Positions 1-64,000 of a DNA stretch of 64,000 nt are shown piece after piece. Under the pieces are notes generated by a model, which worked only from the letters and a program-made list of their open reading frames with translations, searched no databases and was not told where the DNA came from. The stretch is from Mesohalobacter salilacus (lineage in GTDB: Bacteria > Bacteroidota > Bacteroidia > Flavobacteriales > Flavobacteriaceae), in assembly GCA_003931895.1 (NCBI GenBank), contig RRZV01000013.1, forward strand, positions 1-64,000, in the 5' to 3' direction. Made by a program: the position numbers and the translations under genes. Positions within the stretch are counted from its first letter, which is position 1. Each line of letters starts with the position of its first letter.

Positions 1-18
1 TTTACCGTTTTTTATCAT
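1..18 (-). CDS. 5' end of a minus-strand gene running off the window (partial)
   Basis: On the minus strand an ATG at 16-18 stays open to the window edge and encodes MIKNGK. It is preceded on that strand by an A-rich leader typical of flavobacterial genes. Only six codons are visible, so neither the reality of the gene nor its function can be established. It is listed because it would be divergent from the rhodanese gene and would explain the empty 19-234 stretch as a shared upstream region. Confidence 0.3.
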
Positions 19-234
19 CTTTGTTTTGTTTATAAAACGGTCAACTTATATCAGAGAATTACAAAAAAATTGAAAGTTCTTAGACGCTTTATATTGCAAA
101 AACAAATAAACTGATAAGTTCACTTTGAGTGGTTTAGTCTCAAAACTTAATGGTTTTAGCATAAATTTTAGATATAAATAGTTGATATTTGAATTATAAA
201 ATTAACGTAGAAGCAGCAGCAAAACCATAGCATT

Positions 235-624
235 ATGAAACCTTTTAAATTTAGTCTGATTTTAATTTTACTCCTTAGCATTGGCTGTAAAGAGCAAGCG
301 AAATATACTAACATCACCATGATTGATAGTCAGGAAATGAAAACCCTGCTTAAAAATGATGAAGTTCAGCTAGTCGACGTGAGAACCGTAAAAGAATTTA
401 ATGAAAATTATATCGAAGGGGCAGAAAACATCGTCTTTGACGACAATTTTGATCAAAAACTTGAAGGGCTTCAAAAAGATAAACCTGTTATCGTGTATTG
501 CCGTTCCGGAAGACGCAGTGCCAAATGTGCAGATATACTTGCCAAGCGTGGCTTTAAAAAAATCTATGACTTAAAAGGTGGTATCACACAGTGGATGAAG
601 GAAGGGAATGAAATTGAAAATTAA
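235..624 (+). CDS. Rhodanese-like lipoprotein
   Basis: A 129-residue protein with a lipoprotein signal peptide (lipobox LSIGC, lipidated Cys18) followed by one rhodanese domain (about residues 28-124). The active-site loop C89-R-S-G-R-R-S is intact, so sulfurtransferase or persulfide-carrier activity is possible in the periplasm. CDC25-type loops are similar, but the family is usually annotated as rhodanese. It sits alone, 103 bases ahead of yifB. Substrate is unknown. The start is the first ATG and immediately precedes the signal sequence. Confidence 0.9.
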   Translation: MKPFKFSLILILLLSIGCKEQAKYTNITMIDSQEMKTLLKNDEVQLVDVRTVKEFNENYIEGAENIVFDDNFDQKLEGLQKDKPVIVYCRSGRRSAKCADILAKRGFKKIYDLKGGITQWMKEGNEIEN

Positions 625-727
625 TTCAATTTTTAATAAATACTATATCAAGCTTTTAAAGCTATTTAATAATTTGTTACTTTTATCATGACAACATATT
701 ATAATATTTTAAAAGCACATCTAAATT

Positions 728-2266
728 ATGCTCATCAAAGTCTATGGCAGTGCGGTATTTGGTGTTGAAGCCACCAATATCACAGTAGAAGTCAACGTGG
801 ATACTGGCATCGGTTACCACTTGGTTGGCTTACCTGATAATGCTATAAAAGAAAGTAGCTTTCGAATCCAAGCCGCACTAAAGAATATTGGCTTAAAATT
901 CCCTGGCAAAAAAATTACCGTCAATATGGCTCCAGCCGATTTGCGTAAAGAAGGCTCAGCTTATGATTTAACTTTAGCCCTTGGTATTCTAACCGCTTCC
1001 TCACAAATTAAAGCACCGAACATTGACGAATATATCATTATGGGCGAATTATCTCTCGATGGTGGTTTACAACCTATAAAAGGCGCTTTACCTATTGCCA
1101 TAAAAGCCAGAGAAGATGGTTTTAAAGGTTTTATTTTACCCAAACAAAATGCTAAAGAAGCCGCTATTGTTGATGGACTTGAGGTTTATGGCGTTGAAAA
1201 TATCACCGAAGTCATCGACTTTTTTGACAAAGGCCAACCCATTGAACAAACCATTCTCAATACCAGAGAGGAATTTTATAAAAACTTAGAACACCCCAAA
1301 TTCGATTTTTCAGAAGTCAAAGGACAAGAGTCTATCAAGCGTTGTATGGAAATTGCCGCTGCCGGTGGTCATAATATTATCATGATTGGTCCGCCTGGCT
1401 CAGGCAAAACCATGCTCGCCAAACGACTGCCCAGTATCCTGCCACCAATGACACTTCAAGAAGCGCTTGAGACGACAAAAATCCATTCGGTAGTAGGAGG
1501 CGTAAAAGAACACACCGGTTTAATGGCTAACCGACCGTTCCGAAGTCCGCATCATACCATTAGCGATGTTGCTCTGGTTGGTGGAGGCGCTTATCCACAA
1601 CCGGGTGAGATTTCTCTTTCACATAATGGTGTGTTATTTTTAGATGAACTCCCAGAATTTAAACGCTCTGTCTTGGAAGTCATGCGTCAACCATTGGAAG
1701 ATCGAGAAGTCACGATTTCCAGAGCCAAATTTACAGTAACTTATCCATCAAGTTTTATGTTGGTTGCCAGTATGAACCCGAGTCCAGGCGGTTATTTTAA
1801 CGACCCCGATGCACCTGTTACTTCCTCACCTGCCGAAATGCAGCGCTACCTCAGCAAAATCAGTGGTCCACTACTCGACCGTATTGACATACACATTGAA
1901 GTTACACCAGTACCGTTTGATAAACTTAGCGATGAGCGAAAAGGCGAATCGAGTGCCGAAATTAGAGAACGTGTGACTAAAGCCCGCGAAAAACAAGCAG
2001 AACGCTTTAAGGACATTGACTACATTCACTACAATGCGCAAATGGATGTCAAGCAAATCAGAAAGTTTTGTGCGCTTGATGAGGCCTCAAAAACTTTACT
2101 TAAAACCGCTATGGAAAAACTCAATCTTTCTGCTCGCGCTTACGACAGGATACTAAAAGTTTCCCGAACCATAGCTGATTTAGAGAATGAAGAAAACATT
2201 TCTGGTGCTCATATCAGCGAAGCCATTCAGTACCGAAGTCTTGACCGTGATGGATGGTTGGGGTGA
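728..2266 (+). CDS. YifB/ComM family Mg-chelatase-like AAA+ ATPase
   Basis: 512 residues, the normal length for the family. The N-terminal ChlI/Lon-protease-like fold covers about residues 1-170, then comes an AAA+ module with Walker A GPPGSGKT (221-228) and Walker B GVLFLDELPEF (301-311), and a C-terminal helical domain with the usual RAYDRILKVSRTIADLE block. ComM of Vibrio is a hexameric helicase that promotes branch migration during natural transformation; the same role is plausible here but not shown. A near-consensus -7 box (TACTTTTA, 678-685) lies upstream. Confidence 0.95.
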   Translation: MLIKVYGSAVFGVEATNITVEVNVDTGIGYHLVGLPDNAIKESSFRIQAALKNIGLKFPGKKITVNMAPADLRKEGSAYDLTLALGILTASSQIKAPNIDEYIIMGELSLDGGLQPIKGALPIAIKAREDGFKGFILPKQNAKEAAIVDGLEVYGVENITEVIDFFDKGQPIEQTILNTREEFYKNLEHPKFDFSEVKGQESIKRCMEIAAAGGHNIIMIGPPGSGKTMLAKRLPSILPPMTLQEALETTKIHSVVGGVKEHTGLMANRPFRSPHHTISDVALVGGGAYPQPGEISLSHNGVLFLDELPEFKRSVLEVMRQPLEDREVTISRAKFTVTYPSSFMLVASMNPSPGGYFNDPDAPVTSSPAEMQRYLSKISGPLLDRIDIHIEVTPVPFDKLSDERKGESSAEIRERVTKAREKQAERFKDIDYIHYNAQMDVKQIRKFCALDEASKTLLKTAMEKLNLSARAYDRILKVSRTIADLENEENISGAHISEAIQYRSLDRDGWLG

Positions 2267-2444
2267 TTAGTCGATAGTTGGTAGTCTGTAGAGGGTAGAT
2301 TTTAGTGGGTAGTAAGGATGTAGTTTCTCATTACAAATGAAGAAATTTAACTAAATTGCTTCAATGTGATCAAGGTAATTAGCTAATTTCATTGATTTGT
2401 TTTATTAGAATAATGTTTCATAATATTGCTTAATTTTACATTAT

Positions 2445-3533
2445 ATGAAAAAAATATACGTCTTATTAGCAGTATCTTTCCTTTGGGCATGCCAGTCCGA
2501 TCAAAAAAATGAAGAGATGACCAAGCAACAGATTCAAAAGGTAAACATGAATTTTGAAGCGGCTTCAAAACTAGTGGAATTACCTCTAAAATGCTCAACT
2601 CAGGAATATCCTAACAAACTCGGTCAAGTCATTGGCGATTCTACTCACTTAAAAACACCACGACAACTGCATCCTGCATTTTATGGTTGTTTTGATTGGC
2701 ACTCGGCAGTACATGGACATTGGTCTATGGTAGAGCTTCTCAGGCTCTACCCTGATTTAAAACAAGCAGAAAACATAAAAGCAGTTTTGAAATCACATCT
2801 GAGTGAAGATCATATTAAACAAGAATTATCGTATTTTCAACAGGACATTAATAGTGGTTATGAGCGCATGTATGGTTGGGCTTGGTTGTTTAAACTCAGT
2901 CAAGCACTGTATGAATGGGATGACCCTTTAGCAAACGAACTTTATGAAAATTTAAATCCTTTAATTGAAGAACTCAAATTAAAGTTTAATGCTTTTATTC
3001 CTAAATTGATTTACCCGATAAGGGTTGGTGAGCATACTAATACTGCCTTTGCTTTGAATATGATGTATGATTATGCTAAAAGTTTAAATGATGAAAAATT
3101 TATCAATACTATCAAAACTGCTGCCATACGTTTCTATAAAAACGATAAAAGCTGTCCTTTAAACTGGGAACCAAGTGGCTATGATTTCTTATCACCTTGC
3201 CTAGAAGAAGCCGTATTGATGCAAAAAATTCTAGACCAAAAAGCATTTGAATCTTGGTTAATTGACTTTTTACCACAACTCAAATCCAAAGATTTTAAGT
3301 TAGAAGTCGCTAAAGTAAGTGATAGAAGAGATGGAAAATTAGTCCATCTTGATGGTTTAAATTTTAGTAGAGCTTGGAATCTTTTTAAGTTATCTAAAGC
3401 TAAAGAACTTGATCACCTCAACCTTATTGCTGTAGAGCATTTTAATGTAGCTTACCCAAATTTAGTTGGCGATAGCTATGAAGGTGGACATTGGCTAGGC
3501 TCTTTTGCGGTTTATGCTTACTTAGCGCAATGA
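2445..3533 (+). CDS. DUF2891 family lipoprotein
   Basis: 362 residues with a short lipoprotein signal (lipobox LWAC, Cys16). The body carries the conserved HPAFYGCFDWHSAVHGHW block and an ending GDSYEGGHWLGSFA, both hallmarks of DUF2891, an alpha-helical family that resembles (alpha/alpha)6 barrel enzymes; no activity is established for it to my knowledge. Its stop codon overlaps the start of the NRAMP-like transporter (ATGA at 3530-3533), so the two are likely co-translated and may act together at the envelope. Confidence 0.85.
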   Translation: MKKIYVLLAVSFLWACQSDQKNEEMTKQQIQKVNMNFEAASKLVELPLKCSTQEYPNKLGQVIGDSTHLKTPRQLHPAFYGCFDWHSAVHGHWSMVELLRLYPDLKQAENIKAVLKSHLSEDHIKQELSYFQQDINSGYERMYGWAWLFKLSQALYEWDDPLANELYENLNPLIEELKLKFNAFIPKLIYPIRVGEHTNTAFALNMMYDYAKSLNDEKFINTIKTAAIRFYKNDKSCPLNWEPSGYDFLSPCLEEAVLMQKILDQKAFESWLIDFLPQLKSKDFKLEVAKVSDRRDGKLVHLDGLNFSRAWNLFKLSKAKELDHLNLIAVEHFNVAYPNLVGDSYEGGHWLGSFAVYAYLAQ

Positions 3534-4744
3534 AGATTTTAAAAAACATAGGGCCAGGTGCACTTATTGCAGCAGCTTTTATAGGTCCAGGAACAGTAAG
3601 TGTTTGCGCACTAGCAGGCCTCAACCACGGCTATAATTTGATTATTGTCATGTTTGTTTCCATGTTTATAACCCTTTTCCTTCAAGAGCTGTCAGCACGA
3701 CTAGCTATTACTTTTCAAAAAGATTTGGTTGAGCTCATTCAGCATTACTTCAAACAACAAAAGTTCTTAAAATACTTCATATATGTTTTAATTTTTTTTG
3801 CTATTGTTTTTGGTAATGCCGCATATGAAGCTGGAAATCTCAGTGGTATCAATATCGGTTTACAAATTATGGAATACAATGCTTTTTTTATCACTATACT
3901 AGGCGTTAAAATCAATTATGCCATAGTATTGATTAGTCTTTTAGCCTTTATTATTTTACACATTAAAAGCTATATATACATCGAAAGAACTTTGATGATA
4001 TTGGTTGCTCTTTTAAGTATATCTTTTATTATTTCTGCTATCATCACAACAGAAGATGCAATGGTTGTATTAAAAGGGATTTTTACCCCTTCAATTTCTT
4101 CAGACGATATATTAATGGTAGCTGCTTTAATAGGCACTACGGTTGTTCCTTATAATTTATTTTTACATGCTTCGCTTGCTAAACAGAAATGGAAAAACGT
4201 AAAAAACATCAGGAAAATGCGCATTGATACATTTATAGCTATTAGCGCAGGTATACTTGTTTCAGTCTGTATTATTATCACTACTGCAAATGTATCAGGT
4301 CATGTAAATGAGATCTTAGAATTAGGAAAAGCATTAGAACCACTATACGGGTCGTTTGCAAAATATTTACTAGGTTTTGGCTACAGTGCGGCTGGTCTAA
4401 CTTCGGCTATTACGGCACCACTGGCAGCGGCTTTTGTAATTAATAGATTATTTAATCTAAATTATAACTTAGAGAGCTTGGCATTTAAAAGGCTTAGTTA
4501 TTTTATACTTTTTATAGGATGTATTATAGCTGCATTTGATTTTAATCCAATTACAGTAATAACCTTAGCTCAAATATCTAATGCTATTGTACTTCCAATA
4601 ATAGCATTAATTATAGTTTGGTTATCAAACAAAATAAAAGTTTTAAACAAAAGTGTTATTACTCACCACATTGCAAGCTTTGTTGTAATAATAATAAGCT
4701 TGACTTTATCATTTTCAGCACTCTACAAAATTATTCTACAATAA
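3530..4744 (+). CDS. Divergent NRAMP-family transporter
   Basis: 404 residues, mostly hydrophobic, about 11 membrane segments. The start was set at 3530, where ATG overlaps the TGA of the DUF2891 gene; an upstream in-frame ATG at 3491 would lie deep inside that gene. The fold is NRAMP-like (GPGALIAAAFIGPG in helix 1, PYNLFLHASL in helix 6). The canonical metal-binding residues differ: DPGN of helix 1 is G19-P-G-T, and MPH of helix 6 is V206-P-Y. Substrate therefore should not be assumed to be Mn or Fe. Its end overlaps the convergent T9SS gene by 14 bases. Confidence 0.85.
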   Translation: MKILKNIGPGALIAAAFIGPGTVSVCALAGLNHGYNLIIVMFVSMFITLFLQELSARLAITFQKDLVELIQHYFKQQKFLKYFIYVLIFFAIVFGNAAYEAGNLSGINIGLQIMEYNAFFITILGVKINYAIVLISLLAFIILHIKSYIYIERTLMILVALLSISFIISAIITTEDAMVVLKGIFTPSISSDDILMVAALIGTTVVPYNLFLHASLAKQKWKNVKNIRKMRIDTFIAISAGILVSVCIIITTANVSGHVNEILELGKALEPLYGSFAKYLLGFGYSAAGLTSAITAPLAAAFVINRLFNLNYNLESLAFKRLSYFILFIGCIIAAFDFNPITVITLAQISNAIVLPIIALIIVWLSNKIKVLNKSVITHHIASFVVIIISLTLSFSALYKIILQ

Positions 4745-7700
4745 TTTTTCTAGACATTTCAGTATCAGAAGTTGATATTTTAACTATATAAACCCCAGTT
4801 GATAATTGCTGATTTGGCTGAATTCTGATGTCTTTGTTTGCATTATCTACAACATCTGAATAAATCAATTGACCTGTCAAGTTTACAATGTCTATATTAA
4901 CACTTTGCCCTATAAGTTGCTGACTTGAAATTATAAACTGATTATCTCTTACTGGATTAGGATATAACCTCAAATTATTTTTTAGCGTATTATCATCAAT
5001 AGACAATGTTTCAACATCAAAAACCAATGAAAACCTAAAACCATCTGTACTTGCTGGAATACTATTGTCAACGCTAAAGTTATAAGTATTTAGTGTGTTT
5101 GGTGTTAATTCAGCTAAATAATCAAGATAATTATCTTTTAAGTATACAGTAGCTTCTGGATTTAAATCATTTAAGGTTAAGTCTAAACTATAATTTTGCT
5201 CTTGATAATTAAACGTAAACAATTGTACAGTGTCATTAACAGCAGGTTGTGTTCTTTTATTAATGGACATATAGTTACCTCCATTGTAAAAGGTGATAGA
5301 CTCATCAAAATTCCATGCTTTTGCAGCATCATCGTTATCAACTTGGTCTGAATAATTATCATTAAATTTCAATTTAATCCCATCAACCAAAACATTATTG
5401 TTTGCCCGTTTTAAATCAATGTTTACGAGTGGAGTCGTTTCAGAAGTTGAAAATGTAGCTGTGGTTAAAGATGATACACTTTTATCATTTTCTTCATAAG
5501 TAATAGAAGGACTAGCTCCTGTAGTCTCAATAAAGAAAGCCTGATTAGGTTGTAAAAATTCGTTAGCATCAGTAGCAGCTGGTGTAGCATCAACTAAATC
5601 TTCACCTGTAGTTGTGCCAGCATTTAGATCAATAGTAGCATAACCACCACGTGTACCAATAGTTGGGTCATAGACATAAGCGAAATTTGTATTCACATCA
5701 CTCGTACTCGCAACATCGAGCAAAGTGGTTAAATCGACTTGAGCTTGATAAGGATTGGCTATAAGATTAAAGTCACCTATATTACCTGATAGATTTGCCG
5801 CCCCGACAGCTCTTGTTCCTGTCTCTAAAGTTCCTGTAAAACGCAGTGTTGTAGCAGGACCAACAGCAGTATTTGAGTTTAAGGTTGTTGATCTGTCGCC
5901 TCTAATTAACAACGCATAAGATTCATCTACATTTAACGTTTTTATGTCTGTATTAGGAATCGGTATCCAGGCTTGACCCGAAACATCCCATGAGAACATG
6001 GAAGAGTTACCCGTTCCTGTTGCATCAAAACCATTTGCTCCATTTTGAGAACCAGTAATATGGGTTCCAAATCCTGGGTTGGGATTATTATTAGTTGAAG
6101 TATCGGGGTTATTAGCACCTTCTTGCAAATTATCTCTAATACTCCCTGTTGTATTGACTGGTGAACTAATATACCTAAAAGCTCTGTTACTTTGTGGAAT
6201 TCTACGCTCGACGATAACATCACCAGATATAGAAGCTGTATTTTCAACTGGCTCTAAAATTGCGGTTTGGGTGTCGGTACTTTTGAAAAGCAACTGACCA
6301 TTGGTATTTAAATTACCATTTAAAAGTTTTACAGAGCTATTAACACTTAAGGTGTCATTAGTATCTAAATTAATAACGGCACCTAATGAATTATCTAGCG
6401 TAATTTTTTCATTTTCAAAACCGTTACCTGTAATTTCTTGTGCTGAGTCTGTACCAACTAAGCTCAAATGTGTAGTAGCAAATGAAAGACTACCAGTATT
6501 AGTAATGTTTCCTCCTACATCTACAGTGAGATTATCGGCGGAAATACTGCCTAGATTATTTAAATCTGTTGAAATATTGGCATTGAGACCGTTTAGGCTT
6601 ATATCACTACCGAGAGAAACATGCATACAAAAACAATCAAAATTATCGTTTAATACGGCTCCAGTGCCGTCAACAACAAATTTTTTATCAAAATCTGAAG
6701 TATTTGGCTCATTAAAGGTTCCAGAACCATTAGCGTAACTTGTTCCATCCCACTTAACAGGCTCGACTTCTTTTAACTGAAATGTAAAATAATCACCGTC
6801 ATTAAGTATGACTTTTTCGTATTGTATAGTAGAACACAAAAAATTTGCGGAATATCTTGTAGGCGAATTAAAATCTGGATTATCATCTACAATTAAATCA
6901 ATATCAGTAGATGAGTCAATCACAGTATTTAAATTGGAAAAATCTAAAATCACATCTATTGTACCAGGGTTACCTTCAACTTGTGTCCGCCACTTAGTTT
7001 GGAGTGTACGGCCATCACTCTCTGTTGAAGTACAATCAATTAACAAATCACCAAAATCAGTTTGATTTAAACTGTCACTTGCAACGATAATACGATCGGC
7101 ATCATCTAAACTAGAAGGATTTTCAAGTGCTATCACACCACTATCAAAATTAGTAGAAGCTTGATCATTTAGTGAGTTTGTTTTACCTACACCTATTAAA
7201 TTAAAGTCAAAATCTCCTTCACTTAAGCTATCATATACATAATCAATTGAGCTTGAAAAAGGTGTATTGTACTTTGAAGATAAGTGGTTGTGTAACAAGT
7301 TCAACTCTTCTTCATTAAGGATGCTATTAAAAAACACAACCTCAGCTATCTGACCATCAAAATATAGATTAGAACTTGTTGAACCTGTTTCAATAAAACT
7401 GCCATCACCTCCTGTGGAGCCCAAATTTGCAATGTTATGGGTGTATAGCCTTCCTATATTATTTTGAGTTCCCATAAGACTTCCATTCAAATACCCTTTA
7501 AAAGTCCCTGTTTGTGAGGAATTCCCATTAAGTTCTAAGGTAACAACATTAGATGTATTTGGATTGATTGCAGATTTTAAAAAGACAAAACCCCAAGGCG
7601 AATCTGTGCCATCTTGATCAACTAAATTCCATCCTGATACGTAAATTTCACCATTAAAAATATAAATATGTAAGCCTCTTAAACCACCACCTTCTTCATA

Positions 7701-9374
7701 AATACTTTGTCTTGTGTTTACATCGTCTCCTGTTTTAAGTGCAATAGATATTGTTCGCACTGAAAACACGCCATTATTAATATCTAAATTAGAAGAAATA
7801 CTTAAAAAATTATCAACTCCATCAAATGTCAATGCTGCATTGCCATTAATGCTATTAGCATTATAAATTGGTTGTTGGGATGCATTATTTTGCGAAGCAT
7901 CATTAGAATTTTCGCCTGTATTATCAAAGACGTTAACGGGGTTTCCGTCTGTAAATTGAAGCGTATTGGCATTAAACCAAAATTTGAGATTGTCTCTTTT
8001 TTGCATTCCTGCTGGCACAGAAGTTATGCTTCTGTCTTTTAAAATTTCAAAAGTAAAATAGTCCCCGTTATTTAAGTTAATATTGCCAAAATTTGCTTCA
8101 CTAACTCCTAAGGAACTACTAGAAACCACCGTTGGAGAAGTAAATGAAGGATTATCATCTATCAGCATGATAACGTCACTACTTGAGGTGGCATTATTGT
8201 CAACATCCGAAATATCAAGATCGAGGTCAAAGTTAAAACCTCCATTTTTTGATACGCGCCAAGTTGAATTAAATCTCACAGAATTACTAGAAAGAAACTC
8301 CGAACATCTTGCAGAAACCTCCTCATCTTCTAATAAATCAGTTCCCACATAAAGAAAATCACCATCTGTTAAATTTGAGGAACTTAGTTTTACAATACCT
8401 GTTCCATAATTCGTGGTGGTATAAAAATCTTGTGCATTCTCTCTTTTGATACCAACCACATTAAAATCAAAATTGCCATTTGAGACATCATCTTGAAGAA
8501 ACTCGTTATTAGCTAAAAGAGGGATATTGTATTTGGACGACAAATAATTATTGATTAAAGTTCGCTCTGAATTGTTTAAAGCCCTATTATAAATAATGTA
8601 CTCAGAAATTGATCCACTAAACGGGAAGAGGTCAAGACTATCTCCATCTGGAAATCTACTATTACCATTACCTGACAAATTTATATCACCAGCATGACTA
8701 TATAAAATTCCAATATTATTATTGGTCTCAAAATTAAAATTATTTAAATATCCGGTAAAAGACCCATTGGTGTTATCCCCTCCATCTTGCTCATAAACAA
8801 TAGTGAGAATATAGGTTTGAATTGGTGAAATTGGGGTTGATATCTGTTCTATATCAGGATCGCCCCAGGGTGACCCTATACCACTGTCTAACTGATCATA
8901 AGCGCTAAAAAATAAATTGCCATTTTCAATATAGATATTAAAACCCCGAATTGCCCCACCTTCCTCGTACAAAACCTGCCTGGTTGTAATATCAGTTCCT
9001 GTGGTAAACACTAAAACGAAACTCCTTTCATTCCAAGGTCCAACAGTGTTTAAATCAGAGTTGTTGGCCAGATCAAAAAAATCATTTGTTCCATCAAAAA
9101 TTAATTCAGATTGGTTATTGAGTCCATTTAAATTCAGTAAAGGCTGTTCATCTGCAGTGCTTTGGGTCAGCGAATTTGCATTACCGCCTTGATTTGTCCA
9201 GGTTTGAACTGTTGAAGATTGTGCCTGATTAATGCTATTGGCATCAAACCAAAACCGGTTATCCGCATCAGAACCTACACCGCCTGGTCCGTCGTAATTT
9301 TGAGCAAAGGAAAATCCTATTACACCAAAAAAAGCAAAAAGGATTATAATGTTTTTATAATAGAAATTGGTCAT
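4731..9374 (-). CDS. Very large T9SS-exported protein with two LamG-type modules
   Basis: 1547 residues. An N-terminal signal peptide ends near FSFAQ. Two related modules follow (about 35-445 and 455-880): each has a concanavalin-like/LamG-3 part opening with a FWFDAN or FWFNAN motif and an FDGTNDF/FDGVDNF strand, then an FDFNVVGI/FDFNLIGV unit ending in GDYFTF. The middle (about 885-1470) contains repetitive beta-rich sequence with a block beginning GDVIVERRIP. The last 75 residues form a type A sorting domain (LYPNPV...GVYIVKI). Probably surface-attached or secreted; ligand unknown, perhaps glycans or host/particle surfaces. A perfect-spacing promoter precedes it. Confidence 0.9.
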   Translation of the reverse strand: MTNFYYKNIIILFAFFGVIGFSFAQNYDGPGGVGSDADNRFWFDANSINQAQSSTVQTWTNQGGNANSLTQSTADEQPLLNLNGLNNQSELIFDGTNDFFDLANNSDLNTVGPWNERSFVLVFTTGTDITTRQVLYEEGGAIRGFNIYIENGNLFFSAYDQLDSGIGSPWGDPDIEQISTPISPIQTYILTIVYEQDGGDNTNGSFTGYLNNFNFETNNNIGILYSHAGDINLSGNGNSRFPDGDSLDLFPFSGSISEYIIYNRALNNSERTLINNYLSSKYNIPLLANNEFLQDDVSNGNFDFNVVGIKRENAQDFYTTTNYGTGIVKLSSSNLTDGDFLYVGTDLLEDEEVSARCSEFLSSNSVRFNSTWRVSKNGGFNFDLDLDISDVDNNATSSSDVIMLIDDNPSFTSPTVVSSSSLGVSEANFGNINLNNGDYFTFEILKDRSITSVPAGMQKRDNLKFWFNANTLQFTDGNPVNVFDNTGENSNDASQNNASQQPIYNANSINGNAALTFDGVDNFLSISSNLDINNGVFSVRTISIALKTGDDVNTRQSIYEEGGGLRGLHIYIFNGEIYVSGWNLVDQDGTDSPWGFVFLKSAINPNTSNVVTLELNGNSSQTGTFKGYLNGSLMGTQNNIGRLYTHNIANLGSTGGDGSFIETGSTSSNLYFDGQIAEVVFFNSILNEEELNLLHNHLSSKYNTPFSSSIDYVYDSLSEGDFDFNLIGVGKTNSLNDQASTNFDSGVIALENPSSLDDADRIIVASDSLNQTDFGDLLIDCTSTESDGRTLQTKWRTQVEGNPGTIDVILDFSNLNTVIDSSTDIDLIVDDNPDFNSPTRYSANFLCSTIQYEKVILNDGDYFTFQLKEVEPVKWDGTSYANGSGTFNEPNTSDFDKKFVVDGTGAVLNDNFDCFCMHVSLGSDISLNGLNANISTDLNNLGSISADNLTVDVGGNITNTGSLSFATTHLSLVGTDSAQEITGNGFENEKITLDNSLGAVINLDTNDTLSVNSSVKLLNGNLNTNGQLLFKSTDTQTAILEPVENTASISGDVIVERRIPQSNRAFRYISSPVNTTGSIRDNLQEGANNPDTSTNNNPNPGFGTHITGSQNGANGFDATGTGNSSMFSWDVSGQAWIPIPNTDIKTLNVDESYALLIRGDRSTTLNSNTAVGPATTLRFTGTLETGTRAVGAANLSGNIGDFNLIANPYQAQVDLTTLLDVASTSDVNTNFAYVYDPTIGTRGGYATIDLNAGTTTGEDLVDATPAATDANEFLQPNQAFFIETTGASPSITYEENDKSVSSLTTATFSTSETTPLVNIDLKRANNNVLVDGIKLKFNDNYSDQVDNDDAAKAWNFDESITFYNGGNYMSINKRTQPAVNDTVQLFTFNYQEQNYSLDLTLNDLNPEATVYLKDNYLDYLAELTPNTLNTYNFSVDNSIPASTDGFRFSLVFDVETLSIDDNTLKNNLRLYPNPVRDNQFIISSQQLIGQSVNIDIVNLTGQLIYSDVVDNANKDIRIQPNQQLSTGVYIVKISTSDTEMSRKIIVE

Positions 9375-9392
9375 AGCATTCTAATTTAAATA

Positions 9393-9422
9393 CAAAAATA
9401 ATTAAATATTTAACTTAATCAA
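9393..9422 (-). promoter_or_regulatory. Bacteroidota promoter of the large T9SS gene
   Basis: On the minus strand TTG (9420-9422) is followed after exactly 19 bases by TATTTTTG (9393-9400), matching the Bacteroidota primary sigma consensus TTG-N19-TAnnTTTG. The ATG at 9372-9374 is 18 bases beyond the box. Confidence 0.75.
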
Positions 9423-9445
9423 ATTCAATGTTTTAAAATCGTAAT

Positions 9446-9949
9446 TTATTTAATTAAAGATATCGATTTTTGAAGAATTAAATTGTTAGGATAGGTCACT
9501 AATTCATCCTCATCAGTACGTAAATGGATTTGAAATGCTTTGATATCCTCAATTACAGCTTCAAGCGGAAAATCTTTATCTAAAATTTTAATTTTATCAC
9601 CGATTTTAAAAGGATAATAAAAATATAATATGACACCTGCAGTCACATTACTTAAAATTGACCATATCGCAAACAAGCCTATACCAATAACAGCAAATAC
9701 TGACGAAAATACAAGTGCAACTTGAGATGGCTCAATACCCCATATTAAAAGAATAGCAAACAACACTGCAAAAGTCACTAATGTGTTGATATACCGAACA
9801 ATAAGCGTTGTCCTTTGCACATTCACTTCTCTGCGTTTGGCTATACCAACAGCTGCTTTTTTGAATACAAAACGAAGAATAACCAAACTCACAATAATAG
9901 CTATTGTAAGAATGATTTCTGATTGGTTGTCGTTAAAAAAAGTTCTCAT
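9446..9949 (-). CDS. Small MscS-family mechanosensitive channel
   Basis: 167 residues, well below the roughly 280 of E. coli MscS. Three membrane helices are visible (about 10-30, 48-68, 74-110); the last runs into the pore-lining and upper beta domain (YPFKIGDKIKIL). The large C-terminal cytoplasmic vestibule is missing, ending soon after VTYPNNLILQ, which is usual for the compact flavobacterial members. It likely releases osmotic pressure in the inner membrane. It is the last gene of the pepE-ubiA-maf-lipoprotein operon, three bases after the lipoprotein gene. Confidence 0.85.
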   Translation of the reverse strand: MRTFFNDNQSEIILTIAIIVSLVILRFVFKKAAVGIAKRREVNVQRTTLIVRYINTLVTFAVLFAILLIWGIEPSQVALVFSSVFAVIGIGLFAIWSILSNVTAGVILYFYYPFKIGDKIKILDKDFPLEAVIEDIKAFQIHLRTDEDELVTYPNNLILQKSISLIK

Positions 9950-9952
9950 GAT

Positions 9953-10852
9953 TTACTTAAGGTTTAAACTATCTCTAAGTGACTCGTATTTATTTGCATT
10001 TTTAGTCCAATAATCAATACGCATTGATTTCTTGAGCCTCGCTTCAGTTGTATCATTTTTGATCTCTTGCCACTTTAAAATGCTGTGCGGAAATTTAGAA
10101 TCTTGATAAATCTTTAGTGTTCTGTTAATGTTTTGATATTTCAAAGTCGTTAATAACGTATCCTTGTTTGTGTTTTGGGTAAGTTCTGCATCATAAGCTT
10201 TTACGTTTTTATGCTGGAGTCTGAAATATGAAAAATCTGGAATAGCTTTGAGTTGGCCTTTAGGAATTTCCAGCGGATTTATCCTCAACTTTGTCCATAA
10301 TTCATTTTCTAACAGGTGTTTGTCAAGTTTTAATTCTTGGTCAGCTTCACCTTCAAAATAAGAGTGCACTTTAACGTCAAATTTTTCTCGGTTGTTGAGC
10401 TGCATATAAGTTTGTCCACACCATTCTTGGGTTGAAGCGGTGACCTTAACAGCATGAGGTTGGCTTGTTAAAGGCGAAAATACCGATTGCATAATGCTGT
10501 AAGGATAAATACCGGTATTAAATTTTTTGGTGTAATTCAGTTTCATAACATCTACCGTTTTGTCTGAGGCGCTATTGGCTTTAACTTGAGCTTTGGGCAA
10601 AAAAGGTTCTTTTACAAAAATTAATACTGCAGAGCCTTGACGGGCTTCGCCGTAACGCATTTGAGTTAAATCGTAACTTGCCACTTCGGCTTTTCCATCA
10701 AACCAGTGGGCTTTAAATTCGTCACTCAAATCGAGGTAAGCATATTCTTTCACACTTGTTGGGACTTCTTTTAGGTTTTCAATTTGATTTTGCTGACAAG
10801 ACAAAACAAAAAAGAATAGGATTAAGACCGTAATTTTTAGTAGATATTTCAT
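9953..10852 (-). CDS. Conserved flavobacterial lipoprotein of unknown function
   Basis: About 299 residues with a lipoprotein signal (LSCQQ) and no enzymatic motif I recognise. The sequence is mostly beta-rich with conserved-looking WFDGKAEVASYDL, GQTYMQLN and DYWT segments. The ATG at 10850-10852 was chosen: a longer in-frame TTG start at 10870 would lie within the end of maf, while this ATG lies four bases past its stop. It sits between maf and mscS in a compact operon, so envelope or osmotic homeostasis is a guess only. Confidence 0.8.
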   Translation of the reverse strand: MKYLLKITVLILFFFVLSCQQNQIENLKEVPTSVKEYAYLDLSDEFKAHWFDGKAEVASYDLTQMRYGEARQGSAVLIFVKEPFLPKAQVKANSASDKTVDVMKLNYTKKFNTGIYPYSIMQSVFSPLTSQPHAVKVTASTQEWCGQTYMQLNNREKFDVKVHSYFEGEADQELKLDKHLLENELWTKLRINPLEIPKGQLKAIPDFSYFRLQHKNVKAYDAELTQNTNKDTLLTTLKYQNINRTLKIYQDSKFPHSILKWQEIKNDTTEARLKKSMRIDYWTKNANKYESLRDSLNLK

Positions 10853-10856
10853 TTTG

Positions 10857-11438
10857 TTAGGTTTTGACAAGTTCTTTTAAAGTTTGATAAAACAGATGTG
10901 TAGAAAAGCCCATCACATTAAAATAAGAGCCTTTAATTTCTGAAATTCCAATTTGACCAATCCATTCTTGAATGCCGTATGCTCCGGCTTTATCAAAAGG
11001 TTTATAATGTTTGATATAATACCAAATATCATCTTCGTCTAAAGGTTTAAAAAACACTTCGGTCACATCACTTTTGACAATTGTTTTATGTTTAGATTTT
11101 ATACAAAACGCACTTATGACTTGGTGCCAAGAGTTTTGTAAAGATGAAATCATGTCAAAGGCTTCTTGCTCACTTTCGGCTTTATTTAAGGCTTTTTCAT
11201 TGTGCCACACTATGGTATCACCTGTTACAAGAATATCATTGTCTTTTAAATCTTCGTAAGCACTGGCCTTTAATTTCGCAAGATATTCTGGTATTTCTTC
11301 TTTATACAAGCTTTCTGGAAAAACTTCTTCAATATTTTTCAGTCTCACCTCAAACGGAATATTCAAATCCTTTAAAAACTGTTGACGGCGTGGCGAACCA
11401 GAGGCGAGAATGATATTGAATTTTTCTAAATTTTTCAT
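10857..11438 (-). CDS. Maf-family nucleoside triphosphate pyrophosphatase
   Basis: 193 residues. The N-terminal phosphate-binding motif ASGSPRRQQFL (12-22) and the GDTIVWHNEKALNKAES block are those of Maf proteins, which hydrolyse non-canonical or house-cleaning NTPs such as dTTP/UTP and are sometimes called septum formation inhibitors. The C-terminal DKAGAYGIQEWIG signature is intact. It overlaps the upstream prenyltransferase gene by four bases (ATGA), indicating translational coupling. Confidence 0.93.
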   Translation of the reverse strand: MKNLEKFNIILASGSPRRQQFLKDLNIPFEVRLKNIEEVFPESLYKEEIPEYLAKLKASAYEDLKDNDILVTGDTIVWHNEKALNKAESEQEAFDMISSLQNSWHQVISAFCIKSKHKTIVKSDVTEVFFKPLDEDDIWYYIKHYKPFDKAGAYGIQEWIGQIGISEIKGSYFNVMGFSTHLFYQTLKELVKT

Positions 11439-12325
11439 ATTTTGAATAACATTAGGCTGAAAACCCCTATTAGCATGATAATTTTATAAATGTGACTCAG
11501 CAATCTATAATTAACATGATTTTCATTTTTCCAAATTTTATACACCACAAAAAATAGAGGAATGCATACTCCAAAGATAAAGTATAAACTAAAGATAAGA
11601 CCGGGTTTCAAATAAACTTTAACACCAAAAAACAAGACTGTAATAAGCAGTAATGTCGATATAAAAATGAGCGTATTCATTCGAGATTTTCCAACTAAAA
11701 TAGGTAAAGTCAATATATTTTGTGCGTAGTCGCCTTTGATGTCTAAAGTATCTTTGATCCATTCGCGATTAAGATTCGCCCAAAAGGCAAAAACACTATA
11801 GAATAAAATCCATTTAAAAATATTCTGATTAAAAAACGCACTCGTTTCCATATCAAAATAAAGTACTAAAATAAATGATAAACTCACTAAAAAACTGACC
11901 AAAATATTCCCTAAGACAGGAATCGATTTAAAGTCTTGAGCATAAAGATATAATACAACAATAACGCTAATTTCCAGAACAACAAGTGACCAAAATAGAA
12001 GTTTATAACTGATATAAAAGCTTATCAAAACAGCTATAAAATTAAATATAAAATAAACTGAGTAGGCCTTTGAAACTTTAATTTTTCCTTGAGCCAGCGG
12101 TCTTTTTCGCTTATTTACAAAGTCGGTTTTAATATCAAAAATATCATTGATGACATTACCAGCTGCGGCAATAAGAATCACACTAAAGCTCATCAAAAAA
12201 AAATCTAATGAATTGAGATTAGAACCCAAATCAAAATGGTCTAAGAATGAGAATCTAAACAACAGATGCGCAATAAAAATGAGCAATAAGTTAGGCCATC
12301 GAAAAAGGTTGAACCAAGCTTTCAT
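11435..12325 (-). CDS. UbiA-type prenyltransferase (geranylgeranylglycerol-phosphate geranylgeranyltransferase-like)
   Basis: 296 residues with about eight or nine membrane helices. The first Asp-rich site NDIFDIKTD (60-68) and a second site DTLDIKGD (about 195-202) bind the Mg-prenyl diphosphate in UbiA enzymes. Flavobacterial relatives next to maf are routinely named geranylgeranylglycerol-phosphate geranylgeranyltransferase, by analogy to archaeal lipid synthesis; the acceptor in this organism is not shown and could be a quinone precursor or another alcohol. It lies five bases after pepE and overlaps maf. Confidence 0.85.
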   Translation of the reverse strand: MKAWFNLFRWPNLLLIFIAHLLFRFSFLDHFDLGSNLNSLDFFLMSFSVILIAAAGNVINDIFDIKTDFVNKRKRPLAQGKIKVSKAYSVYFIFNFIAVLISFYISYKLLFWSLVVLEISVIVVLYLYAQDFKSIPVLGNILVSFLVSLSFILVLYFDMETSAFFNQNIFKWILFYSVFAFWANLNREWIKDTLDIKGDYAQNILTLPILVGKSRMNTLIFISTLLLITVLFFGVKVYLKPGLIFSLYFIFGVCIPLFFVVYKIWKNENHVNYRLLSHIYKIIMLIGVFSLMLFKI

Positions 12326-12330
12326 CTGAT

Positions 12331-13023
12331 CTATAAATAAGTATTAACTTTAATGATTTGAGGTGTTTTATTAGGTTCAAACCAAACCGCATCCAATTCA
12401 CCTTTGAGTTGAATAGTTTCACCTCTCACTTCAAGCCAACTGCCTTCTTTTAAACCGATGACATTGACATCGTTAAACACCTGAAATTCTTTGATACGCG
12501 TTCTCCGAGTTTCGCCTTTGTGTGTTGAATTTTTATCAGGTTCAAAATAATGGGCATTGATATTGAAAGGCAAAATCCCTAAAGTTTCAAAAGATTGAGG
12601 CATGACAATCGGCATATCATTGGTCGTTTGCATATTGAGCCCACAAATATTACTTCCTGCACTTGTGCCGAGATACGGTGTTCCTGATACAATTTTTTGT
12701 TTTAAAACTGGCATCAAATCAAATTCTTGAAGCGTTTTAACAAGCAAAAAAGTATTGCCACCACCAACAAAAATGGATTGAGCGTTTTCAATTGCTTTAA
12801 TTGGATTATCAAATTGGTGAATACCTTTTACAGTTGTATTTAAAAACTTCAAGCCGTCTTTAGCTTTAGCAGTATATTCATCATAAGTTAGACCTGATGG
12901 TCTGGCATAAGGCACAAATAAAACTTCTTCGAAATTTTTAAAGTGTTTTGACAAAACAGGTTTCAGGTATTCAAGATAAGTACTTCCGTAAATGGTTGAT
13001 GTGCTGGCGATAATGCAATTCAT
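12331..13023 (-). CDS. pepE: Peptidase E-type dipeptidase (family S51)
   Basis: 230 residues, normal for PepE. The nucleophile elbow GTSAGSN places the catalytic Ser at 121, preceded by the FVGGGNTF motif, and His158 in NAHYFEP is the likely triad histidine. PepE hydrolyses Asp-X dipeptides in the cytoplasm. It is the first gene of the five-gene operon running down to mscS. The start codon is ATG at 13021-13023. Confidence 0.9.
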   Translation of the reverse strand: MNCIIASTSTIYGSTYLEYLKPVLSKHFKNFEEVLFVPYARPSGLTYDEYTAKAKDGLKFLNTTVKGIHQFDNPIKAIENAQSIFVGGGNTFLLVKTLQEFDLMPVLKQKIVSGTPYLGTSAGSNICGLNMQTTNDMPIVMPQSFETLGILPFNINAHYFEPDKNSTHKGETRRTRIKEFQVFNDVNVIGLKEGSWLEVRGETIQLKGELDAVWFEPNKTPQIIKVNTYL

Positions 13024-13135
13024 TACAGTTTTATTTAAATATTGTAATTTAGTTAATTTTATAGTGACTATTAAGAAAAATTTTGTCGAATTTTAAAAAT
13101 TAAATCAATTGTATTTATAACTAATTGAAAATCTT

Positions 13136-14383
13136 ATGTTCGAATCCTTCAGCATTGTCATAGCCTTAGTATCTTTATTTAGCTTTATCAATTATAAATT
13201 TTTAAAGCTTCCAAATACCATCGCGCTGATGATTATGAGTTTGATTAGCGTCGTGATTTTAATTTCTATTGAAGATATTTTTCCTGGAGTTTACAAGTTT
13301 TTCTGTGATTTAGTTATCCATTCCAATTTTGAAAAATTGCTAATGGATACGCTGTTGAGTTTTTTATTGTTTGCTGGGGCTTTGCACGTTAATATCAAAG
13401 ACTTGGCTCACGAACGCTGGTCGGTTTTGCTTTTTGCGAGTTTTGGGGTTTTGATATCGACCACTTTAGTCGGCAGTCTAGTGTATTTTACTGCCCAACT
13501 TTTGGGTGTGGATTTAGCTTTTACCTATGCTTTGGTTTTTGGCGCACTCATCTCTCCTACTGATCCCATTGCTGTTCTAGCCATTTTAAAAAAATACGAT
13601 ATTTCAAAAAGCCTTAAAATGAAAATTGAAGGCGAATCGCTTTTTAATGATGGCGTTGGCGTTGTAGTATTTTCGGCTGTGTTGCTCATTGCTCAGCTCA
13701 AACATCCTGAACTTAATGCTGAAGTTGGGCAGGAAGTCGGTCTTTTATTTTTTGAAGAAGCGGTTGGCGGTTTAGCCTTTGGCGCTTTGATTGGATTTAT
13801 AGGTTATTACAGTATTAAAGCGGCTAAAGACAACCCACATTTAGCTGTAATGATGAGTATTGCTATTGTGGTAAGTGGATATGCGGTAGCATCAATGCTT
13901 CACGTTTCTGGCCCATTGGCGATGGTGGTGGCGGGATTAATTATTGGAAACAAATTAGACATCAATCATCTCAAACATCAAATGTGCACCAAACAACTCA
14001 ATAATTTTTGGGAAATTTTAGATGAAATTCTCAACGGGGTTTTGTTTGTCTTAATTGGCTTATCGCTTCATCTTATCACTTTCGACAATAGCGTCATTAT
14101 CTTAGGACTTATCGCTATTGTATTGGTTTTATTTTCGCGTTTTATCTCAGTACTTTTGCCTTATAGTTTTTTAAAACACAAAGAATATTCAGCACTCAAA
14201 ACTTCAGCTATATTAACTTGGGGTGGATTGCGCGGTGGAATTTCTCTGGCTTTAGCTTTTAGCCTGTCTGATTCAACTTATGGAAACATCATTATTCAAA
14301 TCACTTTTATCATTGTGATTTTTGCTATTTTAGTGCAAGGTTTGAGTATCGGAAAATTGGTGGAAAAATTATTGCCGAAATAG
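13136..14383 (+). CDS. CPA1-family Na+(K+)/H+ antiporter
   Basis: 415 residues with about twelve membrane helices. The ISPTDPIAVLAILKK and GESLFNDGVGVVVF blocks are diagnostic of NhaP/NHE-type CPA1 exchangers, where the ND pair forms the ion site. The LTWGGLRGGISLALA segment near the end is also conserved. It should exchange cytoplasmic Na+ for H+. It stands alone, divergent from pepE with a 112-base shared upstream region. Confidence 0.93.
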   Translation: MFESFSIVIALVSLFSFINYKFLKLPNTIALMIMSLISVVILISIEDIFPGVYKFFCDLVIHSNFEKLLMDTLLSFLLFAGALHVNIKDLAHERWSVLLFASFGVLISTTLVGSLVYFTAQLLGVDLAFTYALVFGALISPTDPIAVLAILKKYDISKSLKMKIEGESLFNDGVGVVVFSAVLLIAQLKHPELNAEVGQEVGLLFFEEAVGGLAFGALIGFIGYYSIKAAKDNPHLAVMMSIAIVVSGYAVASMLHVSGPLAMVVAGLIIGNKLDINHLKHQMCTKQLNNFWEILDEILNGVLFVLIGLSLHLITFDNSVIILGLIAIVLVLFSRFISVLLPYSFLKHKEYSALKTSAILTWGGLRGGISLALAFSLSDSTYGNIIIQITFIIVIFAILVQGLSIGKLVEKLLPK

Positions 14384-14502
14384 TTTACTTTAGTGACTTA
14401 GGACCTTCGCGAGAGAGCTATAATAATTTCAATTAATCATTTTAGATTATTTGATTTAGTCTTGCATTTATCAATAAATTTTCCAGTACAATACGCATTC
14501 CC

Positions 14503-14510
14503 TACCTTTG
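14503..14510 (+). promoter_or_regulatory. -7 box (TACCTTTG) abutting rlmN
   Basis: TACCTTTG matches TAnnTTTG, with TTC 19 bases upstream (14481-14483) as a near -33 element. It ends only four bases before the GTG start, so transcription should begin at or next to the start codon. Confidence 0.6.
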
Positions 14511-14514
14511 CAAA

Positions 14515-15558
14515 GTGAAAACAACAGATAAAAAAGACATACGCGCTTTAAGCAAAGACCAATTGCGAGACTTCTTTGAATCAAATGGCGATAAAGCCTT
14601 TCGAGGCAACCAAGTTTATGAATGGTTATGGAACAAAGCTTGCCATGATTTTGAGGATATGACCAATTTATCTAAGGAAACCAGAGCCATGCTTGAAGCC
14701 AATTTTGTCATCAACCATATCAAAGTTGACACCCAGCAACGCAGTAAAGACGGCACCATAAAAAACGCCGTAAAATTGCACGATGGCTTTGTGGTAGAAA
14801 GCGTAATGATTCCTACTGAAAATAGGACTACAGCATGTGTGTCTTCTCAAGTAGGTTGTAGTCTCGATTGTAAATTTTGTGCTACGGCAAAGCTCAAACG
14901 TCTTCGAAACCTCAACCCCGATGAAATCTACGATCAGGTTGTAGCCATAGATAAACAAAGTCGGTATTACAACAACCGTCCGCTGAGCAATATCGTCTAT
15001 ATGGGTATGGGCGAACCACTGATGAATTATAAAAATGTTTTGAAGTCCATTGAAAAAATCACATCTGAAGATGGCTTAAACATGTCACCCAAACGCATTA
15101 CGGTTTCCACATCAGGAGTGCCAAAAATGATTAAAATGCTGGCAGACGACCAGGTGAAATTTAATTTGGCTGTTTCTCTACATTCTGCTCGTGATGAAGT
15201 GCGCACGCAAATTATGCCGTTTAATGCTAAATTTAGCCTAAATGCTTTAAAAGAATCTTTAGAGTATTGGTATGCCAAAACCGAAAAAAGAGTTACATAC
15301 GAATATATAGTTTGGAAAGGCATTAATGACACAGAAGCTGATATTGAAGCCTTAGTGGAATTTTGTCAAGCCATTCCTTGTAAAGTCAATTTGATTGAAT
15401 ACAATCCCATTGATGAAGATATGTTTACCCAAGCCAATGACAAAGCCGTGGCTAAGTATATGACTACACTTGAAGCACACGGCATAACAGTCACTTTGCG
15501 TCATTCACGAGGAAAAGACATCGACGCTGCTTGTGGGCAATTGGCTAATAAAAGTTAA
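14515..15558 (+). CDS. rlmN: Dual-specificity rRNA/tRNA adenine-C2 methyltransferase RlmN
   Basis: 347 residues. A radical-SAM enzyme that methylates A2503 of 23S rRNA and A37 of some tRNAs. The 4Fe-4S ligands are C115, C119 and C122 (GCSLDCKFCAT); Cys108 in ACVSSQ and Cys340 in DAACGQL are the catalytic pair. The YMGMGEPLMNY SAM-binding motif is present. The start is GTG: no upstream ATG exists and the KKDIRALSKDQLRDFF N-terminus is typical of the family. The -7 box lies four bases ahead, suggesting a leaderless mRNA. Confidence 0.97.
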   Translation: MKTTDKKDIRALSKDQLRDFFESNGDKAFRGNQVYEWLWNKACHDFEDMTNLSKETRAMLEANFVINHIKVDTQQRSKDGTIKNAVKLHDGFVVESVMIPTENRTTACVSSQVGCSLDCKFCATAKLKRLRNLNPDEIYDQVVAIDKQSRYYNNRPLSNIVYMGMGEPLMNYKNVLKSIEKITSEDGLNMSPKRITVSTSGVPKMIKMLADDQVKFNLAVSLHSARDEVRTQIMPFNAKFSLNALKESLEYWYAKTEKRVTYEYIVWKGINDTEADIEALVEFCQAIPCKVNLIEYNPIDEDMFTQANDKAVAKYMTTLEAHGITVTLRHSRGKDIDAACGQLANKS

Positions 15559-15579
15559 TTTTACAAAAACAAACATAAG

Positions 15580-15613
15580 AGGTTTTAGCATATCCGCCTT
15601 TGGAGGAAAACCT
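15580..15613. terminator. Hairpin between convergent rlmN and dipeptidase genes
   Basis: AGGTTTT (15580-15586) pairs with AAAACCT (15607-15613) around an inner TCCGCC/GGAGGA near-palindrome. Its position between convergent stop codons (15558 and 15639) suggests a bidirectional terminator, although there is no clean T-run. Confidence 0.45.
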
Positions 15614-15638
15614 GTGAGGTTTGAATTATAGAACTGTT

Positions 15639-17024
15639 TTATTCCTTCAAAGCCGCAAAATGCTTATAAAAATGTGGAATAGTTTCAATCCCTTTTAAAA
15701 AGTTCCATACCCCAAAATGCTCGTTGGGGGAATGAATGGCATCACTGTCTAAACCAAAACCCATTAGAATAGTTTTAGAGTCAAATGCATTTTCAAACAA
15801 AGACACAATAGGAATACTGCCACCACTTCTTAACGGAATAGCAGATTTACCAAAAGTGTCTTGAAATGCCTTGTCTGCAGCTTGATATTCTACACTATCG
15901 ATTGGCGTAACGTAACCTTGACCGCCGTGGTGTGGTTTTACTTTTACCTTGACGCTGTCAGGTGCAATAGATTCAAAATGGTTTTTGAAAAGTTCTGTAA
16001 TTTCTCTCCAGTCTTGATTAGGTACCAATCGCATAGAAATTTTTGCATAGGCTTTACTTGGAATTACGGTTTTCGCCCCTTCACCAATATAACCACCCCA
16101 AATCCCATTGACGTCTAATGTTGGTCTGATAGAATTTCGTTCGTTGGTAACATATCCTTTTTCGCCGTGAACATCGCCAATACCAATTGATGTTTTATAA
16201 TGCTCCAAGTTAAAAGGGGCTTCAGCCATTTTTTGGCGCTCTTCTTGGCTCAATTCCTCTACTTTATCGTAAAATCCCGGAATGGTAATGCGGTTGTTGT
16301 CATCTTGTAAAGACGCAATCATTTGGGTTAAAATGTTAATCGGATTCGCCACAGCACCGCCGTATAAGCCAGAATGCAAGTCGCGATTTGGTCCGGTCAC
16401 TTCAACCTCTACATAGCTTAAACCTCTTAAACCTGTGGTGATAGACGGATGTTCTTTGCTAATCATACCGGTATCTGAAATTAAGATGACATCGTTCGCC
16501 AACATCTCATTATGCTCATTGATATAATCTTCCAGATGTTCACTGCCGACTTCCTCTTCACCTTCTATCATAAATTTCACATTACAAGGCAAAGCGTTTT
16601 CTGCCATCATGAGTTCAAAAGCTTTAATGTGCATATACATTTGTCCTTTATCGTCGCAAGCACCACGTGCAAAAATAGCACCGTCGGGATGGATATCTGT
16701 TTTTTTGATTACAGGTTCAAATGGTGGTGAATTCCATAAATCTAAAGGGTCTGGCGGTTGCACGTCATAATGGCCATAGACTAAAATCGTTGGCAAATCC
16801 GGGTCGATTATTTTTTGACCAAAAACCACTGAATGGCCTTTTGTAGGAAATATTTTGACCCTATCACATCCAGCGGATTCCAGTTGATCGGCTACCATTT
16901 GAGCAGCCTTTTGCATAGCATCTTTATAGGATGAATCTGCGCTGATAGAAGGGATTTTCAATAAGTCTATGAGTTCGTTGATAAAACGTTTTTGATGTTG
17001 TTTGACGTAGGTTTTGGTGTTCAT
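15639..17024 (-). CDS. M20-family dipeptidase/metallopeptidase
   Basis: 461 residues. Di-zinc M20 motifs are complete: GHYDVQPPDP (H85, D87), RGACDDKGQ (bridging D124) and the catalytic EGEEEVGS (glutamates around 154-157). The insertion domain used for dimerisation is present (about 190-350), and the C-terminal metal histidine lies in DAIHSPNE. It should remove residues from dipeptides or short peptides in the cytoplasm. Monocistronic, with a 314-base upstream gap containing a structured repeat. Confidence 0.95.
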   Translation of the reverse strand: MNTKTYVKQHQKRFINELIDLLKIPSISADSSYKDAMQKAAQMVADQLESAGCDRVKIFPTKGHSVVFGQKIIDPDLPTILVYGHYDVQPPDPLDLWNSPPFEPVIKKTDIHPDGAIFARGACDDKGQMYMHIKAFELMMAENALPCNVKFMIEGEEEVGSEHLEDYINEHNEMLANDVILISDTGMISKEHPSITTGLRGLSYVEVEVTGPNRDLHSGLYGGAVANPINILTQMIASLQDDNNRITIPGFYDKVEELSQEERQKMAEAPFNLEHYKTSIGIGDVHGEKGYVTNERNSIRPTLDVNGIWGGYIGEGAKTVIPSKAYAKISMRLVPNQDWREITELFKNHFESIAPDSVKVKVKPHHGGQGYVTPIDSVEYQAADKAFQDTFGKSAIPLRSGGSIPIVSLFENAFDSKTILMGFGLDSDAIHSPNEHFGVWNFLKGIETIPHFYKHFAALKE

Positions 17025-17337
17025 TCTTTTTAGTTTTTAGTTTAAAGTTTAAAAAAGTTTTTAGTTTCTGGTTTTTCCGAATGGCCTTGCTCTCGGAATC
17101 TTCGACTTGTTTGTGGTTTAAATACGTTATTTTTTAAAAAATTAAAGATACAGGATTTTAAAATTTAAAAAGCAAAAAAATGGTCAGCTCCAAAACTATT
17201 TATATTAAATGGAGTTTGTTTATTGCGTGAGGGATAGTAGTGAAAAGCCCACAGCACCACGCCAAGAAGCGTGGTGCGAGGACTTGTAACGGATAGCCCG
17301 ACTCCCGCTTTTTTGCGGGAGGCACGCCCAAATTATT
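17025..17337. other. Intergenic region with low-complexity stretch and a structured GC-rich element
   Basis: No gene is visible. Bases 17030-17085 are a degenerate run built on TTTAGTTT. Bases 17225-17327 hold a GC-rich folded element described separately. No promoter box was found for the downstream dipeptidase gene. Confidence 0.7.
17225..17327. repeat. Structured intergenic element, copy 1
   Basis: GCGTG (17225-17229) closes with CACGC (17323-17327). Inside are a perfect nine-base stem GCACCACGC/GCGTGGTGC (17254-17262, 17269-17277) and a seven-base stem CTCCCGC/GCGGGAG (17302-17308, 17315-17321). The left arm carries AGGGATAGTAG...AGCCC and the right arm GGACTTGTAACGGATAGC, both echoed in the element at 37087-37227. 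It is far richer in G+C than its surroundings. Confidence 0.65.
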
Positions 17338-17946
17338 TTACTCTAAAGTTTTAAGCTCTAAACCGTAAACCTGCTCAAAAAGGGATTTGACTTTATCGAA
17401 ATCTTTTTGCCGAATACTGATAATAAATTGACAACGGATTTTCAGGTCTTGCTCTATAATGTTGAGGTCTAATTCTTTGACCAAGCGCATCACCTCGTTC
17501 ATCATATCGTATTCGCAGGTGATTTGTATTTGTTTGTCAATGGTATGGGTTTGTATATTGGCGTTTTCTAAAGCCATCTTGGCGGTGGTTTTGTAGGCAG
17601 AAATGAGTCCGCCAACACCGAGTTTGGTGCCGCCGAAATACCGCACCACGACGATTAAGCAATTGGTGATTTCAAAAGATTGGAGTTGACCGTAAATGGG
17701 CATGCCTGCAGAATTATTGGGCTCGCCGTCGTCGTTGGCTTTGTAAGTCTCGTAGGTTTTGCCAAGCTGCCATGCATAGCAAAAATGACGGGCTTTATGA
17801 TGTTGGCTTTTGAGTTGCTCTAAGGCATTTTCAATATCATTTTCATTTTGAACGGGAAAAGCATAACCGAAAAATTTGCTGCCTTTGTCTTTAAATAAGA
17901 CTTCTTTTGAGGGTTGAGATAGGCTTTTATATTCGTCGTTTTTCAA
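17338..17946 (-). CDS. YigZ/IMPACT-family protein
   Basis: 202 residues. The N-terminal IMPACT (UPF0029) domain contains GSKFFGYAF, the HHKARHFCYAW block, DDGEPNNSAGMPI and YFGGTKLGVGGLISAYKTT; the C-terminal ferredoxin-like DUF1949-type domain follows from about 135. Bacterial members are poorly characterised; eukaryotic IMPACT inhibits the kinase GCN2. The start is TTG at 17944-17946: no ATG exists before residue 100 and family proteins begin just here. It follows the EamA gene by four bases and is the last gene of a three-gene operon. Confidence 0.92.
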   Translation of the reverse strand: MKNDEYKSLSQPSKEVLFKDKGSKFFGYAFPVQNENDIENALEQLKSQHHKARHFCYAWQLGKTYETYKANDDGEPNNSAGMPIYGQLQSFEITNCLIVVVRYFGGTKLGVGGLISAYKTTAKMALENANIQTHTIDKQIQITCEYDMMNEVMRLVKELDLNIIEQDLKIRCQFIISIRQKDFDKVKSLFEQVYGLELKTLE

Positions 17947-17950
17947 GAGA

Positions 17951-18832
17951 CTAATTCAATTTATAGTTAGCCAAAGCGACTAAAATTATACTCAAAAGGG
18001 CTAAGCCAATTCCGATTTTGTTTTTGCGAAACAAATGTTCTTTAAAGAGCAAAATACCAACAATGGTCGATAATACCACGATAGAAACATTGTTGATGAC
18101 AAAGACAATGGAGCTGTCCAAATGAGGATTGCGTAAGGCTTGAATGATAAAATAAATAGAAAAATAGTTAGGAATACCAAGTGCGATACCGCCGATAATG
18201 TCTTTAACTCTAAATAAAGTTTTGTGTTTTATAAATCGAAGTCCAAAGACCACACTTCCCGTTAAGGCTGCAAACAAAAAAATAGAAGCCGAAAATACAG
18301 GCGTTTCAATAGAAGGTACAAAATCGTTTTGCAACACTTTTAAACTGGATTCTATAATGCCACTGCCAATAAAAACAGCAAAGGGAAGAAGCAAAGCAGA
18401 TTTATTAACTTTTAGACCGTCTTTGGTTTTGGCAGATACCAAATACACGGAAACTAAGGCCAGGATAATGCCTAAAACTTTAAGGATAGACAAACTTTCG
18501 CCATAATAGAAAATCACAAAAATGACAGGGATACTCAAACTCATTTTACTGGCTACGGACACGACTGACATCCCGTGTTTTTGAGTGGTCATGACCATAA
18601 GGTAAAAAATTAATATAAAAAATGTGCCGAGAAATGCCGCAGGCCAAAACCATTCAAAATGATGAATTTCAGTTAAGTTTATGGAGGTGCTTTGAATACT
18701 AAAGCCGAGAATAAAAGCTGTGAAATAATTAAAAATCAACGCATTTAACGTATTGATGTTAAATCTTGAAAACGATTTAAAGGCAACATATATAAGCGTT
18801 GAAGAAATAACACTAAAGATAAGTTCTATCAC
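17951..18832 (-). CDS. EamA/DMT-family transporter
   Basis: 293 residues with about ten membrane helices in the two-fold repeat arrangement of drug/metabolite transporters. No substrate motif is visible. The start is GTG at 18830-18832, overlapping the stop of the HAD phosphatase gene (GTGA), and the stop lies four bases before yigZ, so the three are probably cotranscribed. A cluster of small exporter plus phosphatase could concern metabolite overflow, but this is conjecture. Confidence 0.87.
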   Translation of the reverse strand: MIELIFSVISSTLIYVAFKSFSRFNINTLNALIFNYFTAFILGFSIQSTSINLTEIHHFEWFWPAAFLGTFFILIFYLMVMTTQKHGMSVVSVASKMSLSIPVIFVIFYYGESLSILKVLGIILALVSVYLVSAKTKDGLKVNKSALLLPFAVFIGSGIIESSLKVLQNDFVPSIETPVFSASIFLFAALTGSVVFGLRFIKHKTLFRVKDIIGGIALGIPNYFSIYFIIQALRNPHLDSSIVFVINNVSIVVLSTIVGILLFKEHLFRKNKIGIGLALLSIILVALANYKLN

Positions 18833-19443
18833 AGGTGTAAATGTTTTTGTTGAAACAATTGCGTGACATCATCGGTTTTGGGGTTGAGATGCCAAGTTTG
18901 CAAATCTAAACAATTTGCTGTTTCAATATGCGCCTTGGTGTCGTCAATAAATAAGGTTTCTTTGGCTTTTAAATTGTGTTGATTAAGAATAAATCCAAAC
19001 ACCGAAGCGTCAGGTTTTCTGAGTTGGATTTCGTGAGAAAGGTAAAAGCCTTCAAAACATGATTTAAAGTCTTGATAGATTGAAATATGGTGTTTCACCC
19101 ATTCAATATGCAGGGCGTTGGTGTTGCTCAACAAAAATAAACGGTATTGATTCTTTGCTTTAAGGTTTTTAAGAAAATCTAATCGGTGTTGCGGAAAACT
19201 TTTAAGGATACTATTCCAAGCTTTAGTAAAACTTTCTTTGGTTAGTGATTGAAACTTTTGAGTATAAAACTGAATAAATTCTTCGGTTGACATTAATCCT
19301 TTTTCATACTTTTTATTAACCGCAATGGTTTCGTGATCAAATTCAGAAATGCCAAAATTTTGAAGATGTTGTTGTGTTGCTGATTTGTCAAGATTGAGAA
19401 AGACATCGCCAAAATCGAAAAGAATGTTTTTGATAGGTTTCAT
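18829..19443 (-). CDS. HAD-family hydrolase (YihX-like subfamily IA)
   Basis: 204 residues. The N-terminal catalytic motif is FDFGDVFLNLD, with the nucleophile Asp in the DFGDV form seen in YihX-type sugar phosphatases. Motif II is LFLLSNTNALH, motif III the lysine in LRKPDASVF, and motif IV FIDDTKAHIETA. A cytoplasmic small-molecule phosphatase is expected. The ATG at 19441-19443 was chosen; the alternative TTG at 19467 would add eight residues before the usual start and run into a palindromic repeat. Confidence 0.9.
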   Translation of the reverse strand: MKPIKNILFDFGDVFLNLDKSATQQHLQNFGISEFDHETIAVNKKYEKGLMSTEEFIQFYTQKFQSLTKESFTKAWNSILKSFPQHRLDFLKNLKAKNQYRLFLLSNTNALHIEWVKHHISIYQDFKSCFEGFYLSHEIQLRKPDASVFGFILNQHNLKAKETLFIDDTKAHIETANCLDLQTWHLNPKTDDVTQLFQQKHLHL

Positions 19444-19469
19444 ATGGATGGTTTTGGTTTCACGCAAAC

Positions 19470-19483
19470 CTGCCTAACGGCAG
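19470..19483. repeat. Small GC-rich palindrome
   Basis: CTGCC (19470-19474) and GGCAG (19479-19483) flank TAAC, followed by ACGCGGACG. It is a GC island in an AT-rich spacer and shares its CCTGCC core with the palindrome at 31783-31803. Confidence 0.5.
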
Positions 19484-19540
19484 ACGCGGACGTTAAGCCG
19501 CAAAGTTAAAAAGAATTGTAAGACTTGTTTTGTTAATATG

Positions 19541-19567
19541 CTATGGCTACTATGGTTACTATGGTTG
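19541..19567. repeat. Three-copy 9-base tandem repeat
   Basis: CTATGGCTA, CTATGGTTA and CTATGGTTG lie head to tail. The ten-base string ACTATGGTTG (19558-19567) recurs inverted at 31757-31766, also beside a CCTGCC palindrome. Confidence 0.6.
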
Positions 19568-19812
19568 GTGTTGTATGTAGATTTTAAGATTAAAACAGTG
19601 CCCTTCTGAAAAATCGCTTTACCTCACGTTATCAAAAAATTAATTTTTAGAAAAACATTATTGCTAAGATATTTATAAAATAAAAGTCTTAATAGGCTTA
19701 GTAATTAGGGAAGTCGTAATAATCATCTACGAATATGACAATAGTCATAATTTAAGGCTAAGTATTTCAGGATATTTGTATCATCAAATTAAGTGATAGT
19801 TAAACCATAAAA

Positions 19813-20382
19813 ATGATAAAAATGAAAACCTACCTCATTCCTAAAATACTTTTTTTAAGTCTTTTTTTTACAGGGATTTATTGTGCCGAGGCTCAATCTA
19901 ATTATAAGCTTGACCAAAAAACAAGTGAAATTTTGATTGATGGGACTTCTAATATTCACGATTGGACAATTGAAGCTGAAGCATTTAATGGAGAAATGTT
20001 TTTTGATGAAAACAAAAACCTTAAGAGTTTAAGTTTAAACGTCCCAGTAAAGCATTTAGAAAGCGGTAAAAACTCAATGAACAAAAATACTTATGAAGCC
20101 CTTAAAGAGGAAGAACATCCAAAAATCAGTTTTGTGCTCGATAAAGTTGAAAAAAGCGGCGAAACTTATATAGCTTCTGGCAAATTAAGCATAGCTGGAC
20201 ATACAGAAAATGTATCTATTCCAATAAGTTTTAATGAAACTGGAACCAACAAAAGCATTAAAGCTAATTATAGTATAAATATGGTTGATTACGGCGTAGA
20301 ACCTCCTACAGCTTTATTTGGCACTATCAAAACTGGTGAATCAGTGACAGTAAAAGTTAATTTAATATATATAAACCAATAA
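19813..20382 (+). CDS. YceI-family periplasmic protein
   Basis: 189 residues. A signal peptide ending around CAEAQ is followed by a single YceI lipocalin-like beta barrel (about 32-188), with TSNIHDWTIEA, the NPxxSFV-like HPKISFVLDKV and the closing DYGVEPPTALFGTIK motif. YceI proteins bind polyisoprenoids or other hydrophobic ligands in the periplasm. It is the first of a YceI - barrel - YceI cluster, with an 11-base gap to the barrel gene. A second ATG at 19822 could equally be the start. Confidence 0.92.
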   Translation: MIKMKTYLIPKILFLSLFFTGIYCAEAQSNYKLDQKTSEILIDGTSNIHDWTIEAEAFNGEMFFDENKNLKSLSLNVPVKHLESGKNSMNKNTYEALKEEEHPKISFVLDKVEKSGETYIASGKLSIAGHTENVSIPISFNETGTNKSIKANYSINMVDYGVEPPTALFGTIKTGESVTVKVNLIYINQ

Positions 20383-20393
20383 ATTTTAATATC

Positions 20394-21659
20394 ATGAAAA
20401 CGATGAGACTAAGCCTGTTTTTATTTTTGAGTATAATGATCTCGCATAGTGTTTTAGGTCAAAAGCAAAAAAGAGACCTTGACAACTACAGACTACCAGA
20501 CCAAAGAGGTATTCATACCTTTGAGGCTCCAAAAGATACTGCTACCACATTTGAAGGTGTTCATGTAAGACTTGGAGCGTCTTCAACATTGCAATTTCAA
20601 GCTATTGACCATTCTAATAATGGTGCGGTAGAGCTAATTGAAATAGGAGAAAACTTTAATTTAGCTTCTGCAAATTTAGATCTTGATGTTGAACTTTATG
20701 ACGGTGTTAGAATGCACTTGAGAACTTATCTTTCTTCTAGACACCACCCTGAAGCTTTTGTAAAAGGTGGGTATTTATTAGTAGATAAATTAGACTTCAT
20801 AGAAGAAGGATTTTTTGAAGACTGGATGCAGTATTTAACCTTTAGATTTGGTCACATGGAAATTAATTATGGCGATGCCCACTTTAGAAGAACAGATAAC
20901 TCCGCTGCTATTTTTAATCCATTTGTAGGTAATTATCTGATGGATGCTTTTACCACTGAAGTTGGATTTGAAGCTTATTATAGACGTAATGGCTGGATGG
21001 GTATGTTAGGTGTTTCAAACGGTAGATTAAATCAAAATGTTGAAAAAACAGACACAGAACCTGTATTTTTAGCTAAATTTGGTTATGATGACCAGGTTAC
21101 TGAAGATTTGAGATTTAGAGCTACGGGGTCTTTATATCACACTACAAATTCTTCTAAAAACTTTTTGTATGACGGCGATAGAGCCGGTTCAAGATACTAC
21201 TTAGTTCTTGAAGAAGTCGGTGCAAGTCCAGTAACAAGTTTCAGATCTGGTCGTGTTAATCCCGGACTTTCAACAGAGGTGACATCCATAATGTTAAATA
21301 CATTCTTAGATTATAAAGGTTTAGAGTTCTTTGGAATTTATGAAAATGCATCGGGTAGAGGTTTTGGCGATACTTCAGATAGAACTTACAACCATTTCGC
21401 TGGTGAATTAATTTACAGGTTTGGTAAAACTGAAGACTTTTACATTGGTACTCGATACAGTTATGTTGACGGTGAACAACCTGGAGATTTAGATGTTAGC
21501 GTGAGTAGATTACAACTTGGTGCAGGTTGGTTTATGACTAAAAACATTTTGACTAAGATAGAATATGTAGATCAGAATTACAATGATTTTGACCCAACAA
21601 GCATACTCGGTGATGCTGAATTTGATGGCATCATGTTTGAAGCCACGATAAGTTTTTAA
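20394..21659 (+). CDS. Outer-membrane beta-barrel (porin-like) protein
   Basis: 421 residues with a signal peptide ending VLGQ and a long beta-rich body that finishes with the C-terminal phenylalanine (FEATISF) of outer-membrane proteins. Alternating amphipathic strands such as MHLRTYLSSRH and FYIGTRYSYVDG support a barrel of 16 or so strands. Flanking YceI genes on both sides suggest uptake or export of a hydrophobic substrate, which is an inference. A rho-independent terminator follows (21682-21713). Confidence 0.85.
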   Translation: MKTMRLSLFLFLSIMISHSVLGQKQKRDLDNYRLPDQRGIHTFEAPKDTATTFEGVHVRLGASSTLQFQAIDHSNNGAVELIEIGENFNLASANLDLDVELYDGVRMHLRTYLSSRHHPEAFVKGGYLLVDKLDFIEEGFFEDWMQYLTFRFGHMEINYGDAHFRRTDNSAAIFNPFVGNYLMDAFTTEVGFEAYYRRNGWMGMLGVSNGRLNQNVEKTDTEPVFLAKFGYDDQVTEDLRFRATGSLYHTTNSSKNFLYDGDRAGSRYYLVLEEVGASPVTSFRSGRVNPGLSTEVTSIMLNTFLDYKGLEFFGIYENASGRGFGDTSDRTYNHFAGELIYRFGKTEDFYIGTRYSYVDGEQPGDLDVSVSRLQLGAGWFMTKNILTKIEYVDQNYNDFDPTSILGDAEFDGIMFEATISF

Positions 21660-21681
21660 ATTTTGAGTTAGTTCAATAATC

Positions 21682-21713
21682 GGGTTTGCTTATTCATATA
21701 AGCAAGCCCTTTT
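21682..21713 (+). terminator. Rho-independent terminator after the barrel gene
   Basis: An 11-base stem (21682-21692 with 21699-21709, one G-T pair) with a six-base loop is followed by TTTTAATTT. It separates the second YceI gene (21726) from the barrel gene. Confidence 0.8.
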
Positions 21714-21725
21714 AATTTAAATATC

Positions 21726-22295
21726 ATGAAATTTTTAGTTTACATACAGTTTGTTTTAGTAGTTCTTATCTTTCACATATCATCCTACAAATCTGCAAAA
21801 GTTGATATTTTAAGCACAAGTCACATTGCTATTCAAGGTTCAACTAATGTAAATTCTTTTACTTGTGTTTATGAAAACGAAATAAAACTATCTGATAATG
21901 TTGTTAATTATTTTTTAGAAGGAAGCCAAATTAAACTAAAAGACACAGAACTTTTGTTAAGTTCAAATGCATTTGATTGTGGCAATAAAGGCATGAATAA
22001 AGATTTTAAATCCCTTTTAAATGCTGATAAATACGAATATATTAAAATTAAAGTACTAAGTATTGTTCCAGATAACGATTGTATTTACGTTACTACTGAC
22101 ATAAAAATATCTGGACATCATCAAGAACATAAATTTATTGTTAATGCATCAGATGATGGTTCTTTTAAAGGGACTTTAGATCTGAATATTTGTGACTTTG
22201 GAATGAAACCTCCAACAAAAATGCTCGGCTTAGTAAAAGTCGATGAAACTATTTCAATTGATTTTGATGTATCTTTTAAAATCGATAAGCATTAA
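21726..22295 (+). CDS. Second, divergent YceI-like protein with four cysteines
   Basis: 189 residues with an N-terminal signal anchor or peptide (about 1-24). The YceI fold is recognisable from [25 protein letters not shown] and the closing [15 protein letters not shown] motif, which mirrors the first copy 1.3 kb upstream. Unlike that copy it has four cysteines (in FTCVYEN, FDCGNKG, DNDCIYV and NICDFG), which could form two disulfides in the periplasm. It ends four bases into the convergent lepA gene. Confidence 0.85.
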
Positions 22296-24088
22296 TCATT
22301 CAACTTCAACACAGCCATAAAAGCTTCTTGAGGGATTTCTACATTACCGACAGCACGCATACGTTTTTTCCCTTTTTTCTGCTTTTCTAACAATTTTCTT
22401 TTCCTTGAAATATCACCACCGTAACATTTGGCTGTGACATCTTTACGAAGAGCTTTTACAGTTTCACGGGCAATGATTTTTGCTCCAATAGCCGCCTGAA
22501 TAGGAATGTCAAATTGTTGTCTTGGGATAAGTTCTTTGAGCTTCACACACATTTTTTTTCCAATGTCATAGGCATTGTCAAAATGAATTAATGCCGATAA
22601 GGCATCAACGGTATTACCGTTAAGTAATACATCTACTTTAACCAATTTTGAAGTACGCATACCAATCGGCGAATAGTCAAAAGAGGCGTAACCTTTAGAG
22701 ACAGTTTTTAATCGGTCGTAAAAATCAAATACAATTTCGGCCAGAGGCATATCAAACGTTAATTCTACGCGTTCTGTGGTGAGATAAGTTTGGTTAGTGA
22801 TTTCACCGCGTTTTTCAATACACAGTGACATTACAGGTCCAACAAAATCAGCTTTGGTAATGATGCTGGCTTTGATATATGGTTCTTCAACGTGATCCAA
22901 AGTAGAAGGTTCTGGCAAATCCGATGGATTACTTACGATGATGGCTTCTTCAGGTTCTTTGGTTGTGTAGGCGTGGTAAGAAACGTTTGGTACGGTAGTG
23001 ATAACCGTCATATCAAACTCACGTTCTAAGCGTTCTTGAATAATTTCAAGATGCAACATCCCTAAAAATCCACACCTAAAACCAAAGCCTAAAGCGGCAG
23101 AACTTTCAGGTACAAATATGAGTGAAGCGTCATTGAGTTGAAGTTTTTCCATTGCAGCTCTTAAGTCTTCATATTCTTCTGTATCTACGGGGTAAATTCC
23201 TGCAAATACCATAGGTTTTACATCCTCAAAACCTGAAACGGCGTGTTTTGTAGGATTTTGTGCGTCGGTGATGGTGTCACCAACTTTGACTTCCTTGGCG
23301 TCTTTGATGCCTGTGATGAGGTAACCCACATCACCAGCTTTAATTTCTTGTTTAGGAAACTGAACCAGTTTTAAGGTGCCAATTTCATCGGCGCCGTAAG
23401 CTTTATTGGTAGCGACAAATTTTATTTGTTGATTTTTTTTAATACTACCATCAAAAACCCTGAAGTAAGTTTCAACGCCCCGAAATGGATTATAAACAGA
23501 GTCAAATACCAAAGCTCTGAGCGGTGCATTTTCATCGCCTCTTGGCGCTGGAACTCTAGTGATTATAGCTTTAAGGATGTCTTCAATACCAATGCCATTT
23601 TTGGCACTGGCAGGAATAATTTCATCTGGACTACACCCAATTAAATCAACAATATCATCTGTGACTTCTTCTGGATTGGCGGAAGGCAAATCAATTTTAT
23701 TGAGCACAGGTATAATCTCCAAATCGTTTTCTAAGGCTAAATACAAATTAGAAATGGTCTGTGCTTGAATACTTTGAGCCGCATCTACAACCAAAAGCGC
23801 ACCTTCACAAGCTGCAATAGATCGTGAGACCTCGTAGGAAAAGTCCACATGACCTGGTGTGTCAATTAAATTGAGCACATATTCCTGACCTTCGTAGGTG
23901 TAAACCATTTGAATCGCGTGACTTTTTATGGTAATGCCGCGTTCGCGCTCTAAGTCCATATTGTCTAGTAACTGCTCTTGTTTTTCACGAGCTGTTACTG
24001 AGTTTGTCGAGTCTAAAAGTCTATCGGCCAAGGTGCTTTTACCATGGTCAATATGGGCGATAATACAGAAATTTCTAATGTGCTTCAT
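22292..24088 (-). CDS. lepA: Elongation factor 4 (back-translocating GTPase LepA)
   Basis: 598 residues, full length. G1 [10 protein letters not shown]2 ERERGIT, G3 DTPGHVD and G4 NKIDLP are intact, followed by the EF-G-like domains and the LepA-specific C-terminal domain ending [20 protein letters not shown]. It binds the ribosome and assists stalled or misassembled complexes. A -7 box lies 19 bases upstream of the ATG. Confidence 0.98.
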
Positions 24089-24107
24089 AGTCTATTGCAA
24101 TTGGCTG

Positions 24108-24115
24108 CAAATATA
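24108..24115 (-). promoter_or_regulatory. -7 box of lepA
   Basis: On the minus strand TATATTTG matches TAnnTTTG and lies 19 bases before the lepA ATG. No clear TTG at the standard spacing. Confidence 0.55.
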
Positions 24116-24239
24116 AGAGAAATGCAAAGGCTTTAGTCTATAGATATATGATTTTTAAAAAATCCCGTAAGTTTGTATCTTCATCATTGACATAAGATAT
24201 ATTTTTAATGTAGTAACAATTCAACATGACTCAGTGCAA

Positions 24240-24298
24240 CATCTCATAATCTCATAACCCTATAAACTTTAAACTAATAAACTTTAACCCATAAACCT
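24240..24298. repeat. Degenerate CATAAAC-type repeat stretch
   Basis: A run of imperfect units such as CTCATAA, CTATAAAC and CCATAAAC fills the leader of the tlpA-like gene. It resembles the tandem array at 31894-32000. Confidence 0.5.
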
Positions 24299-24883
24299 AT
24301 GTCTCAACCCTCAAAACCTTTTGATATTAAAGCCTTTTTCAAGAAACAATGGTCAAATATTTTGTTTTTTGCTGTGGTTTTACTGTTTATCATCCCTAGC
24401 AGCAGAATGTTTGTGCAGTCAAAATTAGCATCCTTGTTTAGTGGTTCGCCCAGCTTAATTGCAGCTAATGAGCGTGAAAGTTTGTCAAATTATAATTTGG
24501 TTTTAAAAGATTTAAATGGTCAGACGGTTAATTTAAATCAATCACAAAACAAACCCGTGTTCATCAATTTTTGGGCCACTTGGTGTGCGCCTTGTTTAGC
24601 AGAAATGCCTGATTTGGATGAGTTGCATAAAACGTTTAAAGATGACGTGGATTTTTATTTTGTTTCTCAAGAGTCTGAAAAGGTACTTAACAAATTTATC
24701 ACTTCAAAAAAATACAATTTACCGGTTTTTATTCAGCAATCACAATTGCCACAACCTTTAAATAACGATGCTATACCGAGCACTTATCTTATTCATCCTA
24801 ATGGAGAAATCATAGCTAAAGCTAAAGGCGCTGCAAAATGGAATGATGAAGAAATTCATCAAATGATAAAAAACATGTTGTAG
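24299..24883 (+). CDS. TlpA/ResA-type thioredoxin, membrane anchored
   Basis: 194 residues with one N-terminal membrane helix (about 20-38) and a thioredoxin domain (about 62-194). The redox motif is WCAPC (C96, C99) in FWATWCAPCLAEMP, and the cis-proline is in AIPSTYLI. A periplasm-facing reductase of disulfides, as in cytochrome c maturation, is likely. It is convergent with a gene encoding a related domain that has lost both cysteines. Confidence 0.93.
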   Translation: MSQPSKPFDIKAFFKKQWSNILFFAVVLLFIIPSSRMFVQSKLASLFSGSPSLIAANERESLSNYNLVLKDLNGQTVNLNQSQNKPVFINFWATWCAPCLAEMPDLDELHKTFKDDVDFYFVSQESEKVLNKFITSKKYNLPVFIQQSQLPQPLNNDAIPSTYLIHPNGEIIAKAKGAAKWNDEEIHQMIKNML

Positions 24884-24891
24884 TTTAATGA

Positions 24892-26304
24892 CTATTGAGA
24901 AGCTATAAAATCTTCGATATGCTTATCAAAATCGACATTTGATAATATAATTTCACTTTTTTGAATGATACAATCTTTATTGAGAAAGAAAACTTTATTT
25001 AAATAATTACGATAAAAAGGGGCGTGCTCTTCAGCCACAATCATAAATTCATTGTCTAAATTAGAATTGTATTTATTTACGGCATCAAGCCACTTATCAG
25101 GAAAATTATGGTCAATATTAATACCAATAAATTGTATTTTAGGATATTTAGCTTTAAGTTCTTTTATTTTTTTTATACGTAACTTATGATGACTTGGTGA
25201 TTGAACAGACCACGAATAAATCACACTTAAATTTTTTTTCATTACATCTTCTAGCACGTGTTTTTTAAAATCCTGTGATCTAATTTTTACATTTTTTAAA
25301 TCGGCATTTACAATCAAAGAACTTTGAAAATTGACTAAAGAATTTAAGCGCTTTTTCTCTACTTCAGAAAAGTTATATTTTTCGATGAGTTTTGAAGTGT
25401 GTTTTAAGTGTTTTTTGGTTTCAGCGTATATAATTTCTTCTTGAATAAATCGCTCTAAATAGCGCTTTCTTAAATTTTTATCGTGAATCAAGCTATCGAC
25501 TAGACTTATCCTTTGGTCTAAATTATTGTAAGTGTTTAAATTATAACAATCTTTTGAATCGTGATTTTTCTGACATTGTTCAATAGATAAGTTTTTTAAA
25601 TAATTATCTAAAAATCGTTGATAACCAAAAAGGTTAGAAGTGTTTTGATTTTGAAAATCAATTTTTTTTCTATAGCTGTAAAAATCATTAGCTATATTTT
25701 TTGCTTTTTTTTGATTGTATTTATTCATTAAAAAAGCATAGCGCTCTCTCATATCATAAAATTCAAAATCTATGCTTTTTTGCGCTATTGTTACAAATTC
25801 GTCACTCAAATTATGTTTTTCTTTTAATTTTGAAAGCCTATTTTCTCTTGAAGTTTTTATTGAATCTGTTTTAAATTGAAAATCTTGTGGAGAGATTTTA
25901 TAATAGGATAAAATCAGCTCAGAATTTTTTTGGTTAAGTAAATAATTTTCAATCAAAAAATTATTCTCTACCGCACTTGTTCCACCAAAGACTAAAGATT
26001 CGTCAAAATCTAGGGTGTTTAACCTTAGCATAATGCTGTCTTTTGGCTCAATATAAACCATTTGGTACTCATAGCCGTGCTTGAAAGTAAATAAGTCTGG
26101 TTTTTTTAAATTAAATTGATAAGAAAAATGACCTTTATTATCTACAGAAATACTGTCTATAATTTCGTTTTGCTTCATGAGTAAGACAAAGTCATCTTTG
26201 GGATTAACAATGCCACCGCCAAAATAAGTTAGGCTATTTTGGTTCTGCGAACACGCCAAACACAAAATACTAATGAAACAAATAACTAGACTTCTCATAT
26301 TCAT
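24892..26304 (-). CDS. TlpA-like lipoprotein with degenerate thioredoxin domain
   Basis: 470 residues: lipoprotein signal (LACSQ), an N-terminal beta-rich DUF4369-like part (about 25-110), a helical middle (about 115-330), and a C-terminal thioredoxin-like domain (about 340-470). At the place of WCxxC it reads WSVQSPSH, so both cysteines are gone, yet the flanking strand/helix pattern and the IQFIGINID strand remain. Redox activity is therefore unlikely; a binding role is more likely. The start could instead be the second ATG (26298), which would leave a longer leader after the promoter. Confidence 0.8.
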   Translation of the reverse strand: MNMRSLVICFISILCLACSQNQNSLTYFGGGIVNPKDDFVLLMKQNEIIDSISVDNKGHFSYQFNLKKPDLFTFKHGYEYQMVYIEPKDSIMLRLNTLDFDESLVFGGTSAVENNFLIENYLLNQKNSELILSYYKISPQDFQFKTDSIKTSRENRLSKLKEKHNLSDEFVTIAQKSIDFEFYDMRERYAFLMNKYNQKKAKNIANDFYSYRKKIDFQNQNTSNLFGYQRFLDNYLKNLSIEQCQKNHDSKDCYNLNTYNNLDQRISLVDSLIHDKNLRKRYLERFIQEEIIYAETKKHLKHTSKLIEKYNFSEVEKKRLNSLVNFQSSLIVNADLKNVKIRSQDFKKHVLEDVMKKNLSVIYSWSVQSPSHHKLRIKKIKELKAKYPKIQFIGINIDHNFPDKWLDAVNKYNSNLDNEFMIVAEEHAPFYRNYLNKVFFLNKDCIIQKSEIILSNVDFDKHIEDFIASQ

Positions 26305-26312
26305 ATTTGAAA

Positions 26313-26320
26313 CAAATATA
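26313..26320 (-). promoter_or_regulatory. -7 box of the TlpA-like lipoprotein gene
   Basis: Minus-strand TATATTTG lies 8 bases before the first ATG and 14 before the second, favouring 26298 as the start if transcription begins at the usual distance. Confidence 0.5.
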
Positions 26321-26376
26321 GAATGATGATTTTTAGCCTCTTGTTAACTCATCGTTAAAAGCTTATATCTTTATGA

Positions 26377-28059
<1,683 letters not shown>

Positions 28060-28184
28060 CTTACATTTCCTATAAAACTAACTTAAAATAAGGTCTATTA
28101 TATCTCTTTGGAAGTGAATAGATCTAATTTAAGCAAAAGTCTTTTTTATAAATATAGGCTGAGTTCAAAAATCAGGTTACAGTT

Positions 28185-29087
28185 ATGTCAGGCAATAACT
28201 TACTTCAAACTTTACATCAATTTTTTATCTCTGAACAAAGCAGAGTAAAAGTAGAAAAATTTATTTTGTATCTAGCTTTACTAAGTTTTGCTGTACACCT
28301 TATCTTGATTTTTTTGGTAAAATTGAATTTTACTGAGTTTTTATCTGAATCAGAATTACTGAAAAATCCTATTTCTGCTATTTATACGCCGTTCTCATTT
28401 ATATTGATTTACGAGGTCTATCTCCTTATTTTTTATCTTCCCAAATCATTTACTAATTATGTAACGAAGCAGTACGAAATTATAACCTTGATTATTGTAA
28501 GACGCTTATTTAAAGATCTGGCTGCATTAGAGATTACCTCAGATTGGTTTAAAATTAAAGAAGATTTGTTTTTTACTTATGATTTAATAGCGTCCCTAGT
28601 TCTGTTTTTTCTGATTTTTTTATTTCAAAAATACGGTAAGCAAAAATTTGAACAAGAGGTTGATTTTACAGAAAAAATACAACGTTTCATACAACGCAAA
28701 AAGACAATTGCTGTTTTTTTAGTGCCTTTGTTTTTGATTATGGCTACTTATACATTGATTAACTGGGCAGCTGGCATAAGTGTTGCTAAATCTGAATTAC
28801 CATCTTTTGAAACCATCAATAACTTATTTTTTGACCATTTCTTTACGGTGTTGATTTTGGTGGATGTACTACTGTTATTGTTTTCATTTTTCTATACTGA
28901 CCAATTTCATAAAATTATAAGGAATTCAGGGTTTATTATATCAACGATTTTAATTAGAATATCATTTGGTGTGACGGGCTTAATTAATACAGCTTTAATT
29001 GTTACTGCTGTTTTGTTTGGACTCCTGATCATTATTATACACAATAAATTTGAGAAGAACATCAAGGCCAGTGAAACTAAAGTTTAA
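28185..29087 (+). CDS. Integral membrane protein of unknown function
   Basis: 300 residues with about seven hydrophobic segments (roughly 26-46, 68-85, 133-148, 173-192, 212-233, 246-262 and 266-284). The segment YEIITLIIVRRLFKDL contains regularly placed arginines beside hydrophobic residues, loosely reminiscent of a voltage-sensor helix, but nothing identifies a channel. I do not recognise the family. It precedes a small membrane protein by 48 bases in the same direction. Confidence 0.75.
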   Translation: MSGNNLLQTLHQFFISEQSRVKVEKFILYLALLSFAVHLILIFLVKLNFTEFLSESELLKNPISAIYTPFSFILIYEVYLLIFYLPKSFTNYVTKQYEIITLIIVRRLFKDLAALEITSDWFKIKEDLFFTYDLIASLVLFFLIFLFQKYGKQKFEQEVDFTEKIQRFIQRKKTIAVFLVPLFLIMATYTLINWAAGISVAKSELPSFETINNLFFDHFFTVLILVDVLLLLFSFFYTDQFHKIIRNSGFIISTILIRISFGVTGLINTALIVTAVLFGLLIIIIHNKFEKNIKASETKV

Positions 29088-29106
29088 ATATTTTATCTGA
29101 TTTTAT

Positions 29107-29114
29107 TATTTTTG
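29107..29114 (+). promoter_or_regulatory. -7 box of the 95-residue membrane protein gene
   Basis: TATTTTTG ends 21 bases before the ATG at 29136 and contains the TTG that would otherwise look like a start. Confidence 0.55.
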
Positions 29115-29135
29115 ATTATCAAAAAGTCAAATATT

Positions 29136-29423
29136 ATGCAGCTCTTAAGTTTGAAGAAGCACAAAAAAGTGTATTGGATAATATTAATAATTTGTTACTT
29201 AATAATTTTGTTTGAAATCTTTACAATCTATCAGAAGTGGTATGTTCCTGAAGTTGTATTCTATGTTTGCCATTTGGTTTTGTTTGTATTGTGGCTTATT
29301 ATTTTAAGAGACATGATCCGAAATAGATTGTTTAATAAAGCCTTTTGGGTTTTATCCATGTTTATATTAACACCAATCTGTTTGCCAAGTTATTTGTGGT
29401 TAAGAGAGAAGTTGTTGAGGTAA
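29136..29423 (+). CDS. Small membrane protein, function unknown
   Basis: 95 residues with three hydrophobic segments (about 12-33, 40-58 and 69-88) and basic residues at the ends. No known motif. The ATG at 29136 follows a -7 box by 21 bases; the longer form from TTG at 29112 is excluded because that codon lies within the box. The serine hydrolase gene follows after 22 bases, so the two may be cotranscribed. Confidence 0.65.
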   Translation: MQLLSLKKHKKVYWIILIICYLIILFEIFTIYQKWYVPEVVFYVCHLVLFVLWLIILRDMIRNRLFNKAFWVLSMFILTPICLPSYLWLREKLLR

Positions 29424-29445
29424 TCTTACTAAAACTATCAAAACT

Positions 29446-30549
29446 ATGAGAAACCTATTTTCAAAAGTTTTTTCATTAATCCTGGCCACTTGTTCCTATG
29501 GACAGGACAATTTTGCTGAAAATGGTTTTCAAGACAAAAAACTTAACATTACGACAGAGCAAGGAAACCTAATTTATGAAAAAGTTAAACAATTTCCTGA
29601 CAACACTCAAATCTCAATTGCTATCATAGAAAACGGCAAACCCAATTTTTTTGGTGTTCAAAGAATAAATGATACTTTAGTTCAAATAGATAATCATCAA
29701 GATATATTTGAAATTGGTTCGATAAGCAAAGTTTTTACTTCCACACTTTTGGCTCAATTTATAGTTGGTGACAAACTTAAGCTAGAAGATCCAATTCAAG
29801 AGTTTGTTGATCTTAAAATCAATACTAAAGATACCATTACATTGCTAAACCTTACTAACCACACTTCTGGTTTGCCGAGGCTACCTTCTAATCTCAATTT
29901 GTTTTTAGCTGATAAAAACAACCCCTATAAATATTATGATAAAAACAAACTAAAAACTTACTTATCTGAAAAAATCAAATTAAAACATAAGCCAGGTGCG
30001 CAATATGAATATTCAAATCTCGGTGCTGGCCTTTTGGGGTATATTTTGTCAAAATATAAGGACTCAAATTATAACACGCTATTAAAAGAAAGTATTTTTT
30101 CAAAATACAATATGTCATCATCAACCGCAAATCGTGATGAAGTTAAGCGTCAACTTGTTAAAGGTCTCAATGCTAAAGGAAAAGAGACGCCTAATTGGGA
30201 TCTAAATGTTTTAGCAGGTGCAGGAGCAATTCTGTCTAATGTAGAAGATATGTCAAAATTTGCGTTAGCCCAATTTGATAAAAATAACGTTGAACTCCAA
30301 CTCACTCAAAAACCAACTTTTGAAGTTTCAGAAAACATGAAAATCGGTTTAGCTTGGCATATTATTAATTCAGAAAAAGGAGAAAGTCAATTCATTTTTC
30401 ACAATGGTGGCACAGGTGGCTATACTTCATCTATTGCACTTGATACAAATCGTAAAAACGGTATTATAATCTTATCTAACGTTTCAGCCTTTCACAAACA
30501 ATCTCGTGAAATTGATAACTTGTGTATTGGTTTGCTAAGAAGTCAATAG
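29446..30549 (+). CDS. Serine hydrolase of the class C beta-lactamase/DD-peptidase family
   Basis: 367 residues with a signal peptide ending about residue 20 (CSYGQ). The three family motifs are intact: S92-I-S-K95, Y-S-N in YEYSNLG, and HNGGTGG in place of KTG. Such enzymes act on peptidoglycan peptides, D-amino-acid amides or esters in the periplasm; true AmpC activity cannot be inferred. It follows a small membrane protein by 22 bases. Confidence 0.9.
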   Translation: MRNLFSKVFSLILATCSYGQDNFAENGFQDKKLNITTEQGNLIYEKVKQFPDNTQISIAIIENGKPNFFGVQRINDTLVQIDNHQDIFEIGSISKVFTSTLLAQFIVGDKLKLEDPIQEFVDLKINTKDTITLLNLTNHTSGLPRLPSNLNLFLADKNNPYKYYDKNKLKTYLSEKIKLKHKPGAQYEYSNLGAGLLGYILSKYKDSNYNTLLKESIFSKYNMSSSTANRDEVKRQLVKGLNAKGKETPNWDLNVLAGAGAILSNVEDMSKFALAQFDKNNVELQLTQKPTFEVSENMKIGLAWHIINSEKGESQFIFHNGGTGGYTSSIALDTNRKNGIIILSNVSAFHKQSREIDNLCIGLLRSQ

Positions 30550-30686
30550 TCTTCTAAATTCTAAATACTTTTTGAGATTTATATGTGATTTCTTTGAAAC
30601 GGTAAAACTTAAAGTAGCTTAAACTCCTCTTAAATCATTTTAAAAACCATTTTTATATAGTTTCAAATTTTTAATTTGTGAATTAT

Positions 30687-31694
30687 ATGAAAAACCCATT
30701 ATTAATTTTTAATAATAAAGGCATTTACTGCACACAAGCCGATGTGTATATCGATCCGTGGAAGCCTGTCAAAAAAGCCATTATCACTCACGGTCACGCC
30801 GACCACTCTAAATATGGGCATCAAAAATACATTACTCATCATCTTAATATTCCCATTATTAAACACCGTTTAGGCGAGATCAATGTGAGCGGCGTAGTGT
30901 GGAACGAAAGTTTTAGCATAAACAATGTCAAATTCAGTTTACATCCTGCCGGTCATATTATCGGAAGTTCGCAAGTGCGGGTAGAATACAAAGGCGAAGT
31001 TTGGGTCGTTTCTGGGGATTATAAAACTGAAGATGATGGTATTTCTGGGGTTTTTGAGTCGATAAAATGCCACAGTTTCATCACCGAATGCACGTTTGGC
31101 TTGCCGGTTTTTAAATGGCAACCTCAAGATGAAGTCTTTGATGAAATCAACACTTGGTGGCAGGAAAATCAGGATAACAAAATGACTTCTATTATTCTTG
31201 TATATTCATTAGGAAAAGCTCAAAGAGTCCTGAAATATTTAAATACTGATATTGGTAAAATTTATACACACGGTGCTATTGAAAATATGACTGAGGTTTT
31301 GAGAACAAATTTTAATTTTCCAAACACGCATAAAATTACAAGAGAAACCTCAAAAGCCGAACTAAAAGGTAACATTGTGATAGCCCCACCAAGTGCACAC
31401 GGCACCACTTGGATGCGCAAAATGGTGCCTTATGTCACTGCCTCGGCAAGCGGTTGGATGAGTACAAGAGGCGCGAGACGTCGGCGTGCTATCGATAAAG
31501 GATTTGTGCTCAGCGACCACGCCGATTGGGATGGTCTAATTTCAGCGATAAAAGCCACAGAATGCGAAAAAGTGATTTGCACACACGGCTATACGGATAT
31601 TTTTTCAAGATACTTAAAAACAATAGGTTATGATGCCAGAACAGAACAAACCCAATATGAGGAAGATGAACTTCTCGATACGATTAGTTTTTAA
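30687..31694 (+). CDS. Ligase-associated DNA exonuclease (metallo-beta-lactamase/beta-CASP fold)
   Basis: 335 residues. The metal-binding motif THGHADHS, the HPAGHIIGSSQV and SGDYKTED blocks and the C-terminal SDHADWDGL are those of the Artemis/SNM1-related nuclease found beside bacterial ATP-dependent DNA ligases. It likely trims DNA ends for repair. The ATG at 30687 was preferred over a GTG nine bases earlier. The ligase gene follows after a 310-base repeat-rich gap. Confidence 0.92.
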   Translation: MKNPLLIFNNKGIYCTQADVYIDPWKPVKKAIITHGHADHSKYGHQKYITHHLNIPIIKHRLGEINVSGVVWNESFSINNVKFSLHPAGHIIGSSQVRVEYKGEVWVVSGDYKTEDDGISGVFESIKCHSFITECTFGLPVFKWQPQDEVFDEINTWWQENQDNKMTSIILVYSLGKAQRVLKYLNTDIGKIYTHGAIENMTEVLRTNFNFPNTHKITRETSKAELKGNIVIAPPSAHGTTWMRKMVPYVTASASGWMSTRGARRRRAIDKGFVLSDHADWDGLISAIKATECEKVICTHGYTDIFSRYLKTIGYDARTEQTQYEEDELLDTISF

Positions 31695-31770
31695 TTTTAA
31701 AAACTAATCTACTCGAAGTGACGATTTGAAAATGTGATAATCTGAATTTAAGATGACAACCATAGTGACC

Positions 31771-31813
31771 ATGCTTCGGCTGCCTGCCCGTCCGTCAGGC
31801 GGGCGCTCAGCAT
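31771..31813. repeat. Nested GC-rich hairpin
   Basis: ATGCT (31771-31775) pairs with AGCAT (31809-31813) around CCTGCCCG/CAGGCGGG (31783-31790 and 31796-31803). The inner core resembles the palindrome at 19470-19483. Confidence 0.6.
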
Positions 31814-31893
31814 CCGTAGTAACAAATAAAAAAAATAAAGATTCTGAACAAATGCTTCTTAGTTCGCATTTTTCAGAATGACAAAACAGTAAT

Positions 31894-32000
31894 CCTATAA
31901 ACCCATAAATTTATAAATTCATAACCCCATAAACCTCATAAACTCATAAACTCATAAACTCATAAACTTATAACCCCATAAACTTATAAACTCCTAACCT
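31894..32000. repeat. CATAAACT tandem array upstream of the DNA ligase
   Basis: Four exact copies of the 8-base unit CATAAACT occupy 31937-31968, flanked on both sides by degenerate copies such as CCATAAAC and TTATAAAC. The array ends a few bases before the ligase TTG start. Confidence 0.8.
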
Positions 32001-32004
32001 CAAC

Positions 32005-33594
32005 TTGAAAAACTTCGCCCAACTCATACAGCAAATTGACAGCACCAATAAAACCAATAATAAAGTCAAAGCTTTAAAGACTTACTTTGAGCAAGCGGAT
32101 GATAAAGACAAAGTTTGGACCATTGCTATTTTGTCTCACCGCCGACCACCACGACCAGTCAATAGCACACAAATACGAGAATTTGCGGGTGAGCTTTCTA
32201 AAATTCCGGCTTGGTTGTTTGAGGAATCCTATCATATTGTTGGCGATTTGGCAGAAACTATCGCCTTGGTATTACCAAAAAATAAATCCCAAACAGATAA
32301 GCCGCTTCATGCTTATCTTGAAGATATGCTAAAACTCAAATCAAAATCAGATGTGGAGAAAAAAGCTTATCTCTTTAAACATTGGCAAAAACTCAATTAC
32401 TACGAGCGATTTGTCTTTACCAAATTAATGACTGGCGGATTTCGTATTGGTGTAAGTCAAAAGTTAATGACTAGAGCTTTGTCTCAATCTACAGGAATCG
32501 ACCAAGACGTGTTAGCTTATAAACTCATGGGCGATTGGAAACCTCAAAATACCACCTTTCAATCTCTAATTTTAGAAGAAAATCCTGAAGATTATCTATC
32601 AAAACCTTATCCGTTTTATTTAGCTTATGCCGTAGAAGATAAATTAGAAGATTTAGGTCAGCCTGAAGACTTTTTATTTGAGCATAAGTGGGATGGCATC
32701 CGCGCCCAACTCATTTGTCGTCAAGATGAAATCTTTATTTGGTCGCGCGGCGAAGAATTGGTAACCTATAAATATCCAGAATTAGCAGCATTTAAAGACC
32801 ATTTATCTAATGGAACCGTTTTAGATGGCGAAATTTTAGCCTTCCCAAATGAGGATATTGGTGATTTTAAAGACTTACAAAAACGCATTGGGCGGAAAAA
32901 TATCACTAAAGCCTTACTTAAAAAAATACCTGTCATTTTCAAAGCTTACGACATTTTAGAATGGAAAGATGAAGATATTCGTTCTAAACCTTTTTTGAAA
33001 AGACGTAAGGTTTTAGATGAACTTTTTGAAAACTACAAGGAAAAAATAAAACCTTTTCACCTTTCAGAAACTATGCAATTTTCAACCTGGAAAGCTGTAG
33101 AAAAAGAGCGCCAAAAAGCCAGAGACATTCGCTCTGAAGGTCTGATGATAAAACGCGCTGATTCAGCCTACGGCGTCGGTAGAAAAAAAGGCGACTGGTG
33201 GAAATACAAATCAGACCCCTACAGCATAGATGCGGTTTTGACTTATGCGATGCGAGGTCACGGCAGACGTAGCAATTTATTTACAGACTACACTTTTGCA
33301 TTGTGGAATGATGACAAAACGGAGTTGGTTACTTTTGCCAAGGCCTATTCTGGTCTTACCGATAAAGAATTTAAGGAAGTTGACCGCTGGATAAAAAAAC
33401 ACACCACAGAGCGTTTTGGTCCCGTTCGTCAAGTCGAAGCTCAGCACGTGTTTGAAATCGCTTTTGAAGGCATCGCCGAATCCAAACGCCATAAAAGCGG
33501 TGTAGCTACTCGCTTCCCCAGAATTATTCGCTGGAGAAAAGATAAAACAATTGAAGATGCAAATACGTTAAACGATTTAAAATCCCTATTGTAA
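32005..33594 (+). CDS. ATP-dependent DNA ligase
   Basis: 529 residues. N-terminal DNA-binding domain (about 1-200), then the nucleotidyltransferase domain with adenylated lysine K228 in EHKWDGIR, motif III-like DGEILAF, motif IV EGLMIKR and motif V DWWKYK, and a C-terminal OB fold. These ligases work with the associated exonuclease in a repair pathway separate from NAD-dependent LigA. TTG is used as start: no ATG exists near it and MKNFAQLIQQID is a typical N-terminus. The helicase and phosphoesterase often found with this pair are not adjacent. Confidence 0.95.
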   Translation: MKNFAQLIQQIDSTNKTNNKVKALKTYFEQADDKDKVWTIAILSHRRPPRPVNSTQIREFAGELSKIPAWLFEESYHIVGDLAETIALVLPKNKSQTDKPLHAYLEDMLKLKSKSDVEKKAYLFKHWQKLNYYERFVFTKLMTGGFRIGVSQKLMTRALSQSTGIDQDVLAYKLMGDWKPQNTTFQSLILEENPEDYLSKPYPFYLAYAVEDKLEDLGQPEDFLFEHKWDGIRAQLICRQDEIFIWSRGEELVTYKYPELAAFKDHLSNGTVLDGEILAFPNEDIGDFKDLQKRIGRKNITKALLKKIPVIFKAYDILEWKDEDIRSKPFLKRRKVLDELFENYKEKIKPFHLSETMQFSTWKAVEKERQKARDIRSEGLMIKRADSAYGVGRKKGDWWKYKSDPYSIDAVLTYAMRGHGRRSNLFTDYTFALWNDDKTELVTFAKAYSGLTDKEFKEVDRWIKKHTTERFGPVRQVEAQHVFEIAFEGIAESKRHKSGVATRFPRIIRWRKDKTIEDANTLNDLKSLL

Positions 33595-33692
33595 CTTCAT
33601 TATGAACGAAACCACGATTATTGATAAAAAAGTAATTTGCTGAGAGCATAAATTCATTAAAAATAATACTTTAGCATAAATTTTAGGTGCAT

Positions 33693-34121
33693 ATGGAAAT
33701 CATTAAAAATGAATCTCAATACAATATTATTGATTGGTTTAAAAAAGTAGTACTTGAAAATTATGTAAACTTTGAAGGAAGAGCAAGGCGCTCAGAATAT
33801 TGGTATTATACATTAGCCCAAATTCTTTTGATAATATCGGTTTTAATTTTGGGATCTATTTTCATTGGCGCATTTGAATTAGAAATGCTAACCCCGATTT
33901 TTGGAGGACTTTATGTTTTATTAACCTTTGGATTACTTTTACCATCATTAGGTGTGGCTGTAAGGCGATTGCATGACACAGGCAAATCTGGTTGGTTTAT
34001 CCTATTAGGGCTTGTTCCTTTTGGAGGTCTAATATTACTCGTTTTTTATTTACAAGACAGTGATTTAGGCCATAATAAATGGGGCCCAAACCCAAAACAA
34101 GAGTTAAATGAAGAATTTTAA
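33693..34121 (+). CDS. DUF805 membrane protein
   Basis: 142 residues with an N-terminal NFEGRARRSEYWYY motif, three or four membrane helices, and RRLHDTGKSGWF then a C-terminal GHNKWGPNP tail, all diagnostic of DUF805 (YhaH-like). Function is unknown. ATG at 33693 was chosen over GTG at 33687. Confidence 0.93.
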   Translation: MEIIKNESQYNIIDWFKKVVLENYVNFEGRARRSEYWYYTLAQILLIISVLILGSIFIGAFELEMLTPIFGGLYVLLTFGLLLPSLGVAVRRLHDTGKSGWFILLGLVPFGGLILLVFYLQDSDLGHNKWGPNPKQELNEEF

Positions 34122-34311
34122 ATTTTAAGAGGTATTATGACAAAACTCCTAGTTAATTGGAAATTTTATACTTCTTACCCTAATCTCAAACCAATTAAAG
34201 TAATCATTAAGGATTAATGAATTTCATCTCTTTACCTAGAGTATTCTAATTTTTAAACAAACTAAGTTTAAAAACGTGATACTTGTCATATAAAAATTGT
34301 TTAAGGCCCTC

Positions 34312-34319
34312 TATTTTTG
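34312..34319 (+). promoter_or_regulatory. -7 box of the CoA-transferase gene
   Basis: TATTTTTG ends 21 bases before the ATG at 34341; an in-frame TTG lies in the box itself. Confidence 0.6.
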
Positions 34320-34340
34320 TATCAAAATAAACTCTATCAA

Positions 34341-35618
34341 ATGTCCATAAAATATTGTTCAGCAGAAGAGGCTGTCAACCTTGTTAAATCTGGTCAACGT
34401 GTGTTTTTTCAAGGCGCAGCAATGACGCCAAAAGTTATCATTGACGCTTTGTGTCAACGCTATCAAGAGTTAAGTGATGTTGAAATTATGCAAATGCATA
34501 CCGAGGGCGAGGCAAAGTATTCGCAAGATCCTTACCAACAAGCTTTTAAAATTAATTCTTGCTTTGTGGCAGGTAACGTAAGGCGAGCAGTTAATGGCTC
34601 TAAAGGGGATTATATTCCTATATTTTTAAGCGAAATTGACCAACTTTTTCGACGTAATATTTTACCGCTTGATGTGGCTTTTATACATGTATCACCACCC
34701 GATAAGCACGGCTATTGCTCGTTGGGTACCTCTATTGACGTCACTATTGCAGCCATGGAAACAGCCAAGTTGGTTGTCGCTCAAATCAACCCACAAGTGC
34801 CACGTTCGCATGGCGATGGAATTATTCATATCAGCCAAATTGACGCTGCTGTCCAAGTAAATGAACCTATTTATGGGCATGATGTCGTTACTCCAAATAG
34901 TATAGAAGCTAGTATTGGTAAAAATATTGCCGAGCTTGTTGAAGATGGTGCCACACTTCAAATGGGTATTGGTGCTATTCCCAATGCGGTTTTGAATAAT
35001 TTGACTAACCATAAACATCTCGGTATCCACACAGAAATGTTCTCTGATGGTATTTTGCCCTTAGTTGAAAAAGGTATCATTTCAGGCGAAAAAAAACGAG
35101 TAAAACCAGGCAAAATTGTGACCTGCTTTGCTATGGGTTCTCAAAAATTATATGACTTTATAGATGATAATCCTTTTGTGCATTTTAAGGAAGCCAATTA
35201 TACCAATGATACCGCTATAATTCGGCTAAACCCAAAAGTAACAGCCATTAACTCGGCGATTGAAATTGATATTACAGGTCAGGTTTGTGCTGATACTATT
35301 GGTCAATTTCAATTTTCGGGTGTTGGCGGTCAAATGGATTTTATACGTGGTGCAGCCTTATCTGATGGTGGTAAAGCTATTATTGCTATGCCATCTGTCA
35401 CTAAAAAAGGCGTCTCTAAAATTGTCCCTTTTCTTAATCAAGGGGCTGGCGTAACTACAACCCGTGCGCACGTTCATTATGTAGCGACTGAATACGGTGT
35501 GGTTGATTTGTTCGGAAAAAATATGAAACAACGCGCACAGACCCTGACCTCAATCGCCCATCCCGAGCATAGAGAAGCTCTTGAAAAAGCAGCTTTTGAT
35601 CGGTTTGGAGAGTTTTGA
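34341..35618 (+). CDS. Acetyl-CoA hydrolase/CoA-transferase family protein
   Basis: 425 residues. Two-domain class I CoA-transferase with the glutathione-like QMGIGAIPNAVL block and the conserved glutamate in NSAIEIDITGQ that forms the acyl-glutamyl-CoA intermediate. Relatives are 4-hydroxybutyrate or acetate CoA-transferases; the acid cannot be told from sequence. The C-terminal TRAHVHYVATEYGVVDLFGK stretch is typical. ATG at 34341 was chosen since the earlier TTG overlaps the promoter. Confidence 0.92.
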   Translation: MSIKYCSAEEAVNLVKSGQRVFFQGAAMTPKVIIDALCQRYQELSDVEIMQMHTEGEAKYSQDPYQQAFKINSCFVAGNVRRAVNGSKGDYIPIFLSEIDQLFRRNILPLDVAFIHVSPPDKHGYCSLGTSIDVTIAAMETAKLVVAQINPQVPRSHGDGIIHISQIDAAVQVNEPIYGHDVVTPNSIEASIGKNIAELVEDGATLQMGIGAIPNAVLNNLTNHKHLGIHTEMFSDGILPLVEKGIISGEKKRVKPGKIVTCFAMGSQKLYDFIDDNPFVHFKEANYTNDTAIIRLNPKVTAINSAIEIDITGQVCADTIGQFQFSGVGGQMDFIRGAALSDGGKAIIAMPSVTKKGVSKIVPFLNQGAGVTTTRAHVHYVATEYGVVDLFGKNMKQRAQTLTSIAHPEHREALEKAAFDRFGEF

Positions 35619-35624
35619 TTTTTG

Positions 35625-35680
35625 AGTTGAAAGTATTAAAGTGTCAAGCTAGATGCTTTAACACATTAACACTTTCAACT
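35625..35680. terminator. Long imperfect hairpin between convergent genes
   Basis: AGTTGAAAGT (35625-35634) pairs with ACTTTCAACT (35671-35680), and the inner arms continue with GTGT/ACAC-type pairing and an AGC/GCT apex, giving about 20 pairs with a few mismatches. It lies between the CoA-transferase and aminopeptidase stop codons and probably terminates both. Confidence 0.55.
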
Positions 35681-35703
35681 TGACACTTTCAAACTAGTTT
35701 TAA

Positions 35704-36996
35704 CTAAGAATTCATAAGATCTTCAATTTCTTCAATTTCAATCGGAATATTGCGCATGAGATTAAAGGGTTCGCCTTTTTCTTGAATGACAAGATCGTCT
35801 TCTAATCTTACGCCAATGCCTTCTTCGGGAAGGTAAATACCAGGCTCTACAGTAAAAACTTGGTTAGCTTTCATAGGTTCGTGTAATAAGCCATAATCGT
35901 GTGTATCGAGACCGATGTGATGAGATGTGCCATGCATAAAATATTTTTTATACGCTGGCCAATCAGGATCTTCGTTCTGAACATCGGCTTTATCAAGAAG
36001 TTTTAAATCGAGTAATTCTGAAGTCATCATTTTACCAACTTCAACGTGATATTCATCCCAAAGTGTGCCAGGAACAAGTAGTTTTGTGGCTTCTTTTTTA
36101 ACTTTGTTTACAGCGTTATAAATTTGTTTTTGCCGGTCTGTAAACCGTCCTGAAACTGGAATAACGCGCGTCATATCACTACTGTAATTAGCGTATTCTG
36201 CACCGACGTCTAACAATATGGCTTGGCCGTCTTGACATTGGTCTTTGTTTTCTATATAGTGTAAAACTGTAGCATTTTTACCACTGGCAACAATTGGTGT
36301 GTAAGCAAAACCTTTAGATCGGTTGCTTAGAAATTCGTGCATAATTTCTGCTTCAAGTTCAAATTCCCAAACACCGGGTTTAGTATATTTTAAAATTCTT
36401 CTGAACGCTTTTTCGGTAATGTTACAGGCTTGCTGCATGGTATCTAATTCTAATTGGTGCTTAACAGAACGTAGGCGTTGTAAAATCGGGTTACTCTTAG
36501 CGACTTGATGTGCAGGATAATTTTCTTTAAGCCATGTGTTAAAACGGTCTTCGCGTGTTTTGGTATCGTGATTGGCACGATAATGCTCGTTGGTATTGAT
36601 GTAAACGGTATCGGTTTGCGACATGAGTTCGTGAAAGATTTTATGAAAATCTTTTAACCAATAGACAGTTTTGATTCCTGAAGTTTCAAAAGCTTTGTCT
36701 TTATCTAATTTTTCGCCTTCCCACACGGCAATATGGGGGTTGGTTTCTTTAAGGAATAAAATTTCTTTGTGTTTGTCTTTTGGGGCGTCTGGAAATAACA
36801 CTAAAATACTCTCTTCTTGGTCAACGCCACTGAGGTAGTAAATGTTTCTATCCTGTTGAAATGGAATGGTGCTGTCTGCTCCAATAGGGTAAATATCATT
36901 GGAATTGAAAACCGCTAAGGCATTAGGTTTCATTTCTGATGAAAAGTTTTTGCGATTTTCTATGAATAGTTGTTTGTCTATGGGTTGATATCTCAT
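35704..36996 (-). CDS. Xaa-Pro aminopeptidase (M24B)
   Basis: 430 residues. N-terminal aminopeptidase P domain (about 1-150) followed by the pita-bread domain with metal ligands in LLDVGAEYANYSSDMTRV (two Asp), HGTSHHIGLDTHD (His), FTVEPGIYLPEEG (Glu) and GVRLEDDL (Glu). It removes N-terminal residues preceding proline, most likely in the cytoplasm since no signal peptide is seen. Confidence 0.95.
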   Translation of the reverse strand: MRYQPIDKQLFIENRKNFSSEMKPNALAVFNSNDIYPIGADSTIPFQQDRNIYYLSGVDQEESILVLFPDAPKDKHKEILFLKETNPHIAVWEGEKLDKDKAFETSGIKTVYWLKDFHKIFHELMSQTDTVYINTNEHYRANHDTKTREDRFNTWLKENYPAHQVAKSNPILQRLRSVKHQLELDTMQQACNITEKAFRRILKYTKPGVWEFELEAEIMHEFLSNRSKGFAYTPIVASGKNATVLHYIENKDQCQDGQAILLDVGAEYANYSSDMTRVIPVSGRFTDRQKQIYNAVNKVKKEATKLLVPGTLWDEYHVEVGKMMTSELLDLKLLDKADVQNEDPDWPAYKKYFMHGTSHHIGLDTHDYGLLHEPMKANQVFTVEPGIYLPEEGIGVRLEDDLVIQEKGEPFNLMRNIPIEIEEIEDLMNS

Positions 36997-37012
36997 AAAT
37001 TTTTGTTTTGCT

Positions 37013-37020
37013 CAAAAATA
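37013..37020 (-). promoter_or_regulatory. -7 box of the aminopeptidase gene
   Basis: Minus-strand TATTTTTG lies 16 bases before the ATG. Confidence 0.6.
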
Positions 37021-37086
37021 CAAATTTGAAAACGTTTCTATAAGTGTAAATCTTAAAAATTAAAAGTGTATCGGTGATTAGGATTT

Positions 37087-37227
37087 GCGACAGTGGTAGA
37101 AGCGGTAGCCCGTAACATAAGCGGCTTTAACAAAGTCACGACAAAAAAGCGACCGCAGGAAGCTCTTTTTGGAAGTAGACTTTTTAAGCCGGTTATGGCG
37201 GACTATAGCGGATAACACGGCTGTCGC
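37087..37227. repeat. Structured intergenic element, copy 2
   Basis: GCGACAG (37087-37093) pairs with CTGTCGC (37221-37227), closing the whole element. An inner imperfect stem links CATAAGCGGCTTTAA (about 37116-37130) with TTAAGCCGGTTATG (about 37185-37198). Just inside the ends are AGTGGTAGAAG...AGCCC and GGACTATAGCGGATAAC, matching the corresponding boxes at 17230-17250 and 17279-17298. It lies between the divergent aminopeptidase and epimerase genes. Confidence 0.65.
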
Positions 37228-37242
37228 CATAAAAATAATTTA

Positions 37243-37250
37243 TATCTTTG
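37243..37250 (+). promoter_or_regulatory. -7 box of the epimerase gene
   Basis: TATCTTTG ends 12 bases before the ATG at 37263. The structured element ends 15 bases upstream of it, where the -33 element would be expected. Confidence 0.6.
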
Positions 37251-37262
37251 AAATTAAAAAAG

Positions 37263-37667
37263 ATGAGAAAGATTGAGCATTTGGGTATTGCTGTAAAAGA
37301 TATAGATGCGGCAACTAAAACCTACGAGGCTTTGCTCGGGAAATCGGCTTACCAATCTGAAGCTGTTGAAAGTGAAGGTGTTAAAACGGTGTTTTTTAAA
37401 ACCGGAGAAAGTAAAATCGAACTTTTAGGTGCGACACGAGAGGATTCGCCGATTGCAAAATATATCGAAAAACGCGGCGAAGGAATTCATCATATCGCTT
37501 TTGACGTGGCTGATATTGAGGCTGAGATTAAAAGGTTGAAATCCGAAGGGTTTCAACTGATAAGTGACAAACCCAAAGCTGGCGCGGACAACAAGCGTAT
37601 TGCTTTTTTGCATCCTAAGTCGTCGCATGGCGTTTTAGTGGAACTTTGTGAGGAGATAAAACCTTAG
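37263..37667 (+). CDS. mce: Methylmalonyl-CoA epimerase (VOC fold)
   Basis: 134 residues, the family norm. Vicinal-oxygen-chelate fold with metal-binding residues in IEHLGIAVKD (His), GIHHIAFDV (His) and HGVLVEL (Glu). It interconverts (R)- and (S)-methylmalonyl-CoA in propionate/odd-chain metabolism. ATG at 37263 was chosen, as the TTG at 37248 lies in the -7 box. No mutase genes are near. Confidence 0.92.
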   Translation: MRKIEHLGIAVKDIDAATKTYEALLGKSAYQSEAVESEGVKTVFFKTGESKIELLGATREDSPIAKYIEKRGEGIHHIAFDVADIEAEIKRLKSEGFQLISDKPKAGADNKRIAFLHPKSSHGVLVELCEEIKP

Positions 37668-37738
37668 TTACAAACTTGAAAAATTGAAAAGAATTATGAA
37701 AAAAACACCTTTAGCTGTCATGAAATTTAAAAAAGTTC

Positions 37739-37768
37739 TTGCCTATTTGATTAAATGCTTTACTTTTG
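37739..37768 (+). promoter_or_regulatory. Consensus promoter of the CAU tRNA
   Basis: TTG (37739-37741), exactly 19 bases, then TACTTTTG (37761-37768). This is a perfect match to the Bacteroidota primary sigma consensus, 38 bases before the tRNA. Confidence 0.8.
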
Positions 37769-37806
37769 CAAACTGATTTCTTTTTAATTAAAGAGTTAAA
37801 AATATT

Positions 37807-37880
37807 GGTCCTATAACTCAGTTGGTTAGAGTATCTGACTCATAATCAGAAAGTCCCTGGTTCGAGCCCAGGTGGGACCA
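37807..37880 (+). tRNA. tRNA with CAU anticodon (Met elongator or Ile2)
   Basis: A 74-base cloverleaf: acceptor GGTCCTA/TGGGACC with one G-T pair, D arm with GTTGGTTAGAG, anticodon stem TCTGA/TCAGA, loop CTCATAA with anticodon CAT at 37841-37843, and T arm with GGTTCGAGCCC. CCA is not encoded. CAU is shared by elongator tRNA-Met and the lysidine-modified tRNA-Ile2; the sequence by eye does not settle which. It is not an initiator, since the first acceptor pair is G-C. Confidence 0.95.
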
Positions 37881-37887
37881 CTTGAAT

Positions 37888-37930
37888 AAACCCTAATGCG
37901 TTGATTTTCAATTGTGTTAGGGTTTTTTTA
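37888..37930 (+). terminator. Terminator of the CAU tRNA
   Basis: AAACCCTAA (37888-37896) pairs with TTAGGGTTT (37917-37925), followed by a T-run. Confidence 0.85.
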
Positions 37931-37963
37931 GTGTTTAAATTATACGATTTATGTAAAATAAAA

Positions 37964-37988
37964 AACGCTGCTCATTTTGAACAGCGTT
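37964..37988 (-). terminator. Terminator of the cold-shock gene
   Basis: AACGCTG (37964-37970) pairs with CAGCGTT (37982-37988); on the minus strand it is followed by TTTTATTTT. Confidence 0.8.
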
Positions 37989-38019
37989 TGTAAGAAAAAC
38001 AATAAATAATTTTTATTAT

Positions 38020-38211
38020 TTAGAGGATACGAACATTTGTAGCGTTCATACCTTTTCTGCCTTCTTCTTCAGTGTACTCAACTTGATCGCCTTCTTCAAG
38101 GGTTTCGCCGTTAAGACCTGTAACGTGGACAAATATGTCCTTTCCGGTTTCGTCGTTTGTAATGAATCCATAACCTTTAGACTCATTAAAAAATTTAACT
38201 GTACCTTCCAT
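38020..38211 (-). CDS. Cold-shock domain protein
   Basis: 63 residues, a single cold-shock OB fold. RNP1 is KGYGFI (12-17) and RNP2 DIFVHV (25-30), both intact. It binds single-stranded RNA or DNA and acts as an RNA chaperone. The leader after the -7 box is about 30 bases, much shorter than the long thermosensing leader of E. coli cspA. Confidence 0.97.
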   Translation of the reverse strand: MEGTVKFFNESKGYGFITNDETGKDIFVHVTGLNGETLEEGDQVEYTEEEGRKGMNATNVRIL

Positions 38212-38241
38212 AAAATAAATAAATAATTAATTAATAAAGTG

Positions 38242-38249
38242 CAAACATA
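38242..38249 (-). promoter_or_regulatory. -7 box of the cold-shock gene
   Basis: Minus-strand TATGTTTG, 30 bases before the ATG. No TTG at standard spacing. Confidence 0.55.
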
Positions 38250-38385
38250 CAATTTAATTTAAGATGATTTAAATTTTTGATGTTAATAAATTATTTTTTA
38301 AGGGTTTAGGTCGTTTTAATTTTTCTATTTTAATATAATTTAAATTATCTAACAAATACCTTCGCTCACCTATTTAGAAAATTAT

Positions 38386-38393
38386 TACTTTTG
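38386..38393 (+). promoter_or_regulatory. -7 box of the M48 protease gene
   Basis: TACTTTTG ends 17 bases before the ATG; TTC lies 22 bases upstream as a weak -33. Confidence 0.6.
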
Positions 38394-38410
38394 AAGTAAA
38401 TATAAATGAC

Positions 38411-39232
38411 ATGAAAATAAAATCTATTTCACTGATTGCTTTTACAGTTTTGATGTTGGTTAATTGTAATACTAACCCTTTTACAGGTAAAAAAACCATG
38501 GCATTTGTTTCAAATGAAAAGCTGATACCAATGTCGTTTCAGCAATACAATCAGGTTTTAAATGAAAGTAAAGTTCTAAAAGACACAAAAGAAGCAGAAA
38601 CACTCAAACGTGTTGGTAATAAGATAAAAGTTGCAGCTGAACGATGGCTAGATGCCAATGGTTATCAAGGTTATACAAAGGATTATGAATGGGAATTTAA
38701 CCTCATTGATGATGACATAGTAAATGCTTGGGCAATGCCAGGTGGGAAAGTGGCTTTTTACACTGGGATTTTACCTATCGCAGAAAATGAAAGAGGTATT
38801 GCTACGATTATGGGACACGAAGTTGCCCATGCTTTAGCTAATCACGGTCAACAGCGTATGAGTGCAGGCATTTTACAACAAGCTGGTGCGGTAGCTGGCT
38901 CAATTGCTCTAAGTGACCAAGACCCAGAAGTTCAACAAGGTTTTATGACTGCTTATGGCGCAGGTTCTCAAGTATTGGGCATGCTGCCTTTTAGCCGAAA
39001 ACACGAAACCGAAGCCGACAGAATTGGGTTAACACTAATGGCTATTGCAGGCTATGACCCAACGGATGCCTACAAACTGTGGCAGCGTATGGCAGATGCA
39101 GGAAATGGCGAACAACCTCCAGAATTTTTAAGTACGCACCCATCTCATGACACTAGAATTTCTAACCTCAAAGATTGGGCTCCTGACGCTATAGAAACAG
39201 CTAAAAAGTTTGGCGTTACTTCGTTTAAATAA
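38411..39232 (+). CDS. M48-family zinc metalloprotease lipoprotein
   Basis: 273 residues with a lipoprotein signal (LVNC, Cys19) and NPFTGKKTM, as in LoiP/BepA-type proteases. HEVAH (136-140) with glutamate E201 in ETEADRIG forms the zinc site. It should degrade misfolded envelope proteins on the periplasmic face of a membrane. A four-turn helical segment around AGILQQAGAVAGSIAL is in the position of the family insertion. The UMF1 transporter gene follows by 20 bases. Confidence 0.95.
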   Translation: MKIKSISLIAFTVLMLVNCNTNPFTGKKTMAFVSNEKLIPMSFQQYNQVLNESKVLKDTKEAETLKRVGNKIKVAAERWLDANGYQGYTKDYEWEFNLIDDDIVNAWAMPGGKVAFYTGILPIAENERGIATIMGHEVAHALANHGQQRMSAGILQQAGAVAGSIALSDQDPEVQQGFMTAYGAGSQVLGMLPFSRKHETEADRIGLTLMAIAGYDPTDAYKLWQRMADAGNGEQPPEFLSTHPSHDTRISNLKDWAPDAIETAKKFGVTSFK

Positions 39233-39252
39233 AGATAAAACAAAATTATTTC

Positions 39253-40581
39253 ATGAAGTCAATTTTATCTAAAGGACATCCAAAATTGCTTCATGCTTGG
39301 GCTTTTTACGATTGGGCCAATTCGGTTTATAGTTTAGTCATTTCGTCTGCAATTTTTCCTATTTATTACGGTGCTTTAACGTTGACTAAAAATGCAGATG
39401 GTCAAGTCATCAATGATCGTGTAGAGTTTTTAGGCTTTTCTTTTAATAACGATGCGTTAATCAGCTATACTACAGCTTTAGCTTTTTTAATAATTGTCAT
39501 AATAAGTCCTATTTTGAGTGGGATTGCAGATAATTTAGGCAACAAAAAACGCTTTATGCAGTTTTTCTGCTATCTCGGCGGAATATCATGTATTGGACTC
39601 TATTTTTTTCAAATGGAACTTTTGGGTATTGGTCTCATGTTTTATCTTTTAGGTTTAATTGGCTTTTGGGGCAGTTTGGTGTTTTACAATTCCTATTTGC
39701 CCGATATTGCGCATAAGCATCAACAAGATCAAGTTAGTGCTAAAGGCTTTTCGTTAGGCTATATTGGGAGCGTGATTTTATTAGCGCTTTGTTTAGGTAT
39801 GATACTCAACTACGAGATGTTAGGCTTTGAAAGCGAAAGTTTACCAACGCGATTATCTTTTGTTTTAACTGGAATTTGGTGGATTGGTTTTAGTCAATAT
39901 AGTTTTTTTTATTTACCCCAGGTTAAAAATGAAGACTCGAAACCGCTAAAGCAAATCATTTATGGCGGCTACAAAGAGTTGAGACAAGTCTATAGAAAAA
40001 TTAAATCTGAAGACCGGTTCAAACACTTTTTAACGGCTTTTTTCTTGTATAGTATTGCAGTACAAACCATCATGCTTATTGCAACTTATTTTGGTGTTAA
40101 AGAAATTCAATGGCCAAAAGGTGATGCCACAACTGGACTGATTAGAAGTATTTTATTGATTCAATTGGTGGCGATTGCTGGAGCTTATTTTGCAGCTAGG
40201 TTGACTAAATTTTATGCTAATGAACGTGTACTTATCGGTATCAATATCATTTGGGTTGGGGTTTGTATTTATGCCTTTTTTATTCAGACTCCTGTGCAAT
40301 TTTATATCGCTGCCTTTTTTGTGGGGTTAGTCATGGGTGCTATTCAAAGTTTGTCGCGATCCACTTTTTCAAAATATATTCCAGAAACGGAAACCGATAC
40401 CACCTCATTTTTTAGTTTTTACGATGTCACTGAAAAAATAGGTATTGTCATTGGTATGAGTATTTATGCCTTAATTGCGCAATTAACTGGTAATGTGCGC
40501 TACGCCATATTGGTACTTTTGCTTTGTTTTGTGCTTGGAATATTTAAACTTTTTCAAATTGTAAAATTATCTAAAAGATAG
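39253..40581 (+). CDS. UMF1/Atg22-type MFS transporter
   Basis: 442 residues with about eleven or twelve membrane helices. HAWAFYDWANSVYSLVI near the start, GIADNLGNKKR between helices 2 and 3, and LSRSTFSKYIPETETDTTSFFSFYDVTEK near the middle-end are characteristic of the UMF1 branch, related to yeast vacuolar Atg22 amino-acid exporters. The bacterial substrate is unknown. It follows the M48 gene closely and may be cotranscribed. Confidence 0.9.
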   Translation: MKSILSKGHPKLLHAWAFYDWANSVYSLVISSAIFPIYYGALTLTKNADGQVINDRVEFLGFSFNNDALISYTTALAFLIIVIISPILSGIADNLGNKKRFMQFFCYLGGISCIGLYFFQMELLGIGLMFYLLGLIGFWGSLVFYNSYLPDIAHKHQQDQVSAKGFSLGYIGSVILLALCLGMILNYEMLGFESESLPTRLSFVLTGIWWIGFSQYSFFYLPQVKNEDSKPLKQIIYGGYKELRQVYRKIKSEDRFKHFLTAFFLYSIAVQTIMLIATYFGVKEIQWPKGDATTGLIRSILLIQLVAIAGAYFAARLTKFYANERVLIGINIIWVGVCIYAFFIQTPVQFYIAAFFVGLVMGAIQSLSRSTFSKYIPETETDTTSFFSFYDVTEKIGIVIGMSIYALIAQLTGNVRYAILVLLLCFVLGIFKLFQIVKLSKR

Positions 40582-40649
40582 AACCATCTCATTTTTAACA
40601 CTTTAAAGCTTAGTTATAAGTCTGAAAAAATTATATTTACATTATTAAA

Positions 40650-41213
40650 ATGCTTTATATGAGTTTGAATCTTAAATATTTATTCTTCTTAAGCTTTATT
40701 TTCCTGACAGTGCTGTCTTGTTCAAATGAACCTTTTGAAGGCGAACTAATTTCAGTAGACCCTGATGTTGGCACCGGTGATGAAAATCCTGATGATGAAG
40801 ATAATGAGGAGCCAGCTGAAACGATTTACGCCACTGCAAAATTAGATGGTGAACCTTTTGTTGGTAACTTATTTGAAGTTGAAAACATCAATGAAAATGC
40901 TATACGCTTATCTTTTTTTTCAGACTTACAGCAACAAATTTATTTAATCCTATCATTACCTCCAGTTGTAGGTGTTTTTGATGTGACTTCTACAGAAAAT
41001 TCAGAATTTGTGTATTCAGGTGCTTTTGTGAATTCTGTTGGGAATGTTTCTGAAAGTACATTCAATTCTATAGCCAATTCTGGCACGATTGAAATTCTAA
41101 ATTATAATTCCCAAACTGGGAAACTCAGTGGTAAGTTTGCATTTGATGTAGTAACTTTCAATAATAACGGTATCGTTATTTCTGACGGGGAGTTTGAGGT
41201 GATTTTGGAATAA
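40650..41213 (+). CDS. Lipoprotein, DUF6252-like
   Basis: 187 residues with a lipoprotein signal (VLSCSNE) followed by an acidic Asp/Glu/Pro linker (about 36-56) and a beta-rich domain (about 57-187) containing AKLDGEPF and GTIEI...GKLSGKFAFD. This pattern matches flavobacterial DUF6252 lipoproteins, of unknown function. The acidic linker probably places the domain away from the membrane. A second ATG at 40659 is an alternative start. Confidence 0.75.
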   Translation: MLYMSLNLKYLFFLSFIFLTVLSCSNEPFEGELISVDPDVGTGDENPDDEDNEEPAETIYATAKLDGEPFVGNLFEVENINENAIRLSFFSDLQQQIYLILSLPPVVGVFDVTSTENSEFVYSGAFVNSVGNVSESTFNSIANSGTIEILNYNSQTGKLSGKFAFDVVTFNNNGIVISDGEFEVILE

Positions 41214-41215
41214 AA

Positions 41216-41443
41216 TCAATCAAAAATCGCCTTTACAATCGTCATAATCCCTTTAAAAATACAAAACATGGCGCCAAAAAAAAGCAAAAATCCTATGATA
41301 ACGACTGGTAAAAAGTAAGCATGCTCTTGATTATTAAATGCTGAATACAAAACAGATGGACCTAAAAGCGATAGCGGTAAAGCTACTGCTAAATATTTGA
41401 TCCCTTTTTTAAGTAACTCTTTATTGGTGTGTTTTCTGTCCAT
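41216..41443 (-). CDS. Small two-helix membrane protein (DUF6095-like)
   Basis: 75 residues from the ATG at 41443: a basic N-terminus (MDRKHTNKELLKKG), a helix around AVALPLSLLGPSVLYSAF, and a second around FLPVVIIGFLLFFGAMFCIF. The longer in-frame start at 41476 would overlap murQ by 56 bases; the chosen start overlaps by 23. It is the last gene of the TonB receptor operon. Function unknown. Confidence 0.75.
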   Translation of the reverse strand: MDRKHTNKELLKKGIKYLAVALPLSLLGPSVLYSAFNNQEHAYFLPVVIIGFLLFFGAMFCIFKGIMTIVKAIFD

Positions 41444-42248
41444 ATGCGATGGCTTGTCTGACGCTTTGATGTTCATCTAATAAGGCTTTAGCTTGAGTTT
41501 CGTCGATATGTAAAGCTTCTCGAATCATCTGTACTCCTCGATTGACGAGCTTGTGATTACTCAACTGCATATCTACCATTTTGTGACCTTTCACGCGATC
41601 GAGTTTTATCATTAAGGCAGTAGATATCATATTCAAAATCATTTTTTGTGCAGTGCCGGCTTTCATCCGTGAACTACCAGTGATCACTTCTGGGCCGACA
41701 ACTACTTCTATAGGGAAATCAACAGCATTGGCTAATGGACTTTTAGGATTACAAGTGATGCAACCCGTTGGGATGTCGTGTGATTTACAATCCTTTACCG
41801 CGCCAAGCACATAAGGTGTTGTGCCTGATGCAGCAATACCAATCACGATATCGCGTTTGTGTATATTGTATGCTTTTAGATCTTGCCACCCTAATTCAGT
41901 ATTGTCTTCGGCAAACTCTACCGCTTTTCTAATGGCTTGATCACCGCCAGCAATAAGCCCAATCACCACATCATCACTCACGCCAAAGGTTGGTGGGCAC
42001 TCACTCGCATCTAAAATTCCAAGTCGTCCGCTTGTGCCTGCACCTATGTAGAATAATCTTCCGCCAGATTTAACTTGTTTAATTACGCTTTCAATTAAAT
42101 TTTTGATTTGGGGTAAAACTTCTTCAACAGCTTGTGCAACAGTTTTGTCTTCATTATTAATTATTTCAGTTAATTCTGAAACTGATTTTTGTTCTAAATC
42201 ATTATAATTAGAATTCTGTTCGGTTATTTTTTTAAAATCTTCAGCCAT
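41421..42248 (-). CDS. murQ: N-acetylmuramic acid 6-phosphate etherase
   Basis: 275 residues. SIS-domain lyase that cleaves the lactyl ether of MurNAc-6-phosphate in peptidoglycan recycling. The YIGAGTSGRLGILDASECPPTFG block, with the catalytic glutamate, and GSSRMKAGTAQK are complete. The start codon overlaps the stop of the DUF4249 gene by one base (TAATG), implying coupling to an outer-membrane receptor operon. No MurNAc kinase or PTS gene is adjacent. Confidence 0.95.
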   Translation of the reverse strand: MAEDFKKITEQNSNYNDLEQKSVSELTEIINNEDKTVAQAVEEVLPQIKNLIESVIKQVKSGGRLFYIGAGTSGRLGILDASECPPTFGVSDDVVIGLIAGGDQAIRKAVEFAEDNTELGWQDLKAYNIHKRDIVIGIAASGTTPYVLGAVKDCKSHDIPTGCITCNPKSPLANAVDFPIEVVVGPEVITGSSRMKAGTAQKMILNMISTALMIKLDRVKGHKMVDMQLSNHKLVNRGVQMIREALHIDETQAKALLDEHQSVRQAIAYGQKTHQ

Positions 42249-43057
42249 TATTGAACGGTATAAATAAATTGATCGGATTCTGATAAGCTAAAATATCCAA
42301 ACGGGAAATTGTCTGGATTGGTTTCGTTTACAATATTGCCCCGAACAGTAGCGGGTTGAGTTTGAAATGGACCACCAGCTGAACCTATTTGATTCAATAA
42401 TACAAACATATAATCGTAAAATTGTTTTGACATCCCAAAATTTCTTATGGTAACTTGATTTCCTGTTTCAAGTTCTTCTTCTCGATATAAGGCAAAAATA
42501 GTATTGCCATCAAAAAATTCATCGTCAAATATTTCTGTGGTAGGGAACTGAATAAAATTTACAAAAAAGGTAAATAGATAAAAATTGTCTTCACCAGCAG
42601 GATCAGTATAATAGGCTTTAAGTTCAATTTCATCTCCACCAAAACCTGCATCCTTACGTTGAGTTACTGAGTCGATTTTTGCCACTGGAATAAAGGTTTC
42701 TTCTGCTGTATAAACTTCATTATCCACTTCTATTTTTAACTTATATTTTTCCATTAATTCGGCATCAAACTGAGCAGTTCTATAGAATCCCGCAGAATCG
42801 TGAACAAATTCAAATACTTGTCCGTCATCTTTAGTTACTGTTACTTCTGCGTCCTCTACAGTGGTTAGGCTGTCTTCAAAAAAGCCGCGGGTTTTAGTAA
42901 TTCTGACTTGTTGATTATTGCCTGTAAATCCTTTTTGTCTGAACATTGAAGCTTCTATGACTAAACGTTCTGGAGCTTCGTTTAAATCCACACTAACAAC
43001 ATCTTCACAAGATAATACTGTGAAAACACAAAATATTAAAATTAAATATTTTTTCAT
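42248..43057 (-). CDS. DUF4249 lipoprotein
   Basis: 269 residues with lipoprotein signal (VLSCEDV) and a beta-sandwich body rich in short polar strands (EAPERLVIEA, ETFIPVAKID, AYYTDPAGEDNFYLF). This family usually accompanies the TonB receptor encoded just upstream and may sit on the cell surface as its partner. It starts 39 bases after the receptor gene and overlaps murQ by one base. Confidence 0.88.
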   Translation of the reverse strand: MKKYLILIFCVFTVLSCEDVVSVDLNEAPERLVIEASMFRQKGFTGNNQQVRITKTRGFFEDSLTTVEDAEVTVTKDDGQVFEFVHDSAGFYRTAQFDAELMEKYKLKIEVDNEVYTAEETFIPVAKIDSVTQRKDAGFGGDEIELKAYYTDPAGEDNFYLFTFFVNFIQFPTTEIFDDEFFDGNTIFALYREEELETGNQVTIRNFGMSKQFYDYMFVLLNQIGSAGGPFQTQPATVRGNIVNETNPDNFPFGYFSLSESDQFIYTVQ

Positions 43058-43096
43058 ATATCGATTATCACTTGATATTTTAATACTAATATAAAC

Positions 43097-45463
43097 TCAA
43101 AACTCAATATTATAACTCACTGACGGTACTATGCCAAAGATAGAAAATCTAAGTGCTTCATTTTGTCCAGTATTTCTGTTTTCTTGGAAACTTATAGATG
43201 CCGCATTTCTGCGACTATATACATTATAAATTCCAAAACTCCAATAGCCTTTCCATTGTCTTTCCTTTTTAGGTTCAGGCTTGTAAGTAGCAGATAAATC
43301 TAATCGATGAAAAGTTGGTAATCGGTCATTATTTCGGCCTTCAAAAACAGGAATAGTCAAGCCTTGAAAGTTAAACTGACCCACAGGGAAATTGACAGGC
43401 TGACCTGTTCGAAGCGTAAAATTGAGATTGAACGTCCATCGTTTATTCCATTTATAGTTTCCTAAAACGGTTAAATCGTGTGTTTTATCATAATTTGCCA
43501 AGTACCATTCGCCATTATTAATACCAGGCTCGTTGGGAAATCGTCCTGGTGTGCGTTGCTCAGCACGAGATAGTGTATAGGCAATCCATCCGTTAAGTCG
43601 CCCTCTATTTTTCTTAAGCATTAGTTCTAGACCATAACTCCTAGCCTCGCCGCTAAGGGTTTCTTGTTCAATGGCGTCAGCTGCTATTAAATCTGCACCA
43701 TCTATAAAGTCAAGTTTGTTGTCAGTTGTTTTATAAAATGCTTCAACTGATAAATCAAATTGACTTTGTTTCAAACTTTTGAAATATCCAACTGCAAACT
43801 GGTCGAGTTGTAGCGGCTTTAGAAATGGACCACTTGGCGCCCAAACATCAAGCGGTGTTGGTGAATTGGTATTGGATATTAAATGAAGATACTGCGCCAT
43901 TCTGTTGTAACTAACTTTCACTGATGAATTATTATCAAAAGCGTAAGCCAAAGAAACACGAGGTTCAAGGTTGTGATAGGTTTTAATGACATCAGAACGG
44001 CTATCACTTCTTGTCCCAATTGGTTCTGCTCGTTGGTAAATTCCAAATTGTTGATTATAAATTAGAGGTAAATTATTCTCATAAATATTCAATTCATCTT
44101 GACCTAAACGAAAAAAACTACTCCATCGCAGACCATATTCTGCAGATAAGTTATCGGTTAATTGGTGTTCTGCAGACAAGAACAATGCGGGTTCTATAGC
44201 ATATTTTTTAGTGAGTTGGTCTTCCGTAATCCCTGAGTCTTCCCCTGTAGGTTTAATCTTTCCAGGATTAAATACATAGTAAAAGCTATTTAAACCGTAA
44301 TTGAGTTGAAATTTATCAGAAATATAATGATTAAAATCGTATTTGAAGTTTAAATTTTGAATGCCACTTCTAAAGTTAAATCCAACAAAATCTAAATCTA
44401 AGTCGTAAATGTATTCACCGCCAATGATAGACATATTACTAAATAATTGATCGTTAAATACGTGATTCCACCTTAAGTTAACAAAACTGTTGCCATAAAT
44501 ATTTGTGAAGCTACCATCTAAAGAGAAGAAGTCCCGGCCAAAATAACTCGATAGCATCAACTTATTTTTATCGTTAAAAATATAGTTTCCTTTAGCTGTA
44601 AAATCATAGAAATAAGCTGAGTTGGGGTTGTCGGTTAACTTTAGAAATAAATGTGCATAAGTAGAGCGTCCACTCACTAAAAAAGAACTTTTGTTTTTTT
44701 GAATAGGTCCTTCTACTAAAAGTTTACTTGAAATAACACCAATACTAGCTTCGCCTTGAAATTCTTTGTTGTTGCCATCTTTTTGTTTAATGTCTAAAAC
44801 TGAAGATACACGTCCGCCGTACTGTGCTGGAATACCTCCTTTATAGAGTTTTAGATCTTTAACGGCATCTGGGTTAAACACTGAAAATAAGCCAAACAAG
44901 TGCGATGAATTAAATATAACAGCTTCGTCTAATAGAATTAAGTTTTGGTCTGCACTACCACCACGCACATTAAATCCTGACGAGCCTTCGCCGGTATTGG
45001 TAACGCCAGGGAGTTGAACAATGGATCTTAAAACATCAGCTTCGCCAAATACAACAGGGATTTGTTTTATTGTAGATTGTTTAAGGCGGTTTAAACTCAT
45101 TTCTGGCTTACGGATGTTTTGCTGTTCAAAATCATCTGTAATAGTTATTTCGTCTAGCTGTTCTGAAGATGGAGAAAGAAAAAAATCTTTTTTAATATCG
45201 CGATCAAGGCTAATAGTTTCAGTTAATGTCTCAAACCCTAGGTAACTAATGTTCAGCGTATATTTTCCTTTAGGAAGAGTGAGTGAATAAAAGCCATAAG
45301 CATTACTGACTGTTCCAGTATTGAGCTCTTTTACTATAATGTTGACGCCAAGAAGAGTTTCGTTATTTTCAATATCTTTTATGCTGCCACTTATGCTAAA
45401 TTTATCTTGAGAAAAGCAATTTAAGCTATAAGCAATAAGCAATACTGAACAGAAAAATTTCAT
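43097..45463 (-). CDS. TonB-dependent receptor with CarboxypepD_reg-like domain
   Basis: 788 residues: signal peptide, an N-terminal beta-sandwich (about 20-105, GSIKDIENNETLLGVNI to YLGFETLTETI), a plug domain (about 125-240, LPGVTNTGEGSSGFNVRGG and YGGRVSSVLD), and a long beta barrel ending in Phe. No TonB-box can be named with certainty. With DUF4249 and MurQ downstream, muropeptide import is one possible substrate, but this is inference only. Confidence 0.95.
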   Translation of the reverse strand: MKFFCSVLLIAYSLNCFSQDKFSISGSIKDIENNETLLGVNIIVKELNTGTVSNAYGFYSLTLPKGKYTLNISYLGFETLTETISLDRDIKKDFFLSPSSEQLDEITITDDFEQQNIRKPEMSLNRLKQSTIKQIPVVFGEADVLRSIVQLPGVTNTGEGSSGFNVRGGSADQNLILLDEAVIFNSSHLFGLFSVFNPDAVKDLKLYKGGIPAQYGGRVSSVLDIKQKDGNNKEFQGEASIGVISSKLLVEGPIQKNKSSFLVSGRSTYAHLFLKLTDNPNSAYFYDFTAKGNYIFNDKNKLMLSSYFGRDFFSLDGSFTNIYGNSFVNLRWNHVFNDQLFSNMSIIGGEYIYDLDLDFVGFNFRSGIQNLNFKYDFNHYISDKFQLNYGLNSFYYVFNPGKIKPTGEDSGITEDQLTKKYAIEPALFLSAEHQLTDNLSAEYGLRWSSFFRLGQDELNIYENNLPLIYNQQFGIYQRAEPIGTRSDSRSDVIKTYHNLEPRVSLAYAFDNNSSVKVSYNRMAQYLHLISNTNSPTPLDVWAPSGPFLKPLQLDQFAVGYFKSLKQSQFDLSVEAFYKTTDNKLDFIDGADLIAADAIEQETLSGEARSYGLELMLKKNRGRLNGWIAYTLSRAEQRTPGRFPNEPGINNGEWYLANYDKTHDLTVLGNYKWNKRWTFNLNFTLRTGQPVNFPVGQFNFQGLTIPVFEGRNNDRLPTFHRLDLSATYKPEPKKERQWKGYWSFGIYNVYSRRNAASISFQENRNTGQNEALRFSIFGIVPSVSYNIEF

Positions 45464-45510
45464 CCTCGGCTTATGGTTTTGAAGAGTTTTTTAGTTATGA
45501 TTTAAGTTGA

Positions 45511-45518
45511 CAAATATA
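45511..45518 (-). promoter_or_regulatory. -7 box of the TonB receptor operon
   Basis: Minus-strand TATATTTG, 47 bases before the ATG, giving a moderate leader. Confidence 0.5.
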
Positions 45519-45568
45519 AAAGTCTATACAGTCTAATGCTTTGATTTATGTATAATTAAATCTTAAAA

Positions 45569-46279
45569 TCAAGGGTGAAAAATAAAAATTGCTGGGCGTT
45601 TGTGCCAATCCGGATTTTCAGTTTGCCATTCTTTAACGCTTTTGGTTATAATATATTCTGAAGTTAACGTTAAGTCAACAGCTACACAGAGTCGGGTTTG
45701 AGGTTTGAGCGTTTTCAAAAACGTTTCAAACAACTGACCGTTTCGGTATGGGGTTTCTATAAATATTTGTGTTTGATTGTTTATTTCAGCATGTTTTTCT
45801 AACTGTTTGACGCGTTTTTTGCATTCGGCTTTGTCAATTGGTAAATAGCCGTTAAAGGCAAAGTTTTGTCCATTTAAACCACTTGCCATTAAAGCTAAAA
45901 CAATTGAAGACGGCCCAACTAAGGGGACAACTTTAATATTTTGACGATGCGCAAGGCTAACCACTTTTGAACCTGGGTCAGCTATGCCTGGACAGCCGGC
46001 GTCTGTCATTAAGCCAATGTCTTTTCCTTCTTCACAGGGTTTTAAAAATTCAGGAATTTCAATGTCTTGCGTAAATTTATTGAGTAGGTTGATTTCTAAT
46101 TTGTCTTGACTTTTAGACGGTACAATTTTTTTAATAAACCGGCGCGCTACTTTTTCATTTTCAACAATGTAGTAATTTATGTCTGTAATTTTCTTTCGGA
46201 TAGAAAGTGGTAAAACTTCCAGCGGTGGTTGGTCGCCAAGTCGGGTTGGTATCAAGTAGAGTTGTCCTTTTTGACCCAT
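45569..46279 (-). CDS. RsmI-like tetrapyrrole-methylase-fold SAM methyltransferase
   Basis: 236 residues. Two-domain methylase with LYLIPTRLGD at the N-terminus, the GLMTDAGCPGIADPGSKVV SAM-binding block, LVGPSSIVLALMASGLNG and FIETPYRN. RsmI methylates the ribose of C1402 in 16S rRNA; this shorter Bacteroidota branch is usually annotated only as a SAM-dependent methyltransferase, and whether it acts on 16S rRNA is not settled by sequence. It follows the epimerase gene by eight bases. Confidence 0.88.
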   Translation of the reverse strand: MGQKGQLYLIPTRLGDQPPLEVLPLSIRKKITDINYYIVENEKVARRFIKKIVPSKSQDKLEINLLNKFTQDIEIPEFLKPCEEGKDIGLMTDAGCPGIADPGSKVVSLAHRQNIKVVPLVGPSSIVLALMASGLNGQNFAFNGYLPIDKAECKKRVKQLEKHAEINNQTQIFIETPYRNGQLFETFLKTLKPQTRLCVAVDLTLTSEYIITKSVKEWQTENPDWHKRPAIFIFHP

Positions 46280-46287
46280 ATTTTAAG

Positions 46288-47304
46288 TTATTGTTTTAGT
46301 TTTTTATAATCTTCAAATATAAGATTTATAGCTTGGTTTAAAGAAGTATAGCTTAAGCCTATATCTTTAATCGATTTTTTGTTGCTGAAAACCCGTTTTG
46401 AATAGATTTGTCTAATTGTATTCAAAGTAATTTGTGTTTTTTGAGATTTAAACAGACCCAAGATATTTTGAAAGATCCAAAGTAAATACAAAAGAGGCTT
46501 ATTAACTTTGTAATTTGGGGGTTTGCAATCAAAAACTTCAGCTATTTTTTCCATTACAATTTTAAAATTCGTGTTTTCAGCTACTAAGATATAACGTTGA
46601 TTTTTAATATCAGATTGCATGAGTTTCAACATTGCTTGAATGACATCGTCTACAAAAACAAAACCTGTTTGTTTGGGTGGATAGAATTTAAAGTTATTTA
46701 ATACTTTATCAAAAATCAATCCACTGCCAGCATCAAAAAAACCAGATCCTAGAATTACCCCAGGATTAACAATAACAACATTTAAACCTTCTTGAGAAGC
46801 ACGCCAAACTTCCATTTCTGCCCCAAATTTAGTGATGCTGTAGCGGCTGCAATACCGCTCTGAGTCTCTCGGCGCTTGTTCGTCTGAGTTTTTTGAGCCT
46901 GTATATTGTCCTAGCGCTGCTACTGAACTAACATGACAAAACTTATCAACCTTATGTGAAACAGCTAAATTAACCATGTTAGCAGTACCTTCAATATTCA
47001 CTTTTCTCATCATATTGTAGTCACGAGGCGAATTGCCTACCCACGCCGCACAGTGGTAAACGAATTTGATGTTTTCAAAAGTTTTTTCTAACTCGGGGAG
47101 GTTTAAAATATCGACTTTAACCCATTCGATATGCTTAATTCTATTATGAAAATCAACAGGTAATAGCGTTTTTAAGAAATTTATGGTGTATTCTTTTTTG
47201 TCTTCACTTCGGTATAAAGCTCTTATATTTTCTGTATTATTTAAACACAGTGTTTTGAGTAAATGCGTTCCGAGAAATCCTGTAGCACCAGAAATTAAAA
47301 TCAT
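46288..47304 (-). CDS. NAD-dependent epimerase/dehydratase (extended SDR)
   Basis: 338 residues. Starts with the Rossmann motif ISGATGFLGTHLL and has the SDR catalytic YSITKFGAE (YxxxK) with an upstream serine in CHVSSVAALG. Substrate could be a nucleotide sugar, dihydroflavonol-like compound or steroid-type alcohol; unknown. The start was set at 47304, since a longer frame from 47463 would run into tyrS and its promoter and adds a segment not found in SDRs. Confidence 0.9.
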   Translation of the reverse strand: MILISGATGFLGTHLLKTLCLNNTENIRALYRSEDKKEYTINFLKTLLPVDFHNRIKHIEWVKVDILNLPELEKTFENIKFVYHCAAWVGNSPRDYNMMRKVNIEGTANMVNLAVSHKVDKFCHVSSVAALGQYTGSKNSDEQAPRDSERYCSRYSITKFGAEMEVWRASQEGLNVVIVNPGVILGSGFFDAGSGLIFDKVLNNFKFYPPKQTGFVFVDDVIQAMLKLMQSDIKNQRYILVAENTNFKIVMEKIAEVFDCKPPNYKVNKPLLYLLWIFQNILGLFKSQKTQITLNTIRQIYSKRVFSNKKSIKDIGLSYTSLNQAINLIFEDYKKLKQ

Positions 47305-47350
47305 TCGGTAAATATAAGCAAATGCGCAAAAGATTAGTTTTTGAAAATAA

Positions 47351-47358
47351 TATCTTTG
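47351..47358 (+). promoter_or_regulatory. -7 box of tyrS
   Basis: TATCTTTG, 36 bases before the tyrS ATG, in the 90-base divergent gap with the epimerase gene. Confidence 0.6.
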
Positions 47359-47394
47359 CCAAACTTTAATAAATAAAAACCTAAACAATATTTT

Positions 47395-48675
47395 ATGCTT
47401 AAAGATTTTATAGAAGAAGCAAAATGGCGCGGTATGGTTCACGATGTGATGCCTGGTACTCAAGAGACTTTAAATAAAGAAATGACTGCGGCATATATTG
47501 GATTTGACCCTACAGCAGACTCGCTTCATATTGGTAATTTGGTTCAAATTATGACTTTAATGCATTTTCAAAAATGCGGACATAAACCTATTGCTTTGGT
47601 TGGTGGCGCTACTGGAATGGTTGGTGATCCTTCGGGGAAATCTGCCGAGCGCAACTTGTTAGATGAAGACACCTTGCAGCACAATTTGAAAAGTGTCCAG
47701 AAACAACTCGAAAAATTTTTAGATTTTGAAAGCGACAATGCTGCTGAGGTCGTCAATAATTACGATTGGTTTAAATCTTTTGGGTTTTTAGAATTTATTA
47801 GAGACGTAGGTAAGCACATTACTGTAAACTATATGATGTCAAAAGATTCGGTGAAATCTCGACTGGAATCTGGACTTTCATTTACAGAATTTTCCTATCA
47901 ATTGGTTCAAGGCTACGATTTTTATTATTTGTGGAAAAACAAAAATGTAAAACTACAACTCGGTGGTTCAGACCAATGGGGTAATATAGTCACAGGTACA
48001 GAGCTCATCAGACGAAAAGGTCAAGGTGAAGCTTTTGCTATGACCACGCCATTAATCACAAAGGCTGACGGTTCTAAGTTTGGAAAATCTGAAGGAGGAA
48101 ATGTCTGGTTGGACGCTAAAAAAACATCTCCGTTTAAGTTTTATCAATATTGGATCAATGCTTCTGATGAAGACGTGGAGAAATACATTAAAATTTTCAG
48201 TACAAAACCTAAAGATGATATATTAAATTTAATAGCTCAACATCAAGAAGCACCGCATCAGAGATTGTTGCAAAAAACTTTAGCCGAAGAAATCACAGCA
48301 AGAGTTCATTCTCAAGACGATTTACAGCTTGCACAAAAAGCGTCTAACATTTTGTTTGGTAAAAGTACTTTAAACGATTTAAAATCTTTAGACGAAAAAA
48401 CTTTTAGTGAGATTTTTGAAGGCGTGCCAACAGTTTCAATAACGAAAAATAAAATAAGTCAAGGTCTTGATATTATCTCTGCTTTGGTTGGAGAATCTGA
48501 TTTTTTGAAATCAAACGGAGAAGCTATTAGGGCTTTAAAACAAAACGCTATAGCCGTTAATAAAACTAAAGTGGGAAAAGATTATCAATTGACTTCTCAG
48601 GATTTAATCAATGATAAATACGTATTAATCAATAAGGGTAAAAAAAATACTTATGTGTTGAAATTTGAAGCTTAG
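47395..48675 (+). CDS. tyrS: Tyrosyl-tRNA synthetase
   Basis: 426 residues. Class I synthetase with HIGH-like HIGN in DSLHIGNLV, the tyrosine-binding GGSDQWGN and QGYDFYYLW, KMSKS-like KFGKS, and a C-terminal S4 RNA-binding domain. It attaches tyrosine to tRNA-Tyr. A GC-rich bidirectional hairpin follows. Confidence 0.98.
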   Translation: MLKDFIEEAKWRGMVHDVMPGTQETLNKEMTAAYIGFDPTADSLHIGNLVQIMTLMHFQKCGHKPIALVGGATGMVGDPSGKSAERNLLDEDTLQHNLKSVQKQLEKFLDFESDNAAEVVNNYDWFKSFGFLEFIRDVGKHITVNYMMSKDSVKSRLESGLSFTEFSYQLVQGYDFYYLWKNKNVKLQLGGSDQWGNIVTGTELIRRKGQGEAFAMTTPLITKADGSKFGKSEGGNVWLDAKKTSPFKFYQYWINASDEDVEKYIKIFSTKPKDDILNLIAQHQEAPHQRLLQKTLAEEITARVHSQDDLQLAQKASNILFGKSTLNDLKSLDEKTFSEIFEGVPTVSITKNKISQGLDIISALVGESDFLKSNGEAIRALKQNAIAVNKTKVGKDYQLTSQDLINDKYVLINKGKKNTYVLKFEA

Positions 48676-48695
48676 TTAGGTTATAAAATAACAAA

Positions 48696-48719
48696 ACCCC
48701 GACTCAAAAGAATCGGGGT
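48696..48719. terminator. Bidirectional GC-rich hairpin after tyrS
   Basis: ACCCCGA (48696-48702) pairs with TCGGGGT (48713-48719). On the minus strand a T-rich tract (TTTTGTTATTTT) follows, so it serves the convergent LuxE-like gene best and tyrS as well. Confidence 0.75.
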
Positions 48720-48824
48720 CTTGCATTAACTAACCAATCTATTATGAAAAACTTCATCCTAGCACTTATTTAGACGAGAGAAAGCCATTAAAATTGCATA
48801 CATTAACATATATTTAACAAATAT

Positions 48825-49808
48825 CTAGCTAAATGTTAAAAGGTTACAACCTCTAATATCGCTATAGTCAAAGCGTCCCATGATTTTTAGCTTATTTTTT
48901 TTAACACTTTGGCCTAAATCTTGCGTGGCAATAAAAGAACAGGAATTAATATTTGCTAAATCAATCACGTTTATGCCTCCTGTTTTCTTGAAACTTTCAA
49001 AAATATGTAAAGGATCTTCGGGATCTCTGATAAAAACTTTCATTGTAGGTGGTAAATTAAAAACACCATCAGCTTTTGAGTAGGCTTGAGATAGTAATTC
49101 TGTCATGCCGTATTCGCTATGAATGTGTTTTACCCCAAAACCTTTTGAAAGCCTTTCGTGTAATTCATCTCGAGTAATTTCTTTTCTTCTGCCCTTCATA
49201 CCTCCTGTTTCCATAACAATGGTATGATTTAACCTTAGGTTATAGGTTTCGACAAAGTCTAATAAAGCGAATGAAACCCCAATCAACAATGTTTTTTGTT
49301 TTTTGGCTTCTAGTTTTAGTAAGGTTTCTTTTAAACGGCTTAAATCATCTAAAAAAAAGCCACTATCTGGATGTCTTGTCTTTTTAATCAAATGATTGAC
49401 CATATATATTAAAGACGAGCCTTCTCGCTCGAGATAAGATGGCAATAAAGCTAAAATGGCATAATCTTCTATCAAGCCATATTGAGATTGGAAAATTTGA
49501 CAGAAGTTCCTTTGATAAAGCTCAATATCTGTAATGTGATGTTTGCTTGTTTGTTGACCAGTCGTACCACTACTTGTAAAAACTTTTTGGACTAACTGTT
49601 GGCACGATAATATTTGATATTTTTTGAAAAACTCGATAGGTAAAAAAGGAATACTTTTGATTAAACTTACATTGGCTGGATTTTTATTTAAGAGCTTACA
49701 AAACTTTTGATAAACCTTGCAATTTTCATATTGGTATTCAAAAACTTTAAAACATAAGCTTTCAAAGTCTTTATCAGATTTAATATTGAATATCTGATTA
49801 ACGTCCAT
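48825..49808 (-). CDS. LuxE/PaaK-like acyl-protein synthetase family enzyme
   Basis: 327 residues. The adenylate-forming TSSGTTGQ motif (about 84-91), GGMKGRR and the YGMTELLSQ block are diagnostic of the LuxE branch of ANL-superfamily acyl-activating enzymes. LuxE activates fatty acids for a reductase in luminescent bacteria, but no lux genes are near; in flavobacteria this is an orphan of unknown acyl acceptor. A terminator lies between it and the T9SS gene upstream, so it has its own transcript. Confidence 0.85.
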   Translation of the reverse strand: MDVNQIFNIKSDKDFESLCFKVFEYQYENCKVYQKFCKLLNKNPANVSLIKSIPFLPIEFFKKYQILSCQQLVQKVFTSSGTTGQQTSKHHITDIELYQRNFCQIFQSQYGLIEDYAILALLPSYLEREGSSLIYMVNHLIKKTRHPDSGFFLDDLSRLKETLLKLEAKKQKTLLIGVSFALLDFVETYNLRLNHTIVMETGGMKGRRKEITRDELHERLSKGFGVKHIHSEYGMTELLSQAYSKADGVFNLPPTMKVFIRDPEDPLHIFESFKKTGGINVIDLANINSCSFIATQDLGQSVKKNKLKIMGRFDYSDIRGCNLLTFS

Positions 49809-49841
49809 TCATTTTATTTTAGGCTAAGTTACAATAATAAA

Positions 49842-49872
49842 AAAAGTGCTACTTAAATTAAGCAGCACTTTT
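49842..49872 (-). terminator. Terminator of the lamin-tail T9SS gene
   Basis: AAAAGTGCT (49842-49850) pairs with AGCACTTTT (49864-49872), extended inward with one mismatch; a T-rich tract follows on the minus strand. Confidence 0.8.
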
Positions 49873-49900
49873 AGAAAAATTGTTTTAAAATACAACCAAC

Positions 49901-52315
49901 TTATTGAATGATTAACTTCTTAGTTGTTGAAGCCTTATTTTGATTGATTTTAACCAAATAAACGCCGCTTTTTAATTGGCTAACGTTGATGTTTTGATTT
50001 TGTATTTGGTTAAATTCTAACACACGTTTTCCTAAAACATTATAAACTTCAATATCAAAAGTTTGATTGTTTTGACTTTTTATATTGAAGCTGCCGTTTT
50101 GAACTGGGTTAGGGTAAAGGCTGAATACATTATTATCAAAATTACTAATTGATAATGTCGGGTCGTCATTCTCAAGATTTGGCGAAAATAAAGCGCCATT
50201 ATTACCTTGAATACTTGAGTGGTCTACAAAGTTACCAGTAAAATCAGGACTTCTACCCACAGATTGGTCTGTTGCACCTGCATAGGTAAGAGAAATAACA
50301 ATGTTGCCTGATGCATTTTTGACTGTCACATCATCGCCGCCGTTGTTAAGTCCTAATCCACCTTCAGATGAAACTTGGACTAAACCAGGAATTCCTGTTG
50401 GTGTACCACCACCAAAAACAGTTAAAAATGAATTTGCTGGAATTATAGTATTAGCAGGGAATGTGTGCCTTAAGCTAACAGCATCTTCAACAGTGAATCC
50501 AGATATATCTAAATCAGTTGAGCCTACATTATAAAATTCTATAAACTCATCTTCAGTGCCACTTCTAGTTCCGTCACCATTAGCATCACCTGTTGCATCA
50601 TCTGGCGGTGGGTCAGCTAAAATTTCATTGATTACTAAATCATTAGTAACCGGATCACATACTGAGGTTGGCACAGTTCCAGAAAGCGTAGTTCCATCAC
50701 AATCACCACCATTAATAGTTAAATCCCAAGCGTCACCTTCGTTAATTCCAGTAAGTGTTATTACTCCATCAGCAATCAAAGCAGGATCATCACCAGCGAC
50801 TGTTGCGGTAGTAGAAGTTATAGATGTAATTGTACTTTCAACACCAGTGTAAGGGATTTCAACTGTTACTGCATCGTTATTGTCTCCAACAGTGTTAGTG
50901 CTACAGTTATAATTTTCAGTTTGAAGCGCAATGTCACAAACTGCACAATCTGAAGTAGGTCTTGGGCCGAGTGTTGGGCATCCGCCAAAAGATGCTAAAC
51001 TTACGTTTGACAATTCCCAATCAGAATAACCATCAACACCATCATCAGCATATTGAATACCTACAAATACATCTGTTCCCGAAACTGAAGATAAATCAAC
51101 CTCAATAAGTCCTGAATCTGTTATAGTTTGAGCAGTTGTCCAGGTTGTTGACGATGGACATCCTGAATAAGCTGTTGTGTAGGCTACAACTAAATCTGTA
51201 GTACCAAAATTTTCAGTAGCATCAAATATTAAATCAAGATCAGAAACACTAGTCATATCTAAAGGACCAAAAATTAACCAACTTTCTACTAATTCTTCGC
51301 ATCCACCACCGCAGAAACCATTAGCACTGTAAATGCCGCCATTATTTTCCCAAACACCATTATTAGAAAATCCAGAGTTTTCTGTAACAGTAACAAGTTC
51401 AAATAATTCAGTACCTGTACTTAAATCGAAACAAGTGTTAGGAGTTGGGTCACATTCTGCTGCTGGTACCATTCCTGAAAATATTGTTCCATCACAGTCA
51501 CCGCCATTTAAAGTAATACTCCAGTTATCGCCTTCATTTAAACCAGAAATTGTTATGGTACCATCTGCTGTTAAAGCAGGATCATCACCGCCCAATGTCC
51601 CATTAGAAGTAGATACTGAAACAATTGTGTTGTTAGAACCATTGTAAGGAATATTAACTGTTACAGCATCATTATTATCTCCTGCAGTATTTGTAGAACA
51701 AGTGTATGTTGCTGGGTTAAATGTAACTCCACAAGGTGAGCCTGAAAAACTGAATGTTCCGATAGGGAAAACCGAAGCACAAGTGTCATTAGTAGTACAG
51801 CCATCAGTAGCATTAGATCCACTCAATGTCCAGTTAGACTCTACGAAGGTGCTACCGTCTGGCCCTGTGCTATCTAAGCGATAAACCCAACCGTCTAGGT
51901 ATTCCCAAGATTGACCTGTGCCATCAACGTTGATATCTCCATAAATGTCAATGACATTGCCGTTAAAAAACAATTCAATTGCGTCATCACCGTTAACATT
52001 GGCTGTACTATCAATAAAGTCAGCTGTTAGACCAAAGTATGTTGTGAATTCTACATCATTGGCGGTAAGGTATAAAAATTGTCCACTTGTTGCGGATCCT
52101 GAAAAAGTAAATTCTTCGCCATCAGTACCACCGCCATTGTTGGCGCTACCAATACCATAAAGACTTAAGTCTGCAATATCGTTAATGGCATATAGTTCAA
52201 TAACTTTTGGTGTGCCTCCCGAAAGTGGCCCATCAAAAACACCTGTAATAATAAGATCTTGAGAAAAAGTTGCAAAACTTATTAAACAAGACATTAGTAA
52301 GTAAATTTTTCGCAT
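49901..52315 (-). CDS. T9SS-exported protein with lamin-tail domains and a duplicated module
   Basis: 804 residues with a signal peptide ending TFSQ. An N-terminal lamin-tail (LTD) domain (about 20-145, GTPKVIELYAIND) is followed by two near-identical modules of about 95 residues (each with CSTN, DNNDAVTV, GDDPAL, NGGDCDG and VCDP/ECDP), separated by a DNA/sugar-binding-like jelly roll region, then a second LTD (about 570-690, VINEILADPPPDD with acidic loops) and a C-terminal sorting domain (SLYPNPVQNG). Likely calcium-binding and surface exposed. Confidence 0.9.
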   Translation of the reverse strand: MRKIYLLMSCLISFATFSQDLIITGVFDGPLSGGTPKVIELYAINDIADLSLYGIGSANNGGGTDGEEFTFSGSATSGQFLYLTANDVEFTTYFGLTADFIDSTANVNGDDAIELFFNGNVIDIYGDINVDGTGQSWEYLDGWVYRLDSTGPDGSTFVESNWTLSGSNATDGCTTNDTCASVFPIGTFSFSGSPCGVTFNPATYTCSTNTAGDNNDAVTVNIPYNGSNNTIVSVSTSNGTLGGDDPALTADGTITISGLNEGDNWSITLNGGDCDGTIFSGMVPAAECDPTPNTCFDLSTGTELFELVTVTENSGFSNNGVWENNGGIYSANGFCGGGCEELVESWLIFGPLDMTSVSDLDLIFDATENFGTTDLVVAYTTAYSGCPSSTTWTTAQTITDSGLIEVDLSSVSGTDVFVGIQYADDGVDGYSDWELSNVSLASFGGCPTLGPRPTSDCAVCDIALQTENYNCSTNTVGDNNDAVTVEIPYTGVESTITSITSTTATVAGDDPALIADGVITLTGINEGDAWDLTINGGDCDGTTLSGTVPTSVCDPVTNDLVINEILADPPPDDATGDANGDGTRSGTEDEFIEFYNVGSTDLDISGFTVEDAVSLRHTFPANTIIPANSFLTVFGGGTPTGIPGLVQVSSEGGLGLNNGGDDVTVKNASGNIVISLTYAGATDQSVGRSPDFTGNFVDHSSIQGNNGALFSPNLENDDPTLSISNFDNNVFSLYPNPVQNGSFNIKSQNNQTFDIEVYNVLGKRVLEFNQIQNQNINVSQLKSGVYLVKINQNKASTTKKLIIQ

Positions 52316-52338
52316 AATTATAAATTTTAAATTTAGTA

Positions 52339-52371
52339 CAAAAGTAACAATTTAATCTTTTATCTAAACAA
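52339..52371 (-). promoter_or_regulatory. Promoter of the lamin-tail T9SS gene
   Basis: Minus-strand TTG (52369-52371), 22 bases, then TACTTTTG (52339-52346), 23 bases ahead of the ATG. Confidence 0.65.
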
Positions 52372-52415
52372 GACTTAAATGATTTAACCTTATCGTAAAC
52401 TATGCGGTGATAAAT

Positions 52416-53468
52416 TTATCCATTCTCTTCAGGAATAGCAGACCATCCACGGGCTTTAAGTGGTATTTTTTGATTGGCTCGAGTGATGATATGCACACCT
52501 TCATCAGCTGTAGTAATATGACCAATTACACTCAAATGTGGATTGGCTTTAATTTTTGGAAAATCGTCTTGTTTAATTGTAAACAACAGTTCATAATCTT
52601 CGCCGCCATTTAATACTACAGTTGTACCATCTAATTCAAACTCTTCACAAGTTGAAATTACACTGGGGTCTAATGGTAATTTGTCTTCAAAAAGGTTAGC
52701 CCCTACCTTAGAAGATTTACAAATATGAAGAATTTCAGACGACAATCCGTCACTTATATCAATCATGCTTGTCGGTTGAACCTCTAATTTTTCTAATAAT
52801 AAAGGAATGTCTTTTCTGGCTTCAGGTTTTAATTGTCGCTCTATGATATAAGAATAAGGGGTTAAATCAGGTTGGTTTTGAGGATTAACTTTAAAGACTT
52901 CATTTTCACGTTTTAAAACTTGCAGACCCATATAAGCCGCTCCTAAATCGCCAGAAACGACTAATAAATCATTATCTTTTGCACAACTTCTTTTGGTGAT
53001 TTTTTCATCTTCTGCAGTGCCAATAGCAGTTACTGAAATTTGAAGTCCTTTAATTGATGTTGTAGTGTCACCACCTACTAAATCAACATTGTATATTTCG
53101 CAAGCTTTTTGTATTCCAGCGTATAATTCTTCAAGTGCTTCAACTGTAAACCGATTGGAACAAGCTATGGATACTGTAATTTGAGTGGCTTCTGCATTCA
53201 TGGCGTAAATGTCAGATAAATTAACAACCACGGCTTTATAGCCTAAGTGTTTTAAAGGCATATAAGCAAGGTCAAAATGCACACCTTCTACAAGCAAATC
53301 TGTACTGATTATAGTATTGTGAGTGTGTTTTATAATAGCAGCATCATCACCTATACCAAGTTTTGTAGAGTCTTGAGTTATGTTAAAATTTGTAGTTAGG
53401 TGGTCAATTAATTTAAATTCACCTAATTCTGTGAGTTTTGTTTTACTACTTTTGTGATTATCAAGCAT
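52416..53468 (-). CDS. thiL: Thiamine-monophosphate kinase
   Basis: 350 residues. PurM-like ATPase with LGIGDDAAII, NLSDIYAMNAE, LVGGDTT and IDISDGLSSEIL, the metal- and ATP-binding motifs of ThiL, which phosphorylates thiamine monophosphate to the active diphosphate. The ATG at 53468 was chosen because a TTG at 53486 lies within the -7 box (53484-53491). Divergent from the choice-of-anchor-B gene with a 42-base gap. Confidence 0.95.
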   Translation of the reverse strand: MLDNHKSSKTKLTELGEFKLIDHLTTNFNITQDSTKLGIGDDAAIIKHTHNTIISTDLLVEGVHFDLAYMPLKHLGYKAVVVNLSDIYAMNAEATQITVSIACSNRFTVEALEELYAGIQKACEIYNVDLVGGDTTTSIKGLQISVTAIGTAEDEKITKRSCAKDNDLLVVSGDLGAAYMGLQVLKRENEVFKVNPQNQPDLTPYSYIIERQLKPEARKDIPLLLEKLEVQPTSMIDISDGLSSEILHICKSSKVGANLFEDKLPLDPSVISTCEEFELDGTTVVLNGGEDYELLFTIKQDDFPKIKANPHLSVIGHITTADEGVHIITRANQKIPLKARGWSAIPEENG

Positions 53469-53483
53469 TAAGTTATTTTTTTG

Positions 53484-53491
53484 CAAAACTA
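53484..53491 (-). promoter_or_regulatory. -7 box of thiL
   Basis: Minus-strand TAGTTTTG, 15 bases ahead of the thiL ATG, inside the short divergent gap. Confidence 0.6.
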
Positions 53492-53510
53492 CATGATTTA
53501 AATTACTAAC

Positions 53511-54920
53511 ATGAAGAAAACTCTGATTTACATATTTTTTGTTTCTTTATTAGGCAATGCTCAAACGCCTTGTAATAATGGACAAGCTGGAATATATCCT
53601 TGTAATGGCTATGATCTACAATCTCATATTGATTTAAGTACTTTAAATGCCAATTCGGGTAATGATTCATGGGGTTGGACGGATTCATTAGATAACAAAG
53701 AATATGCTATAGTAGGTCTAAATAATGGCACAGCTTTTATAGATATTAGTCAACCCACAAATCCTATTTATCTCGGCAAATTACCTACGCATACCACAAA
53801 CAGCAGTTGGCGGGATATCAAAGTTTACAATAATTATGCTTTTATAGTTAGTGAAGCCAGTGGACACGGTATGCAGGTTTTTGACTTAACCAATCTTAGA
53901 AATGTTACAAATCCGCCTTTAACATTTTCAGAAGATGCTCACTACGATGGTTTTGGAAACGCTCATAACATCGTAATCAATCCAACAGAAGCTTTTGCCT
54001 ACGCCGTTGGCACACAGACTTTTAGTGGTGGACCACATGTGGTCGATATTTCAGACCCACTTAATCCTGTTTTTGCAGGTGGTTATGCTGATGATTTTTA
54101 CACCCATGACGCCCAGGTTGTAACTTACAGTGGTACTGACCCAGACTATCAAGGTGATGAAATTTATATCGGCAGCAACGAAGATGAAGTTGTTATTCTC
54201 AATGTTTCTGATAAAACGAATATTAGTAATATCTCAACGGTTTCTTATGCCAATATTGGTTACACTCACCAAGCTTGGTTAACAGAAAATCAACAATATC
54301 TTTTACTTGGTGATGAAACTGATGAACTTAGTTTTGGTTTTGATACCCGAACCATTATTTTTGATTTAACAGATTTAGATGCGCCAATTGTCCATATGGA
54401 ATTTACTGGAAACACCAGTGCAATAGATCACAATGGTTATGTGAAAAACGGATTGTTTTACCAAGCAAGCTATAATGCTGGATTACGAGTAATTGATATA
54501 TCTGATATTAACAATCAAAATATTAACGAAGTTGGTTTTTTTGATTCATTTCCTCAAAATGATAATATCGGGTTCAGCGGTCTATGGAATGTTTATCCGT
54601 TTTTTGAAAGTGGAAATATTGTTTTGAGTGATATTGATTCTGGTTTTTATTTGGTTAAAAGTTCAACCTTATCAAATGATGAATTTGTTGAAAAAGACGA
54701 AATAAGTATTTATCCCAATCCAGCTGATGATTTTGTCAGTATTAAAATGAAAAGTCAAGCTATAAAAACGATTAAAGTTTATAATCAACTCGGAAAAATG
54801 GTAGTGAATCATAACAAAATAAATGCTTTAGATTTTAGTTTTAATGTTAGTAACTTGTCAAGTGGTGTTTATATTTTGAATATCAATAATACTACTAATC
54901 AAAGATTGATTGTAAGATGA
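53511..54920 (+). CDS. T9SS-exported choice-of-anchor-B family protein
   Basis: 469 residues with a signal peptide (ending LLGNAQ), a propeller-like body with repeated FIDISQPTNP, VDISDPLNPVF and IIFDLTDLDAP motifs, conserved HDAQVV, HQAW and DHNGY histidines, and a C-terminal sorting domain (SIYPNPADDF). The choice-of-anchor-B family is named for varied C-terminal anchors; here the anchor is T9SS. The repeated His/Asp loops could bind metal. First gene of a four-gene operon; its stop overlaps the next start (ATGA). Confidence 0.9.
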   Translation: MKKTLIYIFFVSLLGNAQTPCNNGQAGIYPCNGYDLQSHIDLSTLNANSGNDSWGWTDSLDNKEYAIVGLNNGTAFIDISQPTNPIYLGKLPTHTTNSSWRDIKVYNNYAFIVSEASGHGMQVFDLTNLRNVTNPPLTFSEDAHYDGFGNAHNIVINPTEAFAYAVGTQTFSGGPHVVDISDPLNPVFAGGYADDFYTHDAQVVTYSGTDPDYQGDEIYIGSNEDEVVILNVSDKTNISNISTVSYANIGYTHQAWLTENQQYLLLGDETDELSFGFDTRTIIFDLTDLDAPIVHMEFTGNTSAIDHNGYVKNGLFYQASYNAGLRVIDISDINNQNINEVGFFDSFPQNDNIGFSGLWNVYPFFESGNIVLSDIDSGFYLVKSSTLSNDEFVEKDEISIYPNPADDFVSIKMKSQAIKTIKVYNQLGKMVVNHNKINALDFSFNVSNLSSGVYILNINNTTNQRLIVR

Positions 54921-56305
54921 GGTTAAAAATTTTACATATCAAATTTATAGTAATTATAGCTATTTTACTCTCTTGTGATAGCTCAGATAATGGTAGTTCA
55001 ATTGATAATAATGACAACAACGAAGAACCCAATTTTGCTTTTCAAAATACTTTAGAAACCCTTAAAACTTTTGGTGGAAGTCAAGAAGATGATGCTATAT
55101 CAGTAGTTGAAACACAAGATGGTAACATTGCTGTTTTAGGTTTTACACAAAGTAATGACGGCGATGTTACAGAAAAAACGACCACAGATAGCGATTATTG
55201 GTTATTAAAATTAGACAAAGACCTTAATTTGATATGGCAAAAAACCTTTGGTGGAAGTAGCGATGATCGGGGTCAAAAAATTATTTCCACAACTGATGGT
55301 GGATTTTTAATAACAGGCTTCTCGAGAAGTACAGATGGCGATGTATCAGAAAATTTTGGATTTCATGACTTTTGGGCATTAAAACTTAATGCTTCGGGTG
55401 ATATTATTTGGGAAAAAAGCTTTGGTTTTTCAGGCAATGACAGAGCTTTTAGTGCTATTCAAACTTCAGATGGTGGCTTTTTTTTAAGCGGCTTTTTAGA
55501 TGTTAGCGCCAGTGGTGGAGAAGGTAATGATGATGGCAATACACAACGCTCTAAATCTTTGTTTGCCAAACACGGTGTTGGAGAGTTTTGGGGCATCAAA
55601 CTCGATGCTGATGGACAAACCCAATGGCGTCGCTTTTTTGGTGGAACTAACAACGACCGTTCTTATGATGTTACCGAAGCTCACGACGGCAATATCATTA
55701 TGATTGGCAGTTCTGAGAGTAACGATTTTGATATTACTAACCCGCGAGGAAGTTATGATATTTGGGTCGTGAAAGTGGACCTTCAAGGCGATTTGCTTTG
55801 GCAGAAAAACTTCGGGGGAAGTAGTTTAGAAATTGGTTACAGCATTACCAAAACTTTTGACGGCAATTATGTTTTAGCAGGCGACACCAGAAGTAGTGAT
55901 GCTGATGTTAGCAATTTTAAAGGGAATACGGATTTTTGGGTGATTAAATTTGATGACAACGCCCAAATGATTTGGGAAAAAACCTTCGGTGGAAGCGATT
56001 TTGAGTCCGCAAGAGATGTATTAGAATTACAATCGAATGAACTTCTAATTAGTGGAAGTTCAAAAAGTAGTGACAATCAAGTCTCAGAAAATTTTGGGCA
56101 AAATGATGTTTGGGTTGCTTTTACAGATGAAAACGGAAATTTAAAAAATCAACTAAACATAGGCGGTACAAACTTAGACTTTGCTCAAGAGGCCATTCAG
56201 CTTCAAAATGGGGAAGTTGTCTTAGTAGGAAGTAGTGAAAGTAAAGACGAACTTGTCACAGAAAATAAAGGCGGAAAAGATGTATTAGTCATAAAACTAA
56301 AATGA
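54917..56305 (+). CDS. Seven-repeat propeller-like lipoprotein
   Basis: 462 residues with lipoprotein Cys20 (LLSCDSS) and an acidic/Asn linker. The rest consists of seven repeats of about 55 residues, each opening with TFGGS-like and containing DGGF...GFS..DGDV...DFW..KLD..G...W. Repeat 3 carries an extra 20-residue insertion. A seven-bladed beta propeller is the natural reading. It overlaps the gene before and the MbnP-like gene after by four bases, so it is part of the operon. Ligand unknown. Confidence 0.85.
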   Translation: MRLKILHIKFIVIIAILLSCDSSDNGSSIDNNDNNEEPNFAFQNTLETLKTFGGSQEDDAISVVETQDGNIAVLGFTQSNDGDVTEKTTTDSDYWLLKLDKDLNLIWQKTFGGSSDDRGQKIISTTDGGFLITGFSRSTDGDVSENFGFHDFWALKLNASGDIIWEKSFGFSGNDRAFSAIQTSDGGFFLSGFLDVSASGGEGNDDGNTQRSKSLFAKHGVGEFWGIKLDADGQTQWRRFFGGTNNDRSYDVTEAHDGNIIMIGSSESNDFDITNPRGSYDIWVVKVDLQGDLLWQKNFGGSSLEIGYSITKTFDGNYVLAGDTRSSDADVSNFKGNTDFWVIKFDDNAQMIWEKTFGGSDFESARDVLELQSNELLISGSSKSSDNQVSENFGQNDVWVAFTDENGNLKNQLNIGGTNLDFAQEAIQLQNGEVVLVGSSESKDELVTENKGGKDVLVIKLK

Positions 56306-57066
56306 TGGAAACTATAAAACAAATAAGTCTAATTTTAATACTTTGTTTAGTATTAAATGCCTGTAGCTCTGATAACACAAGTCAAGAATTTGGAGATTTA
56401 GAAATTAATTTTACTAATCTTGTAGGGGGTAATAATTTAGAATTAAACACTGAAACTTACGCTAAAAACGGTGATGAAACCTATTCTGTTTCTGAACTCA
56501 AATACATTATTAGTAATATTGTTTTAACTGATAATAACGGCAATCAGTTTGTTTATCCACAAGCTGAGAGCTATTTTTTGATTAATGAAGCCATTCCGCA
56601 ATCTCAAAGTATTAAGTTAGAAAATATCAATGCCAATACTTACACGTCAATCACTTTTGGTTTTGGTGTTGATCAAAGCAAATATCCCTTAAATGGTGTG
56701 GATAATTTTGTGCCAACGGCTGAAGAACAAGGTATGCTGTGGTCTTGGTCTGCTGGATATAAATTTTTAAAATTTGAAGGTATTTACACTTCAGGTAATG
56801 TCACAGACAAACCATTTTTATACCATATTGGTAGCCACGGACAAAATTTAGATAATTACAGAGAAATCACTTTAAACTTTCTACAACCCTTAGCACTAAG
56901 CTCTTCAGAAACTCCAGAAGTCAATATCAATTTTGATGTGCAAAAAATATTTAATGCTGATTTTGCTTTGCTTCTTTCCGATAAAGACGATATCCAAATA
57001 GATCCTGAAAATGCGCCAAAAATTGTAGATAACATCACCAAAGCTTTTGAAATTGTTTTAAACTAA
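56302..57066 (+). CDS. MbnP-like periplasmic lipoprotein
   Basis: 254 residues with lipoprotein Cys21 (LNACSSD). It has the family signature MLWSWSAGYKF (M145, W147, W149) and FLYHIGSHG (H175, H179), plus the SELKYIISNIVL strand. MbnP of methanotrophs binds copper after a tryptophan is oxidised to kynurenine by MbnH. The next gene encodes an MbnH-like diheme protein, so the same chemistry is likely but unproved here. Start ATG overlaps the upstream stop; a second ATG is at 56305. Confidence 0.88.
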   Translation: MMETIKQISLILILCLVLNACSSDNTSQEFGDLEINFTNLVGGNNLELNTETYAKNGDETYSVSELKYIISNIVLTDNNGNQFVYPQAESYFLINEAIPQSQSIKLENINANTYTSITFGFGVDQSKYPLNGVDNFVPTAEEQGMLWSWSAGYKFLKFEGIYTSGNVTDKPFLYHIGSHGQNLDNYREITLNFLQPLALSSSETPEVNINFDVQKIFNADFALLLSDKDDIQIDPENAPKIVDNITKAFEIVLN

Positions 57067-57069
57067 AAC

Positions 57070-58140
57070 ATGAGATTTTTAATATTTTTTATAGTAATTC
57101 TAACTTTAAGCGCATGTCAAAATGAAGCTTTAGACGAATCTTATGAAAATATTTCAGATGAAAATGAAGTTCAAGAAAATGTGTTTTTAGATTTGAATAT
57201 TCCTTCAAATTTTCCTGAACCAACGTACGAAATAGAAAATAATAAACCCACTCAAGCTGGTTTTGAATTGGGAAAAAAATTGTTTTACGATGGACGATTG
57301 TCTTCTACTGGAGTGATTTCTTGTGGGTTTTGTCATATTCAAGACTTTGCCTTTACGCATCACACACACATTGTAAGTCACGGTGTAAACGGCGCTTTAG
57401 GGACTCGAAATGCACCTCCGTTGCAGAATATGATTTTTATGGAAGATTTTAATTGGGATGGCAGTGTTTCTCATCTTGACGCGCAACCTGTGGTGCCGAT
57501 TACAACAGAGTTTGAAATGAATGAAAGCGTTACCAATGTGCTCAACAAACTTCAAAATGATGAAGAATATGTTGAGATGTTTAATACAGCTTTTGAAAAT
57601 GACACCATTGATACCAGAAACATGTTTAAAGCCATTTCTCAATTTGTGATGATGATGGTGTCAACCGATTCAAAATACGATAAAGTGATGCGCAATGAAG
57701 GCAGTAGCTTTACGGAGATAGAAACGCAAGGCAAAACTGTTTTTGATCAAAAATGTGCCTCTTGTCACGTAGGAACTTTATTTACAGACCAAAGTTACCG
57801 AAATAATGGTTTACCTATTGACCCACAGTATAATGATGAAGGTCGAAAAAGAGTTACAGGAGAAGAAATAGATAAATACAAATTTAAAGTCCCAAGTTTA
57901 AGAAACATAGCGGTCACCTTTCCTTATATGCACGATGGAAGATTCCCAACCTTAAGAGATGTTTTAGACCATTATGATTCAGGAATGGTACAAACACAAA
58001 ATTTAGACGAAATGTTTATTCAAGAAGACGGAAGTTTAGGCATATCACTCAGCGAAACTGAAAAAGAACAAATTATTGCCTACCTCAATACGTTGACTGA
58101 TGATAATTTTTTATTAGATGATAGGTTTTCTGAGTTTTAA
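57070..58140 (+). CDS. MbnH-like diheme cytochrome c peroxidase
   Basis: 356 residues with lipoprotein Cys16 (LSACQNE). Two c-type heme sites: C85GFC88H89 and C229ASC232H233. The conserved GTRNAPPLQN, FNWDGSVSHL and PYMHDGRFPTL blocks match the MauG/CcpA superfamily. Met287 in PYMHD is a possible distal ligand, where MauG has tyrosine. It either reduces peroxide or oxidises a protein partner, probably the MbnP-like protein encoded three bases upstream. Its last four bases overlap the convergent HTTM gene. Confidence 0.92.
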   Translation: MRFLIFFIVILTLSACQNEALDESYENISDENEVQENVFLDLNIPSNFPEPTYEIENNKPTQAGFELGKKLFYDGRLSSTGVISCGFCHIQDFAFTHHTHIVSHGVNGALGTRNAPPLQNMIFMEDFNWDGSVSHLDAQPVVPITTEFEMNESVTNVLNKLQNDEEYVEMFNTAFENDTIDTRNMFKAISQFVMMMVSTDSKYDKVMRNEGSSFTEIETQGKTVFDQKCASCHVGTLFTDQSYRNNGLPIDPQYNDEGRKRVTGEEIDKYKFKVPSLRNIAVTFPYMHDGRFPTLRDVLDHYDSGMVQTQNLDEMFIQEDGSLGISLSETEKEQIIAYLNTLTDDNFLLDDRFSEF

Positions 58141-59444
58141 TTCTTGTAAAGCAAAACCCAATCGTTGTGAAAAAAATAATCCCATTTGGCTTTAGCCATA
58201 TCTTGTTTGGGGTCTATTAATTCTTTATATGGCTTGCCATTAACGCTAACCCTTGATTTGACATAAATTTCAATGTCTTCACCTTTAGCTTCATATTCAT
58301 CCTTTAGGCGTTGCGAAAATTGCCATATCCCATCAGGTTTGGCTAACATACGTTGTTGTTTTTCGGTGAGATAATCGTCTTTTTTTACATAAAAACTTTT
58401 ACCTGTGGTTTTATTGACAATTTTCATGAGGGTTGATGAATTTTTAGTTCTCAACATCATACGCCAACTCATGCGGTGGCCTTCTTCTGTCCATAACACA
58501 TCCCCTTTAATGAACCAGTGTCTTAACGGCAGGCAAAACTGAATAACAAGCCAAAGCCCTATAAAACCAGTTAAAGCCTTATGATATTTAGGTAAATTGA
58601 TTTCAGCCTGATTATAAAAAGGCTTCGATTTTAAAAATTTTCTATTGATAAATTCTTTTGGGAAGAAAAACAAGGTAAAAGCCAAAGACATATAAGGAAA
58701 TATACCAATATGAAAAATAAAGCTATTGAACAGATGAAAGAAAATACTGATAAAAAATGCGGTATTTCTTGTTTTCTTCCACAATAAAGCTGGCACGATG
58801 AGCAAGTCAAACAAAATTCCAAAATAGGCAATAACATAATGCACCCAAGTTTGTTGGAGTAAATCACCGACAAGAAAAAAATGAGATTTGCCTTGCATAA
58901 GAAGTTCAGGCACAGTAGCGTTTAGCCAATCAGGATATATCTTGGCCACAGAAGCGTAAGTGTAAACTATCCATAGCTGAGCGATGATAAAAATAATCAC
59001 CCAATTAGGGATGTGATGACATTCAAGTTTAGGATTTAACCTGACATCAACAGATTTATAGCGATGCGCCGGAACGATACTCATAAAAACCAGAAGTAAA
59101 ATGAGCAGATAATAGTGGTTGTTATAAGAGGTTTTTTGCATTAAATAAACCGCTGTCCACATAATTGTATAAACCAAGATATTTAAGCGGTATTTAAAAC
59201 CAATCATAACAAAAAAACCAGCTAAACCCATTACAATATAATAGACATACATCCATTCACCTGGTAAAGGTTGTAAGAAATCAAAGCCAATAAAGTTAAA
59301 AGTAAATTCAGGTTCAATTAGTGTTCGCTTGATCCAACCTGTAAAAATTGCGCCCCAAGCTTCTGCAGCAATGAGAAACCCAAAAATGATTCTAAATACA
59401 ATTAATGGCGAATTATCTACTCGTTTAAACAGAAATTCTTTCAT
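58137..59444 (-). CDS. HTTM (vitamin K-dependent gamma-carboxylase-like) membrane protein
   Basis: 435 residues. The N-terminal half has about seven membrane helices with the RVDNSPLIVFRIIFGFLIAAE start and FFHLFNSFIFHIGIFPY block of HTTM proteins, the family of vertebrate vitamin K-dependent gamma-carboxylase. The soluble C-terminal half (about 300-435) contains GHRMSWRMMLRTKNSS, as in the larger carboxylase-like bacterial proteins. Activity in bacteria lacking vitamin-K-type targets is unclear. It is cotranscribed with ribF (ATGA overlap). Confidence 0.87.
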   Translation of the reverse strand: MKEFLFKRVDNSPLIVFRIIFGFLIAAEAWGAIFTGWIKRTLIEPEFTFNFIGFDFLQPLPGEWMYVYYIVMGLAGFFVMIGFKYRLNILVYTIMWTAVYLMQKTSYNNHYYLLILLLVFMSIVPAHRYKSVDVRLNPKLECHHIPNWVIIFIIAQLWIVYTYASVAKIYPDWLNATVPELLMQGKSHFFLVGDLLQQTWVHYVIAYFGILFDLLIVPALLWKKTRNTAFFISIFFHLFNSFIFHIGIFPYMSLAFTLFFFPKEFINRKFLKSKPFYNQAEINLPKYHKALTGFIGLWLVIQFCLPLRHWFIKGDVLWTEEGHRMSWRMMLRTKNSSTLMKIVNKTTGKSFYVKKDDYLTEKQQRMLAKPDGIWQFSQRLKDEYEAKGEDIEIYVKSRVSVNGKPYKELIDPKQDMAKAKWDYFFHNDWVLLYKN

Positions 59445-60376
59445 TTTAAAGTGTTGATATACTTTTTAGAAAATTCCTCATCTTTCTGCATTGCAGATTT
59501 TAATGATTCTATAGAATCAAATTTTATTTCATCTCTGATACGTTTTAGCAACTGAATTTCAAGTGCTTGGTTGTATAAGTTTCCATCGAAATCAAAAAAG
59601 TAAGTTTCTACAGATTTGCTATTATTCTTGGCGATTGTTGGGTTGTGACCTATATTCATCATACCGAAGTATTGTTTAGAGTTAATTTCGGCACTGACAA
59701 CATAAACGCCTTCTTTTGGTATGATTTTGTAATCTTCTTTAATTTGAAGATTAGCTGTCGGATACCCTAAAGATTTACCGAGTTGCTTACCTTTAACTAC
59801 TTTTCCTGTCAATACAAAAGGTTTTGATAAATAGGTGTTGGCTAAATCGATTTGCCCTTCTGTAATGGCTTTTCTTATTTTTGTTGAACTCACCGCAACA
59901 TCGTCAATATCTTGTTTTGAAATTTCTTCAACTTCAAAATCATAGGTTTTAGCAAAATTTTTCAAATCTTCTATATTGGCCGTTCGATTTCGCCCAAACC
60001 TGTGGTCGTAACCTACAATGACAACTGCGGCATTTAAATAATCAACTAAATACTGTTTGACGTATTCTTCAGCTCTGAGCCTTGAAAACTCAATTGTGAA
60101 AGGCTCAATAACCAAGTGGTTTAAACCTGTATCTGATAAAAAATGAATGCGTTCGTCAATTGTGTTGATGAGTTTCAAATCTTGCTTTTGTTGCAAAACC
60201 ATTCTAGGATGTGGAAAAAACGTTAAAAGCGTAGAATCTAAATCTTTGTTTTGAGCAACTTCGTTTAAACGATTAATGATTTTACGATGTCCCAAATGAA
60301 CACCATCAAACGTGCCGATTGTGACTACAGTTTTTCGTTGAGATTTGAATGAAGAAGCAGATTTAAAAGTTTTCAC
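59441..60376 (-). CDS. ribF: Bifunctional riboflavin kinase/FAD synthetase
   Basis: 311 residues. N-terminal FMN adenylyltransferase (GTFDGVHLGHRKII, and VVGYDHRFGRNR) and C-terminal riboflavin kinase with LGYPTANLQ and GVYVV. It turns riboflavin into FMN and FAD. GTG at 60374-60376 is the start: the reading frame has no nearby ATG upstream and the sequence begins at the normal place. It lies six bases after pth and overlaps the HTTM gene. Confidence 0.97.
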   Translation of the reverse strand: MKTFKSASSFKSQRKTVVTIGTFDGVHLGHRKIINRLNEVAQNKDLDSTLLTFFPHPRMVLQQKQDLKLINTIDERIHFLSDTGLNHLVIEPFTIEFSRLRAEEYVKQYLVDYLNAAVVIVGYDHRFGRNRTANIEDLKNFAKTYDFEVEEISKQDIDDVAVSSTKIRKAITEGQIDLANTYLSKPFVLTGKVVKGKQLGKSLGYPTANLQIKEDYKIIPKEGVYVVSAEINSKQYFGMMNIGHNPTIAKNNSKSVETYFFDFDGNLYNQALEIQLLKRIRDEIKFDSIESLKSAMQKDEEFSKKYINTLK

Positions 60377-60382
60377 ATTAAG

Positions 60383-60949
60383 TTATTTTCCATTAAAATC
60401 ATTCATCGTGTTATGTATACCCGCTAATCCAAAGCTAATAATAGCTTTTGAGGCTTTCTCTAAACGTTCGTTTAAAGTTTCTTTCTCATCGTTATCCCAA
60501 GTTCCTAAAACATAATCGACTTGTTGACCTTTAGAAAACTGGCTTCCAATACCAAATCTAAATCTTGGATATTGATTGGTATTTAATAAGTCTTGAATAT
60601 GTTTTAACCCATTGTGTCCGCCGTGACTTCCTTTTGCTTTAATTCTTAAAGTGCCAAAATCTAAATTGATATCATCGGTAACGACAAGTAGGTTGTTGAG
60701 TTTGATATTCTCTTGTTGTAGCCAATACCTTACAGCCTTGCCACTAAGGTTCATATATGTGTTGGGTTTGACCAAAACAAAACTTCTGCCTTTTACCTTA
60801 AGTGTGCAAACATCTGCAAGCTTTTCGGTTGTAAAAGTTAATTCATTTTCTTTAGCTAGAGTGTCAAGGATTTCAAAACCAATATTATGTCGCGTGTTTT
60901 GGTATTTTAATCCTGGATTTCCTAGACCAACAATCAAAAATTTCTTCAT
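60383..60949 (-). CDS. pth: Peptidyl-tRNA hydrolase
   Basis: 188 residues, the normal size. GLGNPGLKYQNTRHNIGFE contains the catalytic His (about residue 21), and KPNTYMNLSG and GSHGGHNGLK are intact. It rescues peptidyl-tRNAs dropped by stalled ribosomes. First gene of the pth-ribF-HTTM operon, with a -7 box 23 bases upstream. Confidence 0.97.
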   Translation of the reverse strand: MKKFLIVGLGNPGLKYQNTRHNIGFEILDTLAKENELTFTTEKLADVCTLKVKGRSFVLVKPNTYMNLSGKAVRYWLQQENIKLNNLLVVTDDINLDFGTLRIKAKGSHGGHNGLKHIQDLLNTNQYPRFRFGIGSQFSKGQQVDYVLGTWDNDEKETLNERLEKASKAIISFGLAGIHNTMNDFNGK

Positions 60950-60972
60950 TAGGCGATGTAACTATTGATGTT

Positions 60973-60980
60973 CAAATTTA
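60973..60980 (-). promoter_or_regulatory. -7 box of the pth operon
   Basis: Minus-strand TAAATTTG, 23 bases before the pth ATG. Confidence 0.5.
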
Positions 60981-61079
60981 GGGTAAAAAAAACAATAGCT
61001 CAAAAAACAGTGCTGCAAATTCATTTTAATACCGAATGTTATTTTAAATGTCTCCTGTTGGTATAATTTGACATAAAAA

Positions 61080-61110
61080 AAGCTGCCTTAAAATTTCATT
61101 AAGACAGCTT
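61080..61110 (-). terminator. Terminator of the prs-rplY operon
   Basis: A 12-base stem (61080-61091 with 61099-61110) that is fully paired on the minus strand with one G-U, followed there by a run of T. Confidence 0.85.
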
Positions 61111-61130
61111 ATATGTTGTATAAAAGTTGT

Positions 61131-61799
61131 TTACTCTTCTTTTTTCTCTTCAGAATCAGAGGATTCAGAGCTTCCTTCAGCACCTTCTTCTCCTTCAGCA
61201 CCTTCTTCGCCTTCTTCATCTTCGTCTTCATCATCACCTTCAAGTAATTCGAGGTTACGTGAAGTTCTCACTTGACAAATTACGGTATTATCAGGGTGAA
61301 GAATGTTATAATCATCACTTTTAACAGCAGTAGTGTAAAGTTTTTGGCCAATTTTAAGTGGCGTAACATCGGCAACGATATAATCGGGTAAGTCTTTAGC
61401 TAAACCTCTAACTGACATTCTACGTAAGTTAAATCTCAAGACACCACCATTTTTAACCCCTTTAGGAATACCTTCAGCATGAACTGGAATTTCCATAGTG
61501 ATTTCTTGGTCATCTTCAAATTTGTAGAAATCCATATGCAAGATTTCATCTGTTACCGGATGAAATTGAATGTCTTGCAATACAGCGTTGATTTTTTTAC
61601 CTCCGTCAAGCACCAAATCTACGGTGTGAACATCTGGTGTGTAAACCAAATCTTTGAAGGCAATGCTTAGTGCTGAAAAGTGCATAACATCATTCCCTCC
61701 GTATAATACGCAAGGAACCTCTCCAGCATTACGTAAGGCTTTTGTTGCTTTTTTGCCTACGCTTTCTCTTTTAGATCCATTAATCGTAATTGATTTCAT
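61131..61799 (-). CDS. rplY: 50S ribosomal protein L25/Ctc
   Basis: 222 residues. The 5S-rRNA-binding L25 domain (about 1-92, [23 protein letters not shown]) is followed by the TL5/Ctc C-terminal domain (about 98-186, [17 protein letters not shown]) and an acidic low-complexity tail of about 35 residues made of Glu, Asp, Gly, Ser. The long acidic tail is common in Bacteroidota. It starts 20 bases after prs. Confidence 0.96.
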
Positions 61800-61819
61800 A
61801 GTTGTTTAATTGAATTTAT

Positions 61820-62761
61820 TTACATTAAAAATTTTGAACTTATAGATTTATTATGATGCACAGCTTTCATGACATCTGCAAATAAAGCTGCTGAACTCAC
61901 CACTTTAATTTTTTTAGATTTCTGTTTTAAAGGAATACTATCTGTAACGATTAGTTCTTCTAGCTCAGAGTTTTCTATTTTTTCATACGCCTTACCAGAT
62001 AAAACAGGGTGTGTACAAACCGCTCTAACAGATTTTGCACCGCGCTGCATCATAAGCCCTGCTGCATGGGTGAGTGTTCCTGCGGTATCAACCAAGTCAT
62101 CTACTAGTACTACATTTTTACCAGTTACATCACCAATTAATTCCATATGCGAAATTACATTAGCTTTTGCTCTTTGCTTGTAGCAAATTACCACATCAGA
62201 TTCTAAAAATTTAGAATAAGCATAAGCCCGTTTTGAGCCACCCATATCTGGAGAAGCTACAGTAAGATTATCGAGATTAAGACTTTTAAGATAAGGAAGA
62301 AAAATCGTAGAAGCATAAAGATGATCGACAGGTTTTTCAAAAAAACCTTGAATTTGGTCGGCGTGTAAATCCATAGTAATAATGCGCGTTGCTCCAGCAG
62401 TTTCAAGCATTTTAGCTATCATTTTAGCAGCAATAGGCACACGTGGTTTATCTTTTCTGTCTTGTCTTGCCCAACCAAAATAAGGCATAACAGCGGTAAT
62501 GTGTCTTGCTGAGGAGCGTTTAGCTGCATCAAGCATCAAGAGCATTTCCATTAAATTATCACTGTTAGGATTGGTAGATCCAATAATAAAAACTCGTGTT
62601 CCTCTAACCGATTCTTCAAAAGATGGCTGAAATTCGCCGTCACTAAAGTTGAGCCGGTTGATTTTACCAAGAGGTATACCATAAGAGTCTGCTATAGCTT
62701 GTGCTAAGGTTTCGCTTTGCGAACATGGAAAAATTTTGGCAACTTTTTCAATTTCAGACAT
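61820..62761 (-). CDS. prs: Ribose-phosphate pyrophosphokinase
   Basis: 313 residues. PRPP synthase with the flexible catalytic loop and ATP site (GWARQDRKDKPRVPI), DLHADQIQGFF and the PRPP-binding VLVDDLVDTAGTL motif. It makes the precursor of purine, pyrimidine, histidine and NAD synthesis. The N-terminus and length are typical. A -7 box lies 32 bases upstream. Confidence 0.97.
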   Translation of the reverse strand: MSEIEKVAKIFPCSQSETLAQAIADSYGIPLGKINRLNFSDGEFQPSFEESVRGTRVFIIGSTNPNSDNLMEMLLMLDAAKRSSARHITAVMPYFGWARQDRKDKPRVPIAAKMIAKMLETAGATRIITMDLHADQIQGFFEKPVDHLYASTIFLPYLKSLNLDNLTVASPDMGGSKRAYAYSKFLESDVVICYKQRAKANVISHMELIGDVTGKNVVLVDDLVDTAGTLTHAAGLMMQRGAKSVRAVCTHPVLSGKAYEKIENSELEELIVTDSIPLKQKSKKIKVVSSAALFADVMKAVHHNKSISSKFLM

Positions 62762-62793
62762 CTTAAAATGCTTTCAGTTTTTGATATGGTTTG

Positions 62794-62801
62794 CAAAAGT
62801 A
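62794..62801 (-). promoter_or_regulatory. -7 box of prs
   Basis: Minus-strand TACTTTTG, 32 bases before the prs ATG. Confidence 0.6.
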
Positions 62802-62867
62802 AAAAATAAATTCAAGCTTTTGGTCTTTCTTTTACTTAAATTCTAATGCTAATATCTCAAATTTTTC

Positions 62868-62875
62868 TATTTTTG
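62868..62875 (+). promoter_or_regulatory. -7 box of tRNA-Leu
   Basis: TATTTTTG ends 12 bases before the tRNA. Confidence 0.65.
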
Positions 62876-62887
62876 CAATCCAAAATT

Positions 62888-62969
62888 GCTCAAGTGGCGG
62901 AACTGGTAGACGCGCTGGATTCAAAATCCAGTTCTTTCGGGAGTGCGGGTTCGATTCCCGCCTTGAGTA
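62888..62969 (+). tRNA. tRNA-Leu (anticodon CAA)
   Basis: An 82-base class II tRNA: acceptor GCTCAAG/CTTGAGT with a first G-T pair, D arm with AACTGGTAGACGC, anticodon stem CTGGA/TCCAG and loop TTCAAAA (CAA), a variable arm TTCTTTCGGGAG, and T arm GCGGGTTCGATTCCCGC. Reads UUG codons. CCA is not encoded. It is followed at once by a rearranged copy of its own 3' end. Confidence 0.96.
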
Positions 62970-62975
62970 CAAATT

Positions 62976-63014
62976 GTGCGGGTTCCCCCGACGCTTCGGG
63001 GCCGCCTTGAGTAC
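62976..63014 (+). repeat. Partial tRNA-Leu 3' duplicate with palindrome insert
   Basis: GTGCGGGTTC (62976-62985) and CCGCCTTGAGTAC (63002-63014) copy the tRNA 3' end (62943-62952 and 62958-62970). The five bases GATTC between them are replaced by CCCCGACGCTTCGGGG (62986-63001), a perfect six-base stem with a four-base loop. Confidence 0.85.
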
Positions 63015-63122
63015 AGAAAAAGCTGGATGGAGACATTCAGTTTTTTTATTCAAAAAAATAATTCTCCCCCAGGCAACCCTTTTTAAGTATCTTTCGTCTT
63101 TAAAAGAAAGAACCCATTTGTT

Positions 63123-63680
63123 TTGAAAGTTGTTAATCTACATGCCAAACAAAATAAGCTGATTAAAAAAGCGCAAAAACAAGATCGAGTTTCTCAATTC
63201 CGCTTATATGAAAAATATTCGCCAAAAATGCTCGGCGTGGTTCGATACTATATCAAAGATTTACAACATGCAGAAGATGTCCTGCAAAAAGCTTTTTGCA
63301 AAGCTTTTTTAAATATAAAAAGCTATGAGTTTCAAGGTAGTTTTGAAGGTTGGTTAAGGCGTATTGTTGTGCGTCAAAGCATTGATTTTTTGAGACAACA
63401 AAAGAAAATGATGATACCAACAGAAGATTTTTCGTATTATGAAACTGCCGAAAATCCTTTGGACGAAATCGAAGATATTTCTCATATCCAAAAAGCCATA
63501 GATCGGTTGCCAGATGGCTATAAATCGGTGTTTTGTCTCTACGTGTTAGAAGAGTATAAACATAAAGATATTGCTGAAATGCTCAATATAGATATAGGAA
63601 CTTCAAAATCTCAACTCTACAAAGCTCGAAAAATGCTGAAAGAACAATTGCAAAACCATCAATTAAAATCATCACAATGA
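63123..63680 (+). CDS. ECF-subfamily RNA polymerase sigma factor
   Basis: 185 residues. Region 2 (about 22-90) has FRLYEKYSPKMLGVVR, DLQHAEDVLQKAF and the WLRRIVVRQSIDFLR segment; region 4 (about 125-180) has LPDGYKSVFCLYVLEEYKHKDIAEML, a helix-turn-helix. It directs RNA polymerase to stress or envelope promoters. TTG is used as start; the MKVVNLHAKQ N-terminus is typical. Its stop overlaps the next gene (ATGA), which is usual for sigma/anti-sigma pairs. Confidence 0.93.
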   Translation: MKVVNLHAKQNKLIKKAQKQDRVSQFRLYEKYSPKMLGVVRYYIKDLQHAEDVLQKAFCKAFLNIKSYEFQGSFEGWLRRIVVRQSIDFLRQQKKMMIPTEDFSYYETAENPLDEIEDISHIQKAIDRLPDGYKSVFCLYVLEEYKHKDIAEMLNIDIGTSKSQLYKARKMLKEQLQNHQLKSSQ

Positions 63681-64000
63681 AAATTTCTCAAACCGAACAT
63701 AACATCAAAAAAGACTTAGCTCAAAGGGAATTACAGCCAAGTCAAAATCTTTGGGATGACATAGAACAAGAGTTAGATAAATCCACTAATCCCCAAAAAC
63801 AAAAACTTTGGTTGAAATACGTCAGTATCGCAGCAGTCTTATGCATCGGGATATTTGTTTATCAAGGTTTAAATTCTGAAACAGTAAATCCTACTCAATT
63901 GGTTTTGGAATCTAAGCCAATAATTGAACAAGACATACAATTAAAATTAACCCCGACTACATTTAGTAGTTATGTTGCTTCACCATCTACAGTTCAAACC
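63677..64000 (+). CDS. Probable anti-sigma factor membrane protein (partial, cut by window end)
   Basis: An open frame from ATG at 63677 to the window end (108 residues visible). A polar N-terminus with a QNLWDDIEQELDK helix precedes one membrane segment (about 54-68, WLKYVSIAAVLCIGIF). The form (soluble helix, one helix through the membrane, then periplasmic part) and the four-base overlap with the ECF sigma gene support an anti-sigma factor; no zinc-binding anti-sigma motif is visible. Confidence 0.7.
   Translation, partial: MKISQTEHNIKKDLAQRELQPSQNLWDDIEQELDKSTNPQKQKLWLKYVSIAAVLCIGIFVYQGLNSETVNPTQLVLESKPIIEQDIQLKLTPTTFSSYVASPSTVQT

Follow-up and report, generated by a model that had tools for sequence, protein, structure and literature searches.

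An element in the gap between two divergent genes

In a gap between two divergent genes of Mesohalobacter salilacus, the window (the whole stretch of 64,000 nucleotides analysed here) carries a 141-nt sequence that an initial annotation had described as the second of two structured copies, with the same end boxes as copy 1 and a different middle. The locus raises the question of what such an element is: a mobile repeat, a structure acting on the adjacent genes, an RNA gene, or a site recognized by a protein of the host. The features concerned are as follows.

37087-37227, + strand: whole element (copy 2), a long-form Flavo-1-like rod (match to covariance model R1 at 37081-37236, 57.9 bits, E=2e-11; fold z -6.8)
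37087-37093, + strand: 5' arm of the outer closing stem, GCGACAG
37094-37111, + strand: box 1, TGGTAGAAGCGGTAGCCC (family form GATWGNARYGRNANCC)
37112-37142, + strand: 5' side of the variable arm, with 37171-37199 as its pairing partner
37143-37170, + strand: conserved apical module, AAAAAAGCGACC-gca-GGAAGCTCTTTTT
37171-37199, + strand: 3' side of the variable arm
37200-37220, + strand: box 2, GGACTATAGCGGATAACACGG, its core similar to that of box 1
37221-37227, + strand: 3' arm of the outer closing stem, CTGTCGC
17225-17327, + strand: copy 1, a short-interior member of the family of copy 2 (R1 and RF01705 matches)
35704-36996, - strand: M24/aminopeptidase-P gene, divergent, on one side of the gap
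37013-37020, - strand: TATTTTTG, -7 box of the M24 peptidase gene as predicted from sequence
37243-37250, + strand: TATCTTTG, predicted -7 box of the epimerase gene, the identical word and spacing occurring in genomes G006 and G019
37263-37667, + strand: glyoxalase-family gene downstream of copy 2, probably that of methylmalonyl-CoA epimerase

The proposal that GCGACAG and CTGTCGC form the ends of a 141-nt element in this gap agrees with both the coordinates and the fold. Folded as RNA, the written strand of copy 2 reached -58.0 kcal/mol (z -6.8) and the other strand -50.1 kcal/mol (z -5.5); in each case, none of 200 shuffles folded as well.

Copy 2 belongs to a dispersed family

The covariance model R1 was constructed from 36 long elements taken from other records after redundancy had been removed; none of them carries the label of the source genus, and a few are family-level MAGs without a genus label. 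Of 72 elements, 65 passed the length and box filters, and 36 were left after dropping those at least 80% alike. Within the window, R1 recovered copy 2, matched copy 1 at 17232-17298 (27.6 bits) and produced a third match that, at 18 bits and E=0.03, was taken as chance. Found by this independent model, the sequence at 37087-37227 is a real folded element and not a product of chance.

R1 matches were detected at E<=0.01 in 26 of the 27 genus genomes, with 0 to 32 copies in each. Two complete Flavobacterium chromosomes contained at least 48 and at least 50 copies (E<=0.001), these counts being lower bounds obtained with 150 candidates scored in each. Across the phylum, surveyed with stricter filters and 10 candidates scored per genome, 26 of 296 genomes matched with E<=1e-6, and every one of them belongs to the same class. 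The model is incomplete: in 42 genus loci, it detected 10 of the 21 that had been selected because an element was visible, failed on the other 11, and found nothing in the 21 picked by a loose pattern alone. The 11 missed loci were mostly short forms and members of a second long subtype. This second long-interior subtype, whose conserved sides resemble CTTAGCGAAGTTG and CTTACTGAGACTT, was observed in the genome of the window itself at L007, L078, L082, L084 and L087, all missed by R1.

The similarity of the boxes lies above the chance level against which the initial annotation had proposed to judge it. The box-2 pattern had 31 matches in 15 of the 27 genus genomes and none in a backwards-read control, and R1 matched copy 2 at E=2e-11. 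This similarity is significant because of the relatives and not because of the window alone, where the 17-mer GGACTNTARCGGATARC is weak (two matches at three or fewer mismatches against 0.51 expected, with 11 of 100 shuffles reaching two). Copies 1 and 2 do belong to one dispersed family, as their common end boxes had been taken to indicate, but the 17-mer aligns between them only with a gap, copy 1 having one extra base. The description of the middle as different was correct insofar as interiors differ between members, but the middle of copy 2 carries a recurrent motif, which had 20 matches in 10 of the 27 genus genomes, compared with 0 for its control, and which occurs in a public genome collection in at least 119 stretches. 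Since the long form has a conserved module, AAAAAGCGACC...GGAAGCTCTTTT, the middle of copy 2 is not arbitrary. The interior motif was also observed in one collection record named as a Bdellovibrio MAG (L191, L196). A phage origin was rejected, as a search of viral contigs for the exact motif gave no match; the plasmid search gave a single 32-base match (E=0.5).

Relationship of copy 2 to Flavo-1

Related loci belong to Flavo-1, an RNA motif that Rfam lists as RF01705 (Weinberg et al. 2010, PMC2864571). The Rfam model has 76 positions, which cover the outer part of the long form, and a gathering score of 42 bits. Copy 2 gave no match to RF01705 at the gathering score, at E<=5, or among the listed matches of a genome search; copy 1 matched at 17220-17307 but scored 33.9 bits, short of the 42 required. 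Of 20 long-form (R1-type) loci, however, 11 reached the cut-off, 8 scored 36.0-41.2, and only L308, in the genome of the window itself, had no match. L084 and L087, of the second long subtype, exceeded the cut-off. At E<=0.01, RF01705 matched 25 of the 27 genus genomes; the cut-off was exceeded in 20 of these, and 14 control genomes gave no match.

Copy 2 is thus missed by RF01705, yet R1-type relatives reach the cut-off in 11 of 20 loci, so that it is homologous to Flavo-1 and a non-member by Rfam score. Judged from sequence, copy 2 represents a long form that is related to Flavo-1 but has diverged from it. The two have in common the outer rod of box 1 and box 2, the occurrence in Bacteroidetes and the intergenic position, and long-form members elsewhere reach the cut-off. 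Copy 2 differs in having another closing stem, in a box 2 that ends in AACACGG, and in carrying the apical module, which is absent from the 76 positions of RF01705.

Coupled loops, paired arms and the folded strand

The R1 consensus contains 36 pairs, of which 22 had changed on both sides. Compensated cells numbered 216, compared with 65.0 in shuffles (0 of 500 as high) and no more than 65 in slid-partner controls, counts that are favoured by a structure derived from the same alignment and inflated by related sequences. The variable arms paired better with their own than with a swapped partner in all of 72 long elements from the collection, mostly from Flavobacterium (-22.8 versus -9.5 kcal/mol). 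They form the larger of two sets with 100 motif matches between them, of which 11 without a box, 1 cut and 1 duplicate were removed to leave 72 and 15.

Boxes 1 and 2 have similar cores and are opposed as 3x3 internal loops, the sequences of which are coupled. A strict expression picked out 141 unique elements. In these, GRA was accompanied by a TTG-type partner in 106 of 106 and GRY by an ATA/ACA/AGA-type partner in 35 of 35, with no mixed combination; a looser table contains a few rows that are unreadable either way. Copy 2 has a loop of the GRY kind (GGT with ATA).

Mismatches in the arms were counted on the written strand where they were flanked by Watson-Crick pairs. G.T outnumbered A.C by 37 to 12, 12 to 1 and 22 to 5 in sets that overlap and include related loci, and by 33 to 11 in 81 elements from two Flavobacterium genomes. 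For this last set, 11 of 97 copies lacked a readable box and 5 had too short an interior, and one of 98 matches was off the table. Two results count against a strand-specific fold: the outer stems had 3 G.T and 7 A.C, and fold z-scores were alike on both strands (-3.56 versus -3.48, p=0.53). Six stem pairs differ among the three orthologs of copy 2. Three are G.U gains, one is a change from G.U to C-G, one is an A.G, and one is a G.U against A.A in both sisters; none is an A.C. The excess of G.T over A.C in the written-strand arms points to one folded strand, of RNA or single-stranded DNA. Since G.T outlasts A.C in single-stranded DNA as well, a role as RNA would be one reading of this bias.

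Filled sites, empty sites and differing interiors

The initial annotation had proposed a search for empty sites, and sites with and without the element exist both at the position of copy 2 and at a site in Flavobacterium. Sister species G006 and G019 carry the same element at the copy 2 site. The gene pair is also present in congeners G024 and G021, there without the element. Identity of copy 2 among the three species was 92-94%, compared with 69-79% upstream, 77-86% downstream and 79-88% in neighbouring coding DNA. Identity above that of adjacent coding DNA suggests either selection at the site or gene conversion, and the conservation of copy 2 could be due in part to the latter. A target-site duplication was looked for, but the flanks of the filled and empty sites were too diverged for one to be read.

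The Flavobacterium site was searched in 150 genomes, and the element was present in 12 and absent in 18 of the 30 loci read. In the 12 filled loci, the interior varies (GTGGCGGGGTTCGCCAC versus ATTTTTTTCTTTAAAAAAT) between flanks that are nearly alike by eye, and the box variants switch together with the interior. Copy 1 and its counterpart in G006 have common flanks (81% and 86%) but not common interiors. The view of conserved ends around a variable interior as a mobile or modular layout is therefore upheld as far as interiors differ at orthologous sites, but not in its link to REP-associated tyrosine transposase (RAYT) genes, as judged around 40 of 66 Y1 matches.

A family member lies upstream of a tmRNA flank in 9 of the 27 genus genomes (L059, L061, L062, L065, L085, L118, L120, L123 and L135, in G004, G007, G009, G015, G016, G012, G018, G001 and G011). 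Rfam recognized the tmRNA itself, in sense with the element, in L059, L061 and L062 only; the other six loci share the downstream flank. The tmRNA-adjacent member in G004 has a different interior hairpin.

Interiors were also considered as landing places of other palindromic repeats. This was rejected, since their rate of matching other parts of their own genome (9/31 and 2/14) was not shown to exceed that of controls (5/31 and 2/14). The interiors of L405 and L416 contain a palindrome like that of L525, plain by eye. Local Flavo-1 groups with common flanks occur in G028 at about 965398-968291 and 2455648-2459362 (L414, L424, L430, L433), and three of these places adjoin the repeated end of an Rhs-type protein, named by eye.

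Neighbouring genes and a possible mobilizer

In the main alternative to the reading favoured below, the element would be a non-autonomous hairpin that is mobilized in the form of folded single-stranded DNA, in the manner of REP/HUH/Y1 or attC systems. The conserved loops would be recognition features of an enzyme, and the interior would be free cargo. Consistent with this alternative are the exchangeable middle between conserved ends, orthologous sites both filled and empty, the copy numbers of at least 48 and at least 50 in two genomes, the strand-biased mismatches, and the lack in two genomes of an orientation bias or a fixed promoter word.

The genes around the element argue against it. A search for Y1 transposases gave 66 matches in 29 genomes (61 in the 27 genus genomes and 5 in the two high-copy Flavobacterium genomes), and the surroundings of 40 of these (35/61 and 5/5) were examined in 37 loci. 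No element was found flanking a Y1 match in these loci. The sole R1 match near an examined Y1 gene (21.7 bits, E=0.0084) lies within the transposase match itself, and Flavo-1 occurs without any Y1 match in 3 of the 27 genus genomes. The suggested link to a REP-associated tyrosine transposase is thus not supported by the 40 of 66 matches examined. A box pair with three mismatches at L162 had no R1 match and was left out of the counts. In G028, two weak Y1/RAYT-like genes (L525, L527) lie between the palindromes GACCTGACAGG...CCTGTCAGGTC and GTAGAGACGC...GCGTCTCTAC; because they adjoin these other palindromes, at least these two do not carry the Flavo-1 element. "Atypical secondary structures" beside Bacteroidetes transposases of subclass 2.6 are reported in PMC6006769.

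An all-against-all comparison of 196 neighbouring ORFs identified no common mobilizer gene. The largest clusters spanned three places; by eye, their members were ABC-F-like ATPase genes and a single Rhs-type repeat protein. In addition, copy 2 changed less than neighbouring coding DNA, which would be odd for a spent insertion, and the diverged flanks yielded no target-site duplication. Collectively, and with Y1 transposases as the recombinase family surveyed, we consider a mobile hairpin to be unlikely, although it is the alternative that survives best.

The orientation of the element relative to genes was unbiased in two complete genomes (44/80, p=0.43, and 46/80), as counted in the 80 of 97 copies with both neighbours within 500 nt; 15 had neighbours farther away and 2 lacked a neighbour. 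An early count of 55 versus 22 had looked strong but included many orthologous loci, and an orientation bias was rejected on the two-genome sample. In G028 alone the count was 28/41 (p=0.028). As a check on the replication strand, GC skew in sampled stretches was noisy and followed the gene strand. The lack of bias in two genomes agrees with the remark in PMC9723704 that Flavo-1 matches in F. psychrophilum lie sense or antisense to transcribed regions alike, with many of them outside such regions, an observation that also counts against the model proposed below.

Gene setting of copy 2

The Bacteroidetes -7 consensus is TAnnTTTG. As had been claimed, 15 bases separate the end of copy 2 from the -7-like box TATCTTTG. 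The predicted promoters of both genes lie outside copy 2, and the element should therefore be in neither mRNA. From its position, copy 2 may possibly affect the epimerase promoter, and any effect on this gene would stem from copy 2 adjoining its predicted promoter. Other family members, in L037 (G011) and L039 (G013), also lie upstream of this epimerase gene but point the other way, and they appear to have no connection with copy 2.

A cis-acting DNA or RNA structure, such as an insulator, an mRNA-end stabilizer or a promoter spacer, would act through a strong hairpin alone. The element is intergenic, copy 2 lies between two predicted divergent promoters, and its spacing to the epimerase -7 word is kept in three species, as such a structure would allow. 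However, a plain hairpin need not keep its loop sequences or their coupling, and the layout of neighbouring genes is without bias. The sequence after the element, by eye, is often A-rich rather than T-rich and so is unlike an intrinsic terminator. We regard this explanation as improbable.

The Rfam type of RF01705 is "Gene; sRNA" and the tmRNA-adjacent members in L059, L061 and L062 are in sense with tmRNA, but a small RNA gene is highly improbable given the dozens of copies per genome, their exchangeable interiors, and the lack of TAnnTTTG at a fixed upstream distance in 86 elements (13 sense versus 17 antisense sites within 200 nt).

Comparison with known repeats

Integron attC sites have conserved ends with extrahelical features, a variable terminal stem and strand-specific folding. 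The element resembles them in these conserved ends, variable terminal stem and strand-specific folding, but its boxes are unlike the attC core sites. ERIC and BOX are intergenic repeats of about 100-170 nt found in multiple copies, and ERIC/RU and BOX are structured and modular. RU repeats (PMC2759123) are likewise described as intergenic, present in multiple copies and about 100-170 nt long. These repeats differ in having been described in other phyla, and the likeness of the element to ERIC/RU and BOX is one of description alone. REP/RAYT systems share with the element dispersed intergenic palindromes with conserved features and strand polarity. However, the element measures about 140-160 nt and has several modules, whereas REPs are 21-65 nt long according to PMC3733652 and PMC6006769. 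The element is also not beside the Y1 transposases examined (40 of 66 matches), and GTAG, the foot of REPs, occurs within box 1 of copy 2 but by inspection is not conserved across the family. Elsewhere in the window, an array of tandem units of about 8 nt, CATAAACT-like, occupies positions 31882-32007, and a similar short-unit array occurs at a contig end (L014).

Proposed model

The best explanation as a whole, and one we hold to be somewhat better than even, is that copy 2 is a long-form Flavo-1 relative, a one-strand rod that serves as a protein docking site and occasionally spreads as a non-autonomous repeat. Under this model, an intergenic repeat of about 140-160 nt would fold on one defined strand into a rod made up of the outer closing stem, the box 1/box 2 loops, the variable arm and the conserved apical module. 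The boxes would form purine-rich internal loops two base pairs apart. The folded single strand, most likely RNA within longer or antisense transcripts, would be the docking site of a host protein; this protein would read the loop modules, with the arm as an exchangeable spacer. The family may spread from time to time as a repeat that is not autonomous, and later be kept at some sites. The lack of an orientation bias, together with the lack of a fixed promoter word, favours a folded strand read by a host protein over an sRNA gene. We know of no binding protein for a Flavo-1-like element.

A bolder hypothesis, which we advance as speculative and rather doubtful, denies that Flavo-1 is an sRNA gene and sees in it the outer half of a larger folded module that is strand-specific. 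A host protein or a recombinase would read this module as single-stranded RNA or DNA, and its middle would be exchanged at fixed genomic sites between unchanged ends and flanks. If true, the module would be a recognition site of a new class, modular, single-stranded and widespread in Flavobacteriaceae, and its loop would switch as a unit between two mutually exclusive versions, GRA with TTGNA and GRY with AUA. In the passages on Flavo-1/RF01705 consulted, no description was found of a long form, of coupling between the loops or of exchanged interiors.

No function has been assigned to Flavo-1 since its listing in 2010. The present findings indicate that its usual model covers just the outer part of a longer and more constrained element, that selection acts on the folding of one strand, that loop positions outside canonical pairing vary in concert, and that the middle can be exchanged at fixed sites. 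An "unknown sRNA" thereby becomes a testable question, that of which protein would recognize the loop modules, and whether in RNA or in single-stranded DNA.
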